IMG/VR virus record: IMGVR_UViG_3300036806_000206
Span: 1-45,874 of that record
Length of the DNA: 45,874 nt
Source: a virus
Direction: 5' to 3' (one strand)
Below, piece by piece: positions 1 through 45,874 of this stretch; positions within the stretch are counted from its first letter, which is position 1; the number at the start of each line of letters is the position of its first letter. Both the position numbers and the translations under genes were made by a program. Under the pieces are notes generated by a model. The model was not told the DNA's origin. It did no database searches and saw only the letters and a program-made list of their open reading frames with translations.

Positions 1-127
1 GGTAACGGCGCGGTAGTGAGTAACGGGGAAGTAACGGGAGAGTCTGCCCGTGACATAACGGGTCCTCAATCCGTTACCCGTAACGGAGAGGAAGAGGAAG
101 AGGAAGATACAGAGAAAGAAGAAGAAG
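1..127. repeat. Left copy of 127-bp terminal direct repeat (assembly overlap)
   Basis: These bases are identical to 45748-45874. A perfect repeat of exactly 127 bases at both ends is what a de Bruijn assembler leaves when it closes a circle with a k-mer of 127. The reading frame of the initiator gene passes through without a shift, so the true molecule or concatemer is circular or circularly permuted, 45,747 bp long. A genuine short terminal repeat is possible but less likely, because it would cut an essential gene. Confidence 0.93.
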
Positions 128-651
128 ATCTGGCGGCGGTGGAGGATCGAAGCTTCGTAGACGGGTCCGCCCCCCGGCCCGAAAACCCTCCGCCGCCGCC
201 GGTCGCTCCGCTTCCCGAAAAGCCCGACCAGCTCGCCGCCTACTTGGCCGACACGTGGCGGATAGAGAACGCCCACGAGCTCGCGAAGGCGTGGCGCCTG
301 AAATGGCGCGGCTTCGACGTGCTCGCGGAGGTGAAAAAGGCCCGCGCCTACGAGCAGGAGACGGGCAAGACGCACACGAACTCGCCGGCCGGATTCCTCC
401 GCGGCTGGCTGCGTCGGACAGCCGAGAATCCGAACCAAGCCTCGCGCGGCGCCGTTCCCGCTGCGTCGGGCAAATCCTCACGCCAGCGAGCGGAAGAATC
501 GACCCGCGAGGCGGACCTACGCGACCGCCAATTCCGCGAAGAGCAAGCCCGCGGCACGGACCCGCGCGCCCTCGTCCACCGGCTCTGGCTCTGGCAGCAC
601 TGGCCCGCCGATTTCCCGCAGTACGCCCCGCCGGAAGCGAGCGCCGGATGA
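1..651 (+). CDS. Replication initiator / replisome organiser, C-terminal part (continues from 45370)
   Basis: This is the 3' part of the gene that starts at 45370; the join adds 216 codons, giving a protein of about 342 aa. It encodes a linker with an acidic run of Glu residues, a proline-rich stretch, and then a C-terminal segment of about 130 residues rich in Arg, Lys and Trp (for example LAKAWRLKWRGFDVL). This part lacks a motif I can name; in phage O-like and DnaD-like initiators the C-terminal region contacts the helicase or helicase loader. The first 90 bases also hold GTAACGG iterons. The stop overlaps the next start as ATGA. Taken alone, the frame from the GTG at 16 would look like a 211-aa gene, but that start is an artefact of the circle being opened here. 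Confidence 0.85.
   Translation, partial: GNGAVVSNGEVTGESARDITGPQSVTRNGEEEEEEDTEKEEEDLAAVEDRSFVDGSAPRPENPPPPPVAPLPEKPDQLAAYLADTWRIENAHELAKAWRLKWRGFDVLAEVKKARAYEQETGKTHTNSPAGFLRGWLRRTAENPNQASRGAVPAASGKSSRQRAEESTREADLRDRQFREEQARGTDPRALVHRLWLWQHWPADFPQYAPPEASAG
2..135. other. Candidate replication origin, right half: iterons then purine tract
   Basis: GTAACGG lies at 2-8, 20-26, 31-37 and 80-86, with a variant (ATAACGG) at 55-61 and an inverted copy (CCGTTAC) at 71-77. The last two copies form the perfect inverted repeat CCGTTACCCGTAACGG (71-86). Two further copies lie across the join at 45731-45737 and 45742-45748. Directly after, from about 85 to 128, one strand is almost entirely A and G. Iterons inside the initiator gene followed by an easily melted or structured tract is the lambda ori plan. 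The origin role is inference. Confidence 0.65.
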
Positions 652-941
652 ACATGGACGCCAAGGTCAAATCGCTGGTCATGGAGCCGCTCCCGCAGCT
701 CGCGGAGACGCGCCGGGCGAATATCAAGCTCGCCGCCCAACTCTGCGCCGCCCGGGCCCGGGTCGCCGCGCTCGAGGCCGAGAACACCGGGCTCCGCGAC
801 TCGCTCCGCGTCTTGAATCGGCACGAAGCGCTGGCGCGTGACTTCGCTGCCATCCGGGAAGCCGAGCGGACCGCCTGCGCCCGCCTCGTGCATTCGCTCG
901 GACTCACCGAGGCAGCGAAGCGAATTCAGGAGCGCGAATGA
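648..941 (+). CDS. Small coiled-coil protein, unknown function
   Basis: Encodes 97 aa. ATG at 648 overlaps the initiator stop (ATGA), so it is probably translationally coupled to the initiator. The sequence is rich in Ala, Arg, Glu and Leu with heptad-like spacing (about residues 20-60), predicting a helical coiled coil, and ends in a second short helix. In lambdoid maps the gene after the O-like initiator is often the helicase loader, but at 97 aa and with no P-loop this is too small to be a DnaC-type ATPase. A helicase-loading role like lambda P cannot be shown. Confidence 0.75.
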   Translation: MNMDAKVKSLVMEPLPQLAETRRANIKLAAQLCAARARVAALEAENTGLRDSLRVLNRHEALARDFAAIREAERTACARLVHSLGLTEAAKRIQERE

Positions 942-1024
942 TCCCGCACCCCGACGCACCCCTAATCACGTCTCACCGCGTCATGGGTGGGCGCTACGGA
1001 CATGAGCTGGGGGGCGAGACGTGA
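938..1024 (+). CDS. Very short coupled ORF (28 aa)
   Basis: The ATG at 938 overlaps the previous stop (ATGA) and its TGA at 1022-1024 overlaps the GTG start of the next gene (GTGA at 1021). The overlap chain is the same as in neighbouring genes, which is the main evidence that this short frame is translated. The product (starting MIPHPDAPLI) has no recognised domain and may act only to pass ribosomes to the next gene. Confidence 0.5.
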   Translation: MIPHPDAPLITSHRVMGGRYGHELGGET

Positions 1025-1446
1025 GCGACAAGGTTGACGCATTGTTGGCCGACGCGCGGGCCGCGTATCCGGCCTGTGCGTCGTGCGGCGAGGATCTAGT
1101 CCCCCACGACGGCGAGTTGTGCGGCGCCTGCGCGCAGGCCGTGCGCAACGCGCTGAAAGCCACCTACGCCGAGCGAAATCAGTGCGTCGCGTTGCTCGCG
1201 CGGATGGCGCTCGCGCTCGGCTGGCGCGCTGGTGTTCGCGACCACGAAGACAAGCCCGGCGAGGAATGGGAAGCGGACTGGCGCAATCTCGTGTGCATCG
1301 ACCTGCCGAGCGGCCAAGTCTCGTGGCACTTCCATGACAGCGAGAAGCACCTCCTCGCCGAGTTGCCGCAGTATCCGGCACCGTGGGACGGACATGATAC
1401 GGCGGAGAAGTATCGCAGGGTCAACGACGCCAAGGCGGTCCCATGA
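1021..1446 (+). CDS. Zinc-ribbon phage protein, unknown function
   Basis: Encodes 141 aa from a GTG. Two Cys pairs (C19/C22 and C34/C37) near the N terminus form a probable zinc ribbon. A helical segment follows, then a C-terminal part with WHFHDSEKHLL and a tail ending HDTAEKYRRV. This C-terminal signature occurs in many uncharacterised phage proteins. Start and stop both overlap neighbours by four bases (GTGA, ATGA), placing it in the rightward early operon. No function can be assigned. Confidence 0.85.
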   Translation: MSDKVDALLADARAAYPACASCGEDLVPHDGELCGACAQAVRNALKATYAERNQCVALLARMALALGWRAGVRDHEDKPGEEWEADWRNLVCIDLPSGQVSWHFHDSEKHLLAELPQYPAPWDGHDTAEKYRRVNDAKAVP

Positions 1447-1643
1447 AGCGCCCCCGGCCAGCGTGGCAAGCGGAGCGAGCGCGGACCGCGCAGGCGCTGC
1501 GGGCTCGTGAGCGCTGCGAATACACGCCGGGCTGCGAGGGGAAGGCGATGGGCATTCTCGCGAAGCAGGACCCGTTCCGGCTCTTGCTGGCGTGCGTGCA
1601 GTGCGCCGCGGACGCGCAAAGGGCGCAGAGGGAGCGGACGTGA
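1443..1643 (+). CDS. Small basic zinc-finger-like protein
   Basis: Encodes 66 aa. The ATG at 1443 overlaps the upstream stop and the stop overlaps the next GTG. Cysteines at about 25, 31, 51 and 54 can form one zinc site; the N terminus is Arg-rich. Small zinc proteins of this kind are frequent in phage early operons and may bind nucleic acid or host proteins. The role is unknown. Confidence 0.7.
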   Translation: MKRPRPAWQAERARTAQALRARERCEYTPGCEGKAMGILAKQDPFRLLLACVQCAADAQRAQRERT

Positions 1644-2104
1644 ATCCAGCGCAGCGAATCGCAATCGAGAATCCGTGTCTGCTCGGCGAAGAGACGGCAC
1701 ACCCGCGCTTCGGCTACCTCGTGCCGAGCGGCTCCGTGGTGCTCTCCGTGAACGCCGGCTACGAGTGAATCGAGGCGAACTACGGCGGGCCGGTCTGGCA
1801 CGCCAGCGGTTGCGGACGGGATCTTTTCGCGTCGTTGCGCCTCGCGAAAGCGGCCTTGCGCGGTGTCGGTGACGCGCGGCGGGGCGAGTGGATCGAGCGC
1901 GGGCGCGGTGGCGTGTACCACGTGCGCCGTCGCCTCTCCGTCGAGGAGCAAGAGCCGATCGGCGAGGCTCGCGACATTCGCGGAACGGGCGAGGAGCGAG
2001 TGCGGCTGACGGAGTTGTTCCGGGCGTTCTCGCCGGAAGACGGCCGGCGCCTGTCGCGCATGTTCGCCGCTGCAGCGACCGCCGCCGCGCCGAGGGAAAC
2101 GTGA
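1640..2104 (+). pseudogene. Conserved early gene interrupted by an in-frame TGA
   Basis: A frame starts at the GTG at 1640 (GTGA overlap with the gene before), meets TGA at 1766-1768, and then continues open in the same frame to a stop at 2104 that overlaps the next gene (GTGA at 2101). Just after the TGA it encodes YGGPVWHAS, then GVGD, GEW and YHVRRRLS, then DIRGTGEE, an order I recognise from a common phage hypothetical family. Reading the TGA as Trp gives one 154-aa protein. Other genes here use TGA as stop, so this is not a changed code. Possible explanations: a point mutation (TGG to TGA), a base-call error, or readthrough. Alternatively two short products are made (42 aa, and a restart at TTG 1835). 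Confidence 0.65.
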
Positions 2105-2391
2105 GCGCACGATACGCGGTGTTCTGCCCGGTCACCGGGCGGTACGTGACACACGGAACCGGAACGGGTCTCGGGTGGACACTGGACCGCGACGAGGCTG
2201 ACGAGGCTGCGGCGATGAATGGCGGCGTTGTCGTGGACGCCGACGACTTCAGCGCGAATTGGCCGCTCTACGTGCTCATGGCGGCGCTGGCTGGCGAGAT
2301 GCCTGTCGAGGTGGCGACGCGGCGAATTCCAGCGGAGTGGCTGGTACAGGAATACGTGCGCAATCAAGATGCGCCGAGGAGCGGAACGTGA
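2101..2391 (+). CDS. Hypothetical early protein (96 aa)
   Basis: Encodes 96 aa from GTG 2101, overlapping the previous stop. Begins SARYAVFCPVTGRYVT and contains a predicted beta-rich N-terminal half and a helical C-terminal half, with no cysteine pairs and no membrane segment. The stop overlaps the GTG of the next gene. No family recognised. Confidence 0.7.
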   Translation: MSARYAVFCPVTGRYVTHGTGTGLGWTLDRDEADEAAAMNGGVVVDADDFSANWPLYVLMAALAGEMPVEVATRRIPAEWLVQEYVRNQDAPRSGT

Positions 2392-2699
2392 GCGAAGCTA
2401 CCGTGCTGACCAACCTGCAAGAGCGATCCGTGGCCGCGCAGGAGTCGGTCCTCGACGCCATGAAAGCCATAGCCGAGCAAGCCGCATTCGACCGGCTGAA
2501 GGCCAAAGATGCTGAGGCGCGCATGGAGCAATATCGCGCCGAGGAAGGTCGTAAGCAGGACGAGGCGCGCGCTGCGTACGAGAAGCGAATGGCCCGCTCG
2601 CTGGAATTGAACGAGGAGAGCAACGCCCTCTTGCGACGCATCGCCGAAGCGCTGGAGAGCGCCATCTTCCCCGCTCCCCGGCCCCCGAGGGAATCGTGA
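2388..2699 (+). CDS. Coiled-coil early protein (103 aa)
   Basis: Encodes 103 aa from GTG 2388. It is almost wholly helical and charged (Glu, Arg, Ala, Lys rich), with a predicted coiled coil from about residue 20 to 90. There is no catalytic motif. The four-base overlaps at both ends place it in the coupled early operon. Confidence 0.7.
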   Translation: MSEATVLTNLQERSVAAQESVLDAMKAIAEQAAFDRLKAKDAEARMEQYRAEEGRKQDEARAAYEKRMARSLELNEESNALLRRIAEALESAIFPAPRPPRES

Positions 2700-3124
2700 G
2701 TAACAGCATCGTGCGTCGGCAAGATCTGCGCGGCGTTCCGGCTATCGACAGGTTCGACTTGTACTACGTGCCAGAGCCGAACTCTGGTTGCTGGCTGTGG
2801 CTAGGCTCTCTCCGGCGCGGCTATCCGGTCATGCGTTGCGAGCAGACGTGGGCGCACCGTTTCGCATACGAGCATTTCATTGGCCCGATCCCCGCTGGCT
2901 TGCAGATCGACCACCTGTGCCGCGTTACCTGCTGCGTCAATCCCCGGCACATGGAGCCAGTAACAGCGAGGGTAAACACGTTGCGCGGAACGTCGGTGAG
3001 CGCGATGGCGGCGAAGCGCACGCATTGCCCGGCGGGGCACGAGTATTCGGGTCGAAACAACCGCGGCGATCGGATTTGCCACGCGTGCGCCAGAGAGGCG
3101 AGCCGCCGGAGGTCATGTGGCTAG
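2696..3124 (+). CDS. HNH endonuclease (homing-type)
   Basis: Encodes 142 aa. It carries the features of the small HNH endonuclease family common in phages: an N-terminal GCWLWLG segment, AHRFAYEHFIGPIP, then the HNH core QIDHLCRVTCCVNPRHME with the conserved Cys pair and NP-H motif, and a C-terminal zinc finger (CPAGH then CHAC). Such enzymes nick or cut DNA and often spread as free-standing homing genes. It sits as a coupled gene in the early operon (GTG at 2696) rather than breaking another gene, so it may have been adopted by the phage. Confidence 0.9.
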   Translation: MSNSIVRRQDLRGVPAIDRFDLYYVPEPNSGCWLWLGSLRRGYPVMRCEQTWAHRFAYEHFIGPIPAGLQIDHLCRVTCCVNPRHMEPVTARVNTLRGTSVSAMAAKRTHCPAGHEYSGRNNRGDRICHACAREASRRRSCG

Positions 3125-3560
3125 CCCGACGCAACTCACCCTGAAGCAGCTCCGCGCCGAGGGCTACACGGCCCGCGTCGTCGAGCGCTGGAACCACTAC
3201 GCCGGCATCCGGCAAGACCTGTTCGGCTTCGACGTGCTGGCGGCACGGTCCCGCGGGTACGAGCACGACGGCAACGGGATTATTACGCCGACGGGGGGCA
3301 TTCTCGGCGTGCAGGCGTGCGCCGCCGCATCGCACGCTGCACGGAAGACGAAGCTCCTTGCGAATGTCGAGGCAGCGGTCTGGCTCGCGTCCAGTGGCCG
3401 CATCGAAGTCTGGTCCTGGTCCACGCGCCGGAGCCTCGAGCGGACGAAGGCCGGGAAGCGCAGCAAGCGGCTCGTGCACCACCTCCGGCGGGAGGAAATC
3501 CGGCTCAGTGACTTCGTGCCCAATCAACCTGCAGAGCAGCCGCGGGAGGCGATCACGTGA
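3117..3560 (+). CDS. Possible PD-(D/E)XK-fold nuclease-like protein
   Basis: Encodes 147 aa from GTG 3117. The order LRAEGYTARVVERWN, then QDLFGFDVLA, then LGVQACAAASHAARK, then WLASSGRIEVWSW matches a widespread phage family that resembles restriction-endonuclease-fold proteins: an Asp after a hydrophobic strand, then a strand with Gln where many have Glu, then basic residues. The Glu-to-Gln change in the ExK position leaves activity open. It overlaps the HNH gene by eight bases. It could be a resolvase-type or repair nuclease; this is inference. Confidence 0.65.
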   Translation: MASPTQLTLKQLRAEGYTARVVERWNHYAGIRQDLFGFDVLAARSRGYEHDGNGIITPTGGILGVQACAAASHAARKTKLLANVEAAVWLASSGRIEVWSWSTRRSLERTKAGKRSKRLVHHLRREEIRLSDFVPNQPAEQPREAIT

Positions 3561-3952
3561 GCGAGCTACAGTCACCGGCATGCGTGAATTGCGGCGCGGT
3601 CGATACGTGCGTGTGCGACGAGAACGCCGACGCGGTTCGCCTCGTTCGCGAGATCACTGACGCGAACGGCGCCGCTGATATTCCGTTCATCGACGACGCT
3701 GTGAGAACCAGCATTGCCGCCGCCGAGGAGCGCGGACGGCGGAGCGGCGTCGAGGAGCGGGACGAGTTGCGGGCGCTGCTGCGCGAGGAAATGGAGCGCC
3801 AGCACTACGTGGCTGCGCCGGGGCCGGAATCGGAGGACGTGGATCTCTGCGGCGGCTGCGGCAATGCGTGGCCATGCGAGGACGCCGATTGCTTCGTGTT
3901 CAAAGCCCGCGCACTCCTCGCGCCGCGCGACTCCGGGAAGGCGAAACCATGA
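3557..3952 (+). CDS. Cysteine-rich hypothetical protein (131 aa)
   Basis: Encodes 131 aa from GTG 3557. Four Cys near the N terminus (C9, C12, C18, C20) and a second Cys cluster near residues 98-112 (CGGCGNAWPC) suggest two metal sites joined by a charged helix. No family recognised. Coupled to both neighbours by four-base overlaps. Confidence 0.7.
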   Translation: MSELQSPACVNCGAVDTCVCDENADAVRLVREITDANGAADIPFIDDAVRTSIAAAEERGRRSGVEERDELRALLREEMERQHYVAAPGPESEDVDLCGGCGNAWPCEDADCFVFKARALLAPRDSGKAKP

Positions 3953-4107
3953 CGCTTCGATGCCTGTTCTTGGGCCACAGGTGGCGCGTTACCGGATACG
4001 AGCAGCACGCCTTCCTGCGGGTGCACCATTTCGTTTGCGTGCGCTGTCGGGAGACGGCCACGGACGAGCCGCCCGAACGGTGGGACTCATGTTCCTGGCC
4101 CTCTTGA
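3949..4107 (+). CDS. Small C-H-C-C zinc protein, DUF1660-like
   Basis: Encodes 52 aa from ATG 3949 (ATGA). The pattern C5, H10, then C30-x2-C33 (CLFLGHRW then FVCVRC) fits the short phage zinc proteins annotated as DUF1660. Function in that family is not established to my knowledge. The next start (4089) lies inside its 3' end. Confidence 0.7.
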   Translation: MTLRCLFLGHRWRVTGYEQHAFLRVHHFVCVRCRETATDEPPERWDSCSWPS

Positions 4108-4199
4108 GGCAATTGCGCGGGAAGCCGGACGGTGAAGTCGTGCCGATCGGGCGCACCCGCGCGCCGCGGCGCGTCAAAACGGAACCGGAGGCGGCATGA
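4089..4199 (+). CDS. Short basic ORF (36 aa)
   Basis: ATG 4089 lies inside the preceding gene and the frame stops at 4199, overlapping the next ATG (ATGA at 4196). The product starts MFLALLRQLRG and is basic. The overlap with a strong downstream start is the only support. No function is suggested. Confidence 0.45.
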   Translation: MFLALLRQLRGKPDGEVVPIGRTRAPRRVKTEPEAA

Positions 4200-4462
4200 C
4201 GAGCGAGCAGATCGCGGAGTTGCGGACGCTGACGCACCGCTGCCGTGGCGGCTTGCCGCCGTGCGAGTGCGACATTCCTGAGTATCTCGGAGACGACGGC
4301 AAGGGCAGGGACGCTCCGCTGCCTGTGCTGCAGAAGCTCCTCGACGAGCGCGAGGCGCTGCTGGGGGCGCTGAAGCGCGCGACAGACGCGATTGCCGCCG
4401 AATGGGGCGACTCGTCCGCGCAGGAGCTTCGCGCCATCATCGCGAAGGCGGAAGCGCCATGA
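4196..4462 (+). CDS. Hypothetical early protein (88 aa)
   Basis: Encodes 88 aa from ATG 4196. Short Cys motif (CRGGLPPCECD) in the first third, followed by a long helix rich in Leu, Glu and Ala (about residues 45-85). Coupled at both ends. No family recognised. Confidence 0.7.
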   Translation: MTSEQIAELRTLTHRCRGGLPPCECDIPEYLGDDGKGRDAPLPVLQKLLDEREALLGALKRATDAIAAEWGDSSAQELRAIIAKAEAP

Positions 4463-4911
4463 CCGCCCGCGTGTGCCCGGTCCACGGCGAGTGGTCCGCC
4501 TCCGGTGTCTGCCGGTGGTGCGAGCCCAAGACGTTGCTCGACGTGGCGCTGTCCGGTCCGAAGGTGATGTCGCTGCCGGTTGCGGAGGCGACTCCGTGGG
4601 CAGCGAATCGAACGTCGCGGGAGTGGAGAGTGGACGCCGTGCCGTCGCCGACCGGCTACGAGACGACGTTCACGCTGGCAGAGAAAGTCGCCGACGCCTA
4701 CGTGTGGTGGCTCGAATGGACCGAGCCGGTAATCGACTTCGACGCGAACGCGATCCAGGAGTCGCTGCTTCTCGTCCAGCACGCCGCTCTGCGCTGGGAG
4801 CGGGTCGCGCGGAGGTGGGCGGGGAAGCATCCATCACCGTGGGCGAAGTTGGAGCGCCTCATGCGTTGGTTCTACCAGGGGCCACCGTCGCCACAGGAGC
4901 TCAAGCCATGA
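4459..4911 (+). CDS. Hypothetical protein with N-terminal zinc finger (150 aa)
   Basis: Encodes 150 aa from ATG 4459. The first 21 residues hold C6, H9, C18 and C21 (CPVHGEW, then CRWC), a compact zinc knuckle. The rest is a Trp-rich segment (WWLEW, RWERVARRW, MRWFYQG) with no recognised fold. It is the antepenultimate gene of the rightward early operon. Confidence 0.7.
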   Translation: MTARVCPVHGEWSASGVCRWCEPKTLLDVALSGPKVMSLPVAEATPWAANRTSREWRVDAVPSPTGYETTFTLAEKVADAYVWWLEWTEPVIDFDANAIQESLLLVQHAALRWERVARRWAGKHPSPWAKLERLMRWFYQGPPSPQELKP

Positions 4912-5309
4912 GCGTCCCCTCCTCCGTGGTGCGCGAGCTCGGCTGCGAGGTGCGCTGTTTCAAGTCCGTTCAAGGCGCAATGCGCTGGTACTGGCGCCGG
5001 GGCCTCGCGGACCTCTCCCCGGACGGCCCTCCTGACCCCCGCTGCTCGCTCGCGTCTGCGGAAGCGGCCCGGGATCGGGACGCGGCAACGTCCGTGCTCA
5101 TCGGTCGCTGCCTGGAGGCGGACGATCCCGAGATCGACCGATACCACCTGCACTACGCCGGGTTGTTCATTGCGTGGTGCTGCTCGTTCGATAACCAGCG
5201 GGACATCGCCGACGAGCGCGGGATGACGCTCAGCGAGTTGCGGCGAACGATGCGGTTCACGGAGACCGTGGTGGCGATGCGGATGCGGGTGCGGAGGCTT
5301 CTGGCGTGA
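4908..5309 (+). CDS. Helical protein with HTH-like C terminus; candidate late antiterminator
   Basis: Encodes 133 aa from ATG 4908. The C-terminal half (YHLHYAGLFIAW, then RDIADERGMTLSELRRTM) resembles the helix-turn-helix arrangement of sigma-like and Q-type antiterminator proteins. It lies near the end of the early operon, about 500 bases before an intrinsic terminator that separates early from late genes, which is the classical place for a Q-like protein. Sequence similarity to a named Q family is not clear to me, so the role rests mainly on position. Confidence 0.5.
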   Translation: MSVPSSVVRELGCEVRCFKSVQGAMRWYWRRGLADLSPDGPPDPRCSLASAEAARDRDAATSVLIGRCLEADDPEIDRYHLHYAGLFIAWCCSFDNQRDIADERGMTLSELRRTMRFTETVVAMRMRVRRLLA

Positions 5310-5737
5310 TCGACGTCCTCGACCCGTTCGGCCGGATCGACGAGGAGATGGCGCGCATGAAGCGCCGGGAGCCGGTGCTCCGCTCCATCCTCGCCCGTAT
5401 CCCGTCGTTCGCGGCCGTCGATGAGGTGCCGGTCACGCAGAAAGAGTACGATACACTGCTCGACGGGCAGACGCTGCCGGATAAACAGGTCATGACCGTG
5501 TGGGGCAAGCCGGTCGTCGTGCGCGAGAACGTGGAGACGTTGCTCCGCGCGAGTGACATTGCCGAGCGGCTCGGGGTAACGCGCCAGTGGGCGGCGCAGG
5601 TGATCAAGACAATTCCCGGGGCGTTCCCGGTCCGCGAGACTCCCATCCTTCGCCGGCAGGTCTGGAAGGTTGACGAGCGAGCATTCGAGCTGTGGCGGGC
5701 CGGATTTAAGTTTCCACCCTTGACAGGCGGAACATGA
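5306..5737 (+). CDS. HTH DNA-binding protein, last early gene
   Basis: Encodes 143 aa from GTG 5306. Residues about 80-135 contain a MerR/HTH_17-like element: RASDIAERLGVTRQWAAQVI followed by a wing-like VWKVDERAFELW. The N-terminal half carries a separate domain of unknown type. Being the last gene before the terminator and the late genes, it could regulate late expression or bind DNA near the packaging start. A small-terminase role is unlikely because a better candidate is at 7849. Confidence 0.7.
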   Translation: MIDVLDPFGRIDEEMARMKRREPVLRSILARIPSFAAVDEVPVTQKEYDTLLDGQTLPDKQVMTVWGKPVVVRENVETLLRASDIAERLGVTRQWAAQVIKTIPGAFPVRETPILRRQVWKVDERAFELWRAGFKFPPLTGGT

Positions 5738-5749
5738 ATCGGCAAATAC
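5720..5749 (+). promoter_or_regulatory. Weak candidate late promoter (-35 TTGACA)
   Basis: A perfect TTGACA lies at 5720-5725 in the 3' end of the preceding gene, but the hexamers 16-18 bases downstream (CAAATA, AAATAC at 5743-5749) are poor -10 matches. The position, some 60-90 bases before an intrinsic terminator, would fit a pR'-tR' pair. The weak -10 keeps this tentative. Confidence 0.25.
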
Positions 5750-5807
5750 GGATACGCTACGCGGTTGTTGCGCGTACGGCCCACTCCGGGGTCCGAATCG
5801 TGTCCAA

Positions 5808-5840
5808 GGGTCGCTGCCTCCCGCAGCGGCCCTTTTTATT
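5808..5840 (+). terminator. Intrinsic terminator between early and late genes
   Basis: The arms GGGTCGCTGC (5808-5817) and GCAGCGGCCC (5823-5832) pair over 10 bp, including one G-U pair, around a five-base loop (CTCCC). TTTTTATTT follows. It stands alone between the last early gene (stop 5737) and the first late gene (start 5855). Late transcription must either start after it or read through by antitermination. Confidence 0.88.
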
Positions 5841-5854
5841 TCCGAGGTGCCGCG

Positions 5855-6073
5855 ATGGGCATGCCGAAGCGGACTCCGAACCCGCTCGATGAGCTGCGCA
5901 AGGACGTCCTGAAGCACGGCAAGGACATCGTGGCGCTCAAGGCGCGGCTCGTCGACGCGGAACAGCGGCTCGCTAAGGCGGAGACGGCGCTCGGGGCGGT
6001 GGCGAAGGGCAGCATGCCGCCGAACGTGGAGCAGCAGACGACGCGCGAAGAGCAGCAACCGGAGACGGAGTAA
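5855..6073 (+). CDS. Small coiled-coil protein, first late gene (72 aa)
   Basis: Encodes 72 aa from ATG 5855, with a GAGGTG ribosome-binding site just upstream. Heptad-patterned helix across residues about 10-50, then a Gln/Glu/Thr-rich tail. No family recognised. It follows the terminator directly and is two bases from the lyase gene, so both probably share a transcript. Confidence 0.75.
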   Translation: MGMPKRTPNPLDELRKDVLKHGKDIVALKARLVDAEQRLAKAETALGAVAKGSMPPNVEQQTTREEQQPETE

Positions 6074-6075
6074 CG

Positions 6076-7143
6076 ATGGCGCTCCTCTGGCAAGCCAAGT
6101 CACTGAAGGACTTCAGCCGGCTCGAACTAGTCCGCAGCGCGCAGGCGCAGGACTTCGGCAACGGAGCGTTTCGCGCCGAGGTGCGCTTCGGTGACGTGTT
6201 CCCGGGGTACACAGAACAGCGCTCGCTCTGGGACGTTAGCCAGCACCTGTTCCACGAGGGCGGCGAATCGTGGTTCGGCCTGTCCGTGATGCTTCCGGCC
6301 GACTGGATCGGCTGGTTCCCGAAGAATGACGAGTTGGGCAACTGGCCCGGGAACCACGACGCGCTCAAGGGCGGAATGCACGGCGGCAGCTTCTTCGAGT
6401 GGCATCATGGCCCGGAGAATGGCGATTGGGGCGATCCGAACCTTGGGGGTTCCGCGCCTCTCTACGTCGTCGCGACGGACACGGCCATCAAGCTGTACCT
6501 CGTGGACCCGGTGGTAGGCCCGCGGCCCGACGCGATCTGGAACGTGGTTCCGAGCCTTGAGCGCCAGCGCTTCTACGATCTCGTGATCGGCGCGCTGTGG
6601 AGCACTGACCCGAAGAAGGGCTGGGTGGAAGCCTACGCGGACGGGAAACAGGTCGCGCCACGCTTCCTGACGAGCACCCTGTACCCGCTCCCACGTCCGC
6701 CAACGTTCGTCTACGCGCAGGCGGGCATCTACCGCCGCGACTTCATCGGCAACCCGACCCTGACCTGGCCCGCGGACGCGAAGCCTGGCGTGAGCTATCC
6801 GCCGCTGTACGTGCCCAAGAAGGGCGCCAAGGTGTTTCAGGACGGCGGCGGCTTGCCGCAGAGCGTGCAGCTCAAGAATCTCCGCCTCGGAACGGCGAAG
6901 GAGGATGTGATGACGCTGCCCACGGATACGGGAAAGGCTGATGCAGGCGCGACGACGGCGGCAAGCGCGCCGCCCACGCCTGCAGCCGCCGCGGCGACGC
7001 CGACGAACTTCGATGCAACGAAACCGAGCGTGAATCCGAACGACGGCGCGGCGCAGCTCATGGCAACGCGAGACGCGCTGCAGGTGCAGGTAGCGGCGAT
7101 CAACGCGGTGCTGAGCAAGGGCGCGTACAAGCCGGCTGGGTAG
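6076..7143 (+). CDS. Polysaccharide lyase-like (heparin lyase/jelly-roll) protein
   Basis: Encodes 355 aa. Residues about 15-275 follow the plan of the jelly-roll polysaccharide lyase family (heparin lyase I-like): an early strand with AFRAEVRFGD, then ESWFGLSVMLPADW, a central HHGPENGDW, and the diagnostic YDLVIGALWST followed by GWVEAYADGKQV, the 'vehicle plus carried object' strands of that fold. The C terminus, about residues 285-355, is an Ala/Thr/Pro linker and a short helix. The family cleaves acidic polysaccharides. There is no signal peptide, so the protein may be a virion-associated or released depolymerase. It lies first in the packaging/structural operon, far from the tailspike. 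Function is inferred from fold-level resemblance. Confidence 0.7.
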   Translation: MALLWQAKSLKDFSRLELVRSAQAQDFGNGAFRAEVRFGDVFPGYTEQRSLWDVSQHLFHEGGESWFGLSVMLPADWIGWFPKNDELGNWPGNHDALKGGMHGGSFFEWHHGPENGDWGDPNLGGSAPLYVVATDTAIKLYLVDPVVGPRPDAIWNVVPSLERQRFYDLVIGALWSTDPKKGWVEAYADGKQVAPRFLTSTLYPLPRPPTFVYAQAGIYRRDFIGNPTLTWPADAKPGVSYPPLYVPKKGAKVFQDGGGLPQSVQLKNLRLGTAKEDVMTLPTDTGKADAGATTAASAPPTPAAAAATPTNFDATKPSVNPNDGAAQLMATRDALQVQVAAINAVLSKGAYKPAG

Positions 7144-7153
7144 GAACCTCCCC

Positions 7154-7537
7154 ATGACCGACGCGGTGGCGATGGCGCTCATCTCGGGCGGCTTCGGGAC
7201 CATCACGGCGGCGATCACGACTGTCGGTGCGGTCATCTCGCGGAAGGCTCGAGATGCGGCTCGGGAGGCGGCGCGGAAGGTCGACGAGGTGCGTGATCAG
7301 GCGGTGGAGAACGGCGCCGTATCGAAGGCGAATCACATCACGTTGACGAAGGTTATCGAAAACACCGACGGCAACGTGCGGAAGCTGCAAGAGGCGTGGG
7401 AAGCGGAAGCGCTCAGGCGGGAGTCGGAAGCGTGGGCGGCGGCGTACGAGGCGGGCAGGCTCGCCGAGATCAGCAAGAACCGCAGGAAGACGGACATGCT
7501 GCCGCTACCGGCGAACGACGAGGAGCCGAAGGAATGA
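7154..7537 (+). CDS. Membrane-anchored coiled-coil protein (127 aa)
   Basis: Encodes 127 aa from ATG 7154. One hydrophobic segment (about residues 5-28) is followed by a long charged helix (about 30-105). Small phage proteins with one membrane helix and a coiled tail are found near lysis genes or as spanin-like pieces, but this one lies between the lyase and terminase genes. It is coupled to the next membrane gene by ATGA. Confidence 0.7.
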   Translation: MTDAVAMALISGGFGTITAAITTVGAVISRKARDAAREAARKVDEVRDQAVENGAVSKANHITLTKVIENTDGNVRKLQEAWEAEALRRESEAWAAAYEAGRLAEISKNRRKTDMLPLPANDEEPKE

Positions 7538-7707
7538 AAACGCGCGGCGCGGTGACCAAGGAAACCCTGATCCTGATCCTCGTCGCGCTCTTCGTGTGCG
7601 CGCTCCTGTTCGGCGGACTCGGCGCGCCGCACGCATGGGGCGTGTGGGGCTGGGGTCCGGCGGGTCTGCTGATCGTGGTGTTCCTCCTCGTCCTGCTGCT
7701 GGGGTAG
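7534..7707 (+). CDS. Two-helix membrane protein, DUF3309-like
   Basis: Encodes 57 aa from ATG 7534. Two hydrophobic segments (about residues 10-27 and 40-56) flank a Gly/Trp motif (WGVWGWGPAGL). This layout matches the small DUF3309 membrane proteins found mainly in proteobacteria, whose function is unknown. Size and topology would also fit a pinholin-like protein, though a better holin candidate lies at 29678. Confidence 0.7.
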   Translation: MKTRGAVTKETLILILVALFVCALLFGGLGAPHAWGVWGWGPAGLLIVVFLLVLLLG

Positions 7708-7711
7708 CGCG

Positions 7712-7852
7712 ATGCCATATCCGGGCGTTCCGAAGGGGAAGGCGACGCGGAAGATGGAGAAGCAGGTCAAGGCGATCCAGCGGAGCGGGAAGAGCAAGCA
7801 GTCCGCCATCAAGATCGCGATGGCGCAGAGGAAGAAGGGTCGCAAGGGGTGA
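7712..7852 (+). CDS. Small lysine-rich protein (46 aa)
   Basis: Encodes 46 aa starting MPYPGVPKGKATRKMEK and rich in Lys and Arg. Short basic proteins with this start are common in phages just ahead of terminase genes or among late genes. The stop overlaps the terminase small subunit GTG (7849). It may bind DNA; no direct evidence. Confidence 0.7.
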   Translation: MPYPGVPKGKATRKMEKQVKAIQRSGKSKQSAIKIAMAQRKKGRKG

Positions 7853-8448
7853 GCTGGAAGAGGGTTACCAAGATCGACGGCGACCTGAACGACAAGCAGC
7901 GGATCTATGTCGCGGCGTACCTGGAGACGCTGAACGGCACGGCCGCCGCGGAAATTGCGGGCTTTTCAAAGAAGAGCGCCGAGGACAGGTCGAAGGACCT
8001 GCAGCGCAACCCGAAGGTGCGGGCGGCGATCGAACAAGGACTGGAGGAACTAGAGCGGGAATGGAAGGACAAGGCGCTCAAGGTGATCCAGCACGCCTAC
8101 TGCCTCGCAACCGTCGACATCGCGGACTTCTACGACGAGGACGGCTACCCGCTTCCGCTGCACAAGATTCCCCGAGACGCTCGCCGCGCGATTGCGTCGG
8201 TCGAGGTGGAAGTCGGGGAACAGACGGTCACCTTGCTGGAGAACGGCAAGTACATCGAGAAGGTGGAGCGTGGCCCGCGGCTCGCGAAGTTCCGACTCCA
8301 CGACAAGCGGGCAGCGGCGGAGTTGTTCCTGCGATACGCCGGGAAGCTGAAGGACCGCGTGGAACTGGAAGCGCCAAAGCTCGAGGAGTTGGTCATGCAA
8401 GCGGACCGGCTGCTGCGCGCGAGGAATACGGAGCCTGACGAGCCGTGA
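7849..8448 (+). CDS. terS: Terminase small subunit
   Basis: Encodes 199 aa from GTG 7849. The N-terminal part (LNDKQRIYVAAYLETLNGTAAAEIAGF, residues about 13-40 with a following helix) is the helix-turn-helix of the Terminase_2-type small subunit, which recognises pac/cos DNA. The middle (DIADFYDEDGYPL, then RRAIASVEVEV) is the oligomerisation region typical of the family. The stop overlaps the large subunit start by four bases, the usual gene pair. Confidence 0.93.
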   Translation: MSWKRVTKIDGDLNDKQRIYVAAYLETLNGTAAAEIAGFSKKSAEDRSKDLQRNPKVRAAIEQGLEELEREWKDKALKVIQHAYCLATVDIADFYDEDGYPLPLHKIPRDARRAIASVEVEVGEQTVTLLENGKYIEKVERGPRLAKFRLHDKRAAAELFLRYAGKLKDRVELEAPKLEELVMQADRLLRARNTEPDEP

Positions 8449-9956
8449 ACGCGCCAGAGAAGATCCTCGAATGGCGACTCGATCCGGTCGCCTTCGTGCT
8501 GGACGTGTTTGGTCCCGGCTTCCTTCTGGAGAAGCACGAGCCGCTCGTCCTCGACCGTTGGCAGGAGCGCGGGCTGCGCTACCTGGTGAAGCACGACCCG
8601 CACGACTGGTGCGACGGGAGCCCGGCGAAGGGCCTCGCCATCCGGGCAGCGAAGGGACCGGGAAAGAGCACCGAGGATTCATGGATCGTCTGGTGGATGG
8701 AGGCGTGTCATCCCTACCCGAACGTCGCGGCGATGAGCATCACGGCGGACAACCTCCGCGACAATCTGTGGAAGGAATTGGCCGTCTGGTACAGCCGCGC
8801 TCCGGTGTTGCAGGCGATGTTCGAGATCAAGGGCGAGCGCATCGTCCCAAGGGGCGCGACGAGGGAGATTCAAGATCGCTGGTTCTGCTCGGCTCGGTCG
8901 TTTCCGCAGAAGCCAGACAAGGAGCAACAGGCCGCGTCGGTGGCCGGCCTGCACACGGACCATCTGGCGGTGCTCATCGACGAGGGTGGCGACGTACCGC
9001 CGGGCGTGCTGGCGGCGGCAGAGGGCGTCTGGGCGAATACCGTTCACGCCCTCGTGGTCATCACGGGGAATTGCACCTCAACGGATGGGGCGCTCTACGA
9101 CGCATCGGTCAAGCGCGGGCATCGGTACCACGTCATTCGGGTGACCGGAGACCCGGACGATCCGGAACGCTCGAGCCGGATGGATATTGAGTATTGCCGG
9201 AACCTGATCGCGGACAAAGGCCGCAGCGATCCGGTCGTGATGATCAACGTTCTCGGGGAATTCCCTTTCGGCGGTATCGACAAGCTGCTGGCGCCTGACG
9301 AGGTGAGCGCGGCGGAGAAGCGGAAGCTCGGCGCGGACAAGCGGGCGATGGAGCAGGAGCCGAAGATTCTCGGCCTCGACATTGCCCGTCACGGCATGGA
9401 CTCGTCCGTTCTCGTCAAGCGGCAGGGCCCGGTGCTCTTCAAGCCGTGGGATTGGCGGATCCCGGACCTGATGGAGCTCGCTGACAAGGTGGCTGGTTTT
9501 CTGATCGAGGAGAAGCCGGACGCGATCATCATCGGGGCGACGGGCATCGGCTGGGGAGTCGTGGACCGGCTCCGGCAGCTCGGCTGGGGCGGCATCCTCA
9601 TCGCCATCGACGAGGGCACGTCCGCCCGGGACCCGCGGTTCGCGGACATCCGGACGGAGATGTGGGTCAACCTGGCGGGCTGGGTAAAGTCGCGCGGCTG
9701 CCTGCCGGACTCGGCGGAACTGCGTGCGGACCTGCTCGCGCCCGGAAAGCGGCAGCGGTTCTTGCGTGGCGCGACGCGGGAGATTCTCGATCCGCTCGAG
9801 TTGATCAAGGAGAACCTCGGGCGGAGCCCCGACTTCGGAACGGCAGCGGCATTGACGTTCGCCGCGCACGTAGCACCGAAGGGCCTCGCGAACGCGCGGC
9901 ATCGGCAGCAGACGGTCGAGACGGAATTCGACGCTTGGGAAGCGCTGCGGACCTGA
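8445..9956 (+). CDS. terL: Terminase large subunit (ATPase and nuclease)
   Basis: Encodes 503 aa. The ATPase domain has a Walker A-like AAKGPGKST (residues about 68-76) and a Walker B with catalytic Glu, LAVLIDEGG (about 174-182). The RNase H-like nuclease domain starts at LGLDIARHG (first Asp, D312) and ends with SPDFGTAAAL (third Asp, D463). In the middle motif, where relatives have an acidic residue before the GTG/ATG glycine run, this protein reads IIIGATGIGWGVVDRL, with Gly at residue 364 (codon GGG at 9534). The enzyme pumps DNA into the prohead and cuts concatemers. The missing acidic residue is noted as unusual. Confidence 0.95.
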   Translation: MNAPEKILEWRLDPVAFVLDVFGPGFLLEKHEPLVLDRWQERGLRYLVKHDPHDWCDGSPAKGLAIRAAKGPGKSTEDSWIVWWMEACHPYPNVAAMSITADNLRDNLWKELAVWYSRAPVLQAMFEIKGERIVPRGATREIQDRWFCSARSFPQKPDKEQQAASVAGLHTDHLAVLIDEGGDVPPGVLAAAEGVWANTVHALVVITGNCTSTDGALYDASVKRGHRYHVIRVTGDPDDPERSSRMDIEYCRNLIADKGRSDPVVMINVLGEFPFGGIDKLLAPDEVSAAEKRKLGADKRAMEQEPKILGLDIARHGMDSSVLVKRQGPVLFKPWDWRIPDLMELADKVAGFLIEEKPDAIIIGATGIGWGVVDRLRQLGWGGILIAIDEGTSARDPRFADIRTEMWVNLAGWVKSRGCLPDSAELRADLLAPGKRQRFLRGATREILDPLELIKENLGRSPDFGTAAALTFAAHVAPKGLANARHRQQTVETEFDAWEALRT

Positions 9957-9965
9957 AGGGACACC

Positions 9966-10274
9966 ATGGCCAACGACCTGAAGCCGCCGCGCATCGCGGT
10001 GGGCGAGCTGCGCTCGTCGTCCGGCGCCGTCGAATCCTTCCTCGACAAGCTGACCCGGCACCTCGCCAACACGCTGCCCGATGACCTCAACTTCGTGCTG
10101 GTCATTGGCCGCAAGGGCGAGCCGGAAGCGAACTTCTTCACCTCCGATCTGGACACGCCCGCGGCGATCGCCCGGCTGGCGAAGACGCGCGACCAACTCC
10201 GGCGGGGAACGCTGAAGACGGCGTTCTCGAACGACATCGACATCCGCAAGTCGCGGATTATCGACATGAGCTAA
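9966..10274 (+). CDS. Hypothetical late protein (102 aa)
   Basis: Encodes 102 aa from ATG 9966, with no recognised family. It has a hydrophobic beta-like core (NFVLVIGRKGEPEANFFTSD) and an amphipathic N-terminal helix. Its place between terminase and portal suggests a minor head or packaging factor. Confidence 0.75.
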   Translation: MANDLKPPRIAVGELRSSSGAVESFLDKLTRHLANTLPDDLNFVLVIGRKGEPEANFFTSDLDTPAAIARLAKTRDQLRRGTLKTAFSNDIDIRKSRIIDMS

Positions 10275-10277
10275 CCA

Positions 10278-10586
10278 ATGGGCTTCTTCGACTCCTTCAC
10301 GGACGTTCTCGGGACGATCGTGGCGCCGGTCCCGTTCCTCGCGAACAAGCTGTCCGGCGGAGCGCTGGCCAACATGCTCGGCCTCGGCGGCGGCGACATC
10401 CCCGCGCAGCAGCTCATCGCGCCTCCGCTGCCCGCGGACGCGACGGACGAGGAGATCCGCAAGGCGGTCTTGATGCAGCGGCGCCGGCTCTTGGTCGGGC
10501 AGGGGCAGGGGTCGACGTTCATCTCCGGATCGATGGGCGATCCGTCTCCGTTCTCCACATCGAAGAGCGGCGCAGGAGGCTTCTGA
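10278..10586 (+). CDS. Hypothetical late protein with hydrophobic Gly-rich N terminus (102 aa)
   Basis: Encodes 102 aa starting MGFFDSFTDVLGTIVAPVPF. The N-terminal 45 residues are Gly/Ala/Leu rich; the C terminus has Gly/Ser-rich loops ending GAGGF. No family recognised. Four bases separate it from the portal gene, so a small connector- or capsid-associated role is plausible. Confidence 0.75.
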   Translation: MGFFDSFTDVLGTIVAPVPFLANKLSGGALANMLGLGGGDIPAQQLIAPPLPADATDEEIRKAVLMQRRRLLVGQGQGSTFISGSMGDPSPFSTSKSGAGGF

Positions 10587-10589
10587 CCG

Positions 10590-12407
10590 ATGCCCGCTGC
10601 CGCGTATGCCCGGACCCCGGAACAGGGGCCGCAGGATCGGTATCTCGACTATATGCGCGAGTGGGGAATGCTCGACCAGCAGTACACGTCCGGCCAATGG
10701 CAGACGAGGCAGCGCGAGGTGCTCGACTTCGTGCAGCCGTACCGCGGGCGCTTCGATCTTGATTCGGCGAATCAGCAGCCGCGCAAGGACCAGCACATCG
10801 TCAACGACACGGCGACCGACGCGGCGAAGAAGCTCTCCGCCGCGGCGCTGACCGGCATCACCAGCGCTGCCCGCAAATGGTTCGGCTTCTCCTCGATGAT
10901 GCCGGAGGTACGCGACGATCACGAGAGCCGGGACTGGTTCGATCAGGCGCGCGACCTGCTCTTGCAGCTCTTCGGCGAGAGCAACTTCTACAAGGTGCTG
11001 CCGTCGATCTACGACGATTTGATCTGTCCGGCTACGTCGCTCGCGTGGCTTGAAGAGGACGAGCGCGACGTCATCCGCGCCGTGCATACGCCGGTAGGCC
11101 AGTACCGGATGTGCGTCGATTCCCGCCGCCGCGTCTCCCGCATCTTCTGGCGCTTCAGCATGACGGTGGATCAATGCGTGGAGAAGTTCGGGCAGCGACC
11201 GGACGGCGAGCTCGACCTGTCCAACTTCTCGCCAAGCCTGCAGAACCAGTGGAGGGATAAGCGGTACTACGACTGGGTAACGATTCTTCACGTCACGGAA
11301 CCTCGCGTCCAGCGTCTGCACGGGAAGATCGACGCCAAGAACAAGCCGTGGGCGTCGTGCTGGATGGAATGGTCCGGCCCGATGTCGCAGACGGGCGGAT
11401 TGAATCAGGCGCGGGACCCGGCCGGACCGTACATGCTGCTCAACGAGAGCGGATGGGACGAACAGCCGTTCGCGGCGCCACGGTGGGACGTCGTCGGCGA
11501 GGACGCCTACGGCAGCCAGTCGCCGAGCATGCAGGCGATCGGGGACATCAAGGGCATTCAGGCGCTGGAGAACTCGGGCGTCGCGATTATCGCCACGATG
11601 CAGAAGCCGCCGATGAACGTTCCGCCGTCCCTGACCAGCGGATCGCTCGTTCCGGGCGCGAAGAACAACATCGAGGATCCGAGGATCAAGTTCGAGCCGA
11701 GCTACGTTCCCCGGGCGGATGCCGTCACGGTCGGCGAGAACAAGCTGCGCCAGTACGAGATGCGCATCCAGCGGGCGCACTACGGAGACCTGCTCTTCCT
11801 GATCAGCTCGGACCCGCGCACGCAGCCTGCCACGGCGGAAGAGATCCGGGCGAAGCAGCAAGAGCGGCTCCTTGCGTTGGGCGGCTTCTTCGGCCGGTTC
11901 AGCGACGAGGCGCTCACGCCGCTCATCAACCGGGCGCTGGCCATCGCGCAGCGAAAGGGACTTCTGCCACCCCCACCGCGGAAGCTCCTCGAAGTCGCCA
12001 TGCGCGGTGGCCAGCGGCTCGTCAAAGCGGAGTACCTGAACAGCATCGCGGAAGCGCAGAAGGCACAGGGCGTCGCGCCGATTCTCGGCTGGGTCAACGA
12101 CATGGTGACCATCGCCAAGACGCTCGGGCGCCAGGACGTTACCGACAAGGTGAACTTCGACGGCGTGGCGGAGATGACCGCCGACATGCGAGGCGTTCCT
12201 GCCAAGCTCGTCGTTCCGGACGAAGTGATCCAGGCGAAGCGACAAGCTCAGGCGCAGAAGGCGGCGCAGCAGGTTCAGCAGCAGCAGGCCATCGAGCAGG
12301 CGAAGGGGCTCAAGGATCTCTCGCAGGCGGACCCGGAGCAGATGGATCGGATGTTCGGCAGCTTCGGGAGCGCCGCGCAAGCTGAGGCGACCGGGGGCGG
12401 GCTATGA
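10590..12407 (+). CDS. Portal / head-tail connector protein (T7-like family)
   Basis: Encodes 605 aa. The sequence follows the T7-type head-tail connector family: an N-terminal YMREWG/QQREVLDFVQP-like helix, DTATDAAKKLSAAALTGI, then a large wing region (HTPVGQYRMCVDSRRRVSRI, a strongly typical stretch), and a helical stem and crown ending in a long Gln/Ala-rich coiled tail (about residues 545-575). Twelve copies would form the DNA entry ring. The stop overlaps the next start (ATGA). Confidence 0.93.
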   Translation: MPAAAYARTPEQGPQDRYLDYMREWGMLDQQYTSGQWQTRQREVLDFVQPYRGRFDLDSANQQPRKDQHIVNDTATDAAKKLSAAALTGITSAARKWFGFSSMMPEVRDDHESRDWFDQARDLLLQLFGESNFYKVLPSIYDDLICPATSLAWLEEDERDVIRAVHTPVGQYRMCVDSRRRVSRIFWRFSMTVDQCVEKFGQRPDGELDLSNFSPSLQNQWRDKRYYDWVTILHVTEPRVQRLHGKIDAKNKPWASCWMEWSGPMSQTGGLNQARDPAGPYMLLNESGWDEQPFAAPRWDVVGEDAYGSQSPSMQAIGDIKGIQALENSGVAIIATMQKPPMNVPPSLTSGSLVPGAKNNIEDPRIKFEPSYVPRADAVTVGENKLRQYEMRIQRAHYGDLLFLISSDPRTQPATAEEIRAKQQERLLALGGFFGRFSDEALTPLINRALAIAQRKGLLPPPPRKLLEVAMRGGQRLVKAEYLNSIAEAQKAQGVAPILGWVNDMVTIAKTLGRQDVTDKVNFDGVAEMTADMRGVPAKLVVPDEVIQAKRQAQAQKAAQQVQQQQAIEQAKGLKDLSQADPEQMDRMFGSFGSAAQAEATGGGL

Positions 12408-12760
12408 GCGAGATTCCCTGCCCGGCCTTCATCACGGAGCAGGAGTGGTCGCAGCTCGACGACGGCACGCGCGCCACCTGGCAAAACTTCACGCGCGACG
12501 TCGGTTGGCTGATGGATCAGCCGCAGTTCCGCCGATTCGCCTTCACCATGCTGAACGACCCGCGCTTCTTCGGGACGGACCATTCGCCCGTGCGCGAGAC
12601 GGAGCGAGAGACTTTCCACGCGATCGGGGTGCAGGACGCGGGTCGTGCGATGCGGCTCGTGCTGCAGAGCGCGAATCCCCGGATGTGGATGAAGACGATG
12701 CACGAGGCTTTCAACGGCCTCAACCTTCCCAACATGCCGCCCGAGAGCGGCAAGAGGTAG
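12404..12760 (+). CDS. Bbp19-like conserved phage protein (118 aa)
   Basis: Encodes 118 aa from ATG 12404. The pattern DQPQFRRFAFTML, then a helical SPVRETERETFHAIGVQDAGRAM, resembles the small domain named after Bordetella phage BPP-1 Bbp19, found between portal and scaffold genes in this phage group. The role is uncertain; head morphogenesis is likely from position. Confidence 0.65.
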   Translation: MSEIPCPAFITEQEWSQLDDGTRATWQNFTRDVGWLMDQPQFRRFAFTMLNDPRFFGTDHSPVRETERETFHAIGVQDAGRAMRLVLQSANPRMWMKTMHEAFNGLNLPNMPPESGKR

Positions 12761-12767
12761 CGACCAC

Positions 12768-13469
12768 ATGGCAGATCCGACGCCCGCAGCGCCTCCACAA
12801 GGCGCGCCGTCTCCCGCTTCGCCCGCGGCCGCACCTGCGCCCGGGCAGCCAGTGCAACCGCAAGGAGCGCCTCCGCCGCAAGCGGGAGCGCCGCAAGGTT
12901 CGGCCACGCCCGCACAGCCCCCCGAGCCGCAGAAGGGACAGCCAGCCGCACCGGCCGCTCCCGCTGCGCTCGCCATCAAGCTGCCGGAAGGGTCGAAGGC
13001 GGATCCCAAGATCGTCGAGGCGTACACCGCACATGCCAAGAAGCTCGGCATGACGCAGGAAGCGGCGCAGGGCGCGTGGGACTGGTTCTCGCAGGCGCAG
13101 GCCGAGGGCGCGAAAGCGTTCGAGGGTGCGCTTCAGAAGCAGGTCGCCACGGACGTCCAGGCGCTGATGGCCGACAAGGAATTCGGAGGCGTGAACTACA
13201 CGAAGACTCTCGCGGCGCGGGATAGCGCGCTGAAGGATTTCTTCGGGGATGACGTGGCGAAGCTCTTCAAGGACCTCGGGATCGACACGAATCCGGGAGT
13301 CGCGAAGGGCCTCGCTCGCATCCGGGCGCTCGTCTCCGGGGACTCGGTCGGCGACAAGGGCGGTACGCCCGCGGCAGCCATGACGACGAGGGAAGCCGAA
13401 CTCAGGCGAATGTTCCCGAACTCCTACGACGCGATGGTCGGCAAGCCGCAACAGAAGAAGACGGCCTAG
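12768..13469 (+). CDS. Capsid scaffolding protein
   Basis: Encodes 233 aa. The N-terminal 65 residues are Pro/Ala/Gln rich and disordered. A helical core (KIVEAYTAHAKKLGMTQE, then AWDWFSQAQAEG) and a C-terminal helical part ending in a Lys-rich tail follow. This layout, immediately before the capsid gene, is that of BPP-1-type and other podovirus scaffolds. It would guide capsid assembly and then leave. Confidence 0.82.
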   Translation: MADPTPAAPPQGAPSPASPAAAPAPGQPVQPQGAPPPQAGAPQGSATPAQPPEPQKGQPAAPAAPAALAIKLPEGSKADPKIVEAYTAHAKKLGMTQEAAQGAWDWFSQAQAEGAKAFEGALQKQVATDVQALMADKEFGGVNYTKTLAARDSALKDFFGDDVAKLFKDLGIDTNPGVAKGLARIRALVSGDSVGDKGGTPAAAMTTREAELRRMFPNSYDAMVGKPQQKKTA

Positions 13470-13550
13470 CGCCAACCCAACATCGGCGGTCCCCGTGAAG
13501 CCCTGCGCGCCTCGTCGCTGCGGGGTCGGATCGCTTCGTGAAAGGATCCA

Positions 13551-14549
13551 ATGGCAGCCAATCCAGTAACAAACCTCACGCTCGCGGACATCGTCCGCCA
13601 GGAGGCGCCGAACGGTGGCCTCCTGCCGATCATCGAGTCGCTGTCCAAGCTGACGCCCGCGCTGCAGACGATCACCTGGAGCGCGGCGAACAACGGCACC
13701 TACCACCGCATCAACCGCCGCACCGCGCTGCCCGCGCCGATCCGCCGCCGCATCAACAAGGGCGTTCCGGCGACGGTGAGCGGTACGCAGCAGGTCGACG
13801 AAGTGACCACCATGCTGGCGGACAAGAGCGTCATCGACGCGACGCTCATCCGCATGAACGGTCCGGAGTCCCGCGCCCGCGAGGTGGCGGCTCACATGAT
13901 GGGTCTCGAGCAGCAGGTCGAGTCGGATCTGCTCATCGGGTCGATCGGCCTCGACCCGGACGGCATCGACGGGCTGGAGACGCGGCTCAACGCGACGACC
14001 AACGTCCCGGGCGGCAACCAGATCGTCAAGGTGGACGCCTCGCCTTCGGGCTCCGACCAGTTCTCGATCCTGCTCGTCGGCTTCGCGGACCACGCGGTCC
14101 ACGGCATCTACCCGTCCGGTCCGGACATGGTGGCCGGCGTCCTGCACAAGGACTACGGCGAGGTGAGCAACGGAGGCAGCGACGGGACGAACACCTTCCC
14201 GGCCTTCGTCGACTACTTCGAATGGCACCACGGGCTGGCGGTGGAGGATTTCCGCTACGTGGCCCGCGCCGCGAACATCGACAGCTCGGCGATCCTGGCG
14301 ACGGGGAACAACCTCCTCGGCGCGATGCGCACCCTGCGGCATCGGGTCAAGATCGAGGACCAGAGCGCGAAGTGGGCCTACTTCCTTCCTCGGTTCGGCG
14401 CGGAGATGCTCGACAACCAGGCCGTCAACGCGACCGGGAACTCGACCCTCTCCATCGACAACATCAGCGGGAAGCCGATCCAGTCGTTCGGCGGGATCCC
14501 GGTCTACACGGCCGATCTGATGACCATCGCGGAGGGCATCCTCGCGTAG
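13551..14549 (+). CDS. Major capsid protein (BPP-1-type)
   Basis: Encodes 332 aa. N-terminal NLTLADIVRQ, the loop with YHRINRRTALPAPIRRRINKG, a central helix (MMGLEQQVESDLLIGS), and the C-terminal YTADLMTIAEGILA fit HK97-fold capsid proteins of the Bordetella phage BPP-1 group, where the next gene encodes a cement protein, as here. A GAAAGGA ribosome-binding site precedes the ATG. It stands apart from the scaffold gene by 80 bases and is followed by a small hairpin, as is usual for a highly expressed gene. Confidence 0.9.
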   Translation: MAANPVTNLTLADIVRQEAPNGGLLPIIESLSKLTPALQTITWSAANNGTYHRINRRTALPAPIRRRINKGVPATVSGTQQVDEVTTMLADKSVIDATLIRMNGPESRAREVAAHMMGLEQQVESDLLIGSIGLDPDGIDGLETRLNATTNVPGGNQIVKVDASPSGSDQFSILLVGFADHAVHGIYPSGPDMVAGVLHKDYGEVSNGGSDGTNTFPAFVDYFEWHHGLAVEDFRYVARAANIDSSAILATGNNLLGAMRTLRHRVKIEDQSAKWAYFLPRFGAEMLDNQAVNATGNSTLSIDNISGKPIQSFGGIPVYTADLMTIAEGILA

Positions 14550-14573
14550 CGGGGAGCGCACCCAAACCCATTC

Positions 14574-14593
14574 GGGGCGGCTCTTCCGCGCCC
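14574..14593 (+). terminator. Weak hairpin after capsid gene
   Basis: GGGGCGG (14574-14580) can pair with CCGCGCCC (14586-14593) around a CTCTT loop, with one bulge. There is no T run. It could attenuate transcription or protect the capsid message 3' end; it is not a full terminator. Confidence 0.3.
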
Positions 14594-14613
14594 AGAAACG
14601 AGACAAAGAAACC

Positions 14614-15099
14614 ATGTTCGATCAGAACCTCATGTTCTCGGACAGCCAGAACCTCGCCGCTGCGGCGGGGACGGTTGTCTCCACGAATTCCGTCGATACC
14701 TGGAGGGGCAAGACGGCCGCGACCGGAACGCCGAACATCGGCGGACCGCTCACCGGCGACTTCGGCCGCGGCAACGACGCGGTCGACATCGTCGGCATCG
14801 TGACGCAGGCGTTCACGAGCGCCGGTGCCGCGACCCTGCAGATCCAGGTCATCCAGACCGACAATCCGGATCTCACGGGCAACGTCGAGATGCTCCGCGA
14901 GTCCCGGGCGCAGGCGGCAGGAACGCAGCCGTCGGTGTTCACGGCGGGGCGGGTGTTTACCCTCGGGAAGCCGCCCAGCATGACGAGGCGGTACCTCGGG
15001 CTCGCCTACGTCATCGGCGCTGCCACGACCACGGCCGGTAAGATCACGGCGGGCCTCGGCAAGGGCGTTCCATCCAACACCTCGGCGCTGCTCCTGTAG
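14614..15099 (+). CDS. Capsid cement / decoration protein (Bbp16-like)
   Basis: Encodes 161 aa starting MFDQNLMFSDSQNL, a beginning typical of the BPP-1 Bbp16 cement protein family, with a beta-rich middle (TLQIQVIQTDNPDL) and a C-terminal AGKITAGLGKGV. The cement protein clamps neighbouring capsid subunits on the outside of the head. Its place directly after the capsid gene supports the call. Confidence 0.82.
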   Translation: MFDQNLMFSDSQNLAAAAGTVVSTNSVDTWRGKTAATGTPNIGGPLTGDFGRGNDAVDIVGIVTQAFTSAGAATLQIQVIQTDNPDLTGNVEMLRESRAQAAGTQPSVFTAGRVFTLGKPPSMTRRYLGLAYVIGAATTTAGKITAGLGKGVPSNTSALLL

Positions 15100-15122
15100 G
15101 AGCGGAAAGGAAAACAGGAGCC

Positions 15123-15731
15123 ATGGCCGATACCAAGAAGGACGAGACGACGAAGAAGGACGAGGCGGCGGCGAAGCGGGACGAGGGCACCCAGACGCGG
15201 GAGAACACCGAGATCAAGCCGCGCGAGGCGAAGGCGGTCGGACCGTCGCGCATCGACGATCCGGCCCGGACCGAGGCGCCGACCGGGGCGCGGGTGAACC
15301 TGCCCGAGAAGGAGGCGCGCCGCGCGGACCGGCCCGAGGATGGGGACCCGGTGCCCGTCGGGAGTCCGGGGACGAAGGGGAAGACGTACACCTACCGGGT
15401 CGTCGAGCGGGCGTTCAAGGAGAACATGCTCCTGGATCCGTCCGCCATGCCGGAGGGCTCGGGCGGCCTCTTCCAGTCCGCCGAGCTCTACAACTCCCGG
15501 GCGCTGGTTCCGGCCGATGACGCGACGCAGGCCGCGGTCGACAAGATGAAGGACGAGCACGACCATCTCCGGAACAAGGCCGCGCCCATCTCCCGCGACG
15601 AGTCGGCCGAGCTGCGGCAGCGGATCGCGGAACTCGAGGCGGCGGCCAAGGGCAACCGCTCGACGACGGCGCCTGCGCGGGTCGACGAGGACGAGAAGGG
15701 CGACAAGGGCGCGGGTACGAAGAAGTCCTGA
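15123..15731 (+). CDS. Charged, largely disordered virion-region protein (202 aa)
   Basis: Encodes 202 aa. Both ends are very rich in Lys, Glu, Asp and Arg and look disordered; a short ordered segment (YTYRVVERAFKENMLL, about residues 85-100) lies in the middle, and a coiled coil near residue 160. No family recognised. Placed between cement and tail genes; it may be a minor head protein. Confidence 0.78.
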   Translation: MADTKKDETTKKDEAAAKRDEGTQTRENTEIKPREAKAVGPSRIDDPARTEAPTGARVNLPEKEARRADRPEDGDPVPVGSPGTKGKTYTYRVVERAFKENMLLDPSAMPEGSGGLFQSAELYNSRALVPADDATQAAVDKMKDEHDHLRNKAAPISRDESAELRQRIAELEAAAKGNRSTTAPARVDEDEKGDKGAGTKKS

Positions 15732-15750
15732 GCCTCACCAGCTCGGGATG

Positions 15751-15804
15751 CAGGGGCGGGGACCTCGGTCGGGCGCACCGTCGGGGTTCCCGCTCCTGTC
15801 TTTC
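15751..15804 (+). terminator. Strong hairpin between head and tail genes
   Basis: CAGGGGCGGGGACC (15751-15764) pairs with GGTTCCCGCTCCTG (15785-15798) over 14 bp including two G-U pairs, with a 20-base loop, followed by TCTTTC. It lies in an 87-base gap just before a GGAGGT ribosome-binding site. It may be a leaky terminator that lowers tail gene expression relative to head genes, or a processing site. Confidence 0.45.
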
Positions 15805-15818
15805 GGAGGTGAAACGAG

Positions 15819-16094
15819 ATGGCGAGAGTCGACGACGGCAAGCTGCACTTCGGGGCGGAGTCCTACGTGCGCCAGATCGAGAAGCACCTCGAAGCCGAGG
15901 GCGCGAAGGACGTAGTGGCGATCGTCATCCTCGCGCGGCCGGTCGGTGACGGCGAATTCGTGGTGCTCGCGGCCGGACTGCACGAGGGGCGCTCCATCGA
16001 CGGGCCGACGCAGCGGAAGATCTACCGGGCGCTGCACAACGAGGCGGGGGTCATCCACGCGCCCGCGGCGCCGAAGCCGGGCGAGGTGATGTGA
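15819..16094 (+). CDS. Hypothetical late protein (91 aa)
   Basis: Encodes 91 aa from ATG 15819, with a GGAGGT site eight bases upstream. Two beta-alpha units (VVAIVILARPVGD, then EFVVLAAGLHEG) and a C-terminal helix. No family recognised. Coupled to the tail adaptor gene by GTGA. Possibly a head-tail joining protein. Confidence 0.78.
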   Translation: MARVDDGKLHFGAESYVRQIEKHLEAEGAKDVVAIVILARPVGDGEFVVLAAGLHEGRSIDGPTQRKIYRALHNEAGVIHAPAAPKPGEVM

Positions 16095-16723
16095 TGGCGA
16101 CCGACGAGGCGACGATCTGCAATCTGGCGCTGAACGGCATTGGCGTGACGGCATTCATCTCGGATCTTGCCGAGGACTCCAACGAGGCGAACATCTGCCG
16201 TCTCGTCTACCCGCAAGCTCGCGACGAGGAGCTGGAGGTCACGGCGCCGGGATGGGCCACCGCCCGCGTGCGGCCCGCGCCGATCGACGAGACGACGCTG
16301 GCGCTGGGCGAGGTGCCCGGCGGCTGGAAGTACGCCTACGCGCTCCCGGACGACGCCCTGCCGAACGGCCTGCGCAGCGTGTATCCGGGCATCCGTTCGC
16401 CGCGCGACGACCAGCAGATCCGGTTCGCCGTCGAGTGGGACAGCGCGACGCAGCAGGTCGTCGTGCTCACCGACCAGGAAGACCCGGAGTACGTCTACAC
16501 GGCAAGGATTACCGACCCGGCGCGCTTCCCGGCCACGTTCGCGCGGGCCATCGCGGAGCGGATGGCGAAGGACCTCATTCGCGGGCTGCGCAAGGACCTG
16601 CGGTTGCTCGAGGCGCAGCGGCGGATGAGCGGCGAGGCGAGCGGTACGGCAGCGGCGAGCGCCGGCAGGGCATCGAAGCCGGACCCGGAGCCGGAGAACT
16701 TCATCACGGCGGCGAGGCGGTAG
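16091..16723 (+). CDS. Tail adaptor protein (T7 gp11-like)
   Basis: Encodes 210 aa from GTG 16091 (or ATG 16094). It shows the recurring pattern of gp11-like tail tubular A proteins: TICNLALNGIGV near the N terminus, a YPQARDEELEV segment, GWATARV, then WKYAYALPDDALP, followed by strands and a C-terminal helix with AERMAKDLIRGL. In podoviruses this ring links the portal to the nozzle. The following nozzle gene agrees. Confidence 0.87.
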   Translation: MMATDEATICNLALNGIGVTAFISDLAEDSNEANICRLVYPQARDEELEVTAPGWATARVRPAPIDETTLALGEVPGGWKYAYALPDDALPNGLRSVYPGIRSPRDDQQIRFAVEWDSATQQVVVLTDQEDPEYVYTARITDPARFPATFARAIAERMAKDLIRGLRKDLRLLEAQRRMSGEASGTAAASAGRASKPDPEPENFITAARR

Positions 16724-16724
16724 G

Positions 16725-17048
16725 TCACCGAATGCAGACGCTGCTCCAGGTGGCGAGCACCACGGCGCAAGTAGGCGTGTCGACGGTCGCCGGGCAGCTA
16801 TTCCACGCGAGGAAGCGTCCGCCGTCGGCATCGCAAAAGCACCGTCGCTGCGTGAACGTCTGCCCCTGAGCGATGGCGTCGAACTGATCCTCGCGGGCAG
16901 CGTCGGGGCACGGGTCGCACGGGGGCCCGGCGTCCAGGTTGGTCTCGCATTCGGTGGTCGGGCGCGGAGTGGGCGGCGGTACCTGTGGCGGCTCCTGATG
17001 GCCGCAGGCGACGAGTAGCAAGAGAGCGAGCAGGACAGCGAGCCGCAT
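16725..17048 (-). CDS. Cys-rich lipoprotein in antisense orientation (moron candidate)
   Basis: Encodes 107 aa from ATG 17048, or 114 aa from ATG 17069. The N terminus MRLAVLLALLLLVACGHQ is a lipoprotein signal: one basic residue, a Leu/Val/Ala core, and the lipobox LVAC. The mature part is Pro-rich, then has Cys pairs (CDPC, CFC) suited to disulfides. It lies on the opposite strand and fills exactly the gap between two tail genes (16723 and 17068). No plus-strand frame competes there. An independent envelope protein made by the prophage, perhaps blocking superinfection, is the natural reading, but no homologue is recognised. Confidence 0.72.
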   Translation of the reverse strand: MRLAVLLALLLLVACGHQEPPQVPPPTPRPTTECETNLDAGPPCDPCPDAAREDQFDAIAQGQTFTQRRCFCDADGGRFLAWNSCPATVDTPTCAVVLATWSSVCIR

Positions 17049-17057
17049 CGTCGGAGG

Positions 17058-17088
17058 GTAATACCGCATGGGTCAGCCGGTACGGCAA
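17058..17088 (-). promoter_or_regulatory. Possible promoter for the antisense lipoprotein gene
   Basis: On the minus strand TTGCCG (17088-17083) is followed after 19 bases by TATTAC (17063-17058). The -10-like hexamer ends nine bases before the ATG at 17048, and no Shine-Dalgarno sequence is seen, so the transcript would be leaderless or nearly so. The spacing is longer than ideal. Confidence 0.25.
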
Positions 17089-19830
17089 CAGGCGTTCACG
17101 GGCGAGATTGCCCCGGAGCGCTATGGCCGCACGAAGGATCCGCGGTACGCGACCAGCCTCCGCACCTGCAAGAACTTCCTGCCCATCGAGGACGGCGCGC
17201 TCGTGAACCGGGCGGGCACCTACGACATGGGCGCGCTCGCCGCGGCGCAGGTCCGCTTCGAGCACTTCGTCTTCACCGACGCACAGGCGTTCGTCCTCGA
17301 ATTTACGAATCTCCAGGTCCGGGTCTGGACTCCGCTCGGGCTCGTGCTGAACGCGGGCGTCCCGGTTGCGGTGGCGACTCCCTACCTCGCCGCGGACCTG
17401 CCGTTCCTCAAGTTTCAGCAGAGCGGCGACGTCATCACCATCACACGCCGCGGGTACCAGCCGCGGGACCTGACCAGGATCTCGAACACGAACTGGACGA
17501 TTGCGCTGCACGGCTTCGTTCCACAGGCGTTCTTCGCCGGCTTCCCGTCGATCAACGTGACCGAGATCGCGATGACCTCGACGACGAAATGGGACCTGAC
17601 GCCGTTTGGTCCGCCGCCTGCCGGTTATGGCGTGGGCGACATCGTCATGTTTCAGCCGGGCGGCGCCGGCCCGTTCCATCTTTATCAATCGCTGGCCGGT
17701 TCCAACCGCACGCAGCCGGATGTGGGCGGCTGGACCGATGTCTCCTGGAATGCCGGCACGACGTACGACAAGGGCCAGTACGTCTGGAAGGACGGACAGC
17801 CGTACATCTCGCTTCGGGAGCAGAACCAGGGAATCGACCCGACCGACACGAGCATTATTTCGGCGGTCGATGCCGCGCTGGGGATCTACTGGTGGGCGCC
17901 CGCGTCCGACGCGACCAGACCGGCTCAGGAGTGGAAGTGGGCGGTGACGGTGCTCTACAAGGACGATCACGGCGTCACGCACGAGACGTTGCCTTCGGTC
18001 GTGTCAGTCGGCGGCGCCTTTACCTTTTCCGGCGCGAAGTCGGCGGTGTACTCCGACCGTCCCGCGACCATCCGCTGGACCGCGCCCGGTGCGCAGGCGT
18101 TCTCGTTCAAGTTGGTCGGCTACAACATCTACCGCGGGCGCGGGAACCTTTACGGATTCGTTGGCGGCGCGGATGCCAACGACACTGCATTCACCGATAC
18201 CGGGGCGGCTCCGGACTACGGTACGCAGCCACCGAAGGGAACCAATCCATTCGCCATCGCGGACGGCGCGGACTCGGCAAACACCTTCTCCTGGCCTGCC
18301 TGCGGAACGATTCACGCGCAGCGCGAGGTGTTCGCCGGAACGGACAAGAAGCCGTCTACCTTCTTCGGCTCGGCCGTCGGCGACTTCAGCCGCTTCGACG
18401 TCTACGACGAGCCGCAGGACGCGGACTCCTACGAATGGCGCGTCTCGTCTGCCCGGCTGGAGGATATTCGCAGCGTCCTGTCCTTCGGTCGGCTCCTGCT
18501 CTTCAGCGGGCAGGGCGTGTTCAGCGCGCACGGGGCGGACGGTGCGGACATCACGGCCAACTCGGTCGAGGTGCGCAAGCACGTCAAGAAGGGCGCGAGC
18601 TATCTCGATCCGCTGGAGGTGGCGAACGTCATCCTCTTCAACACATCGAAGGGGAACTACGTCCGGGATCTGGTCTACGACTTCGCCAGCAACTCGTACA
18701 CCGGGCAGGACCTGACCCGCATCGCCCGGCACCTCTTCCGCGGGCACACCATCGTCTCCTGGGCGCACCAGGAAGAGCCCTACAGCGTCGTGTGGATGGT
18801 CCGAGACGACGGGCTGCTAGTCTCCTGCACCTACGACCGGGACACGCAGACGCTGGCATGGGCGCAGCATCCGACCGCCGGAACCGTGGTCCAGGTGGAG
18901 ACCATCCCGAACGGCACCGAGGACGCCGTGCTGCTCGGCGTCATGCGCAACGGCGCGCCGCGAATGGAGCGGATGGCGAGCCGGGACCTTGCCCCGACGG
19001 ACAGCCGGGATCTGTGCTTCCTGGACGCGGCGATCACGTTCGACGGCCGGAACATCGGCGCTACGACGATGACCGTCTCCGGGGCGGGCTACGACGCGGA
19101 GGACGAGGTAACGATCAACGCGGGCGCGGCGGCGTTCGTCGACCCGACCGACATCGGCGACCAGATCATCATTCTCCCGGACGGCATCGCCGCCGTGCTC
19201 GACGAAGATGGCGTGGAGCTCGTTCCGGCAGTCCCGCCAACGCGCGCCACGATCACCCAGGTGAACAGCGCAACGCAGGCGCTCGCGAAGCTGGAGGCGC
19301 CGTTGCCGGCGGATTATCAGAACGCCGCGACGCTTCTCTGGGGCTGGGCGCGGGACGCGTTCCAGGGCTTCGACCATCTAGAGGGTCTGGACGTGACGGT
19401 GCTCGCGGACGGCGGCGTTCAGGGCCCGTTCACGGTCGCGGGCGGTATCATCGGGCCGCTCAATCCCCCGGCGCTCATCCTCGTCGGTGGGCTGCCCTAC
19501 GTCTCGGACGCGGAGCTGCTCGACGTGGCGGCGGATTCCGTGAAGTCGAACGTCAAGACGGTGGAGCAGGTCATCTTCGAGGTGCTGGCGACCCGCGGGC
19601 TTCTCGTCGGCGAGCAACTCGACGATCCGAAGCACCCGATGCGGGAAGCCAAGCTCCGGACGCTCGCTGACAACTTCGATCCGACAGCGCTCAAGACGCA
19701 GCAGGTCGAGGTGAAGATCTCGTCGAGTTGGAACACGAAGGGCGGGCGGGCAGCGATCCGGCAGAAGGACCCGCTCCCGCTCACCATCACCGCGGTGACC
19801 CGGATCATCGACGTCGGCGGACAGCCATGA
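17068..19830 (+). CDS. Tail nozzle / tail tubular protein (T7 gp12-like) with inserted carbohydrate-binding-like segment
   Basis: Encodes 920 aa. The start FTGEIAPERYGRTKDPRYA, then TCKNFLPIEDGALVNRAGT, is diagnostic of podovirus nozzle proteins. Near residues 225-275 lies WNAGTTYDKGQYVWKDG...ISL...YWWAPA, the pattern of CBM5/12-type (chitin-binding-like) modules, inserted in the nozzle. Further beta domains follow. Six copies would form the tail tube tip. A GGAGGG site precedes ATG 17068. Opposite it lie the 5' ends of the antisense lipoprotein frame. Confidence 0.9.
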   Translation: MGQPVRQQAFTGEIAPERYGRTKDPRYATSLRTCKNFLPIEDGALVNRAGTYDMGALAAAQVRFEHFVFTDAQAFVLEFTNLQVRVWTPLGLVLNAGVPVAVATPYLAADLPFLKFQQSGDVITITRRGYQPRDLTRISNTNWTIALHGFVPQAFFAGFPSINVTEIAMTSTTKWDLTPFGPPPAGYGVGDIVMFQPGGAGPFHLYQSLAGSNRTQPDVGGWTDVSWNAGTTYDKGQYVWKDGQPYISLREQNQGIDPTDTSIISAVDAALGIYWWAPASDATRPAQEWKWAVTVLYKDDHGVTHETLPSVVSVGGAFTFSGAKSAVYSDRPATIRWTAPGAQAFSFKLVGYNIYRGRGNLYGFVGGADANDTAFTDTGAAPDYGTQPPKGTNPFAIADGADSANTFSWPACGTIHAQREVFAGTDKKPSTFFGSAVGDFSRFDVYDEPQDADSYEWRVSSARLEDIRSVLSFGRLLLFSGQGVFSAHGADGADITANSVEVRKHVKKGASYLDPLEVANVILFNTSKGNYVRDLVYDFASNSYTGQDLTRIARHLFRGHTIVSWAHQEEPYSVVWMVRDDGLLVSCTYDRDTQTLAWAQHPTAGTVVQVETIPNGTEDAVLLGVMRNGAPRMERMASRDLAPTDSRDLCFLDAAITFDGRNIGATTMTVSGAGYDAEDEVTINAGAAAFVDPTDIGDQIIILPDGIAAVLDEDGVELVPAVPPTRATITQVNSATQALAKLEAPLPADYQNAATLLWGWARDAFQGFDHLEGLDVTVLADGGVQGPFTVAGGIIGPLNPPALILVGGLPYVSDAELLDVAADSVKSNVKTVEQVIFEVLATRGLLVGEQLDDPKHPMREAKLRTLADNFDPTALKTQQVEVKISSSWNTKGGRAAIRQKDPLPLTITAVTRIIDVGGQP

Positions 19831-19840
19831 GGGAGGCGAC

Positions 19841-20449
19841 GTGGACCCGGTAACCATGGCCCTCATCGGCATGCAGCTCGCCGGTGGCCTGATGAAGGCG
19901 AACGCTGCCCGCAAGGCGGCTCAGGCGCAGGCGGCGCAGGACGAGTACAACGCGCGGCTGTCCGAGGCGGCTGCGGGCGACACGCTTCTCCGCGGGCAGA
20001 CGCAGGAGAGCGCCGTCAAGCAATTGACGAGCGAGCGCATCTCTACCGGGCGGGCGCAACTCGGCGCGTCCGGAGTCGACGTCCAGAGCGGAAGCGCGGT
20101 GGACACGCTGGCGGGGCAGCGGGCGCGCGGCGCTCTTGCCGCGCTGGTCGTGCGCGGGAATGCGGCTCGCTCGGCATGGGGCTACGAGGCGCAGGCATCG
20201 AATTTCCGGGCAAAGGCGAAGTACGCGCTCGAGCAGGGCGACGACGCGGCGCTGGGCGCGCTTCTCGGCGCGGGCGGGCAGGCGCTGGGGATGGCGGGAC
20301 AGGCTGGCGCATTCAAGAGCAGCGCGCTCTCCACGCCGGGCGTGACGACGCCGCTCATCCGGGTCGGTGAGCCGACGAATCCGCCCCCCGCATTCGGTGA
20401 CGCTGGCTTCGGTGACTTCCCGTTCGAGGACGGAGCGCTCCCCTCGTAG
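19841..20449 (+). CDS. Internal virion protein (T7 gp14-like)
   Basis: Encodes 202 aa from GTG 19841, preceded by GGGAGG. A short hydrophobic N terminus (ALIGMQLAGGLMKANA) is followed by Ala/Gln-rich helices and a RGNAARSAWGYEAQASNFRAKA segment typical of the small ejection protein of podoviruses. In T7 such proteins leave the head first and enter the outer membrane. Position before two larger internal proteins supports the call. Confidence 0.8.
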   Translation: MDPVTMALIGMQLAGGLMKANAARKAAQAQAAQDEYNARLSEAAAGDTLLRGQTQESAVKQLTSERISTGRAQLGASGVDVQSGSAVDTLAGQRARGALAALVVRGNAARSAWGYEAQASNFRAKAKYALEQGDDAALGALLGAGGQALGMAGQAGAFKSSALSTPGVTTPLIRVGEPTNPPPAFGDAGFGDFPFEDGALPS

Positions 20450-20461
20450 GGGACCTGAACG

Positions 20462-22222
20462 ATGGCGACCATCCAACCGATCTTCGATCAGCCTCCCGAG
20501 ACGGAGCGGCTCCCGACGCCGTACCGGGACGTTCCGTACTCGCCGCTCGGCTTCGGCGCGGCAACGGCTGGGGGAGTCCAAGAACTCGCGCAGGTCGCGC
20601 TGCACGAGCACCAGCAACACCGCGCTGCCCAGGTCATGCAGCAGGTCGGGCAATTCGGCGAGCAGGCCGATGTCCTCCTTCACGACCCGAAGGCCGGGGC
20701 CCTGAACCTCGAAGGCGAAAAGGCGCTCGGCGCGTACGACGGTACGGTCAAGGCGCTGCGGGACCTGCAGACGAAGGCCGCTCAGGGCATCGCGGACCCT
20801 GGCCAGCGCGCCGCGTTCATGGAGCACAGCGAAGGTGTGCTCCGAACGGCGGTCCGGCAGCTCGAGGTGCATACCAGCACGCAGGGCGAGCAGCTCAAGA
20901 CGACCGGGCTGCTCTCCACGCAGAAATCGATGTTCAACTCCTCCGTGAAGGCGATCGACCAGACAAGCGCGGACAGCTACATGGCGACCGCGGCGGACGC
21001 GACGCGGGCGTACTGGACCGATCACGCGAACGCCCAGATCGCAGAGGAGAAGGTCCAGGAGTACGTCGCCACCGCGAACGCGGGGCGCCTCGACCGCCTG
21101 CTGGCCAACCCGAACACGCAGGGCGACGCGATCCGGTTCTTCCAGTCTCGGCACGACGCGCTCCCGGCCGACAAGCTGGACACATACGAGGCGAAGGTCG
21201 CGGCGGTGGGCGTGGCGACAACGGCGCAACCGCTCGCGCTCGGCATCGTTCGCAACTCAATGGGTAAGGACGGGCGCGTTGATCCGCGCGGCGCGCAGGG
21301 CCTTGTCGACGCGCTGCAGGTTCCGGAGCCGGTGCGCGAGAAGGTGCAGCAACTCGTCGATCACCACACGACCACATACAACCGGGCGTGGACTGAGGAG
21401 CGAGACGCGATTGCCGGTAAGGTGCTCAACCAGATCACAGACTCTGTGACGGGGGAGACGGATTGGTCGAAGGTGAATGCGGCGGACGATGCCGCGCTTG
21501 AGCTCAAGGATCCCATTCGTCACGCGGCGATGAAGAAGGGCGCGGCGATCGCCACGTCGAAGGCGCATTACGCCATGGCCTACGACTACTTCTTCGGCTC
21601 GCCAGCGGCCCGCGAGCGAACCGCCGGCATGAGCCCGGACGAGTTCCGTACCGACCCGATGCTCCTGCAACTTCAATACAAGCACAAAACGCCGATCGTC
21701 CAGATGTACGACGCGATGCAGAAGAACATCAACAAGCAGGCGCCGAAGGAAGCTCTCGTCCTGGAATACGCGCGCCCGAAGCTCGGTCTCGGTGACACGA
21801 AGATCGGGCAGCTATCCGCTAGCAAGCAGGAGAAGCTGACGGACCTGATGTTGGCCGTGCAGGCGGACATGCAGGACTTCGTGAAACACCACGACGGGCA
21901 GACGCCAGACAGCACGAAGCAACGCGAGATCATCGAGTACCAGACCGCGGTCACGGCCTCGCACTGGTTCACTGCGGACGAGCTGCGCTTTCAGGCGGGA
22001 GCGGCCGAGCGGCGCAACCGTCGCGCGAAGTCGACCGCGGTGCCTCCGCCTGCAACTGCGCCGGTGGTGCCCGCAGCGCCGACCGCTCTGCCAGCGACGG
22101 CGATGCCGAAGGGGGGCGCGCCGCCGGGATTCGCGGGCTGGCGCACCTCGGCATCCGCGAAGATGCGCTACCCGGCGGACGCGAAGGGCAACATCCTCGG
22201 TCCCGGTGAGCCCATCCAATGA
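20462..22222 (+). CDS. Internal virion protein (T7 gp15-like position)
   Basis: Encodes 586 aa. It is mostly helical and rich in Ala, Gln and Lys, with a repeat-like run of helices (residues about 40-450), and a Pro/Ala-rich C-terminal linker (PPPATAPVVPAAPTALP). There is no catalytic motif. Size and order (small, middle, very large) match the three ejection proteins of T7-like and BPP-1-like phages. The stop overlaps the next gene by four bases. Confidence 0.75.
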   Translation: MATIQPIFDQPPETERLPTPYRDVPYSPLGFGAATAGGVQELAQVALHEHQQHRAAQVMQQVGQFGEQADVLLHDPKAGALNLEGEKALGAYDGTVKALRDLQTKAAQGIADPGQRAAFMEHSEGVLRTAVRQLEVHTSTQGEQLKTTGLLSTQKSMFNSSVKAIDQTSADSYMATAADATRAYWTDHANAQIAEEKVQEYVATANAGRLDRLLANPNTQGDAIRFFQSRHDALPADKLDTYEAKVAAVGVATTAQPLALGIVRNSMGKDGRVDPRGAQGLVDALQVPEPVREKVQQLVDHHTTTYNRAWTEERDAIAGKVLNQITDSVTGETDWSKVNAADDAALELKDPIRHAAMKKGAAIATSKAHYAMAYDYFFGSPAARERTAGMSPDEFRTDPMLLQLQYKHKTPIVQMYDAMQKNINKQAPKEALVLEYARPKLGLGDTKIGQLSASKQEKLTDLMLAVQADMQDFVKHHDGQTPDSTKQREIIEYQTAVTASHWFTADELRFQAGAAERRNRRAKSTAVPPPATAPVVPAAPTALPATAMPKGGAPPGFAGWRTSASAKMRYPADAKGNILGPGEPIQ

Positions 22223-25200
22223 GCGAGAACCTACCCGCGGATCTCGGTCCGGTAGAGGCGCCACCGTCCGATCTGGGACCGCTCGAGCCGACGCCTCCGG
22301 ATCTTGGACCCGTTGAGCCAGCGGCCCCCGCGCCCCCGGCCGAACCACCCGCCCCGCCGCAGACCGACGAGGAATACGCGGCGCTGATGGACCCGAACAG
22401 CGGGACGCCTCTCTCGGTCGCCGCGTTCAACGCGCAGCGCGGCATCCCGCACGAGACCATCGCGAAGGCGATGCGGTACGGACAGGCGCTCGGCCTCGAC
22501 CCGGAATCGCTCATCGACGACCCGAAGGCGCTCGCGGCGGCGAAGGACGAGGTGGACTTCCGGGAGAGCATCAAGACGCTCAAGGAAGCGCCAAGGCTCG
22601 CTGCCCTGATGGCACACAACACCGCGCTGGCCAACGCGGCCCGCGAGGATCTGCCTGCCCTGAATGCCATCGAGGCGGGGGTCATGGACGTGGCGCACGG
22701 CTACTACGCCCGCAAGTACATGGGCGGAGACCATGCCGCTGGCGTCCGGCTGCACGACATCGACCGGATGCTCTCGAAGTACGACAAGGAGGAGCACGGC
22801 CTCATCTCGGACGTGCTGCGGTTCGGTCCGACCGCGCTCGAGTATGGAACGGCATCGGTCGGCGGTGCCCTCGCCACGGGCCCCGCGGCGCCCGGTGGCG
22901 CGATCGCCGGACCGTTCATCGTCATGTACCAGACGCAAGCCGGCGAGCTTTACGCGCGCATTGCGGACGCGGAGAGCGCGCACGCCGAACGCGATCCGAG
23001 CTACACGCCGCTCTCGCAAAAGCAGATGGAGCGGGCATCGAAGGACGGCGCGCTCACGGGGGCGACGCTCTTCTCGGTCCTGGGCAACGCCTTCAACAAG
23101 TCGATCCCCTTCGCGAACGGCGCCCTGCAGCGGCTCGGCGTCAACATCGTCGCGGAGGCGAGCGAGGATACCGCCGTCAAGCTCGCGTTGCGCAAGCTCG
23201 AGGAGGCTGGGGCGCACACCCTGTCGGGCACGTTGGCCATGACGGCGCAGGCCATCAGCGATGACGCGACGGTGCAGAAGGCCACGACCGGCGACGTTGA
23301 CATCGGCAAGGCCACGTCAGCGGGCGTAGAGACGCTCAAGAGGGTGCTGGCTCCCACGCTGTTCCTCTCGGGCGTGGAGCCGTTCAGGGCGTACGTCAAG
23401 GACGTCGGCCGCATCCGGTCCGCGCCGTTCGATGTCGGGCGCATCGACCAGATGGCGAAGATGGTCAAGTCGTCGAAGATGGTCGACCGCGCCCCGGAAG
23501 CGGCGGAGCAGATCCTCGGCTCCATCGTCGAAGGCAGCGACATCGAGACGACCTACATCGGTCACGAGGCGCTGAAGAACCCGGAAGTCGCGCAGGCCGT
23601 GGCGGACGTGGTTGGCGAGCACGCCGTTTCGGAGGCGCTGGCGACACAGGGCTCCGTGCCGATGCCGACGGAGAAGTACCTCGTCCAGATCGCGCCCGAC
23701 TTCCACGATGCGGTGCGCGAGCACTTGAGGATCGACCAGGAAGGGGCGTCGCTCGCGGAGGCGCGGGAGATCAAGCCGGACCTCGACGCGGCGCTGGCGG
23801 CGATTCCGGCAGAGCAACGGGCCGCGGTGGAGAAGGTCGCGCGACCGAAGGAGCCTTTGCAGGCGCCGACACCCACGATCACGGAGGACGCTTTCCGGCG
23901 GATGGCCCGCGAGGCGACCGAGGGCAAGCGGCTCGGCGACCTGCAGCCGGGGCGGCGACGGAGGGACGCGGAGAGCGCGGCAACGAAGGCATTGCGTGCT
24001 CGCGCGCAGGCAGCCGAGGCGCTCGGAACGGCAGAGCAGAAGGCGCAGGCCGGAATCGACACCGCGGTGGCAGCGGCAGAGGAAGCGCGGCGCGGCGCCG
24101 GGAATCTCGGGCTCGGTCTCGCGCAGGCTCGTGAGCTCGAGGCAAAGGGAGCCGGGAAGGCAGCACAGAATCTCAGTCGCCAGCAACTCCGTGCGTCAGA
24201 GCAAGGCCAGGCGAGCGCGGAGAGCGCATCGGTACAAGCAACCCGCGGCACGGTCCGCGCTGGCGACTTGCTGGCTCAGGCAGCAGAGCACGAACAGGCC
24301 CGCGACTACGGCAGGGCGCTCGAGCGGGCCGAGACGGCGGCGCTGGAAGAGGCGGACAAGAATCGGCGCTTCCTGCAGCGCTACACGAAGCCCGAGGGTC
24401 TCGCGGAGTTGGGCAAGGCGAGTCCGGAACACCGAGACGCGGTGCAGATGCTCCTCTCCGGCTTCGAGCTCGCGGAAGGCACGTCGCGCCCCGAGGTGGC
24501 CCGCCGGCTCGCTACGATGCAGTGGATGGCCAGCGAAGAGGCGCAAGGCCGCACGCCGGTCATTCCGGACTCGGTGCTCTCGAAGCTCGACCGTTTCGTT
24601 CACTGGAAGGAGATGACGCCGCAGGAGATGCGGGACCTTGCCGACTCCGTGCGCAGCATCGCCCGGCAGGCGGAACTCAAGAACAGCATTGTCTCGGATC
24701 GCGGGCGGGTCGCGTTCGACGGGGCGTCGACGGAACTGATCGGCGCGGCCAACGAGAACATGAAGCCGGTCCCGATCTTCCAGGCTGGCGACGTGATCCC
24801 GCTCAGGGAGAAGCTGGCGCGATTCAAGCGAGGCGCGGAAGCGGTCGTCTTGAAGCCCGAGGAGATCGTCCGGCGCCTTGATGGTGGCAAGATCAATGGT
24901 CCGTGGGGGCGGCACCTCTGGCATCCGCTCTCGGAAGCCTACAACCGATTCCTCGTTCTTGAGGACAAGTGGTCGAAACCGCTCCTCGACGCGATCGAGG
25001 CGGTGCCCAAGGAGACGCGGCGGGACTGGAAGACCAGGACATTCACGGTCGATGGCCGCGAGCGGACGATGGAGCAGGCCATCGCGGTGGCCATGAACCA
25101 GGGGAACGCGGGCAACTCCTTCAAGCTGCTTGAAGGACTGAAGCGCGGGAAGACGCTCGGGCTCACGGACTGGACGCAGGGCACGGTCGACTCGTTCCTC

Positions 25201-26928
25201 GCCCATGTGAACCGCGACGGATGGAACTTCGCGCAGGCGACGTGGGACGCTCTCGACTCGCATTGGGACGCCATCGCCAAGCACGAAGAGAGCCTGACCG
25301 GCCTCGTCCCCGAGAGGGTTGTCCACCGCGGGTTCGATCGTTGGTTCGACAAGGACGGGAACACGGCGCCCGCGGGAAGCGAAGGCGCGGAGAGGGTGCA
25401 TTTCCGCGGTGGCTACTACCCGATCATCTACGAGCGACAGTTCAACTTCCTCGGGCGCTCGGGGCGTGGCGAAGGCGATCTCCTCTCCGTGAACTATCGC
25501 ACCGCGACGACGCCGCAAGGCCGGCTACAGAGCCGGATCGCGAACTACGCCCGGCCGATCGAGCTCACCTTGAGCGGGCTTCCCGGCGTGATCCGCGAAT
25601 TCGCCAAGGACGTTGCGATGCGGGAATCGCTCATGTCGGCGCATCGGATCGTCACGGACCGGGACATCGTGAACACGCTGCACCAGACCATCGGAGAGCC
25701 GAACACGCGCGTCCTGCAGAGCATGGTGCTCGACGCGGCGAACGATATGGTCCTGCCGGCCAACGGGGCGGAAGCGTTCCTCAAGGTGGCCAACCGGATG
25801 CGCGGCGGAGTGTCGGCCTCGGTGTTCGCTTGGAACATCGCCCAGACGACGCAGAACCTCGCGGGCGTGACGCAGATCATGAAGCATGTGCCCATCTCGT
25901 ACGTGCGCGAGGGACTGCGGGCGATGGTGCTGGACCCGAGCGGGACCATCGATTTCGCGAACGCCGCGTCCGGCGAGATGGCGACCCGCGCCAAGCACAT
26001 CAACGCCGAGATGACCGAAGCGCATCGCTCCATCCAGAACAAGAGCGTTCTTGGCTCCACGTTCGAGTCGGCGATGGCGCCCGCGCAGCACATCGCAGAG
26101 ATGGGCCTCGATGTCTTCTCGGCGACGGACGCTTTCACGGCGCATCTCGGCTGGCGCGCAGCCTACGAGCACGCCATCGCCCCCGTCGAGAAGGGCGGGC
26201 TCGGCTACGATCACGGGGCGGCGGTGCGGCAGGCGGACCGGATGATCCGGCTCGCTATCTCCAGCGGGCGCGTCATCGATCTGCCGTCCTTCCTTCGGCA
26301 TCCGGTGACCAAGCTCCTGGCGCCGTTCTCGGGCTGGTCGGCCACCCAGCTCAACGACTACATGGCGACGAAGTACGACGCTCGGCAGCTCGCCGCGGAC
26401 GGCGACATCTGGGCAGCTCGGCGGAAGTGGGCAGCGGCGCATATCTGGGTAGCGGCCGGCGGGATTGCCGGGTCGCTGATGGTGTTCCGCGGGCCGAAGG
26501 ACATCCACAAGGACGGTCTCGACGTCGGCGACGTGGCCCGGTGGCTCGGCATCGAAGGGCTCATGGCCCCGGTCTGGTACACACCGTATCTCGGTGCGCC
26601 GCTGAAGAAGCTCGCGGAAGGGGAGCCGCTTCGGAGCAGCCTCTTCACTCCGACCATCGGGCGCCCTGTCGAGACGGCGATCAAGGCGGCGATCCGGATC
26701 CGCAGCAAGGCGGAGAAGAAGGGGCTCGAGACGGAGGACTACCAGAAGTTCGGCCTCGGGATGCTGGAAGCCGTCGCGACGATGGAGGGGATGCCGGTGG
26801 TCCAGGCGAAGAACACGGCCGGCTACCTCCTCGACCCGAACAGCCCGAAGGACAACCCGCTGCAGATCGGGCTGGGCGTCGCGGCCGGGAAGTCGGCGCC
26901 CGGAAAGCTGCTCGACCTGACGAAGTAG
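22219..26928 (+). CDS. Large internal virion / DNA ejection protein (gp16-like position)
   Basis: Encodes 1,569 aa. The N terminus has three tandem units of the type (P)xDLGPxE (residues about 6-35), then a Pro-rich linker. The body is helical: an Ala/Gly segment near 210-235, a coiled-coil region near 560-700, and a C-terminal 400 residues with HPVTKLLAPFSGWSATQLND, then WAAAHIWVAAGGIAGSLMVF, the membrane-interacting tail seen in many large polyvalent or internal virion proteins. I see no lysozyme or transglycosylase motif. It would be ejected to carry DNA across the envelope. Confidence 0.8.
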   Translation: MSENLPADLGPVEAPPSDLGPLEPTPPDLGPVEPAAPAPPAEPPAPPQTDEEYAALMDPNSGTPLSVAAFNAQRGIPHETIAKAMRYGQALGLDPESLIDDPKALAAAKDEVDFRESIKTLKEAPRLAALMAHNTALANAAREDLPALNAIEAGVMDVAHGYYARKYMGGDHAAGVRLHDIDRMLSKYDKEEHGLISDVLRFGPTALEYGTASVGGALATGPAAPGGAIAGPFIVMYQTQAGELYARIADAESAHAERDPSYTPLSQKQMERASKDGALTGATLFSVLGNAFNKSIPFANGALQRLGVNIVAEASEDTAVKLALRKLEEAGAHTLSGTLAMTAQAISDDATVQKATTGDVDIGKATSAGVETLKRVLAPTLFLSGVEPFRAYVKDVGRIRSAPFDVGRIDQMAKMVKSSKMVDRAPEAAEQILGSIVEGSDIETTYIGHEALKNPEVAQAVADVVGEHAVSEALATQGSVPMPTEKYLVQIAPDFHDAVREHLRIDQEGASLAEAREIKPDLDAALAAIPAEQRAAVEKVARPKEPLQAPTPTITEDAFRRMAREATEGKRLGDLQPGRRRRDAESAATKALRARAQAAEALGTAEQKAQAGIDTAVAAAEEARRGAGNLGLGLAQARELEAKGAGKAAQNLSRQQLRASEQGQASAESASVQATRGTVRAGDLLAQAAEHEQARDYGRALERAETAALEEADKNRRFLQRYTKPEGLAELGKASPEHRDAVQMLLSGFELAEGTSRPEVARRLATMQWMASEEAQGRTPVIPDSVLSKLDRFVHWKEMTPQEMRDLADSVRSIARQAELKNSIVSDRGRVAFDGASTELIGAANENMKPVPIFQAGDVIPLREKLARFKRGAEAVVLKPEEIVRRLDGGKINGPWGRHLWHPLSEAYNRFLVLEDKWSKPLLDAIEAVPKETRRDWKTRTFTVDGRERTMEQAIAVAMNQGNAGNSFKLLEGLKRGKTLGLTDWTQGTVDSFLAHVNRDGWNFAQATWDALDSHWDAIAKHEESLTGLVPERVVHRGFDRWFDKDGNTAPAGSEGAERVHFRGGYYPIIYERQFNFLGRSGRGEGDLLSVNYRTATTPQGRLQSRIANYARPIELTLSGLPGVIREFAKDVAMRESLMSAHRIVTDRDIVNTLHQTIGEPNTRVLQSMVLDAANDMVLPANGAEAFLKVANRMRGGVSASVFAWNIAQTTQNLAGVTQIMKHVPISYVREGLRAMVLDPSGTIDFANAASGEMATRAKHINAEMTEAHRSIQNKSVLGSTFESAMAPAQHIAEMGLDVFSATDAFTAHLGWRAAYEHAIAPVEKGGLGYDHGAAVRQADRMIRLAISSGRVIDLPSFLRHPVTKLLAPFSGWSATQLNDYMATKYDARQLAADGDIWAARRKWAAAHIWVAAGGIAGSLMVFRGPKDIHKDGLDVGDVARWLGIEGLMAPVWYTPYLGAPLKKLAEGEPLRSSLFTPTIGRPVETAIKAAIRIRSKAEKKGLETEDYQKFGLGMLEAVATMEGMPVVQAKNTAGYLLDPNSPKDNPLQIGLGVAAGKSAPGKLLDLTK

Positions 26929-26935
26929 CTACTTC
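26922..26935. repeat. 14-bp palindrome at a convergent gene junction
   Basis: GAAGTAGCTACTTC is a perfect palindrome that holds the TAG stop of the plus-strand gene (26926-26928) and the TAG stop of the minus-strand gene (26931-26929) back to back. Without a loop or T run it is not a terminator; both proteins end in Lys codons, which explains part of the symmetry. Confidence 0.6.
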
Positions 26936-27153
26936 TTGCGCTCGAAGTCGCGGCGCTCGTGGAAGGCCATCCAGTAGCAGAACGAGGCGGTAGCGATGCC
27001 GGCGGAGATGCTGGCGTGGCGGACTTCGCCTCTGAGCAGGAATGGAACTACGCCCGCAGCGCCGATGCCGAACGCCCACCCGCTGGCGTGAACGAACAAT
27101 CGCTGTACCGCGTACGCGGGCACGGCGACTAGCACAGCACGGAGACCGAACAT
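26929..27153 (-). CDS. Small integral membrane protein in antisense orientation (moron candidate)
   Basis: Encodes 74 aa from ATG 27153. Two hydrophobic segments are clear (about residues 3-17, and 24-40 with GWAFGIGAAGVVPFLL) and a third is likely (about 48-62, ISAGIATASFCYWMAF), with a basic C-terminal tail (ERRDFERKK). It fills exactly the gap between the ejection protein stop (26928) and the tailspike start (27152), on the opposite strand. No plus-strand frame is credible there. The function is unknown; as with the lipoprotein at 16725, an envelope change in lysogens is a reasonable guess. Confidence 0.6.
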   Translation of the reverse strand: MFGLRAVLVAVPAYAVQRLFVHASGWAFGIGAAGVVPFLLRGEVRHASISAGIATASFCYWMAFHERRDFERKK

Positions 27154-29656
27154 GCGCAACCGATTCGCGGCATTCGCTGCCGTGCTGGCCCTCTCTTGCC
27201 CGGCGCTGGCCACGTTGACCACGACGACCAACTCCGCCAGCTACGTCGGGAACGGCTCTACGACCGCGTTCACCGTGCCCTTCAAATTCCTGGTGAACGC
27301 GGACCTCGTGGTCACGGTGGCGGGAGTGACCAAGGCCCTCGGCTCCGACTACTCGGTCAAGGGAGCGGGCGCGGCCACGGGGACCGTCACGTTCACCGTG
27401 GCGCCTCTGGCCAGCGCGCCGGTGGTCATCACGCGGGCGGTACCGCTCACGCAGACGACGTCGCTGCGGCAGAGTCGCGCGTTCGATCCCGCCACGCTTG
27501 AGAACGGTCTCGACCGGCGCGCGATGGCCGAGCAGCAGATCGCCAACACGCACGCGGTCGACAAGACGACGCAGGCGACCAAGGACGCGGCGCAGGACGC
27601 GACCGACTCGTCGATTCAGGCGACCGATACGTCACAGAACGCCCAGATCGTCGGCATCACCAACTCGATCGCCGGGTTCAGCAGCGCGAGCCACGGGGTG
27701 ACCGACACCTCTTCCGTCCAGGCGCTGGGGTCGAGTACGCCACGGACCTTGACCGCGCGGTTCGCGGACGTCGTCAACGTCAAGGACCAGGGTGCCGCGG
27801 GCGACGGGGTAGCGAACGACACGACGGCCATCCAGAGCGCAGCCACGCTCGCGGCGGGGAAGACGCTTCTGTTCCAGAGCGGCACCTACAAGCTGACCGG
27901 GCACATCAACATCTCGTCCGGGACACGTGTCATCGCGCAGGGCACGGTAACGATGAACCAGACCACGGCCGGTGAATTGGTCTTCTACGGCTCGGCCGTC
28001 TCGAACATAGAGATCCGTGGCTTCACCATGACCGGCACCGCGAACGCGACGCAGCCGCTGGTGGGCACGGGGAACAACTGCGGCGCCATCTGCTTCGAGA
28101 CGTCCGGAGGCGGCATCGTCGTCGAGAAGAACGTCATCTCCGGATTCTGGAATGGGATCACGGGAACCAACTTGACCGGGTTCACGGTACGGGACAACGA
28201 GGTATCGCACTGGCGGCTCTACGCCGTGCTGGCCTCGCAATCGGCTGACTTCCACATCGATAACAACCGCCTGCACGACAACGACATGCCGACCGCCGCC
28301 GCATGGTCATCGGCGACGACATACTCGCCCGGGCAGACCGCGACCGCGAACGGCCTCCTGTGGATGAGCCTGCAGGGCTCGAACCTCAACAACGCGCCGC
28401 CGGGAGCGCCGCCGGGCAATTCATTCTGGCTGCAGATCGCCACGTACGGGGCGATGGCCTCGGGGAACCGTGGCACCGTCTCGCAATTCCGCAACACGAT
28501 CACGAATAACAAGATCCTCAACAATCCGGTGTGGGACGGGATCATGTCCCACGACTGTGACGGGCTGCTCATCGCGAACAACGACATCCGCGGAGTGCGT
28601 ATCGGTATCGACCTGTCATCGTCCGCGGCTGGCAAATACGACGAGAAGATCGTCATCACCGGCAACTACCTGGAATCGACGGTCACGGATGCATGGAGCG
28701 GCTTGGCGGCACGGACGGCTGGGATCATCCTCTTCGGGAACGACTCGACGATCAAGGCTCGGAACGCCAGCATCGTCGGCAACGTCACCAAGGGATTCAA
28801 CGGATTCAATGCGGGCAGCACTGCATCAGGCGCGGTCGCACTGTCGAATACGGAGGGCATTACCGTCACCGGGAACCAGTTCACCGGGGTATCGAACTTC
28901 GCGGGCAATGTCGGTGCCTGCATCATCGCCAACGGCCTCGCGAACGGGCTGGCCATCTCGGGGAACTCCTGCGATGGAGCGGCAGGGCTGGCGGGGGTGC
29001 GGATTCACGCGGCCACGGCCGATACCATCTCGGTCACCGGCAACGCCCTGCGCGACGCGGACGGTACCGGCATCGCGGTCAACGTGACGTCTTCCTCGAC
29101 GATCACGGCGCTGGCGGTCACGGGGAACACCTCCAACGCGACGACGCCATACGCGGTGTCGGGAACGATCACACGCGAAATGGTCGACTCCTTCGCGACG
29201 TCTTCGACCGCCAAGAAGAGCGCGACCTACATCACTGCGGCCGGCGGTACCGGATCCGACCTCGACATGGAAGTCGCTCCCTCCTCCGGTCTCACGAACA
29301 CCGATCTGGTGGTCATGGACCTGTCGTCCACCGCGAGCGCATCGGCATCGGTGACGGTGGAAGTCATCGGGCAGCAGTACGGTGGCAACGGGAATCCTCC
29401 CCTCGGCGGACTCGTCACCTGGACGATGACCGTTTACGGGGCGCGCAATGCCGCCGCCGCCGCCGCGTGGACTCCGACAACCGCGACCGACATGACGGTG
29501 TCCTCGACCACCTACGGGTCCATCACGGCCCCCAAGCTCATCATCAACACCGCGACCAATGTCGGGACCCTGCAATTCCAGCCACAGCAGGGATTCTGCA
29601 GCTACCGGATTCGCGCCCGCGCGCAGTCGTGGCGCGGTACCGCGCTCGCGAAGTAA
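27152..29656 (+). CDS. Tailspike with Sec-type signal peptide, T7-fibre N-domain and beta-helix
   Basis: Encodes 834 aa. Residues 1-20 (MRNRFAAFAAVLALSCPALA) form a standard signal peptide. Then comes the T7 tail-fibre anchor type: SASYVGNGSTTAFTVPFKFL, then a QTTSLRQSRAFDPATLENGLDR end, followed by a helical linker. From about residue 205 (FADVVNVKDQGAAGDGVANDTTAIQSA) it is a pectate-lyase-type beta-helix with many N-x-I/NNK turns. Around 383-431 a CBM5/12-like segment (AWSSATTYSPGQT, then FWLQI) is inserted. The C-terminal beta domain ends FCSYRIRARAQSW. It recognises and probably cuts surface polysaccharide. The leader is odd for a virion protein assembled in the cytoplasm. Confidence 0.9.
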   Translation: MRNRFAAFAAVLALSCPALATLTTTTNSASYVGNGSTTAFTVPFKFLVNADLVVTVAGVTKALGSDYSVKGAGAATGTVTFTVAPLASAPVVITRAVPLTQTTSLRQSRAFDPATLENGLDRRAMAEQQIANTHAVDKTTQATKDAAQDATDSSIQATDTSQNAQIVGITNSIAGFSSASHGVTDTSSVQALGSSTPRTLTARFADVVNVKDQGAAGDGVANDTTAIQSAATLAAGKTLLFQSGTYKLTGHINISSGTRVIAQGTVTMNQTTAGELVFYGSAVSNIEIRGFTMTGTANATQPLVGTGNNCGAICFETSGGGIVVEKNVISGFWNGITGTNLTGFTVRDNEVSHWRLYAVLASQSADFHIDNNRLHDNDMPTAAAWSSATTYSPGQTATANGLLWMSLQGSNLNNAPPGAPPGNSFWLQIATYGAMASGNRGTVSQFRNTITNNKILNNPVWDGIMSHDCDGLLIANNDIRGVRIGIDLSSSAAGKYDEKIVITGNYLESTVTDAWSGLAARTAGIILFGNDSTIKARNASIVGNVTKGFNGFNAGSTASGAVALSNTEGITVTGNQFTGVSNFAGNVGACIIANGLANGLAISGNSCDGAAGLAGVRIHAATADTISVTGNALRDADGTGIAVNVTSSSTITALAVTGNTSNATTPYAVSGTITREMVDSFATSSTAKKSATYITAAGGTGSDLDMEVAPSSGLTNTDLVVMDLSSTASASASVTVEVIGQQYGGNGNPPLGGLVTWTMTVYGARNAAAAAAWTPTTATDMTVSSTTYGSITAPKLIINTATNVGTLQFQPQQGFCSYRIRARAQSWRGTALAK

Positions 29657-29677
29657 CCAGCAAAGGAGACTCACCGC

Positions 29678-30031
29678 ATGTCCGATACCTCTACGACCAG
29701 CACGACTCCCACCGAGCAGACGAACCCGCTGGACAGCGGCCACACCACGACGGAGTGGAAAGTCACCATCGTGGCGAGCGTCCTTTCGATCCTCGTCACC
29801 GTCGTCGGCGTGGCGTCCAACTTCCTCGATGTCGTGCAGCAGGCGGGCGTCACTGGGAAGTGGGTCTCCATCGCGACCACGATCGTCGGCGTGCTGGGAA
29901 CGGTCCTGACGGCCCTCGGCTATCAGGTGACGCGCAGCGCCGTGAAGAAGGCGGCAGTCACCGCGAGCACTGGCACGCCCACTGTCACGCCCGCCGTTGC
30001 AGCCGCGAACATCGGCACCGTCCGCTCGTGA
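29678..30031 (+). CDS. Holin-like membrane protein (117 aa)
   Basis: Encodes 117 aa. A Thr/Ser-rich polar N terminus (about 25 residues) is followed by two membrane helices (VTIVASVLSILVTVVGVASN and WVSIATTIVGVLGTVLTALG) and a basic, then Ala/Thr-rich tail. Position before an endolysin gene in a coupled cassette makes a holin likely. An AAGGAGA site precedes the ATG. The stop overlaps the next GTG. Confidence 0.78.
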   Translation: MSDTSTTSTTPTEQTNPLDSGHTTTEWKVTIVASVLSILVTVVGVASNFLDVVQQAGVTGKWVSIATTIVGVLGTVLTALGYQVTRSAVKKAAVTASTGTPTVTPAVAAANIGTVRS

Positions 30032-30369
30032 AGCCTCTCTGCCTCGCGCTGTGCGTCGCGCTCGCCGCTACGGGCGCGCGTGCCAGCGATCCCGTCTACG
30101 TGTCTCCTGACCCAGCCCCCGACGTGTATGGGCCGCTCGTGTGGCGGGCGGGCGGCGTCGACGTGCACGGCTTCTGGTTCACCGACAAGCAAACGCAGGC
30201 CGTGGACCTCCGCATCAAGTACCTCGAGGACAAGGCCGCGAAGGAATGCACCGACGCGACGAACGCCGAAACGAAGAAGGTCCTCGGCGCGGCTCCGACG
30301 CTGTGGATCGTTGGCGCGGGCGCGCTGGTCCTCGGGCTCGTCGGCGGGTTCTACCTGGGGAGAAAATGA
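30028..30369 (+). CDS. Exported protein with C-terminal membrane anchor, lysis cassette (113 aa)
   Basis: Encodes 113 aa from GTG 30028. N-terminal signal sequence (MKPLCLALCVALAATGARA), then about 70 residues outside, including a short coiled stretch (LRIKYLEDKAAKE), and a C-terminal membrane helix (LWIVGAGALVLGLVGGFYLG) ending in RK. It sits between the holin-like and endolysin genes. It may regulate lysis or act in place of a spanin, but its topology (signal first, anchor last) is the reverse of Rz. Confidence 0.7.
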   Translation: MKPLCLALCVALAATGARASDPVYVSPDPAPDVYGPLVWRAGGVDVHGFWFTDKQTQAVDLRIKYLEDKAAKECTDATNAETKKVLGAAPTLWIVGAGALVLGLVGGFYLGRK

Positions 30370-30806
30370 CCGACTTCAAGCTGTTCGCCGGGCTCCGCAA
30401 GGAGTTGGTCGAGATGGCCATCGCGCACCGTGCCGCGGTCGAGGCGCAGTTGCGCATTCCGCTCGTGTTCACCTCCGGGCGCCGCTCCCCGGAAGAGCAG
30501 ATGGCCCTCTACGTTCGCGGGCGGGCGATCGAGAACGGCGTGTGGGTGGTCACGGACCCGCACCTCGTCGTCACGAACGCGCTTCCGGACCACGACCCCC
30601 ACGTCGTCGGCGCGGCCTACGACTGCGCACCTGCACCTGGTCACCGCATCGATTGGCAACGAATCGACCTGTTCGAGAAGGTCGGACGCCTCGCGCCGGT
30701 TGGGCTCACATGGGGCGGCTCGTGGCCACGATTGCGAGATCTAGGTCATTTCGAGTTGAGCGGGTGGCGGCATCTACCGCCGCAGGATCCGATCCCGATG
30801 GCCTGA
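30366..30806 (+). CDS. Endolysin, M15-family peptidase (VanY/L-alanyl-D-glutamate type)
   Basis: Encodes 146 aa from ATG 30366 (ATGA). It shows the M15 zinc peptidase pattern: TSGRRSPEEQMALY (residues 36-49), DPHVVGAAYDCAP with zinc ligands H79 and D86, and DLGHFEL with ligand H128. Enzymes of this family cut peptide cross-links of peptidoglycan. There is no signal peptide, so holin-dependent release is expected. It is the last confident gene of the late operon. Confidence 0.93.
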   Translation: MTDFKLFAGLRKELVEMAIAHRAAVEAQLRIPLVFTSGRRSPEEQMALYVRGRAIENGVWVVTDPHLVVTNALPDHDPHVVGAAYDCAPAPGHRIDWQRIDLFEKVGRLAPVGLTWGGSWPRLRDLGHFELSGWRHLPPQDPIPMA

Positions 30807-30865
30807 TCCTCGCCTTCGCCGCGGCGCTGGTCATGGGCGTGCTGCGGCTGCGCAGGGCGGGCTAG
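30764..30865 (+). CDS. Possible small membrane ORF overlapping endolysin 3' end (33 aa)
   Basis: A frame from GTG 30764 to TAG 30865 overlaps the endolysin C terminus and encodes 33 aa with one hydrophobic segment (LILAFAAALVMGVL) and a basic end (RLRRAG). Small embedded lysis genes occur in phages, but there is no lipobox and no clear ribosome-binding site, so it may be chance. Confidence 0.3.
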   Translation: MAASTAAGSDPDGLILAFAAALVMGVLRLRRAG

Positions 30866-30868
30866 CCC

Positions 30869-31285
30869 CTACAGGCGGCGCATTATCGCGGCGAGTCTCG
30901 CATCAGTGTTGTTGGCGCGGGCGATGAGCTCGCGGAACCATCCGCGCAGCGGCTTCACGTCGGCGGCGTCCAGGGGGATGCGGATGCGCCACGGGTTGAG
31001 CAATCCCATGAGCACGATCAGTTCGTCGGTTCGGCTGAACCATTCGCCCTTGAGGCGCGATTCCCGGAAGTGTTCGTGCAGCTTGCGTTCGTCGGATCGG
31101 TCGCCTTCCGCGCTGGCGATGAGGTGCAGCCGCTCGGGGCACCCGATCTGGAGCTCGTAGAGTCTCGCTCGCGGATTCACGGCGAGACCGATCTTCACGC
31201 GCTCGAGATCCCCTGTGGCGATGAAGTAGACGAATCGCCGCCAACGGCAGATCGCGGAATGCGGATGAAGGTTGATCCTGACCAT
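30869..31285 (-). CDS. Mug113/T5orf172-type GIY-YIG-like protein
   Basis: Encodes 138 aa from ATG 31285. FVYFIATGDLERVKIGLAVN, then ARLYELQIGCPERLHLIAS, then ERKLHEHFRESRLKGEWF is the pattern of the T5orf172/Mug113 branch of the GIY-YIG-related fold: a start strand with Y-F-I, a K-I-G turn, an L-H-x2-F helix and a G-E-W-F end. Phage members are of unknown function and may be nucleases. It lies at the end of the leftward arm, beyond the integrase and convergent with the late operon. A second member is at 41474. Confidence 0.82.
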   Translation of the reverse strand: MVRINLHPHSAICRWRRFVYFIATGDLERVKIGLAVNPRARLYELQIGCPERLHLIASAEGDRSDERKLHEHFRESRLKGEWFSRTDELIVLMGLLNPWRIRIPLDAADVKPLRGWFRELIARANNTDARLAAIMRRL

Positions 31286-31420
31286 CCCTGCTCCACGCCC
31301 GCTCCATGCGCAGGCTGCATTCCCGTGCACATCCGTGCAGGCCAGCGCCTCCGGGCGCAGAGGAAAGTATACCCCTGAGAGTGTCGCGCCCGTTAGTTCG
31401 AATCTCTGTGGGGACGCTCT
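31286..31420. other. Intergenic region beside integrase
   Basis: This stretch holds the candidate attP core (31396-31417) and a minus-strand TATACT hexamer (31371-31366), a good -10 match whose -35 partner is poor; it might drive the Mug113-type gene at 31285. No other feature was seen. Confidence 0.4.
31396..31417 (+). other. Candidate attP core resembling the 3' end of a tRNA gene
   Basis: Starting GTTCGAATCTCT and ending GGGGACGC, these 22 bases follow the layout of a tRNA T-loop (TTCGAAT), the 3' T-stem strand (CTCTG) and the acceptor 3' strand (TGGGGAC) with discriminator G. The end resembles tRNA-Glu genes, which finish GGGGACGCCA. The rest of a tRNA is absent, as expected of an attachment site that rebuilds the host tRNA on integration. 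It lies four bases from the integrase stop. Confidence 0.72.
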
Positions 31421-32512
31421 CTAGGAATTGACCCGCTGAGAAACCTGCTCCACGTCGGCTCCACTCTCAAGCACGTGGATCATCGCGTCGGTGCTGTGCG
31501 GCGACAGGTGCATGTAGCGCAACGTCGTTGTCAGGCTCGCGTGCCCGGCCCACTTCTGGATCGTCGTCACCGGCACCGCGCGCATCGCGAGGTGCGAGCA
31601 GAATGTGTGACGCAGCTTGTGCAGGTTCCGGGACGGCGGCAGGCCCGCGCGCTTGCACGCCACCTCGAGCCAGGACTGCAGCGTCGATATGCCTACGGGA
31701 GTCCCGTCCATTTGCCATAGAAGCCGCTTACCGCGGAGATGGCGGGCCTCGTCCACCGCAAGAGCCAGACGAGCGGTAAGAGGCACACGGCGAGCTTTGC
31801 CGCTCTTGGGCGTTCCAACGGTGCCCATCCACTCGTTCCGCAGGACGCGCACTTCGCCACGCCCCACGTCAGCCTGTTCGAGGGCAACAAGTTCACCACG
31901 ACGTAGACCCGCGTCGCCGCCGAGCAACACCGCCGCTCGCACCATAGGTCCCGCTCGTCGAGCACCATCGATCAGCGCCTCCCATTCCTTGAAGTCGTAG
32001 AAATCCATTTCTGGGTTGTCCCACCGCGGCACTTCGATTTTGGGCGCCTTGACGATCTCCTCCCACGCTTCCGCCGTGCGCATCATCGTGGCGAGCACCG
32101 AGAGAACGCACGCCTTCGTCTTGAGCGACTTGCCGTCGAGGCGCAGCTTGAGCCGCTGGATCTGGAGCGGGCCGATCTCGGTCAGGCGCAGCGACCCCAG
32201 GATCGGGACGAGGTAGAGCCGCAGGATCGTTTCCTTCGCCGCGAGCGTAGACGGCTTGTTGCCGTTGGCCCGCGAGTAGTCGCGCATCCACCGCTTCCCG
32301 AATTCCTCGAGCCGGGGCGCCGGGACTTCCTCCCGCTGCGGCCCCTTGCGCGCGAGCTCGGACTCACGGGCCTTCGCCCAGCGCATGCGGGCGCTCGGGC
32401 TGGTCAGGGCCTCCGGGAAGTTCCGCCGCTCACGTACAGGCCCGGCCGGTCCTAGCGTCAGAATGTCGTAGCGCGCTCTTCCGTTCCGTGGCGTCTCGAT
32501 TCGCACGGTCAT
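31421..32512 (-). CDS. int: Tyrosine-family integrase
   Basis: Encodes 363 aa. An N-terminal arm/SAM-like region (residues about 65-150) is followed by the catalytic domain with all expected residues: R204 in AGLRRGE, Lys in TPKSGKARRVPL (about 236-239), H298 and R301 in LHKLRHT, H324 in WAGHAS, and Tyr333 in LRYMHLS. It inserts and excises the phage at attP/attB. The excisionase-like gene lies 12 bases upstream, and the candidate attP directly after the stop. Confidence 0.96.
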   Translation of the reverse strand: MTVRIETPRNGRARYDILTLGPAGPVRERRNFPEALTSPSARMRWAKARESELARKGPQREEVPAPRLEEFGKRWMRDYSRANGNKPSTLAAKETILRLYLVPILGSLRLTEIGPLQIQRLKLRLDGKSLKTKACVLSVLATMMRTAEAWEEIVKAPKIEVPRWDNPEMDFYDFKEWEALIDGARRAGPMVRAAVLLGGDAGLRRGELVALEQADVGRGEVRVLRNEWMGTVGTPKSGKARRVPLTARLALAVDEARHLRGKRLLWQMDGTPVGISTLQSWLEVACKRAGLPPSRNLHKLRHTFCSHLAMRAVPVTTIQKWAGHASLTTTLRYMHLSPHSTDAMIHVLESGADVEQVSQRVNS

Positions 32513-32524
32513 GGACCCCGCGTT

Positions 32525-32764
32525 CTACCGCTTCGCGCCCAGCAGATCCGCTTTCCGCCAGAGAAGCCGCTTCGCGCCGGGCAGCGGCTTCGGCATCTGC
32601 CCGCGCTGATGGCGCACGTAGATTGCTCGCGGCGTCGTCTTGAGGAGCGCCGCTGCCTCCTTAACGTCCACCGTCTCCGAGACATCCACGGGCGAGGCTT
32701 GTCGCTCGAGCGCCGTCGCGATGCGCTCCAGGGTGCGCAAGATCGCTGCGGTGCTTTCGCTCAC
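32525..32764 (-). CDS. xis: Excisionase-like HTH protein
   Basis: Encodes 79 aa from GTG 32764. After a helical N terminus, residues about 29-77 (VDVKEAAALLKTTPRAIYVR, then LPGAKRLLWRKADL) form a MerR/HTH_17 winged helix, as in AlpA and phage excisionases. Its place just before the integrase makes recombination directionality the most likely role. Confidence 0.8.
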   Translation of the reverse strand: MSESTAAILRTLERIATALERQASPVDVSETVDVKEAAALLKTTPRAIYVRHQRGQMPKPLPGAKRLLWRKADLLGAKR

Positions 32765-32792
32765 GCGCGGGCTCCGCTGGCCGGAAGGGGGG

Positions 32793-33263
32793 TCACTCGC
32801 TCCCCTTCGCCGGAAGCAGCCGCCCGGCGCGCACCGCTTCCGAGATCTGCGGGATGATGATCTCGCCGATGGTGCGTCCGCTCTCCGTGACGACGTGCGC
32901 GAGGAATTCCTGTTCGAGCGTGCTGATTCCGGACTCGACGGCTTCCAGCTTCGCTTTGATCACGAGGAGGAGGGCGCGCCATCGCTGCCGGGTTGCCCGC
33001 TCTGCCCGTTCTGCGGTACCGGCCTCGCGCGCCGTGGGCATGGGCACGTCGAGGCGCACGCGGCGCTCCTTGAATTGGAAGACGATCGCCGCGAAGTCGC
33101 GTTGTTCGGTACGCGGCGCGTGTGCTGGAACGGGATTGATGGCCACCTCGCGCCGCTCCCACGAGTAGCCGAAGCCGCTCGCACCGTAGCGCGTGAGGAT
33201 CTTGTCGATTTCGGCTCGCGAGCGGTCCGCGGGAACCGACGTGTTCTCTGCGTAGCGGCTCAT
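32793..33263 (-). CDS. Conserved phage protein of unknown function (156 aa)
   Basis: Encodes 156 aa from ATG 33263, which overlaps the upstream stop (ATGA). The start RYAENTSVPADRSRAEID, then RYGASGFGYSWE, and the middle WRALLLVIKAKLEAVESGI are a strongly conserved combination I recognise from many phage and prophage genomes, where it remains uncharacterised. It ends PQISEAVRAGRLLPAK. A frame on the same strand (32761-33489) overlaps it but is Arg/Ala-rich noise. Confidence 0.85.
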   Translation of the reverse strand: MSRYAENTSVPADRSRAEIDKILTRYGASGFGYSWERREVAINPVPAHAPRTEQRDFAAIVFQFKERRVRLDVPMPTAREAGTAERAERATRQRWRALLLVIKAKLEAVESGISTLEQEFLAHVVTESGRTIGEIIIPQISEAVRAGRLLPAKGSE

Positions 33264-33433
33264 GGCGCGGGCGGCTCCTTGGGCGGCGCGGGGAACAGAG
33301 CGCGAATCGACTCGGCGCAGTCCACGCAAACGGGTAGGGAGACGCGCCGGTGTCGGCCGCTATCGCAGCCATCGATCCGCATGTCCGACATTCGCAAGCC
33401 CGTCTTCTGGCAAAGTCCGCAGCGCGTTTCCAT
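33260..33433 (-). CDS. Small zinc-binding protein (57 aa)
   Basis: Encodes 57 aa from ATG 33433. Cys pairs C5/C8 and C36/C39 (CGLC and CVDC) can hold one zinc. Its start directly follows the preceding stop and its stop overlaps the next ATG, so it fits the operon exactly. Function unknown. Confidence 0.65.
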   Translation of the reverse strand: METRCGLCQKTGLRMSDMRIDGCDSGRHRRVSLPVCVDCAESIRALFPAPPKEPPAP

Positions 33434-34072
33434 CTACGTCCCCTCTCCCTCGGGCGGCGCGGCGCGGGCGGCGAGCTTGGCGCGCGCAAGGTCTACGGCT
33501 CCGTGCGGCAGACCGAAAAGCGGCCATGCGGTATCGCAAACACACTCGCCCTTGCCTGCGCAGTCCGGCGGCGGGCCGTGGCTGCAAAGGAAGTCGAGAA
33601 GCGCCCGCTCCAACTCCGCGATCCGCGCCTCCGCCTTCTCTGCGCGCTCGCGGGCGAAGTGAATGTCGCGCTCCATCTGCACCTGCAGCGCCTCTGCCCC
33701 CGGCGCCTTCCCCGTCTCCGCTGCGGGCGCGGCATGGCTAGAATCGGTGCACGGCACATGGCGCTCCAGTCCCGTGCTCCACATCAGGCCCGGCATCTCC
33801 GGATCGCATCGCTGGCACGTACACGCTGCGGGCGCGGCGGCGGGCGGAATCTGGGCGCGGATACGATCGGACGCCGAAAGTAGCGCCTCGTGCGCAGCTT
33901 GCGGGCGAGGATCCGCCGCCATGCTCCGGCACTCCTGCGCCGCCCGTTCCAGGGCTGACGACTCGGCAGCGTGGAGGGCGGCGGCGATCATGGGAACTGC
34001 GCGCGCCTCGTCCATGACCAGCGAACGGAACAACTCCCGCGCCTGCGCATCGAAGCGGTCCGGCTCGCTCAT
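33434..34072 (-). CDS. Helical protein with Cys clusters (212 aa)
   Basis: Encodes 212 aa from ATG 34072 (ATGA with the preceding gene). N-terminal helices, a Cys motif (CTCQRC, about residue 85), a coiled coil (QVQMERDIHFARERAEKAEA, about 135-160), and a last segment with CSHGPPPDCAGKGECVC. Modular patterns of this kind are common among phage accessory proteins without known function. Confidence 0.7.
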   Translation of the reverse strand: MSEPDRFDAQARELFRSLVMDEARAVPMIAAALHAAESSALERAAQECRSMAADPRPQAAHEALLSASDRIRAQIPPAAAPAACTCQRCDPEMPGLMWSTGLERHVPCTDSSHAAPAAETGKAPGAEALQVQMERDIHFARERAEKAEARIAELERALLDFLCSHGPPPDCAGKGECVCDTAWPLFGLPHGAVDLARAKLAARAAPPEGEGT

Positions 34073-34491
34073 TTGGAGTCTCCGGTCGCAGGCGCGGCGA
34101 GCGCGGCTCTCGGTATCCATTCGCCGTTGGCGTCGCGCTCACCACTGGTGCCGCAGTCCGGCCCCATGTCGCACGCCGTCCCGCCGTGGTTCAGCGCGCA
34201 GTCGGGCCAGTGCTTGCGTCCGGCTGCTCCCGCGGCGAGCGCGGCGATCTTGTCCAGAAGCACTTCGTATCCGGGCAAGTGCGTGCCGATCACGTCCGCG
34301 CACTCATCAAGCGCACGGCGCGCGGCGGCGAGGGCTTCCTGACTGCGTTTGTAACCGCGCTGAATGCACGACACGTCCTTGATGCACTTGCCCCGATACT
34401 CGCCGTAGCGAACCAGTTCGCCAGCGTGCAGCAGGTTGCGCGTTTCTACCGACGCCAATTCCAGCCCGCAAATCTCGCACGTCTCACCCAC
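34069..34491 (-). CDS. Zinc-ribbon helical protein (140 aa)
   Basis: Encodes 140 aa from GTG 34491. Starts GETCEICGLEL, a Cys pair, with more Cys at about 36 and 42; a long helix follows, then a C-terminal Cys/His segment (HWPDCALNHGGTACDMG). No family recognised. Coupled to both neighbours. Confidence 0.7.
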   Translation of the reverse strand: MGETCEICGLELASVETRNLLHAGELVRYGEYRGKCIKDVSCIQRGYKRSQEALAAARRALDECADVIGTHLPGYEVLLDKIAALAAGAAGRKHWPDCALNHGGTACDMGPDCGTSGERDANGEWIPRAALAAPATGDSK

Positions 34492-34678
34492 GGTCCCCTC
34501 CGGTGCAGAGCGCGGCGGTGCGCATCTTCTGGATGGCCAAGGACAGCGCGCGGTATGCGCCGTCCCATGTGCGGCGTTCGTCGCCTACGGTGCATTCTTC
34601 CTTCGCGCGGCGCGCAGCACTCAAAAGGAAACGAGCCTGCGTCGGAGTCAGGACCGGACAGACGGATCCGCGCTTCAT
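34484..34678 (-). CDS. Small helical protein (64 aa)
   Basis: Encodes 64 aa from ATG 34678, overlapping the upstream stop (ATGA). Predicted two helices (TQARFLLSAARRAKEEC and GAYRALSLAIQKM). No family recognised; supported by the overlaps at both ends. Confidence 0.65.
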   Translation of the reverse strand: MKRGSVCPVLTPTQARFLLSAARRAKEECTVGDERRTWDGAYRALSLAIQKMRTAALCTGGDRG

Positions 34679-35073
34679 CCTTCCTCCTGCCCGGAAGCGG
34701 CGAGGGCGCCTTCCCGCAGTGCTTCGCGGAAACCCTCGACGTCGCCGCTGTCGATATCGTCGGCCGCAGACGCTAATGCCTCGGCCATCTCCGTCATCTT
34801 CGCCCGCAGCCGCGTCACCTCGGCGCGGAGAGCGTCGAGCTCTGACTCGATGCCGGCGCACCTCGTTACGCTGTCCGCAAGCGCCGCGTTCGCGCTGGCG
34901 AGTCCTGCCTCGCGGGCCAGCGCCTCGCCCCGCTCCCGCAGCGCCGTGGCGAGCTCAGTCACCTTTGCTGCACACGCCGCCTGCCAGCCTTGCGATACGG
35001 TACGCTCGTGATCGAGGGCGAGCCGCAATAGCGACGCTTCGACTTGCAGCGATTTCGTTTCGTCAGCGTGCAC
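34675..35073 (-). CDS. Coiled-coil protein (132 aa)
   Basis: Encodes 132 aa from GTG 35073. Nearly continuous heptads from residue 8 to 105 with alternating charged and Leu/Ala positions. The C terminus is acidic (GDVEGFREALREGA). No catalytic features. It could be an oligomeric inhibitor or adaptor; unknown. Confidence 0.7.
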   Translation of the reverse strand: MHADETKSLQVEASLLRLALDHERTVSQGWQAACAAKVTELATALRERGEALAREAGLASANAALADSVTRCAGIESELDALRAEVTRLRAKMTEMAEALASAADDIDSGDVEGFREALREGALAASGQEEG

Positions 35074-35263
35074 GATGCTCCTCCCTCCACCGTCTCGGCG
35101 CCTCGTCCGGGTCGCCGTAGCAGACGCGCACCGCGCGCTTCTCCGCGTCGTTCAAGTAGGGGCAATCCGCGCGCCAGTGGAAGATGCCGTCGAAGGCGTC
35201 CGGCGCGGGACTCGTCTCGACGCAGCGGCACGTCTCGCCACGTTCGAAGTTCTCACCCGGCAT
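35063..35263 (-). CDS. Small hypothetical protein (66 aa)
   Basis: Encodes 66 aa from ATG 35263 (TGATG overlap). The order ETCRCVETS, then HWRADCPYLNDAEKRAV suggests a small Cys/His-containing fold. No family recognised. Confidence 0.6.
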   Translation of the reverse strand: MPGENFERGETCRCVETSPAPDAFDGIFHWRADCPYLNDAEKRAVRVCYGDPDEAPRRWREEHRAR

Positions 35264-35805
35264 CACGCCACCCTCACCGGGCGGTTGCGCGCCCTGTTCC
35301 TGCGATGCCATTCAGCGCGGACGGACGTCGCCGCCGTCATGTGCAGGCCGCAGAGCCGTGCCTTGCTCTCGGGGTCGTAGACGATCGGACCGATACATGG
35401 GCCGTCACCTGCGTAGCGGTCCACCTCGCAATCGAAAACGGGGCCGGCCAGATTGCTGGTCGTATTCGGCACAGGAGCTGGCGCACCCGACGTGTCCGCC
35501 CCTTGCACCTCCTCCGCGCGAGGAGTCGCGGCCCCTTCCTTGGTCGGCGTTACCCGGCCGGTCGCATGATCGTCCTCCTTCCCTGAATCCTTCGCTTCCT
35601 TCTTCCGCCGACGGCGCGGACCATGCACCGTCACGTCTACCTGCACCGTGAAGTCGATGCGCTGGTAGAGGAGAGCGTATTGCGCTTTCCCGACGAGGCC
35701 GCGCAGAAAATAGGTCGCCTTCTCCTCCGTCGCAAAGTAATCGTATTGCGTCTCGCTCTCTTCGCGGTGCGTAACCAACCATTCCATTTCGGTCGCGTCG
35801 GGCAT
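35263..35805 (-). CDS. Hypothetical protein (180 aa)
   Basis: Encodes 180 aa from ATG 35805. The N-terminal half has strands and a QYDYFATEEKATYFLRGLVG helix; the middle is basic and disordered (RRRRKKEAKDSG); the C-terminal part has a Cys pair set (FDCEVDRYAGDG, RLCGLHM). Lies just downstream of the recombination genes. No family recognised. Confidence 0.7.
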   Translation of the reverse strand: MPDATEMEWLVTHREESETQYDYFATEEKATYFLRGLVGKAQYALLYQRIDFTVQVDVTVHGPRRRRKKEAKDSGKEDDHATGRVTPTKEGAATPRAEEVQGADTSGAPAPVPNTTSNLAGPVFDCEVDRYAGDGPCIGPIVYDPESKARLCGLHMTAATSVRAEWHRRNRARNRPVRVA

Positions 35806-35821
35806 CGGCGGGGCTCCTAGA

Positions 35822-36289
35822 TCAGAAGGGGATTCCGGATCCGCCGGTCCCGGTCGGAGCGAAGCCCTGCGTCTTGAGCTTCTGATCCACGGCGGCAATC
35901 GCGCCGCGCATCTTCGCGGCGAGCGCCTTTGCCTGCTCCGCGGGCAGCGCCTTCCCGGCCCGGCCGACGCGGTTCACCCACTGCACCTTGGGCCGCGTCT
36001 TCCCCTCGTACTCTTCGTGCTCGATCACGATCTCGACGACCGGCGTATCCGTCTTGGCCAGGTCGGACAGGTCGGACAGGTCCGAGCCCTTCCAGCCGGC
36101 GTAGCGCAACGACTCGATCGTCCGGTCCGTCGTCTTGTCGGTCAGGAACCCGAACCAGTTGATCGTGGTCCCGGCGTGCTCGGCGGTCGTGATCTCGAAC
36201 GTCACGACTACCTGTGGCGTCTTCTTGTTCTCGCTCTCGGACAGCGTAGCGCCACGTGCGACCGCTGCGAACGTTCCCTGTGGAATCAT
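35822..36289 (-). CDS. Single-stranded DNA-binding-like protein (DUF669-like)
   Basis: Encodes 155 aa with a good AGAGGAG site. The beta-rich N-terminal 110 residues (PQVVVTFEITTAEHAGTTI, then FGFLTDKTTDRTIESLRYAG) fit the OB-like phage proteins of the DUF669 type that accompany recombinases, and the protein ends GIPF, like the C-terminal tip of SSB proteins (although without acidic residues). It would coat ssDNA for the Sak4-type protein. The neighbouring exonuclease and ATPase genes support this. Confidence 0.72.
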   Translation of the reverse strand: MIPQGTFAAVARGATLSESENKKTPQVVVTFEITTAEHAGTTINWFGFLTDKTTDRTIESLRYAGWKGSDLSDLSDLAKTDTPVVEIVIEHEEYEGKTRPKVQWVNRVGRAGKALPAEQAKALAAKMRGAIAAVDQKLKTQGFAPTGTGGSGIPF

Positions 36290-36317
36290 TTGCGTCTCCT
36301 CTTTCGACGTTGCGGCC

Positions 36318-37265
36318 CTATGCCGCGTTGTTTCGGATCCAGCCCAATAGCTGGCCCAACTTCAGGTCCGTATCGGCGCGTCCGAGGGCGGACGTCGCCT
36401 CCGCGCGCAGCTTCTCCGGCATCTTCGCGATTCCGGCTTCCGCCTGCTTGCGCAAATCCTCAGCGCTCGTCGCGTAGAACGCCTGCACCGCGGCGACGTA
36501 CGCAGCGGCGGACAGCTTCATCTGCTCGGGCAGGTTGTGGCTGTTCTTCCCGTCGTGGCCCGGCGTCCGGGTCGTGTAGATCACGTGCTCGCCGGTCGTT
36601 ACGCCCTTCGCCCGCTCCGTCTTGCTGTTCGGATCCTTCTTGACCGCGTACGTCTCTTCGATGGCGAACAGCACGTCGTAGACCTTGCCCTTGAGATAGC
36701 CCGCCGCCTTGTCGTTGATCTTCGGCTGATAGCGGTCGTAGTCGTCGCCCTCGGGATTCTTGAACGTCTTGACGAGACAGTGCGCCGTCAGGAGCACGTT
36801 CATTCCGCGCCGGTTCTGCAGCCGCTCGATCGCGGCCATGAACACGCGCCATTCGTCGAGCGCGGCCTGATAGCCCTTCCCGTAGCCGTACGCCTCGATA
36901 TTCTCCTTCTTGTCCTTCTGGCACATGTACTTCCAGAGGAGCGCTTCCAGCTCATCGAGCGTATCGACGACGAGGGTCCTGCGGTCGTGCGGCTCCGTCT
37001 CGAATAGGCGGATCGCCTCCAGCACGTCCGGCCACGTCCAGCCGTCTTCCGGTTCGGGCACCCTGGCGATGGCGAGGTGCTTCGTGCGGCGCTCGAGATC
37101 GATCACCTTCGGCGCGGGGCACTCGGACCCGAAGGTGCTCTTGCCGATTCCCTCGACTCCGAACAGGAGCGTCAGGAACGGTCCGGGCATTCGCTCGGCC
37201 TTGTCGTTGCCGAGAATCACGCGGGGCTTGGGAACGGCTTTCACGGCTGAAGCTGGGACGGACAT
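36318..37265 (-). CDS. Sak4-type P-loop ATPase (AAA_24), recombination mediator
   Basis: Encodes 315 aa. Walker A GVEGIGKST (residues 36-44) follows a short strand; APKVIDLERRT is next; Walker B is RTLVVDTLDELEALL with D101; a sensor-like NVLLTAHCLVKTF follows. The order and length match the RecA-like Sak4 family of phage single-strand annealing or recombination proteins. It starts inside the last 25 bases of the exonuclease gene and is followed by the SSB-like gene. A strong AGAGGAGG site precedes ATG 37265. Confidence 0.85.
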   Translation of the reverse strand: MSVPASAVKAVPKPRVILGNDKAERMPGPFLTLLFGVEGIGKSTFGSECPAPKVIDLERRTKHLAIARVPEPEDGWTWPDVLEAIRLFETEPHDRRTLVVDTLDELEALLWKYMCQKDKKENIEAYGYGKGYQAALDEWRVFMAAIERLQNRRGMNVLLTAHCLVKTFKNPEGDDYDRYQPKINDKAAGYLKGKVYDVLFAIEETYAVKKDPNSKTERAKGVTTGEHVIYTTRTPGHDGKNSHNLPEQMKLSAAAYVAAVQAFYATSAEDLRKQAEAGIAKMPEKLRAEATSALGRADTDLKLGQLLGWIRNNAA

Positions 37266-38218
37266 TGCGGCGCCTCCTCTTTTGGCGTTGGAGCGGTAAG
37301 CTCAGGGTGCGGGTTTTCGACGCGCTCGAACGCGGTCGGGTCATCGGCGGATCCGTCTCCCGAACAGATGGGAAAGAACCCGCATAGGCGACCGTAGTTC
37401 GAGCAGGCGTCCGGATTCCTGGGAAATACCTGGGTCCGCTGCGCGTCGCGGAGAGCGATGGCGAGTGCCCAGCGGTCCGCGTCCGCTTCGCGCAGGTCCG
37501 CGTCCGTGCGGGCTACCTCGCCGCGAACGTAATAGGCGTCCGGAGCCGCAGCGAGCGCGTCGATCAGCCGGGTGCGGAACTCCTCGGGCGTCTCGGGCGT
37601 GTCGCGTCGCGTGTTGGCTTGCAAGGGCCGCTGCTTGGGCTTCCCGAGCACGTCGTAGATGCAGCCGGCGACGTCGTATCCGAGCGCCTTCGCGCCCGCG
37701 AAGTAGATCGATACCTGGCTGTCCATGCGCAGCTTGCGCCAGTAGACCGACCCGGCAGTGATGTCCTCGCCGGAAGTCTTGTGCTCGACGATCAGCACGC
37801 GGCCCGTGGAGCGCTCGCGCACGATGGCGTCGATCTTCCCGGCCATCTCGAACGTCCGCGACGGTGCGCCCGTGTCCGGATTGATCAGCGGCGTGCGGAA
37901 CTCGCGCTCTACGCCGAGCACCTCGTAGCGGTCCATTTCCGGAAGCCACCGGGCATCGTAGCCGACGAGCATCGCCTCTACGCGGGCCTTGATGTACGGG
38001 TCCGCCTCCTGCGCGCGGACAGCATCGATCGCGGCGTCGAGACGGTTCGCGTCAGACTTCCACCACGCCTCAAGCCCGGCGTGCGTGACGATGCCGACGT
38101 TCAGCGCTTCTGTGTCGTCGCCGATGGGGCGCAGGTGCAGGTCGTACTTGAAATGGTCCAAGCGGCGGCACGCGCGGGCGCTCTTGAGCCTGGACGCGGT
38201 AATTAGCGGTAGTTGCAT
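37241..38218 (-). CDS. PD-(D/E)XK exonuclease with Cas4-like Fe-S cysteines
   Basis: Encodes 325 aa. The nuclease core shows GKID (D130), IVEHKT (E145-x-K147) and a Q-x3-Y motif (QVSIY, 168-172). One Cys near the N terminus (C17, RACRRL) and three near the C terminus (C272, C279, C285; ACSNYGRLCGFFPIC) are placed as in Cas4, AddB and related 4Fe-4S nucleases. Likely resects phage DNA ends for the Sak4-type annealing system. Its start abuts the stop of the preceding gene. Confidence 0.87.
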   Translation of the reverse strand: MQLPLITASRLKSARACRRLDHFKYDLHLRPIGDDTEALNVGIVTHAGLEAWWKSDANRLDAAIDAVRAQEADPYIKARVEAMLVGYDARWLPEMDRYEVLGVEREFRTPLINPDTGAPSRTFEMAGKIDAIVRERSTGRVLIVEHKTSGEDITAGSVYWRKLRMDSQVSIYFAGAKALGYDVAGCIYDVLGKPKQRPLQANTRRDTPETPEEFRTRLIDALAAAPDAYYVRGEVARTDADLREADADRWALAIALRDAQRTQVFPRNPDACSNYGRLCGFFPICSGDGSADDPTAFERVENPHPELTAPTPKEEAPQCPSQLQP

Positions 38219-38479
38219 CTAGGCTGCTCCCTCGGGATCGTTAGCCTTCCGCGCGAACCATTCCGGCTCGTCCGCATCCTCGCGCGGCCCCGCGACTACG
38301 AGCTTCCGCAGCGGCGGCGCAGGCGCGTCTAGCAGCGCGTGCAGCGCACCTAGAGTCGCGAAGGCGGCGCGCAGCCACACTTCAGCGATCAGGATGTCTC
38401 CGCGCTGGGCATGCGCGATTCCTTCCTGAAGCTGCGTCCGCGCACGGCGGATCAACTCGGCGGCGGCGGGGCTAATCAT
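38219..38479 (-). CDS. Hypothetical helical protein (86 aa)
   Basis: Encodes 86 aa from ATG 38479, overlapping the preceding stop by eight bases. Two long helices (AELIRRARTQLQEGIAHAQ and AEVWLRAAFATLGALHALL) resemble a helical hairpin. No family recognised. Confidence 0.65.
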   Translation of the reverse strand: MISPAAAELIRRARTQLQEGIAHAQRGDILIAEVWLRAAFATLGALHALLDAPAPPLRKLVVAGPREDADEPEWFARKANDPEGAA

Positions 38480-38798
38480 GGCGCACCAGTTCGTCGGCGA
38501 GCCACAGAAGCGGGAAGACGACGGCGCCGGGAATGTGCTCGGAGTAATCCGTGCCGACTTCGTGGAAGGTGGCTTGCGACAGATCAACGGCACCTAGACC
38601 GCCATCGCAAAACTGCTCTTCCACCTTGCGCGCCTCGTTCCCCGGGTACGGGTTATCGATGCCCGCCCGCCTGAGCACTTCGCCGATCGCGCAGCGCGTG
38701 TAGTTGTATGGTTCAAACACCGGAACATTCCCCTCGGCGACGTCGCCGGCCAGCTCCCGCGCCGCCTTCGCCAGCTTCAGCCGCTCAGTGCGCGTCAT
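38472..38798 (-). CDS. Hypothetical protein (108 aa)
   Basis: Encodes 108 aa from ATG 38798 (ATGA). TERLKLAKAARELAG helix, then a region with CAIGEVLRRAGID and a C-terminal hydrophobic stretch (GAVVFPLLWLADELV). The CAIGEVLRRAG piece recalls small phage proteins of unknown role. No enzyme motif. Confidence 0.68.
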   Translation of the reverse strand: MTRTERLKLAKAARELAGDVAEGNVPVFEPYNYTRCAIGEVLRRAGIDNPYPGNEARKVEEQFCDGGLGAVDLSQATFHEVGTDYSEHIPGAVVFPLLWLADELVRHD

Positions 38799-39007
38799 CG
38801 CTCGCACTCCTTATCGAAGGCGTCGTCGCGGTCCCGGTCGCACGCCATATCGTGATCGTCCGGCTCGGGATCCGGCTCGCCCCACCCGCAATTCCCGCAC
38901 TGAGTCGTGCCCTCGAATTGCTCGCCGCAGGAGGGGCAGGTGTCCGGCGCGTTGCTCTGCGCGTCCCACGCAATCGCTTCCAGGGAACGGGGGAGGGAGC
39001 GGATCAT
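38795..39007 (-). CDS. Zinc-ribbon protein (70 aa)
   Basis: Encodes 70 aa from ATG 39007. CPSCG (C24, C27) and CGNCGWG (C37, C40) form a classical rubredoxin-like zinc ribbon, followed by a very acidic tail (EPDPEPDDHD). May bind protein or nucleic acid; role unknown. Confidence 0.72.
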   Translation of the reverse strand: MIRSLPRSLEAIAWDAQSNAPDTCPSCGEQFEGTTQCGNCGWGEPDPEPDDHDMACDRDRDDAFDKECER

Positions 39008-39225
39008 CGCGCAGCTCCCGTCTTGAGCGCGGCGCGGGCTTCACGCAGGCGCGCGTGCAGGTCTGCCGACTCGGGCACCGATCCCGGCTCAATCAGGCTC
39101 GCGTACCAGCCGAGCACGCCCTGCAGCGCCGCCCGCAGCTCTGCGTTCTCCCTCTTCAGCGCGTCGATTCCAGCGTCAACGCGCGCCAGGCTGGCCAGCA
39201 ACTCCTCGCGGGTCGGGGTGGTCAT
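39004..39225 (-). CDS. Coiled-coil protein (73 aa)
   Basis: Encodes 73 aa from ATG 39225. One heptad-patterned helix (REELLASLARVDAGIDALKR and on, residues about 6-45) and a second short helix. Coupled to the next gene by four bases. No family recognised. Confidence 0.65.
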   Translation of the reverse strand: MTTPTREELLASLARVDAGIDALKRENAELRAALQGVLGWYASLIEPGSVPESADLHARLREARAALKTGAAR

Positions 39226-39485
39226 GGACCTACCGCCTTCGCGAGCGCTGCGCGGGCTTGCCGCATGTACGAGACGGACTCCGGAAGCAACTCGTCCGTT
39301 GCGATGCACTGCATGATGTTCCGCAGCGCGGCGAGCAGATCCGGCGCGGCGGCGATCAGCGTTGCTTTTGCCTGACCACCGTCCATGTGGCCACCGACGA
39401 TACGAGCGACCGTGAAGCCCTCGCCGTCCTCCACCTCGAAGCGATAGTTGCTCTTGCCTGAGATCGCCTTCCACGGAGCACGCAT
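39222..39485 (-). CDS. Conserved small phage protein (87 aa)
   Basis: Encodes 87 aa from ATG 39485 (TAATG overlap). The N-terminal half is beta-like (WKAISGKSNYRFEVEDGEG), then IVGGHMDGGQAKATLIAAAPDLL, a segment found in many phage proteins annotated only as hypothetical. Function unknown. Confidence 0.75.
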   Translation of the reverse strand: MRAPWKAISGKSNYRFEVEDGEGFTVARIVGGHMDGGQAKATLIAAAPDLLAALRNIMQCIATDELLPESVSYMRQARAALAKAVGP

Positions 39486-39868
39486 TAGATCGTCCCTCCG
39501 CGCCTGCGATGGTCCGCGTTGGCGAACTGCATGCCGCGCTGGCACTTCTCCTCGGCGTCTCCCTCGCGCTCGTGGTGGCCGTTGCAGCGGGGGCAATAGG
39601 GCGCGGTCGCCTTCGTGGGCCAGAAATGCTCGGAGTATTCCTTCCAGACCTCGGCGCGCATCGGCTGCGGGAAGAGACGCGAGCACAGATCCGTCAGCTT
39701 CGACTGCGCGTTGTTTGCCGCCGTGCAGGCTGCGCGGGTGGCCTCGTCCCACTCCTCGGACGGAACGTTCTCCTTGTTGCGCGCCATCGCGATGCGCAGG
39801 CAGGCGACGTGGTAGCGCTCGTTCGCGATGCTGTACTCGCGCGCCGCGTCCAGCAGCTCGGCGCTCAT
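39485..39868 (-). CDS. Hypothetical protein with C-terminal zinc motif (127 aa)
   Basis: Encodes 127 aa from ATG 39868. A helical N-terminal two thirds (AREYSIANERYHVACLRIAM) and a C-terminal YCPRCNGHH with a later Cys, a possible zinc site. No family recognised. Coupled by ATGA. Confidence 0.68.
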   Translation of the reverse strand: MSAELLDAAREYSIANERYHVACLRIAMARNKENVPSEEWDEATRAACTAANNAQSKLTDLCSRLFPQPMRAEVWKEYSEHFWPTKATAPYCPRCNGHHEREGDAEEKCQRGMQFANADHRRRGGTI

Positions 39869-40164
39869 CGGGAGCCCGCCGACTTCAGCGCGCCTGCGAG
39901 CAAGCCCGCGATCTGCGCGTCAAGGTTCGCCCGTACCCGGCGCGCGTAGCAGGAAATGACGATCTCCTGCGTCGCCTCCGAGGGCAGATTCACCTTCGCT
40001 ACCGCTGCCGCCGCGGCCCAGCCGACCGCCCCCATGCCGGCAACGGAGTCGAAGCGGGCTTCCGGGAGCGTGATCCGGGCGAGATCGAAGGCGTGATCGA
40101 TCGCCTCGACAAGCTTGCTCGCCTTGGAAGCTCGAGCGGCGGTCTCGTAGGTCGAGGCGCTCAC
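39865..40164 (-). CDS. Hypothetical helical protein (99 aa)
   Basis: Encodes 99 aa from GTG 40164 (GTGA). Ala-rich helices with SKLVEAIDHAFDLARI and a hydrophobic AVGWAAAAAVAKV segment, too polar at its edges to call a membrane helix. No family recognised. Confidence 0.65.
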   Translation of the reverse strand: MSASTYETAARASKASKLVEAIDHAFDLARITLPEARFDSVAGMGAVGWAAAAAVAKVNLPSEATQEIVISCYARRVRANLDAQIAGLLAGALKSAGSR

Positions 40165-40454
40165 GAGCGCACCCCCCATTCCTGCGGCCACACCGACGAG
40201 GAAGCGCAGTCACGGCGAACGAGCATTCCCGCCCGCTCAAGCTCGTACTGCGTCGAGAAGCCGAACCCGGCGATGGTGTTGCCGGAGGCGTCGCGGAGCC
40301 GCGTCTTGAATTGCTCGCCGCCCTGGTAGGCGCGCTCGAGCTGCTTGCGGAAGTAGCCGCCCGCCCGGAGAACTTCGAGTGCGCGCTGCGCCCTCTTGCT
40401 GATCCCCGCCGCCCCGCCCGCCCGCTTCGATGCCGTGGTCTCGTTCGTCGTCAT
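40161..40454 (-). CDS. First gene of the leftward operon (97 aa), unknown function
   Basis: Encodes 97 aa from ATG 40454. Basic N terminus (TASKRAGGAAGISKRAQRA) followed by ALEVLRAGGYFRKQLERAYQ and a beta-rich part ending PQEWGVRS. In other temperate phages this place is held by N-type or other early regulators, but no RNA-binding motif is certain. A -10-like hexamer ends seven bases before the ATG with no Shine-Dalgarno sequence, so it may be a leaderless gene. Confidence 0.68.
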   Translation of the reverse strand: MTTNETTASKRAGGAAGISKRAQRALEVLRAGGYFRKQLERAYQGGEQFKTRLRDASGNTIAGFGFSTQYELERAGMLVRRDCASSSVWPQEWGVRS

Positions 40455-40461
40455 GCACTTA

Positions 40462-40490
40462 GTTGTACACGAACGTGGACCGGCGCGCAA
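40462..40490 (-). promoter_or_regulatory. Leftward early promoter (PL-like)
   Basis: On the minus strand TTGCGC (40490-40485) is followed after 17 bases by TACAAC (40467-40462). The first gene's ATG begins seven bases further on, at 40454, so transcription would start at or next to the ATG. Operator-like sites at 40466-40479 and 40499-40512 overlap or flank it. Confidence 0.45.
40466..40479. promoter_or_regulatory. Operator-like site 1 in the leftward promoter
   Basis: TACACGAACGTGGA matches the rightward site TACACGATAGTGTA in 11 of 14 positions and lies between the -35 and -10 of the leftward promoter. Confidence 0.5.
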
Positions 40491-40498
40491 GTGGCTGG

Positions 40499-40518
40499 TC
40501 AACTATCGTGTATCACGA
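40499..40518. promoter_or_regulatory. Operator-like site 2 upstream of the leftward promoter
   Basis: TCAACTATCGTGTA (40499-40512) matches the reverse complement of the rightward site (TACACTATCGTGTA) in 12 of 14 positions. It overlaps a second perfect dyad, TCGTG-TAT-CACGA (40506-40518). A further half-site TTACACG lies at 40522-40528. Confidence 0.5.
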
Positions 40519-40531
40519 GGCTTACACGACG

Positions 40532-40580
40532 GCCCTGACGCCCGGGCGGACGGGTGGGCGCTAGTCGGCTATGTCAGGGC
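40532..40580. terminator. Inverted repeat after repressor gene
   Basis: GCCCTGAC (40532-40539) and GTCAGGGC (40573-40580) are perfect inverted copies 33 bases apart, in the gap after the repressor stop. With no T run it may be a weak leftward terminator or an mRNA-end structure. Confidence 0.35.
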
Positions 40581-40643
40581 AGCGGTTCGGCCGTCGAGAG
40601 GAAACGCGCGAAGAGCGGCGGAACTGGAGGAGCTTGCCGGGTC

Positions 40644-41171
40644 CTACGTGCTCTGCGTGGGGCGGTCCGGCCTCTGCTCCGCCACCACTCCACGAGGGTT
40701 TCCCTGCAGCTCCCGCAGGCACGCGGACAGGGCCTTCTCGCGCTCCATGTCGTCCGTGATCCGATCGATCGCGCGGGCCAACAGCGCGCCTTCGTTCGTC
40801 TTGACCATGTATCCCCTCGCGAGCTTCTCGGACGGAGGGGCATACGCCTGCCCTGTTTCCAAGGCAACAGTTGCATTCTCGTAAACCGCGGCGAGCGGGC
40901 GAGGAAGTCCAGGCGGAGCGTACTTCGCCACCTTCTCCACGTTGTCCGTCCGCATGGCGCCCATGCCGTCCACCCACTTGTTCCAGATCGTCATGGAGAC
41001 CTTGAGCATTTTGAGCGCAAAGTGACGCTGGCTAAGCCGTTGGCCGGACAGGCTGTACTGGTGCAGGTAGGCGCCACGAACGAACTCCGCTTCCCGGACG
41101 AACGGGCCGCGGGGCGGTCGGTTGAGTCGAGGAGTGTTCACCTCCTCCGAGTGGAGCGCAGCAGCCAGCAA
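40644..41171 (-). CDS. Repressor-like HTH regulator
   Basis: Encodes 165-175 aa. No ATG fits: the frame allows TTG 41171 (after AGGGGG, spacing nine; 175 aa) or GTG 41141 (inside GGAGGAGGTG; 165 aa). The segment LSGQRLSQRHFALKMLKVSM, then TIWNKWVDGMGAMRTDNVEKVAKYAPPGL has the XRE-type pattern (helix, turn, recognition helix with W-x2-W-x-G, then helices). The C-terminal part is helical (LLARAIDRITDDMEREKAL). There is no LexA-type protease domain. Opposite orientation to the Cro-like gene and operators between them mark it as the prophage repressor, by inference. Confidence 0.65.
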   Translation of the reverse strand: MLAAALHSEEVNTPRLNRPPRGPFVREAEFVRGAYLHQYSLSGQRLSQRHFALKMLKVSMTIWNKWVDGMGAMRTDNVEKVAKYAPPGLPRPLAAVYENATVALETGQAYAPPSEKLARGYMVKTNEGALLARAIDRITDDMEREKALSACLRELQGNPRGVVAEQRPDRPTQST

Positions 41172-41190
41172 ACGAGCGAGCCCCCTAAAG

Positions 41191-41220
41191 TTGCCAGCAT
41201 GGTACACGATAGTGTATAGC
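41191..41220 (+). promoter_or_regulatory. Rightward early promoter (PR-like)
   Basis: TTGCCA (41191-41196) and TATAGC (41215-41220) are separated by 18 bases. The operator-like dyad at 41203-41216 lies between them. The Cro-like ATG is at 41229, eight bases after the -10, and has no Shine-Dalgarno sequence, so the message would be leaderless. Confidence 0.62.
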
Positions 41221-41229
41221 TTCTCGCAA
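41199..41229 (-). promoter_or_regulatory. Possible repressor promoter (PRM-like)
   Basis: On the minus strand TTGCGA (41229-41224) and TACCAT (41204-41199) are separated by 19 bases. This weak promoter would overlap the rightward one and the operator, as expected for a repressor that controls its own synthesis. Confidence 0.3.
41203..41216. promoter_or_regulatory. Operator-like dyad in the rightward promoter
   Basis: TACAC-GATA-GTGTA has perfect five-base symmetric arms. It lies between the divergent regulators and inside both predicted promoters. Related sequences occur at 40466 and 40499 near the leftward operon, making it the probable binding site of the repressor and/or Cro-like protein. 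Confidence 0.62.
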
Positions 41230-41453
41230 TGGCCCCGAAGGAGTGGCGAGACAGCGAGAACCTCAAGCTGGAAGACGTCGCGGCGCTCCTGAAGCGCAGC
41301 CGCATGAGCGTCTGGAATTACGAGACGGGGCGGCGCGATGCGCCCAACTCCGTCGCTCGCACCTACGAGAAGATCAGCAAGGGCAAGGTCACATCCGACG
41401 ACCTGCACGCGGTCCGTCGGGGGTGGCTTCGAACATCGAAAGCCGCTGCGTAA
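41229..41453 (+). CDS. Cro-like XRE-family regulator
   Basis: Encodes 74 aa from ATG 41229. The segment NLKLEDVAALLKRSRMSVWN, then YETGRRDAPNSVARTYEKIS is a classical XRE helix-turn-helix, followed by a short GKVTSDDLHAV end typical of small phage regulators. It is the first gene of the rightward operon and diverges from the repressor gene, the usual place of Cro. Confidence 0.82.
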   Translation: MAPKEWRDSENLKLEDVAALLKRSRMSVWNYETGRRDAPNSVARTYEKISKGKVTSDDLHAVRRGWLRTSKAAA

Positions 41454-41473
41454 GTAGCCGGAGGTATGCGCGC

Positions 41474-42082
41474 GTGAGCGACGCGACAATGACCGATCAC
41501 GCCTTGGATATGAGCGGCGTTGCGCTCGGACCTACCCCCGCGCTCCCGCATTGGCGATGGACGCGCCGCGTCCCGGCGGCGAAGGGAGACGGGGCGATCT
41601 TGTCGGTTGAAGTCTCGCTGGCGCCCGGCCGCGCGCACTACTCCTATCGCCTCCTGCGGCAATCCCTCCAGTTGGTGCAGGGCGGTCCCGTTTCGTTTGA
41701 TGACACACTGGAAGCAATCCGGCGATCTGGCGTCAACGTCGCCGAGGGCGTGTGGCTTCCCGGTGACGGCTTGCGGAAGCCTCGCCGTCCCTCGAAAAGC
41801 CCGACAGACACGACGCCCGGCGAAGTCTACTTCGCCCAGAGCGAACTCGGTGGGCCGATCAAGATCGGGTTCACGGCCAAAGGCGCGAGCCGTCGCATAA
41901 CTCGTCAGTCCCGCGGTGGCGATCTCCGGTTGCTGGTTGCGATATCGGGCACGCTCGCCGACGAATACGCGCTCCATCGGCGATTTGCGAACCTCGTGGT
42001 CAAGCGTGGCGGCGAATGGTTCTACGCCGAGCCGGAGCTATGCGATTACATCAAGCGGCTTCGTGATGCGAGGGCGGCGTGA
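41474..42082 (+). CDS. Mug113/T5orf172-type GIY-YIG-like protein with extra N-terminal domain
   Basis: Encodes 202 aa from GTG 41474 with GGAGG nine bases upstream. Residues about 105-200 repeat the fold pattern seen at 30869: VYFAQSELGGPIKIGFTAKG, then DLRLLVAISGTLADEYALHR, RFANLVVKRGGEWFYAEP. The N-terminal 100 residues form a separate domain (HYSYRLLRQSLQLVQ, then TLEAIRRSGVNVAEGVWLPG). As second gene of the rightward operon, it would be made early. Possibly a nuclease; the catalytic Tyr/Arg/Glu set of true GIY-YIG enzymes is only partly visible. Confidence 0.78.
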   Translation: MSDATMTDHALDMSGVALGPTPALPHWRWTRRVPAAKGDGAILSVEVSLAPGRAHYSYRLLRQSLQLVQGGPVSFDDTLEAIRRSGVNVAEGVWLPGDGLRKPRRPSKSPTDTTPGEVYFAQSELGGPIKIGFTAKGASRRITRQSRGGDLRLLVAISGTLADEYALHRRFANLVVKRGGEWFYAEPELCDYIKRLRDARAA

Positions 42083-42243
42083 CCCTCTTCCTGCACCGCC
42101 TCGCCGCCCTGTACCTGCGCCTGCGCCGCAAGCGTCCGCCGCTTGAGGACATGATCTCCGCGTGGAGCGGTGGGCGCTGGGACCCGCGCTGCTACCGCGC
42201 CGCTGCGAAGAAAGGCCCGCCGGCCGGGGATGGGGCGGCGTGA
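42079..42243 (+). CDS. Small basic protein (54 aa)
   Basis: Encodes 54 aa from GTG 42079 (GTGA) and overlaps the next GTG. It starts TLFLHRLAALYLRLRRKRPP, an amphipathic basic helix, then SAWSGGRWDPRCYRAAAKK. No family recognised; support comes from the coupled overlaps at both ends. Confidence 0.6.
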   Translation: MTLFLHRLAALYLRLRRKRPPLEDMISAWSGGRWDPRCYRAAAKKGPPAGDGAA

Positions 42244-42719
42244 CCGGCAACGCGCGCATCGACGGGAAGTACCGCTACAACCTCACCCGGACGTGGGACG
42301 AGGGCCTGCCGCGCGTCTGCTTCGTCATGCTCAACCCGAGCACGGCAGACGCCTCGCAGGATGATCCCACCATCCGGCGCTGCATCGGCTACGCGCAGGC
42401 GCTCGGCGCCGGGTCGCTCGAGGTGGTCAACCTCTACGCCCTGCGCGCAACCGATCCCCGGGCGCTGGCCAAGGACGCCGCGCCGATCGGGCCGGACAAC
42501 GACAAGTACATCGAGCTTGCCGCTCGCAGCGCGACCACGGTGGTCTGCGCCTGGGGCGCGCACGCGCATGCAAGGGGCCGTGGTCGGCAAGTCTTGGCGC
42601 TCCTTCGGCGGATCGGTGCGCAGCCGATGTGCCTCAAGCAAACGAAGGCCGGCTATCCGTCGCATCCGCTGTATCTGCCTGCGGCGCTGCGCCCCGTGCC
42701 GTTGCGAGGCGCGGCATGA
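42240..42719 (+). CDS. DUF1643-family protein
   Basis: Encodes 159 aa from GTG 42240. RYNLTRTWDEGLPRVCFVML, NPSTADASQDDPTIRRCIGY, LEVVNLYALRATDPRAL and HPLYLP are hallmarks of DUF1643, a family widespread in bacteria and phages with no settled function. It directly precedes a membrane ORF and a DNA methyltransferase, so a role in DNA modification or its control is possible but unproven. Confidence 0.9.
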   Translation: MTGNARIDGKYRYNLTRTWDEGLPRVCFVMLNPSTADASQDDPTIRRCIGYAQALGAGSLEVVNLYALRATDPRALAKDAAPIGPDNDKYIELAARSATTVVCAWGAHAHARGRGRQVLALLRRIGAQPMCLKQTKAGYPSHPLYLPAALRPVPLRGAA

Positions 42720-42877
42720 CCACCTGCGGCGCGCTCCTCCTCGCGATGTTCGTCGGGATCGTCCTGTCGATTCTCCTCTCCGCCAGCCGTTCCCGTCCCC
42801 CTCCGCCGATCCATCTCTCCGACTCCTGCGCCTCCGCGGCCTTCCGCGACCAGGAAGAGGCGAGGAGGAGGGCGTGA
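42716..42877 (+). CDS. Single-pass membrane protein (53 aa)
   Basis: Encodes 53 aa from ATG 42716 (ATGA). One hydrophobic helix (GALLLAMFVGIVLSILLSA) near the N terminus, followed by a Pro/Arg linker and a charged tail. Coupled to the methyltransferase by GTGA. Function unknown. Confidence 0.65.
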   Translation: MTTCGALLLAMFVGIVLSILLSASRSRPPPPIHLSDSCASAAFRDQEEARRRA

Positions 42878-44331
42878 GATTCGATCTCCGTCACGGCGAC
42901 TCGCGCGAAGTCCTGCCGTTGCTGGACGCGGCGAGCGTCGATGCGCTGGTGACGGATCCGCCTGCGGGCATCGGATTCATGGGGAAGGACTGGGACGACT
43001 ACCGGCGCAGCCACAATGCCGCCGACGTGGGCCGCGCCAACGTGTTCGGCCGCGCCTCGCGGGTGGCGCCGGAGATCGGCCGGGCGCGCGAAGGATTCAA
43101 GGCGGCGATGCAGCCGATCTTCGAGGAGTGCCTGCGCGTCTTGAAACCGGGCGCGCACGGGCTCGTCTGGGCGTTGCCCCGAACCTCGCACTGGACGGCG
43201 ACGGCGCTCGAGGATGCGGGATTCGAGATCCGCGATCGGGTGTCGTATCTCCACGGTACCGGCTTCCCGAAAAGCCTGAACGTCTCGAAGGCGCTGGACA
43301 AGGCGGCTGGCGCGGAGCGCGAAGTCCTCGGTCCGTCGTCCGGCGGCTGTCTCGGCGGACGGCTCTGCACCCACGGCGGCAATACGGTCCTCGGGAACAC
43401 CGTCCACGCGCCCACTACGGCGCCAGCGACGGCCCTTGCGCGCGAATGGGATGGCTGGGGTACCGCGCTCAAGCCCGCCTGCGAGGATTGGTGGCTGGTC
43501 CGCAAGCCGCTCTCAGGAACGGTCGCCGCGAACGTGACGCAGCATGGTGTCGGGGCGCTCAACATCGACGCCTGCCGGATCGCCGTCTCGGACGCGGACC
43601 GCGAGGCGCTGGCGAAGGCCGGGGGCTGGTCGAAGGAAGGCTACAAGTCGCCGGACGCGGTAACGGATTTCCTGCGGGGCACCATCGCGCCGGGCAAGGA
43701 CCGCGACGCGGACTACCATCCGGCGGGGCGCTGGCCCGCGAACGTCACGCTGGACGAGGAAGCGGCGGCGCTCCTCGACGCGCAGAGCGGGGACCTCGCC
43801 AGCGGCGAGATGCCGGCCGGAACGGTGCGCCGCAACGGCGCTGGCTTCACGGGACCGATGCCGACGCACACGCTGCGCGATACCTACGGCGACTCCGGTG
43901 GCGCCTCCCGATTCTTCTACGTGGCGAAGCCGGGCCGTGGCGAGCGGGACATCGGCTGCGAGGATCTGCCCGCGGTCTCCGGCGGTACGGCCACGGACCG
44001 CAACGACGGCTCGGCGGGAACGCGGAATCCACGGGCGGGCGCGGGACGGAACGGCGGCGCTCGCAACATCCATCCAACCGTCAAGTCCGTGGACCTCATG
44101 CGTTGGCTCTGCCGCCTCGTCACGCCGAAGGGCGGGCTCGTCTTGGATCCGTTCATGGGCAGCGGATCGACGGGGATCGCGTGCGCTCGCGAGGGAATGC
44201 GGTTCATTGGCATCGAGCGGGAGCGGGCCTACTTCGAGATCGCCCGCCGTCGCATCGTCGGCGACGCGCCGCTCCTGAATCGCATAGGGCAGATCCAACT
44301 CGAAGGGCCGGACAAGGACTCCGCGGCATGA
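42874..44331 (+). CDS. DNA methyltransferase (N6-adenine or N4-cytosine type)
   Basis: Encodes 485 aa from GTG 42874. The N-terminal catalytic motif IV is TDPPAGIGFMGKDWD (DPPA at residues 28-31, Ala where many have Tyr), and the AdoMet-binding motif I, LDPFMGSGSTGIACAREG, lies near the C terminus, giving the beta-class order. The long middle (GTGFPKSLNVSKALDKAAG, then WKPAC-like and NVTLDEEAAALLDAQSG) is the target recognition region seen in phage methylases of this group. It would protect phage DNA from host restriction; no cognate endonuclease is obvious. Coupled at both ends. Confidence 0.92.
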   Translation: MRFDLRHGDSREVLPLLDAASVDALVTDPPAGIGFMGKDWDDYRRSHNAADVGRANVFGRASRVAPEIGRAREGFKAAMQPIFEECLRVLKPGAHGLVWALPRTSHWTATALEDAGFEIRDRVSYLHGTGFPKSLNVSKALDKAAGAEREVLGPSSGGCLGGRLCTHGGNTVLGNTVHAPTTAPATALAREWDGWGTALKPACEDWWLVRKPLSGTVAANVTQHGVGALNIDACRIAVSDADREALAKAGGWSKEGYKSPDAVTDFLRGTIAPGKDRDADYHPAGRWPANVTLDEEAAALLDAQSGDLASGEMPAGTVRRNGAGFTGPMPTHTLRDTYGDSGGASRFFYVAKPGRGERDIGCEDLPAVSGGTATDRNDGSAGTRNPRAGAGRNGGARNIHPTVKSVDLMRWLCRLVTPKGGLVLDPFMGSGSTGIACAREGMRFIGIERERAYFEIARRRIVGDAPLLNRIGQIQLEGPDKDSAA

Positions 44332-44624
44332 GCCAGGATCACGGCGCCAATCCCCGCACGCGGGACTTCTTCGGCCGCGAAACGGAAGAGGTGCTGTGGG
44401 CGTCGCGGCAGCCGCCGGACACGACCCCGCGCTGCCGCCGGGAGCATCTCCGCGACCATGCGAAACATTGGGGCGGCTCCGTCTCCATTCCCGCGCCGCC
44501 CGGAGCCGTGGGCGCCATCCGGACCATGTTCGGAGACCGGATCGCCTTCTACGCATGCGCGGCGAATCGGGAGCTGCTCGAGATGAGGGGGATGCCCGAG
44601 TCTGAGCAGAAAGAGGTAATATGA
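44328..44624 (+). CDS. Hypothetical protein after methyltransferase (98 aa)
   Basis: Encodes 98 aa from ATG 44328 (ATGA). Contains RTRDFFGRETEEVLWASRQP, then CRREHLRDHAKHWG and IAFYACAANRELLEMRG. No family recognised. Overlaps the next start by four bases. Confidence 0.68.
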   Translation: MSQDHGANPRTRDFFGRETEEVLWASRQPPDTTPRCRREHLRDHAKHWGGSVSIPAPPGAVGAIRTMFGDRIAFYACAANRELLEMRGMPESEQKEVI

Positions 44625-45370
44625 ATCTTCCTCTTCCGATAAACGAAAAGCGCCGACCCGTGACGAGCGGATCGGCGCCACAACAATGGAGCCCAACAAT
44701 GTCCCAGGAACCTAGCACGTCGAATCCGAGCACGCCAGAGGATTGGCGCGTCGGCCTTTTCTTCCATTCGTTCTACCCGCCGGACCATCCTGTCGCGGAG
44801 AAGCGCGGCAAGCGCGGAAATCAGGGCTACGTGATCCGCGCCGTCCCGGGCGGCGCGTACGAGGTGGTGTTGTTCTCGTGGCTGACCGGAGACCAACTCG
44901 GCCACGAAGTGAAGCCGCTCGCCTACTTCGACGGCGCGTCCTGGTATCCGACGGAAGAGGCGTGGGTGCGCGAGGGCGCTCGCGGTCGCGGCGATGACGT
45001 GGACGCCTCCGTCCAGTCGTGGCGCGCGCTGAAGGAAATGGATCGGCGCTGGGACAAGGAAGAGAGACAATCTGCGGCGGCTGATTCGCCAGCGCCAAAG
45101 GCCAAGTATCCGCAGTCGCCGCGCCGCAAGCAGGCCCAGGAGACGACCCGCAAGATCCGCTTCGACGTCTTCATGCGCGACGGTTTCAAATGCCGGTACT
45201 GCGGGCGCTCGCCGCCGGCCGTCGAGCTCCACGTCGATCACGTCGTGCCGATTTCGAAGGGCGGGAGCGACGATCTGTCGAACCTCGCCGCGTCGTGCGT
45301 CGATTGCAATTTCGGGAAGCGGGACAAGCTGCTCCACGTCGTCAAGCCGGAAGAGGAGCCGACCCCCTAA
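44621..45370 (+). CDS. HNH endonuclease with N-terminal extra domain (249 aa)
   Basis: Encodes 249 aa from ATG 44621, after GAAAGAGG; ATG 44699 is an alternative. The C-terminal 75 residues hold the HNH core: RFDVFMRDGFKCRYCGR, LHVDHVVPISKGGSDDLSNL, then CVDCNFGKRDK (zinc Cys pairs around the His-Asn-His positions). The N-terminal 120 residues (GYVIRAVPGGAYEVVLFSW, then YFDGASWYPTEEAW) form a beta-rich domain of unknown type. The stop overlaps the initiator start (TAATG), tying the enzyme to replication. Could act in recombination or origin-proximal nicking; speculative. Confidence 0.85.
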   Translation: MNLPLPINEKRRPVTSGSAPQQWSPTMSQEPSTSNPSTPEDWRVGLFFHSFYPPDHPVAEKRGKRGNQGYVIRAVPGGAYEVVLFSWLTGDQLGHEVKPLAYFDGASWYPTEEAWVREGARGRGDDVDASVQSWRALKEMDRRWDKEERQSAAADSPAPKAKYPQSPRRKQAQETTRKIRFDVFMRDGFKCRYCGRSPPAVELHVDHVVPISKGGSDDLSNLAASCVDCNFGKRDKLLHVVKPEEEPTP

Positions 45371-45874
45371 TGGCGCGTGAACTCTGGGCGAAAATTGCCG
45401 TTGAGATCATCCGAGACCCGAAGCTCGTTCCGCGCGAACCTTGGGAGCGTTGGCTCTGGCTCGGACTCATTTGTCTGACAAAAGAGATGACGGAGGAGGA
45501 CGGAATCCTCCGCGGCTACGACGCGCGCGCGCTCAACTCGGTGCTCGATCTCCAGGTGACGCCGGGCAGGGTTCGCGCCGCCCTTGAGGCGTTCGCGGCG
45601 GCGGGGATGGTAGTCCTCCGCCCCGACAACGCGATCGAGCTGATCCACTTCAAGAAGCGGCAATGGCTCCCGAAAGACTCACCTGAAGCGGTCCGGAAGC
45701 GGCAACAGGAATGGCGAGCCAAGCACAAGGGTAACGGGTCCGTAACGGGTAACGGCGCGGTAGTGAGTAACGGGGAAGTAACGGGAGAGTCTGCCCGTGA
45801 CATAACGGGTCCTCAATCCGTTACCCGTAACGGAGAGGAAGAGGAAGAGGAAGATACAGAGAAAGAAGAAGAAG
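45370..45874 (+). CDS. Replication initiator / replisome organiser, N-terminal part (continues at 1)
   Basis: Starts at ATG 45370 and runs off the right end; it continues at base 1 in the same frame to 651, about 342 aa in all. The first 115 residues match the N-terminal domain of phage replisome organisers: LWAKIAVEIIRDPKLVP, WERWLWLGLICLTKEMTEED, GILRGYDARALNSVL, FAAAGMVVLRPDNAIELIHF, and KRQQEWRAKH, a winged-helix origin binder. Iterons (GTAACGG) lie inside the gene just after this domain, and the acidic run follows. It would melt the origin and recruit the helicase machinery. Confidence 0.87.
   Translation, partial: MARELWAKIAVEIIRDPKLVPREPWERWLWLGLICLTKEMTEEDGILRGYDARALNSVLDLQVTPGRVRAALEAFAAAGMVVLRPDNAIELIHFKKRQWLPKDSPEAVRKRQQEWRAKHKGNGSVTGNGAVVSNGEVTGESARDITGPQSVTRNGEEEEEEDTEKEEE
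45731..45833. repeat. GTAACGG iteron cluster (candidate origin, left and overlapping half)
   Basis: Direct copies of GTAACGG begin at 45731, 45742, 45749, 45767, 45778 and 45827, with a variant (ATAACGG) at 45802 and an inverted copy at 45818; from 45749 on these equal the copies at 2-86. Gaps of 11 bases separate 45731/45742 and 45767/45778, about one helical turn. Eight copies in about 100 bases inside the initiator gene cannot be explained by its codons alone. Confidence 0.7.
45748..45874. repeat. Right copy of 127-bp terminal direct repeat
   Basis: Identical to 1-127; the end of a circular assembly. Features in it should be counted once. Confidence 0.93.

Follow-up and report, generated by a model that had tools for sequence, protein, structure and literature searches.

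A probable lipoprotein gene of an orphan family lies antisense between two tail genes of a temperate podovirus genome

Envelope lipoproteins encoded by phages can determine the range of other phages able to infect a lysogen, and homology searches miss the orphan ones. The T5 lipoprotein Llp is small and blocks FhuA, its Cor relatives likewise exclude further phage by receptor block, and the llp gene adjoins the gene of the tail receptor-binding protein pb5 (PMC9586334). The lom and bor genes are expressed from the lambda prophage in lysogeny, and in prophage BTP1 superinfection exclusion is mediated by an antisense RNA, STnc6030 (PMC7067206). Among 526 surveyed o-spanins the number of periplasmic Cys residues ranges from 0 to 4 (PMC6139136).

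The window analyzed here is the whole of IMG/VR virus record IMGVR_UViG_3300036806_000206 (45,874 bases), which is probably a complete genome because a 127-base direct repeat stands at its ends. A tyrosine integrase indicates that the phage is temperate and that lysogeny is likely, as the initial annotation had assumed. Judged by its proteins, the phage is best classed as an integrase-bearing, short-tailed podovirus of the epsilon15/phiV10/BPP-1 type. The capsid protein is ~29-34% identical to those of temperate podoviruses (epsilon15, phiV10, BPP-1, BcepC6B and the Pseudomonas Tr60_Ab31 type), and the protein of the downstream tail gene considered below (tail B) is ~27-35% identical to those of the same set. 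Single-protein scans with tail B, capsid and terminase found no close phage relatives. The features discussed are collected in Table 1.

Table 1. Features of the studied genome, with related loci (L numbers) in the last two rows
Feature	Position	Strand	Details
Direct terminal repeat	1-127 and 45748-45874		127 bases
Tail A, upstream tail gene	16094..16723	+	phrog_394, E 6.4e-26
Antisense lipoprotein ORF	16725..17069	-	114 aa from ATG 17069; 107 aa from ATG 17048
Tail B, downstream tail gene	17068..19830	+	phrog_376, E 4.1e-140
Second antisense ORF	26929-27153	-	74 aa from ATG; hydrophobic, membrane-like
Start of tail spike	27152-27214	+	~20 residues resembling a signal peptide
Lysis-cassette gene	30028-30369	+	GTG start overlaps stop of previous gene
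Endolysin	30366-30806		
Tyrosine integrase	31421..32386	-	PF00589, E 2.8e-20
YPYGL/YPYCL gene	L010 5651-5989, L012 2239-2574, L165, L167, L170, L178, L208	+	
YMGG-like lipoprotein gene	L137, L139, L141, L142, L145, L147, L148, L152, L154, L157	-	

Tail A and tail B are separated by 344 nt, and this gap is filled by an ORF on the minus strand. The stop codon of the ORF (16725-16727) begins 2 nt past the last base of tail A, its first ATG (17067-17069) and the ATG of tail B overlap in a CATG palindrome, and the Shine-Dalgarno sequence of tail B (GGAGG) lies inside it. The description of a minus-strand gene fitted exactly between two tail genes was thus borne out to within 1-2 bases at each end. 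The initial annotation had also called the late operon unbroken on the plus strand save here and at 26929; among the plus-strand late genes (~5.9 to 30.8 kb), these are indeed the two largest gaps, the second being 223 nt (26929-27151), while a gap of 164 nt is due solely to start-codon choice and the others measure at most 92 nt.

Just upstream of the first ATG of the antisense ORF lies an in-frame TGA (17073-17075), which leaves 17069 and 17048 as the sole ATG starts from which the signal peptide would be retained. Translation from 17048 gives MRLAVLLALLLLVAC, a classic lipoprotein signal in which a positive n-region and a hydrophobic h-region precede a lipobox with the lipid Cys at residue 15, and which passes a strict lipobox pattern. 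A Pro-rich linker follows, then a mature domain with 8 further Cys, so that the lipoprotein signal and Cys-rich mature part claimed at the outset are both present. Cys accounts for 9 of the 107 residues; the next highest content in any protein of the phage is 4.7%.

The junction between tail A and tail B was compared across related loci. The two genes overlap or abut in six annotated phages, and they lie at most 60 nt apart in 183 of the 199 loci in which both were located; a distance above 150 bases was seen in the studied genome and in 13 other loci. The genes found in those 13 gaps are on the plus strand, most of them belonging to a family of small genes marked by the motif YPYGL or YPYCL, which occupies this junction in seven viral loci. 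Gaps at L062, L066, L069 and L082 were discarded, as the matches there began inside the tail B protein. Different inserts do occur at the same junction in relatives, all on the plus strand where genes were found; none of the other loci compared (199 with both genes) has a minus-strand ORF that fills the gap. The junction tolerates inserts, and among the loci seen the antisense lipoprotein is unique to the studied genome. Since tail A and tail B are contiguous in almost every relative, the antisense gene is, on this comparison, best explained as a lineage-specific insertion. An extra gene between genes that are adjacent in relatives is one mark of a moron, and the 344-nt gap against the 60-nt bound of most loci shows it.

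Searches for homologues of the antisense lipoprotein returned none from IMG/VR viral contigs, phages, plasmids or the PDB, in keeping with the initial annotation, which had not recognized the family. A Pfam-A scan (E up to 1) gave 0 families, and matches in NCBIfam were to the signal peptide only and far below cut-off. With tblastn against 50,697 phage records (E up to 10), the only matches were four from Vibrio phages (E 2, in a major head gene), and no similarity to known exclusion proteins, including Llp/Cor, was detected. A search of the mature part against 984 bacterial genomes, drawn from the groups to which three prophage hosts belong, gave no homologue; with no positive control available, this empty result proves little. 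A weak match from Caldimonas was rejected, as it covered the signal peptide and an Ala/Pro-rich tail without the Cys domain. The AlphaFold model, computed without an alignment, was too poor to support a fold comparison (mean pLDDT 59, pTM 0.33). By these sequence searches the protein forms an orphan family.

Signals for expression were sought on both strands of positions 16400-17600 by a weak scan, one not fitted to a particular host, and this gave neither a sigma70-like promoter nor a terminator-like hairpin; a promoter and terminator of its own, which would be a second mark of a moron, were therefore not seen for the ORF in this interval. No Shine-Dalgarno sequence precedes ATG 17069 or ATG 17048. 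Transcription in the lysogen, which the initial annotation had thought probable, thus gains no support from these signals; we infer it from the orientation of the gene together with the integrase.

Whether the ORF is a gene at all was assessed with three controls of the strict lipobox test, namely 40 simulated genomes (~15,000 ORFs), 20,000 simulated gaps and 211 related loci (11,655 ORFs). The pattern was passed by none of the ~15,000 simulated ORFs, and no simulated gap held an ORF that carried it. Among the 11,655 real ORFs it was passed 12 times, always by one genuine lipoprotein family (YMGG-like Gly-zipper, Mesorhizobium prophages). The signal is therefore strong evidence for a gene. ORF length alone is weak evidence, since chance alone yields an ORF of at least 100 aa in 5.8% of 345-nt random sequences of the same composition. 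Codon usage is ambiguous and fits either a foreign gene or no gene, the synonymous codon preference (0.043) ranking below that of ~98% of the phage's own genes but above that of 79% of spurious ORFs. Length and codon usage would both be compatible with a non-coding insertion that reads as a lipoprotein by chance, and elsewhere in the 45,874-base genome the start of the tail spike, and nothing else, passes the strict pattern, so sequences of this kind are possible in this phage's own DNA. That account has to contend with the empty 20,000 simulated gaps and with the lack of any unexplained match among the real ORFs, and we consider it improbable; the ORF is very probably a real lipoprotein gene. 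A real gene could still be a host-derived or degenerate one, carried as an unexpressed passenger without present function, as its marginal codon preference, the missing Shine-Dalgarno sequence and promoter, and its occurrence in one genome only would allow. The frame is intact, however, and fits the gap within 1-2 bases at each end, and useless DNA tends to be lost from phages; a passenger is a less likely outcome, though one to be taken seriously.

Two further accounts give the locus a different role. An Rz1-like o-spanin for lysis, displaced to the opposite strand, would explain the Pro-rich linker after the lipid Cys, and the signal and linker do match Rz-like spanins in PHROG, although weakly and over those two parts only (phrog_812 at E 0.019, a second at E 0.034); the genome has no other small lipoprotein ORF. 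An o-spanin gene is expected next to or within an i-spanin gene in the lysis cassette, and its product is expected to have few periplasmic Cys, whereas this ORF lies on the strand opposite the late operon, ~13 kb away from the endolysin, and encodes 8 Cys in addition to the lipid Cys, twice the maximum of 4 in the survey. The lysis cassette, moreover, has a gene of its own (30028-30369) whose product begins with a signal peptide and has a transmembrane segment at its C terminus, and a spanin at the antisense locus is accordingly unlikely, about as improbable as a chance frame. That gene is flanked by a membrane-protein gene and the endolysin gene, and its product, which lacks a canonical lipobox, is possibly a unimolecular-spanin-like protein. 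The function might instead reside in the minus-strand transcript, as an antisense RNA damping leaky tail-gene expression in the lysogen: the ORF is convergent with tail A with no terminator-like site between them, and STnc6030 sets a precedent. Such an RNA would leave the lipobox and the Cys-rich frame unexplained, and we regard it as very improbable, the least credible of the accounts weighed here.

The best reading of the locus is a moron-like envelope lipoprotein gene, phage cargo lipoproteins being a kind already known. That it is envelope cargo expressed in the lysogen we propose tentatively, with somewhat less than even confidence. A cargo gene would have been inserted between tail A and tail B, and its product would be a small lipoprotein, probably disulfide-rich, that is exported to the host envelope and anchored there, probably in the outer membrane. 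To go by orientation, late mRNA would run antisense through the ORF, and the lipoprotein could not be made from it; lying antisense to the late operon, the gene needs a minus-strand promoter of its own, which would be placed within the start of tail B. Expression would then occur mainly in the prophage state and would be opposed by late transcription on induction. The mature domain may alter the surface of the host. Most plausibly it would block the receptor of this phage or of competing phages, by analogy with T5 Llp and FhuA, or it may confer another envelope trait on the lysogen, by analogy with lambda Bor. Superinfection exclusion, taken by itself and on this analogy, is plausible, yet we would put it on the unlikely side.

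The second antisense ORF occupies the 223-nt gap that precedes the tail spike, and its start lies on a CATG common to the next gene. An ATG ORF of this length is expected in such a gap ~1.6% of the time, and no family match was found in Pfam or PHROG. A candidate relative at L220 was rejected as chance, since the match spans 20 residues in a different frame, among terminase and portal genes. The residues resembling a signal peptide at the start of the tail spike read MRNRFAAFAAVLALSCPALA, and matches to tail-spike profiles start no earlier than residue 21-24. A more far-reaching version of the cargo proposal would combine the two antisense ORFs into a two-gene surface-conversion set in the tail module, with the lipoprotein founding a new, disulfide-rich exclusion family whose gene lies antisense over the ribosome-binding site of tail B, and with late transcription switching exclusion off on induction. 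We offer this as speculation and consider it improbable. As a practical matter, screening the antisense gaps of structural operons with the strict lipobox test is an inexpensive means of finding such genes; in 211 loci it returned one other family, a genuine one.

Compared with the described systems, the antisense gene resembles lambda bor in that both encode small lipoproteins and are cargo of temperate phages, but the Pfam scan gave no sequence match to Bor, and the product is Cys-rich and encoded inside the tail module. T5 Llp and T1-type Cor are likewise small phage lipoproteins; they differ from the antisense product in having no detectable similarity to it, the antisense ORF is on the opposite strand, and it adjoins structural tail-tube genes, whereas the Llp gene adjoins a receptor-binding gene. 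Rz1-type o-spanins share the lipoprotein nature and the Pro-rich linker after the lipid Cys, but strand, location and Cys count differ, and no profile match is significant. Mesorhizobium prophages that have a related tail B carry, upstream of plus-strand head genes, a minus-strand gene for a YMGG-like Gly-zipper lipoprotein (PF13441), with a TNT-domain gene (PF14021) immediately upstream at L152. Both this gene and the one studied here are minus-strand lipoprotein genes, although the protein families are unrelated and the Mesorhizobium site differs, being near head genes. The presence of an antisense gene for an unrelated lipoprotein in these prophages suggests that cargo of this kind is a recurrent feature of the broad phage group.
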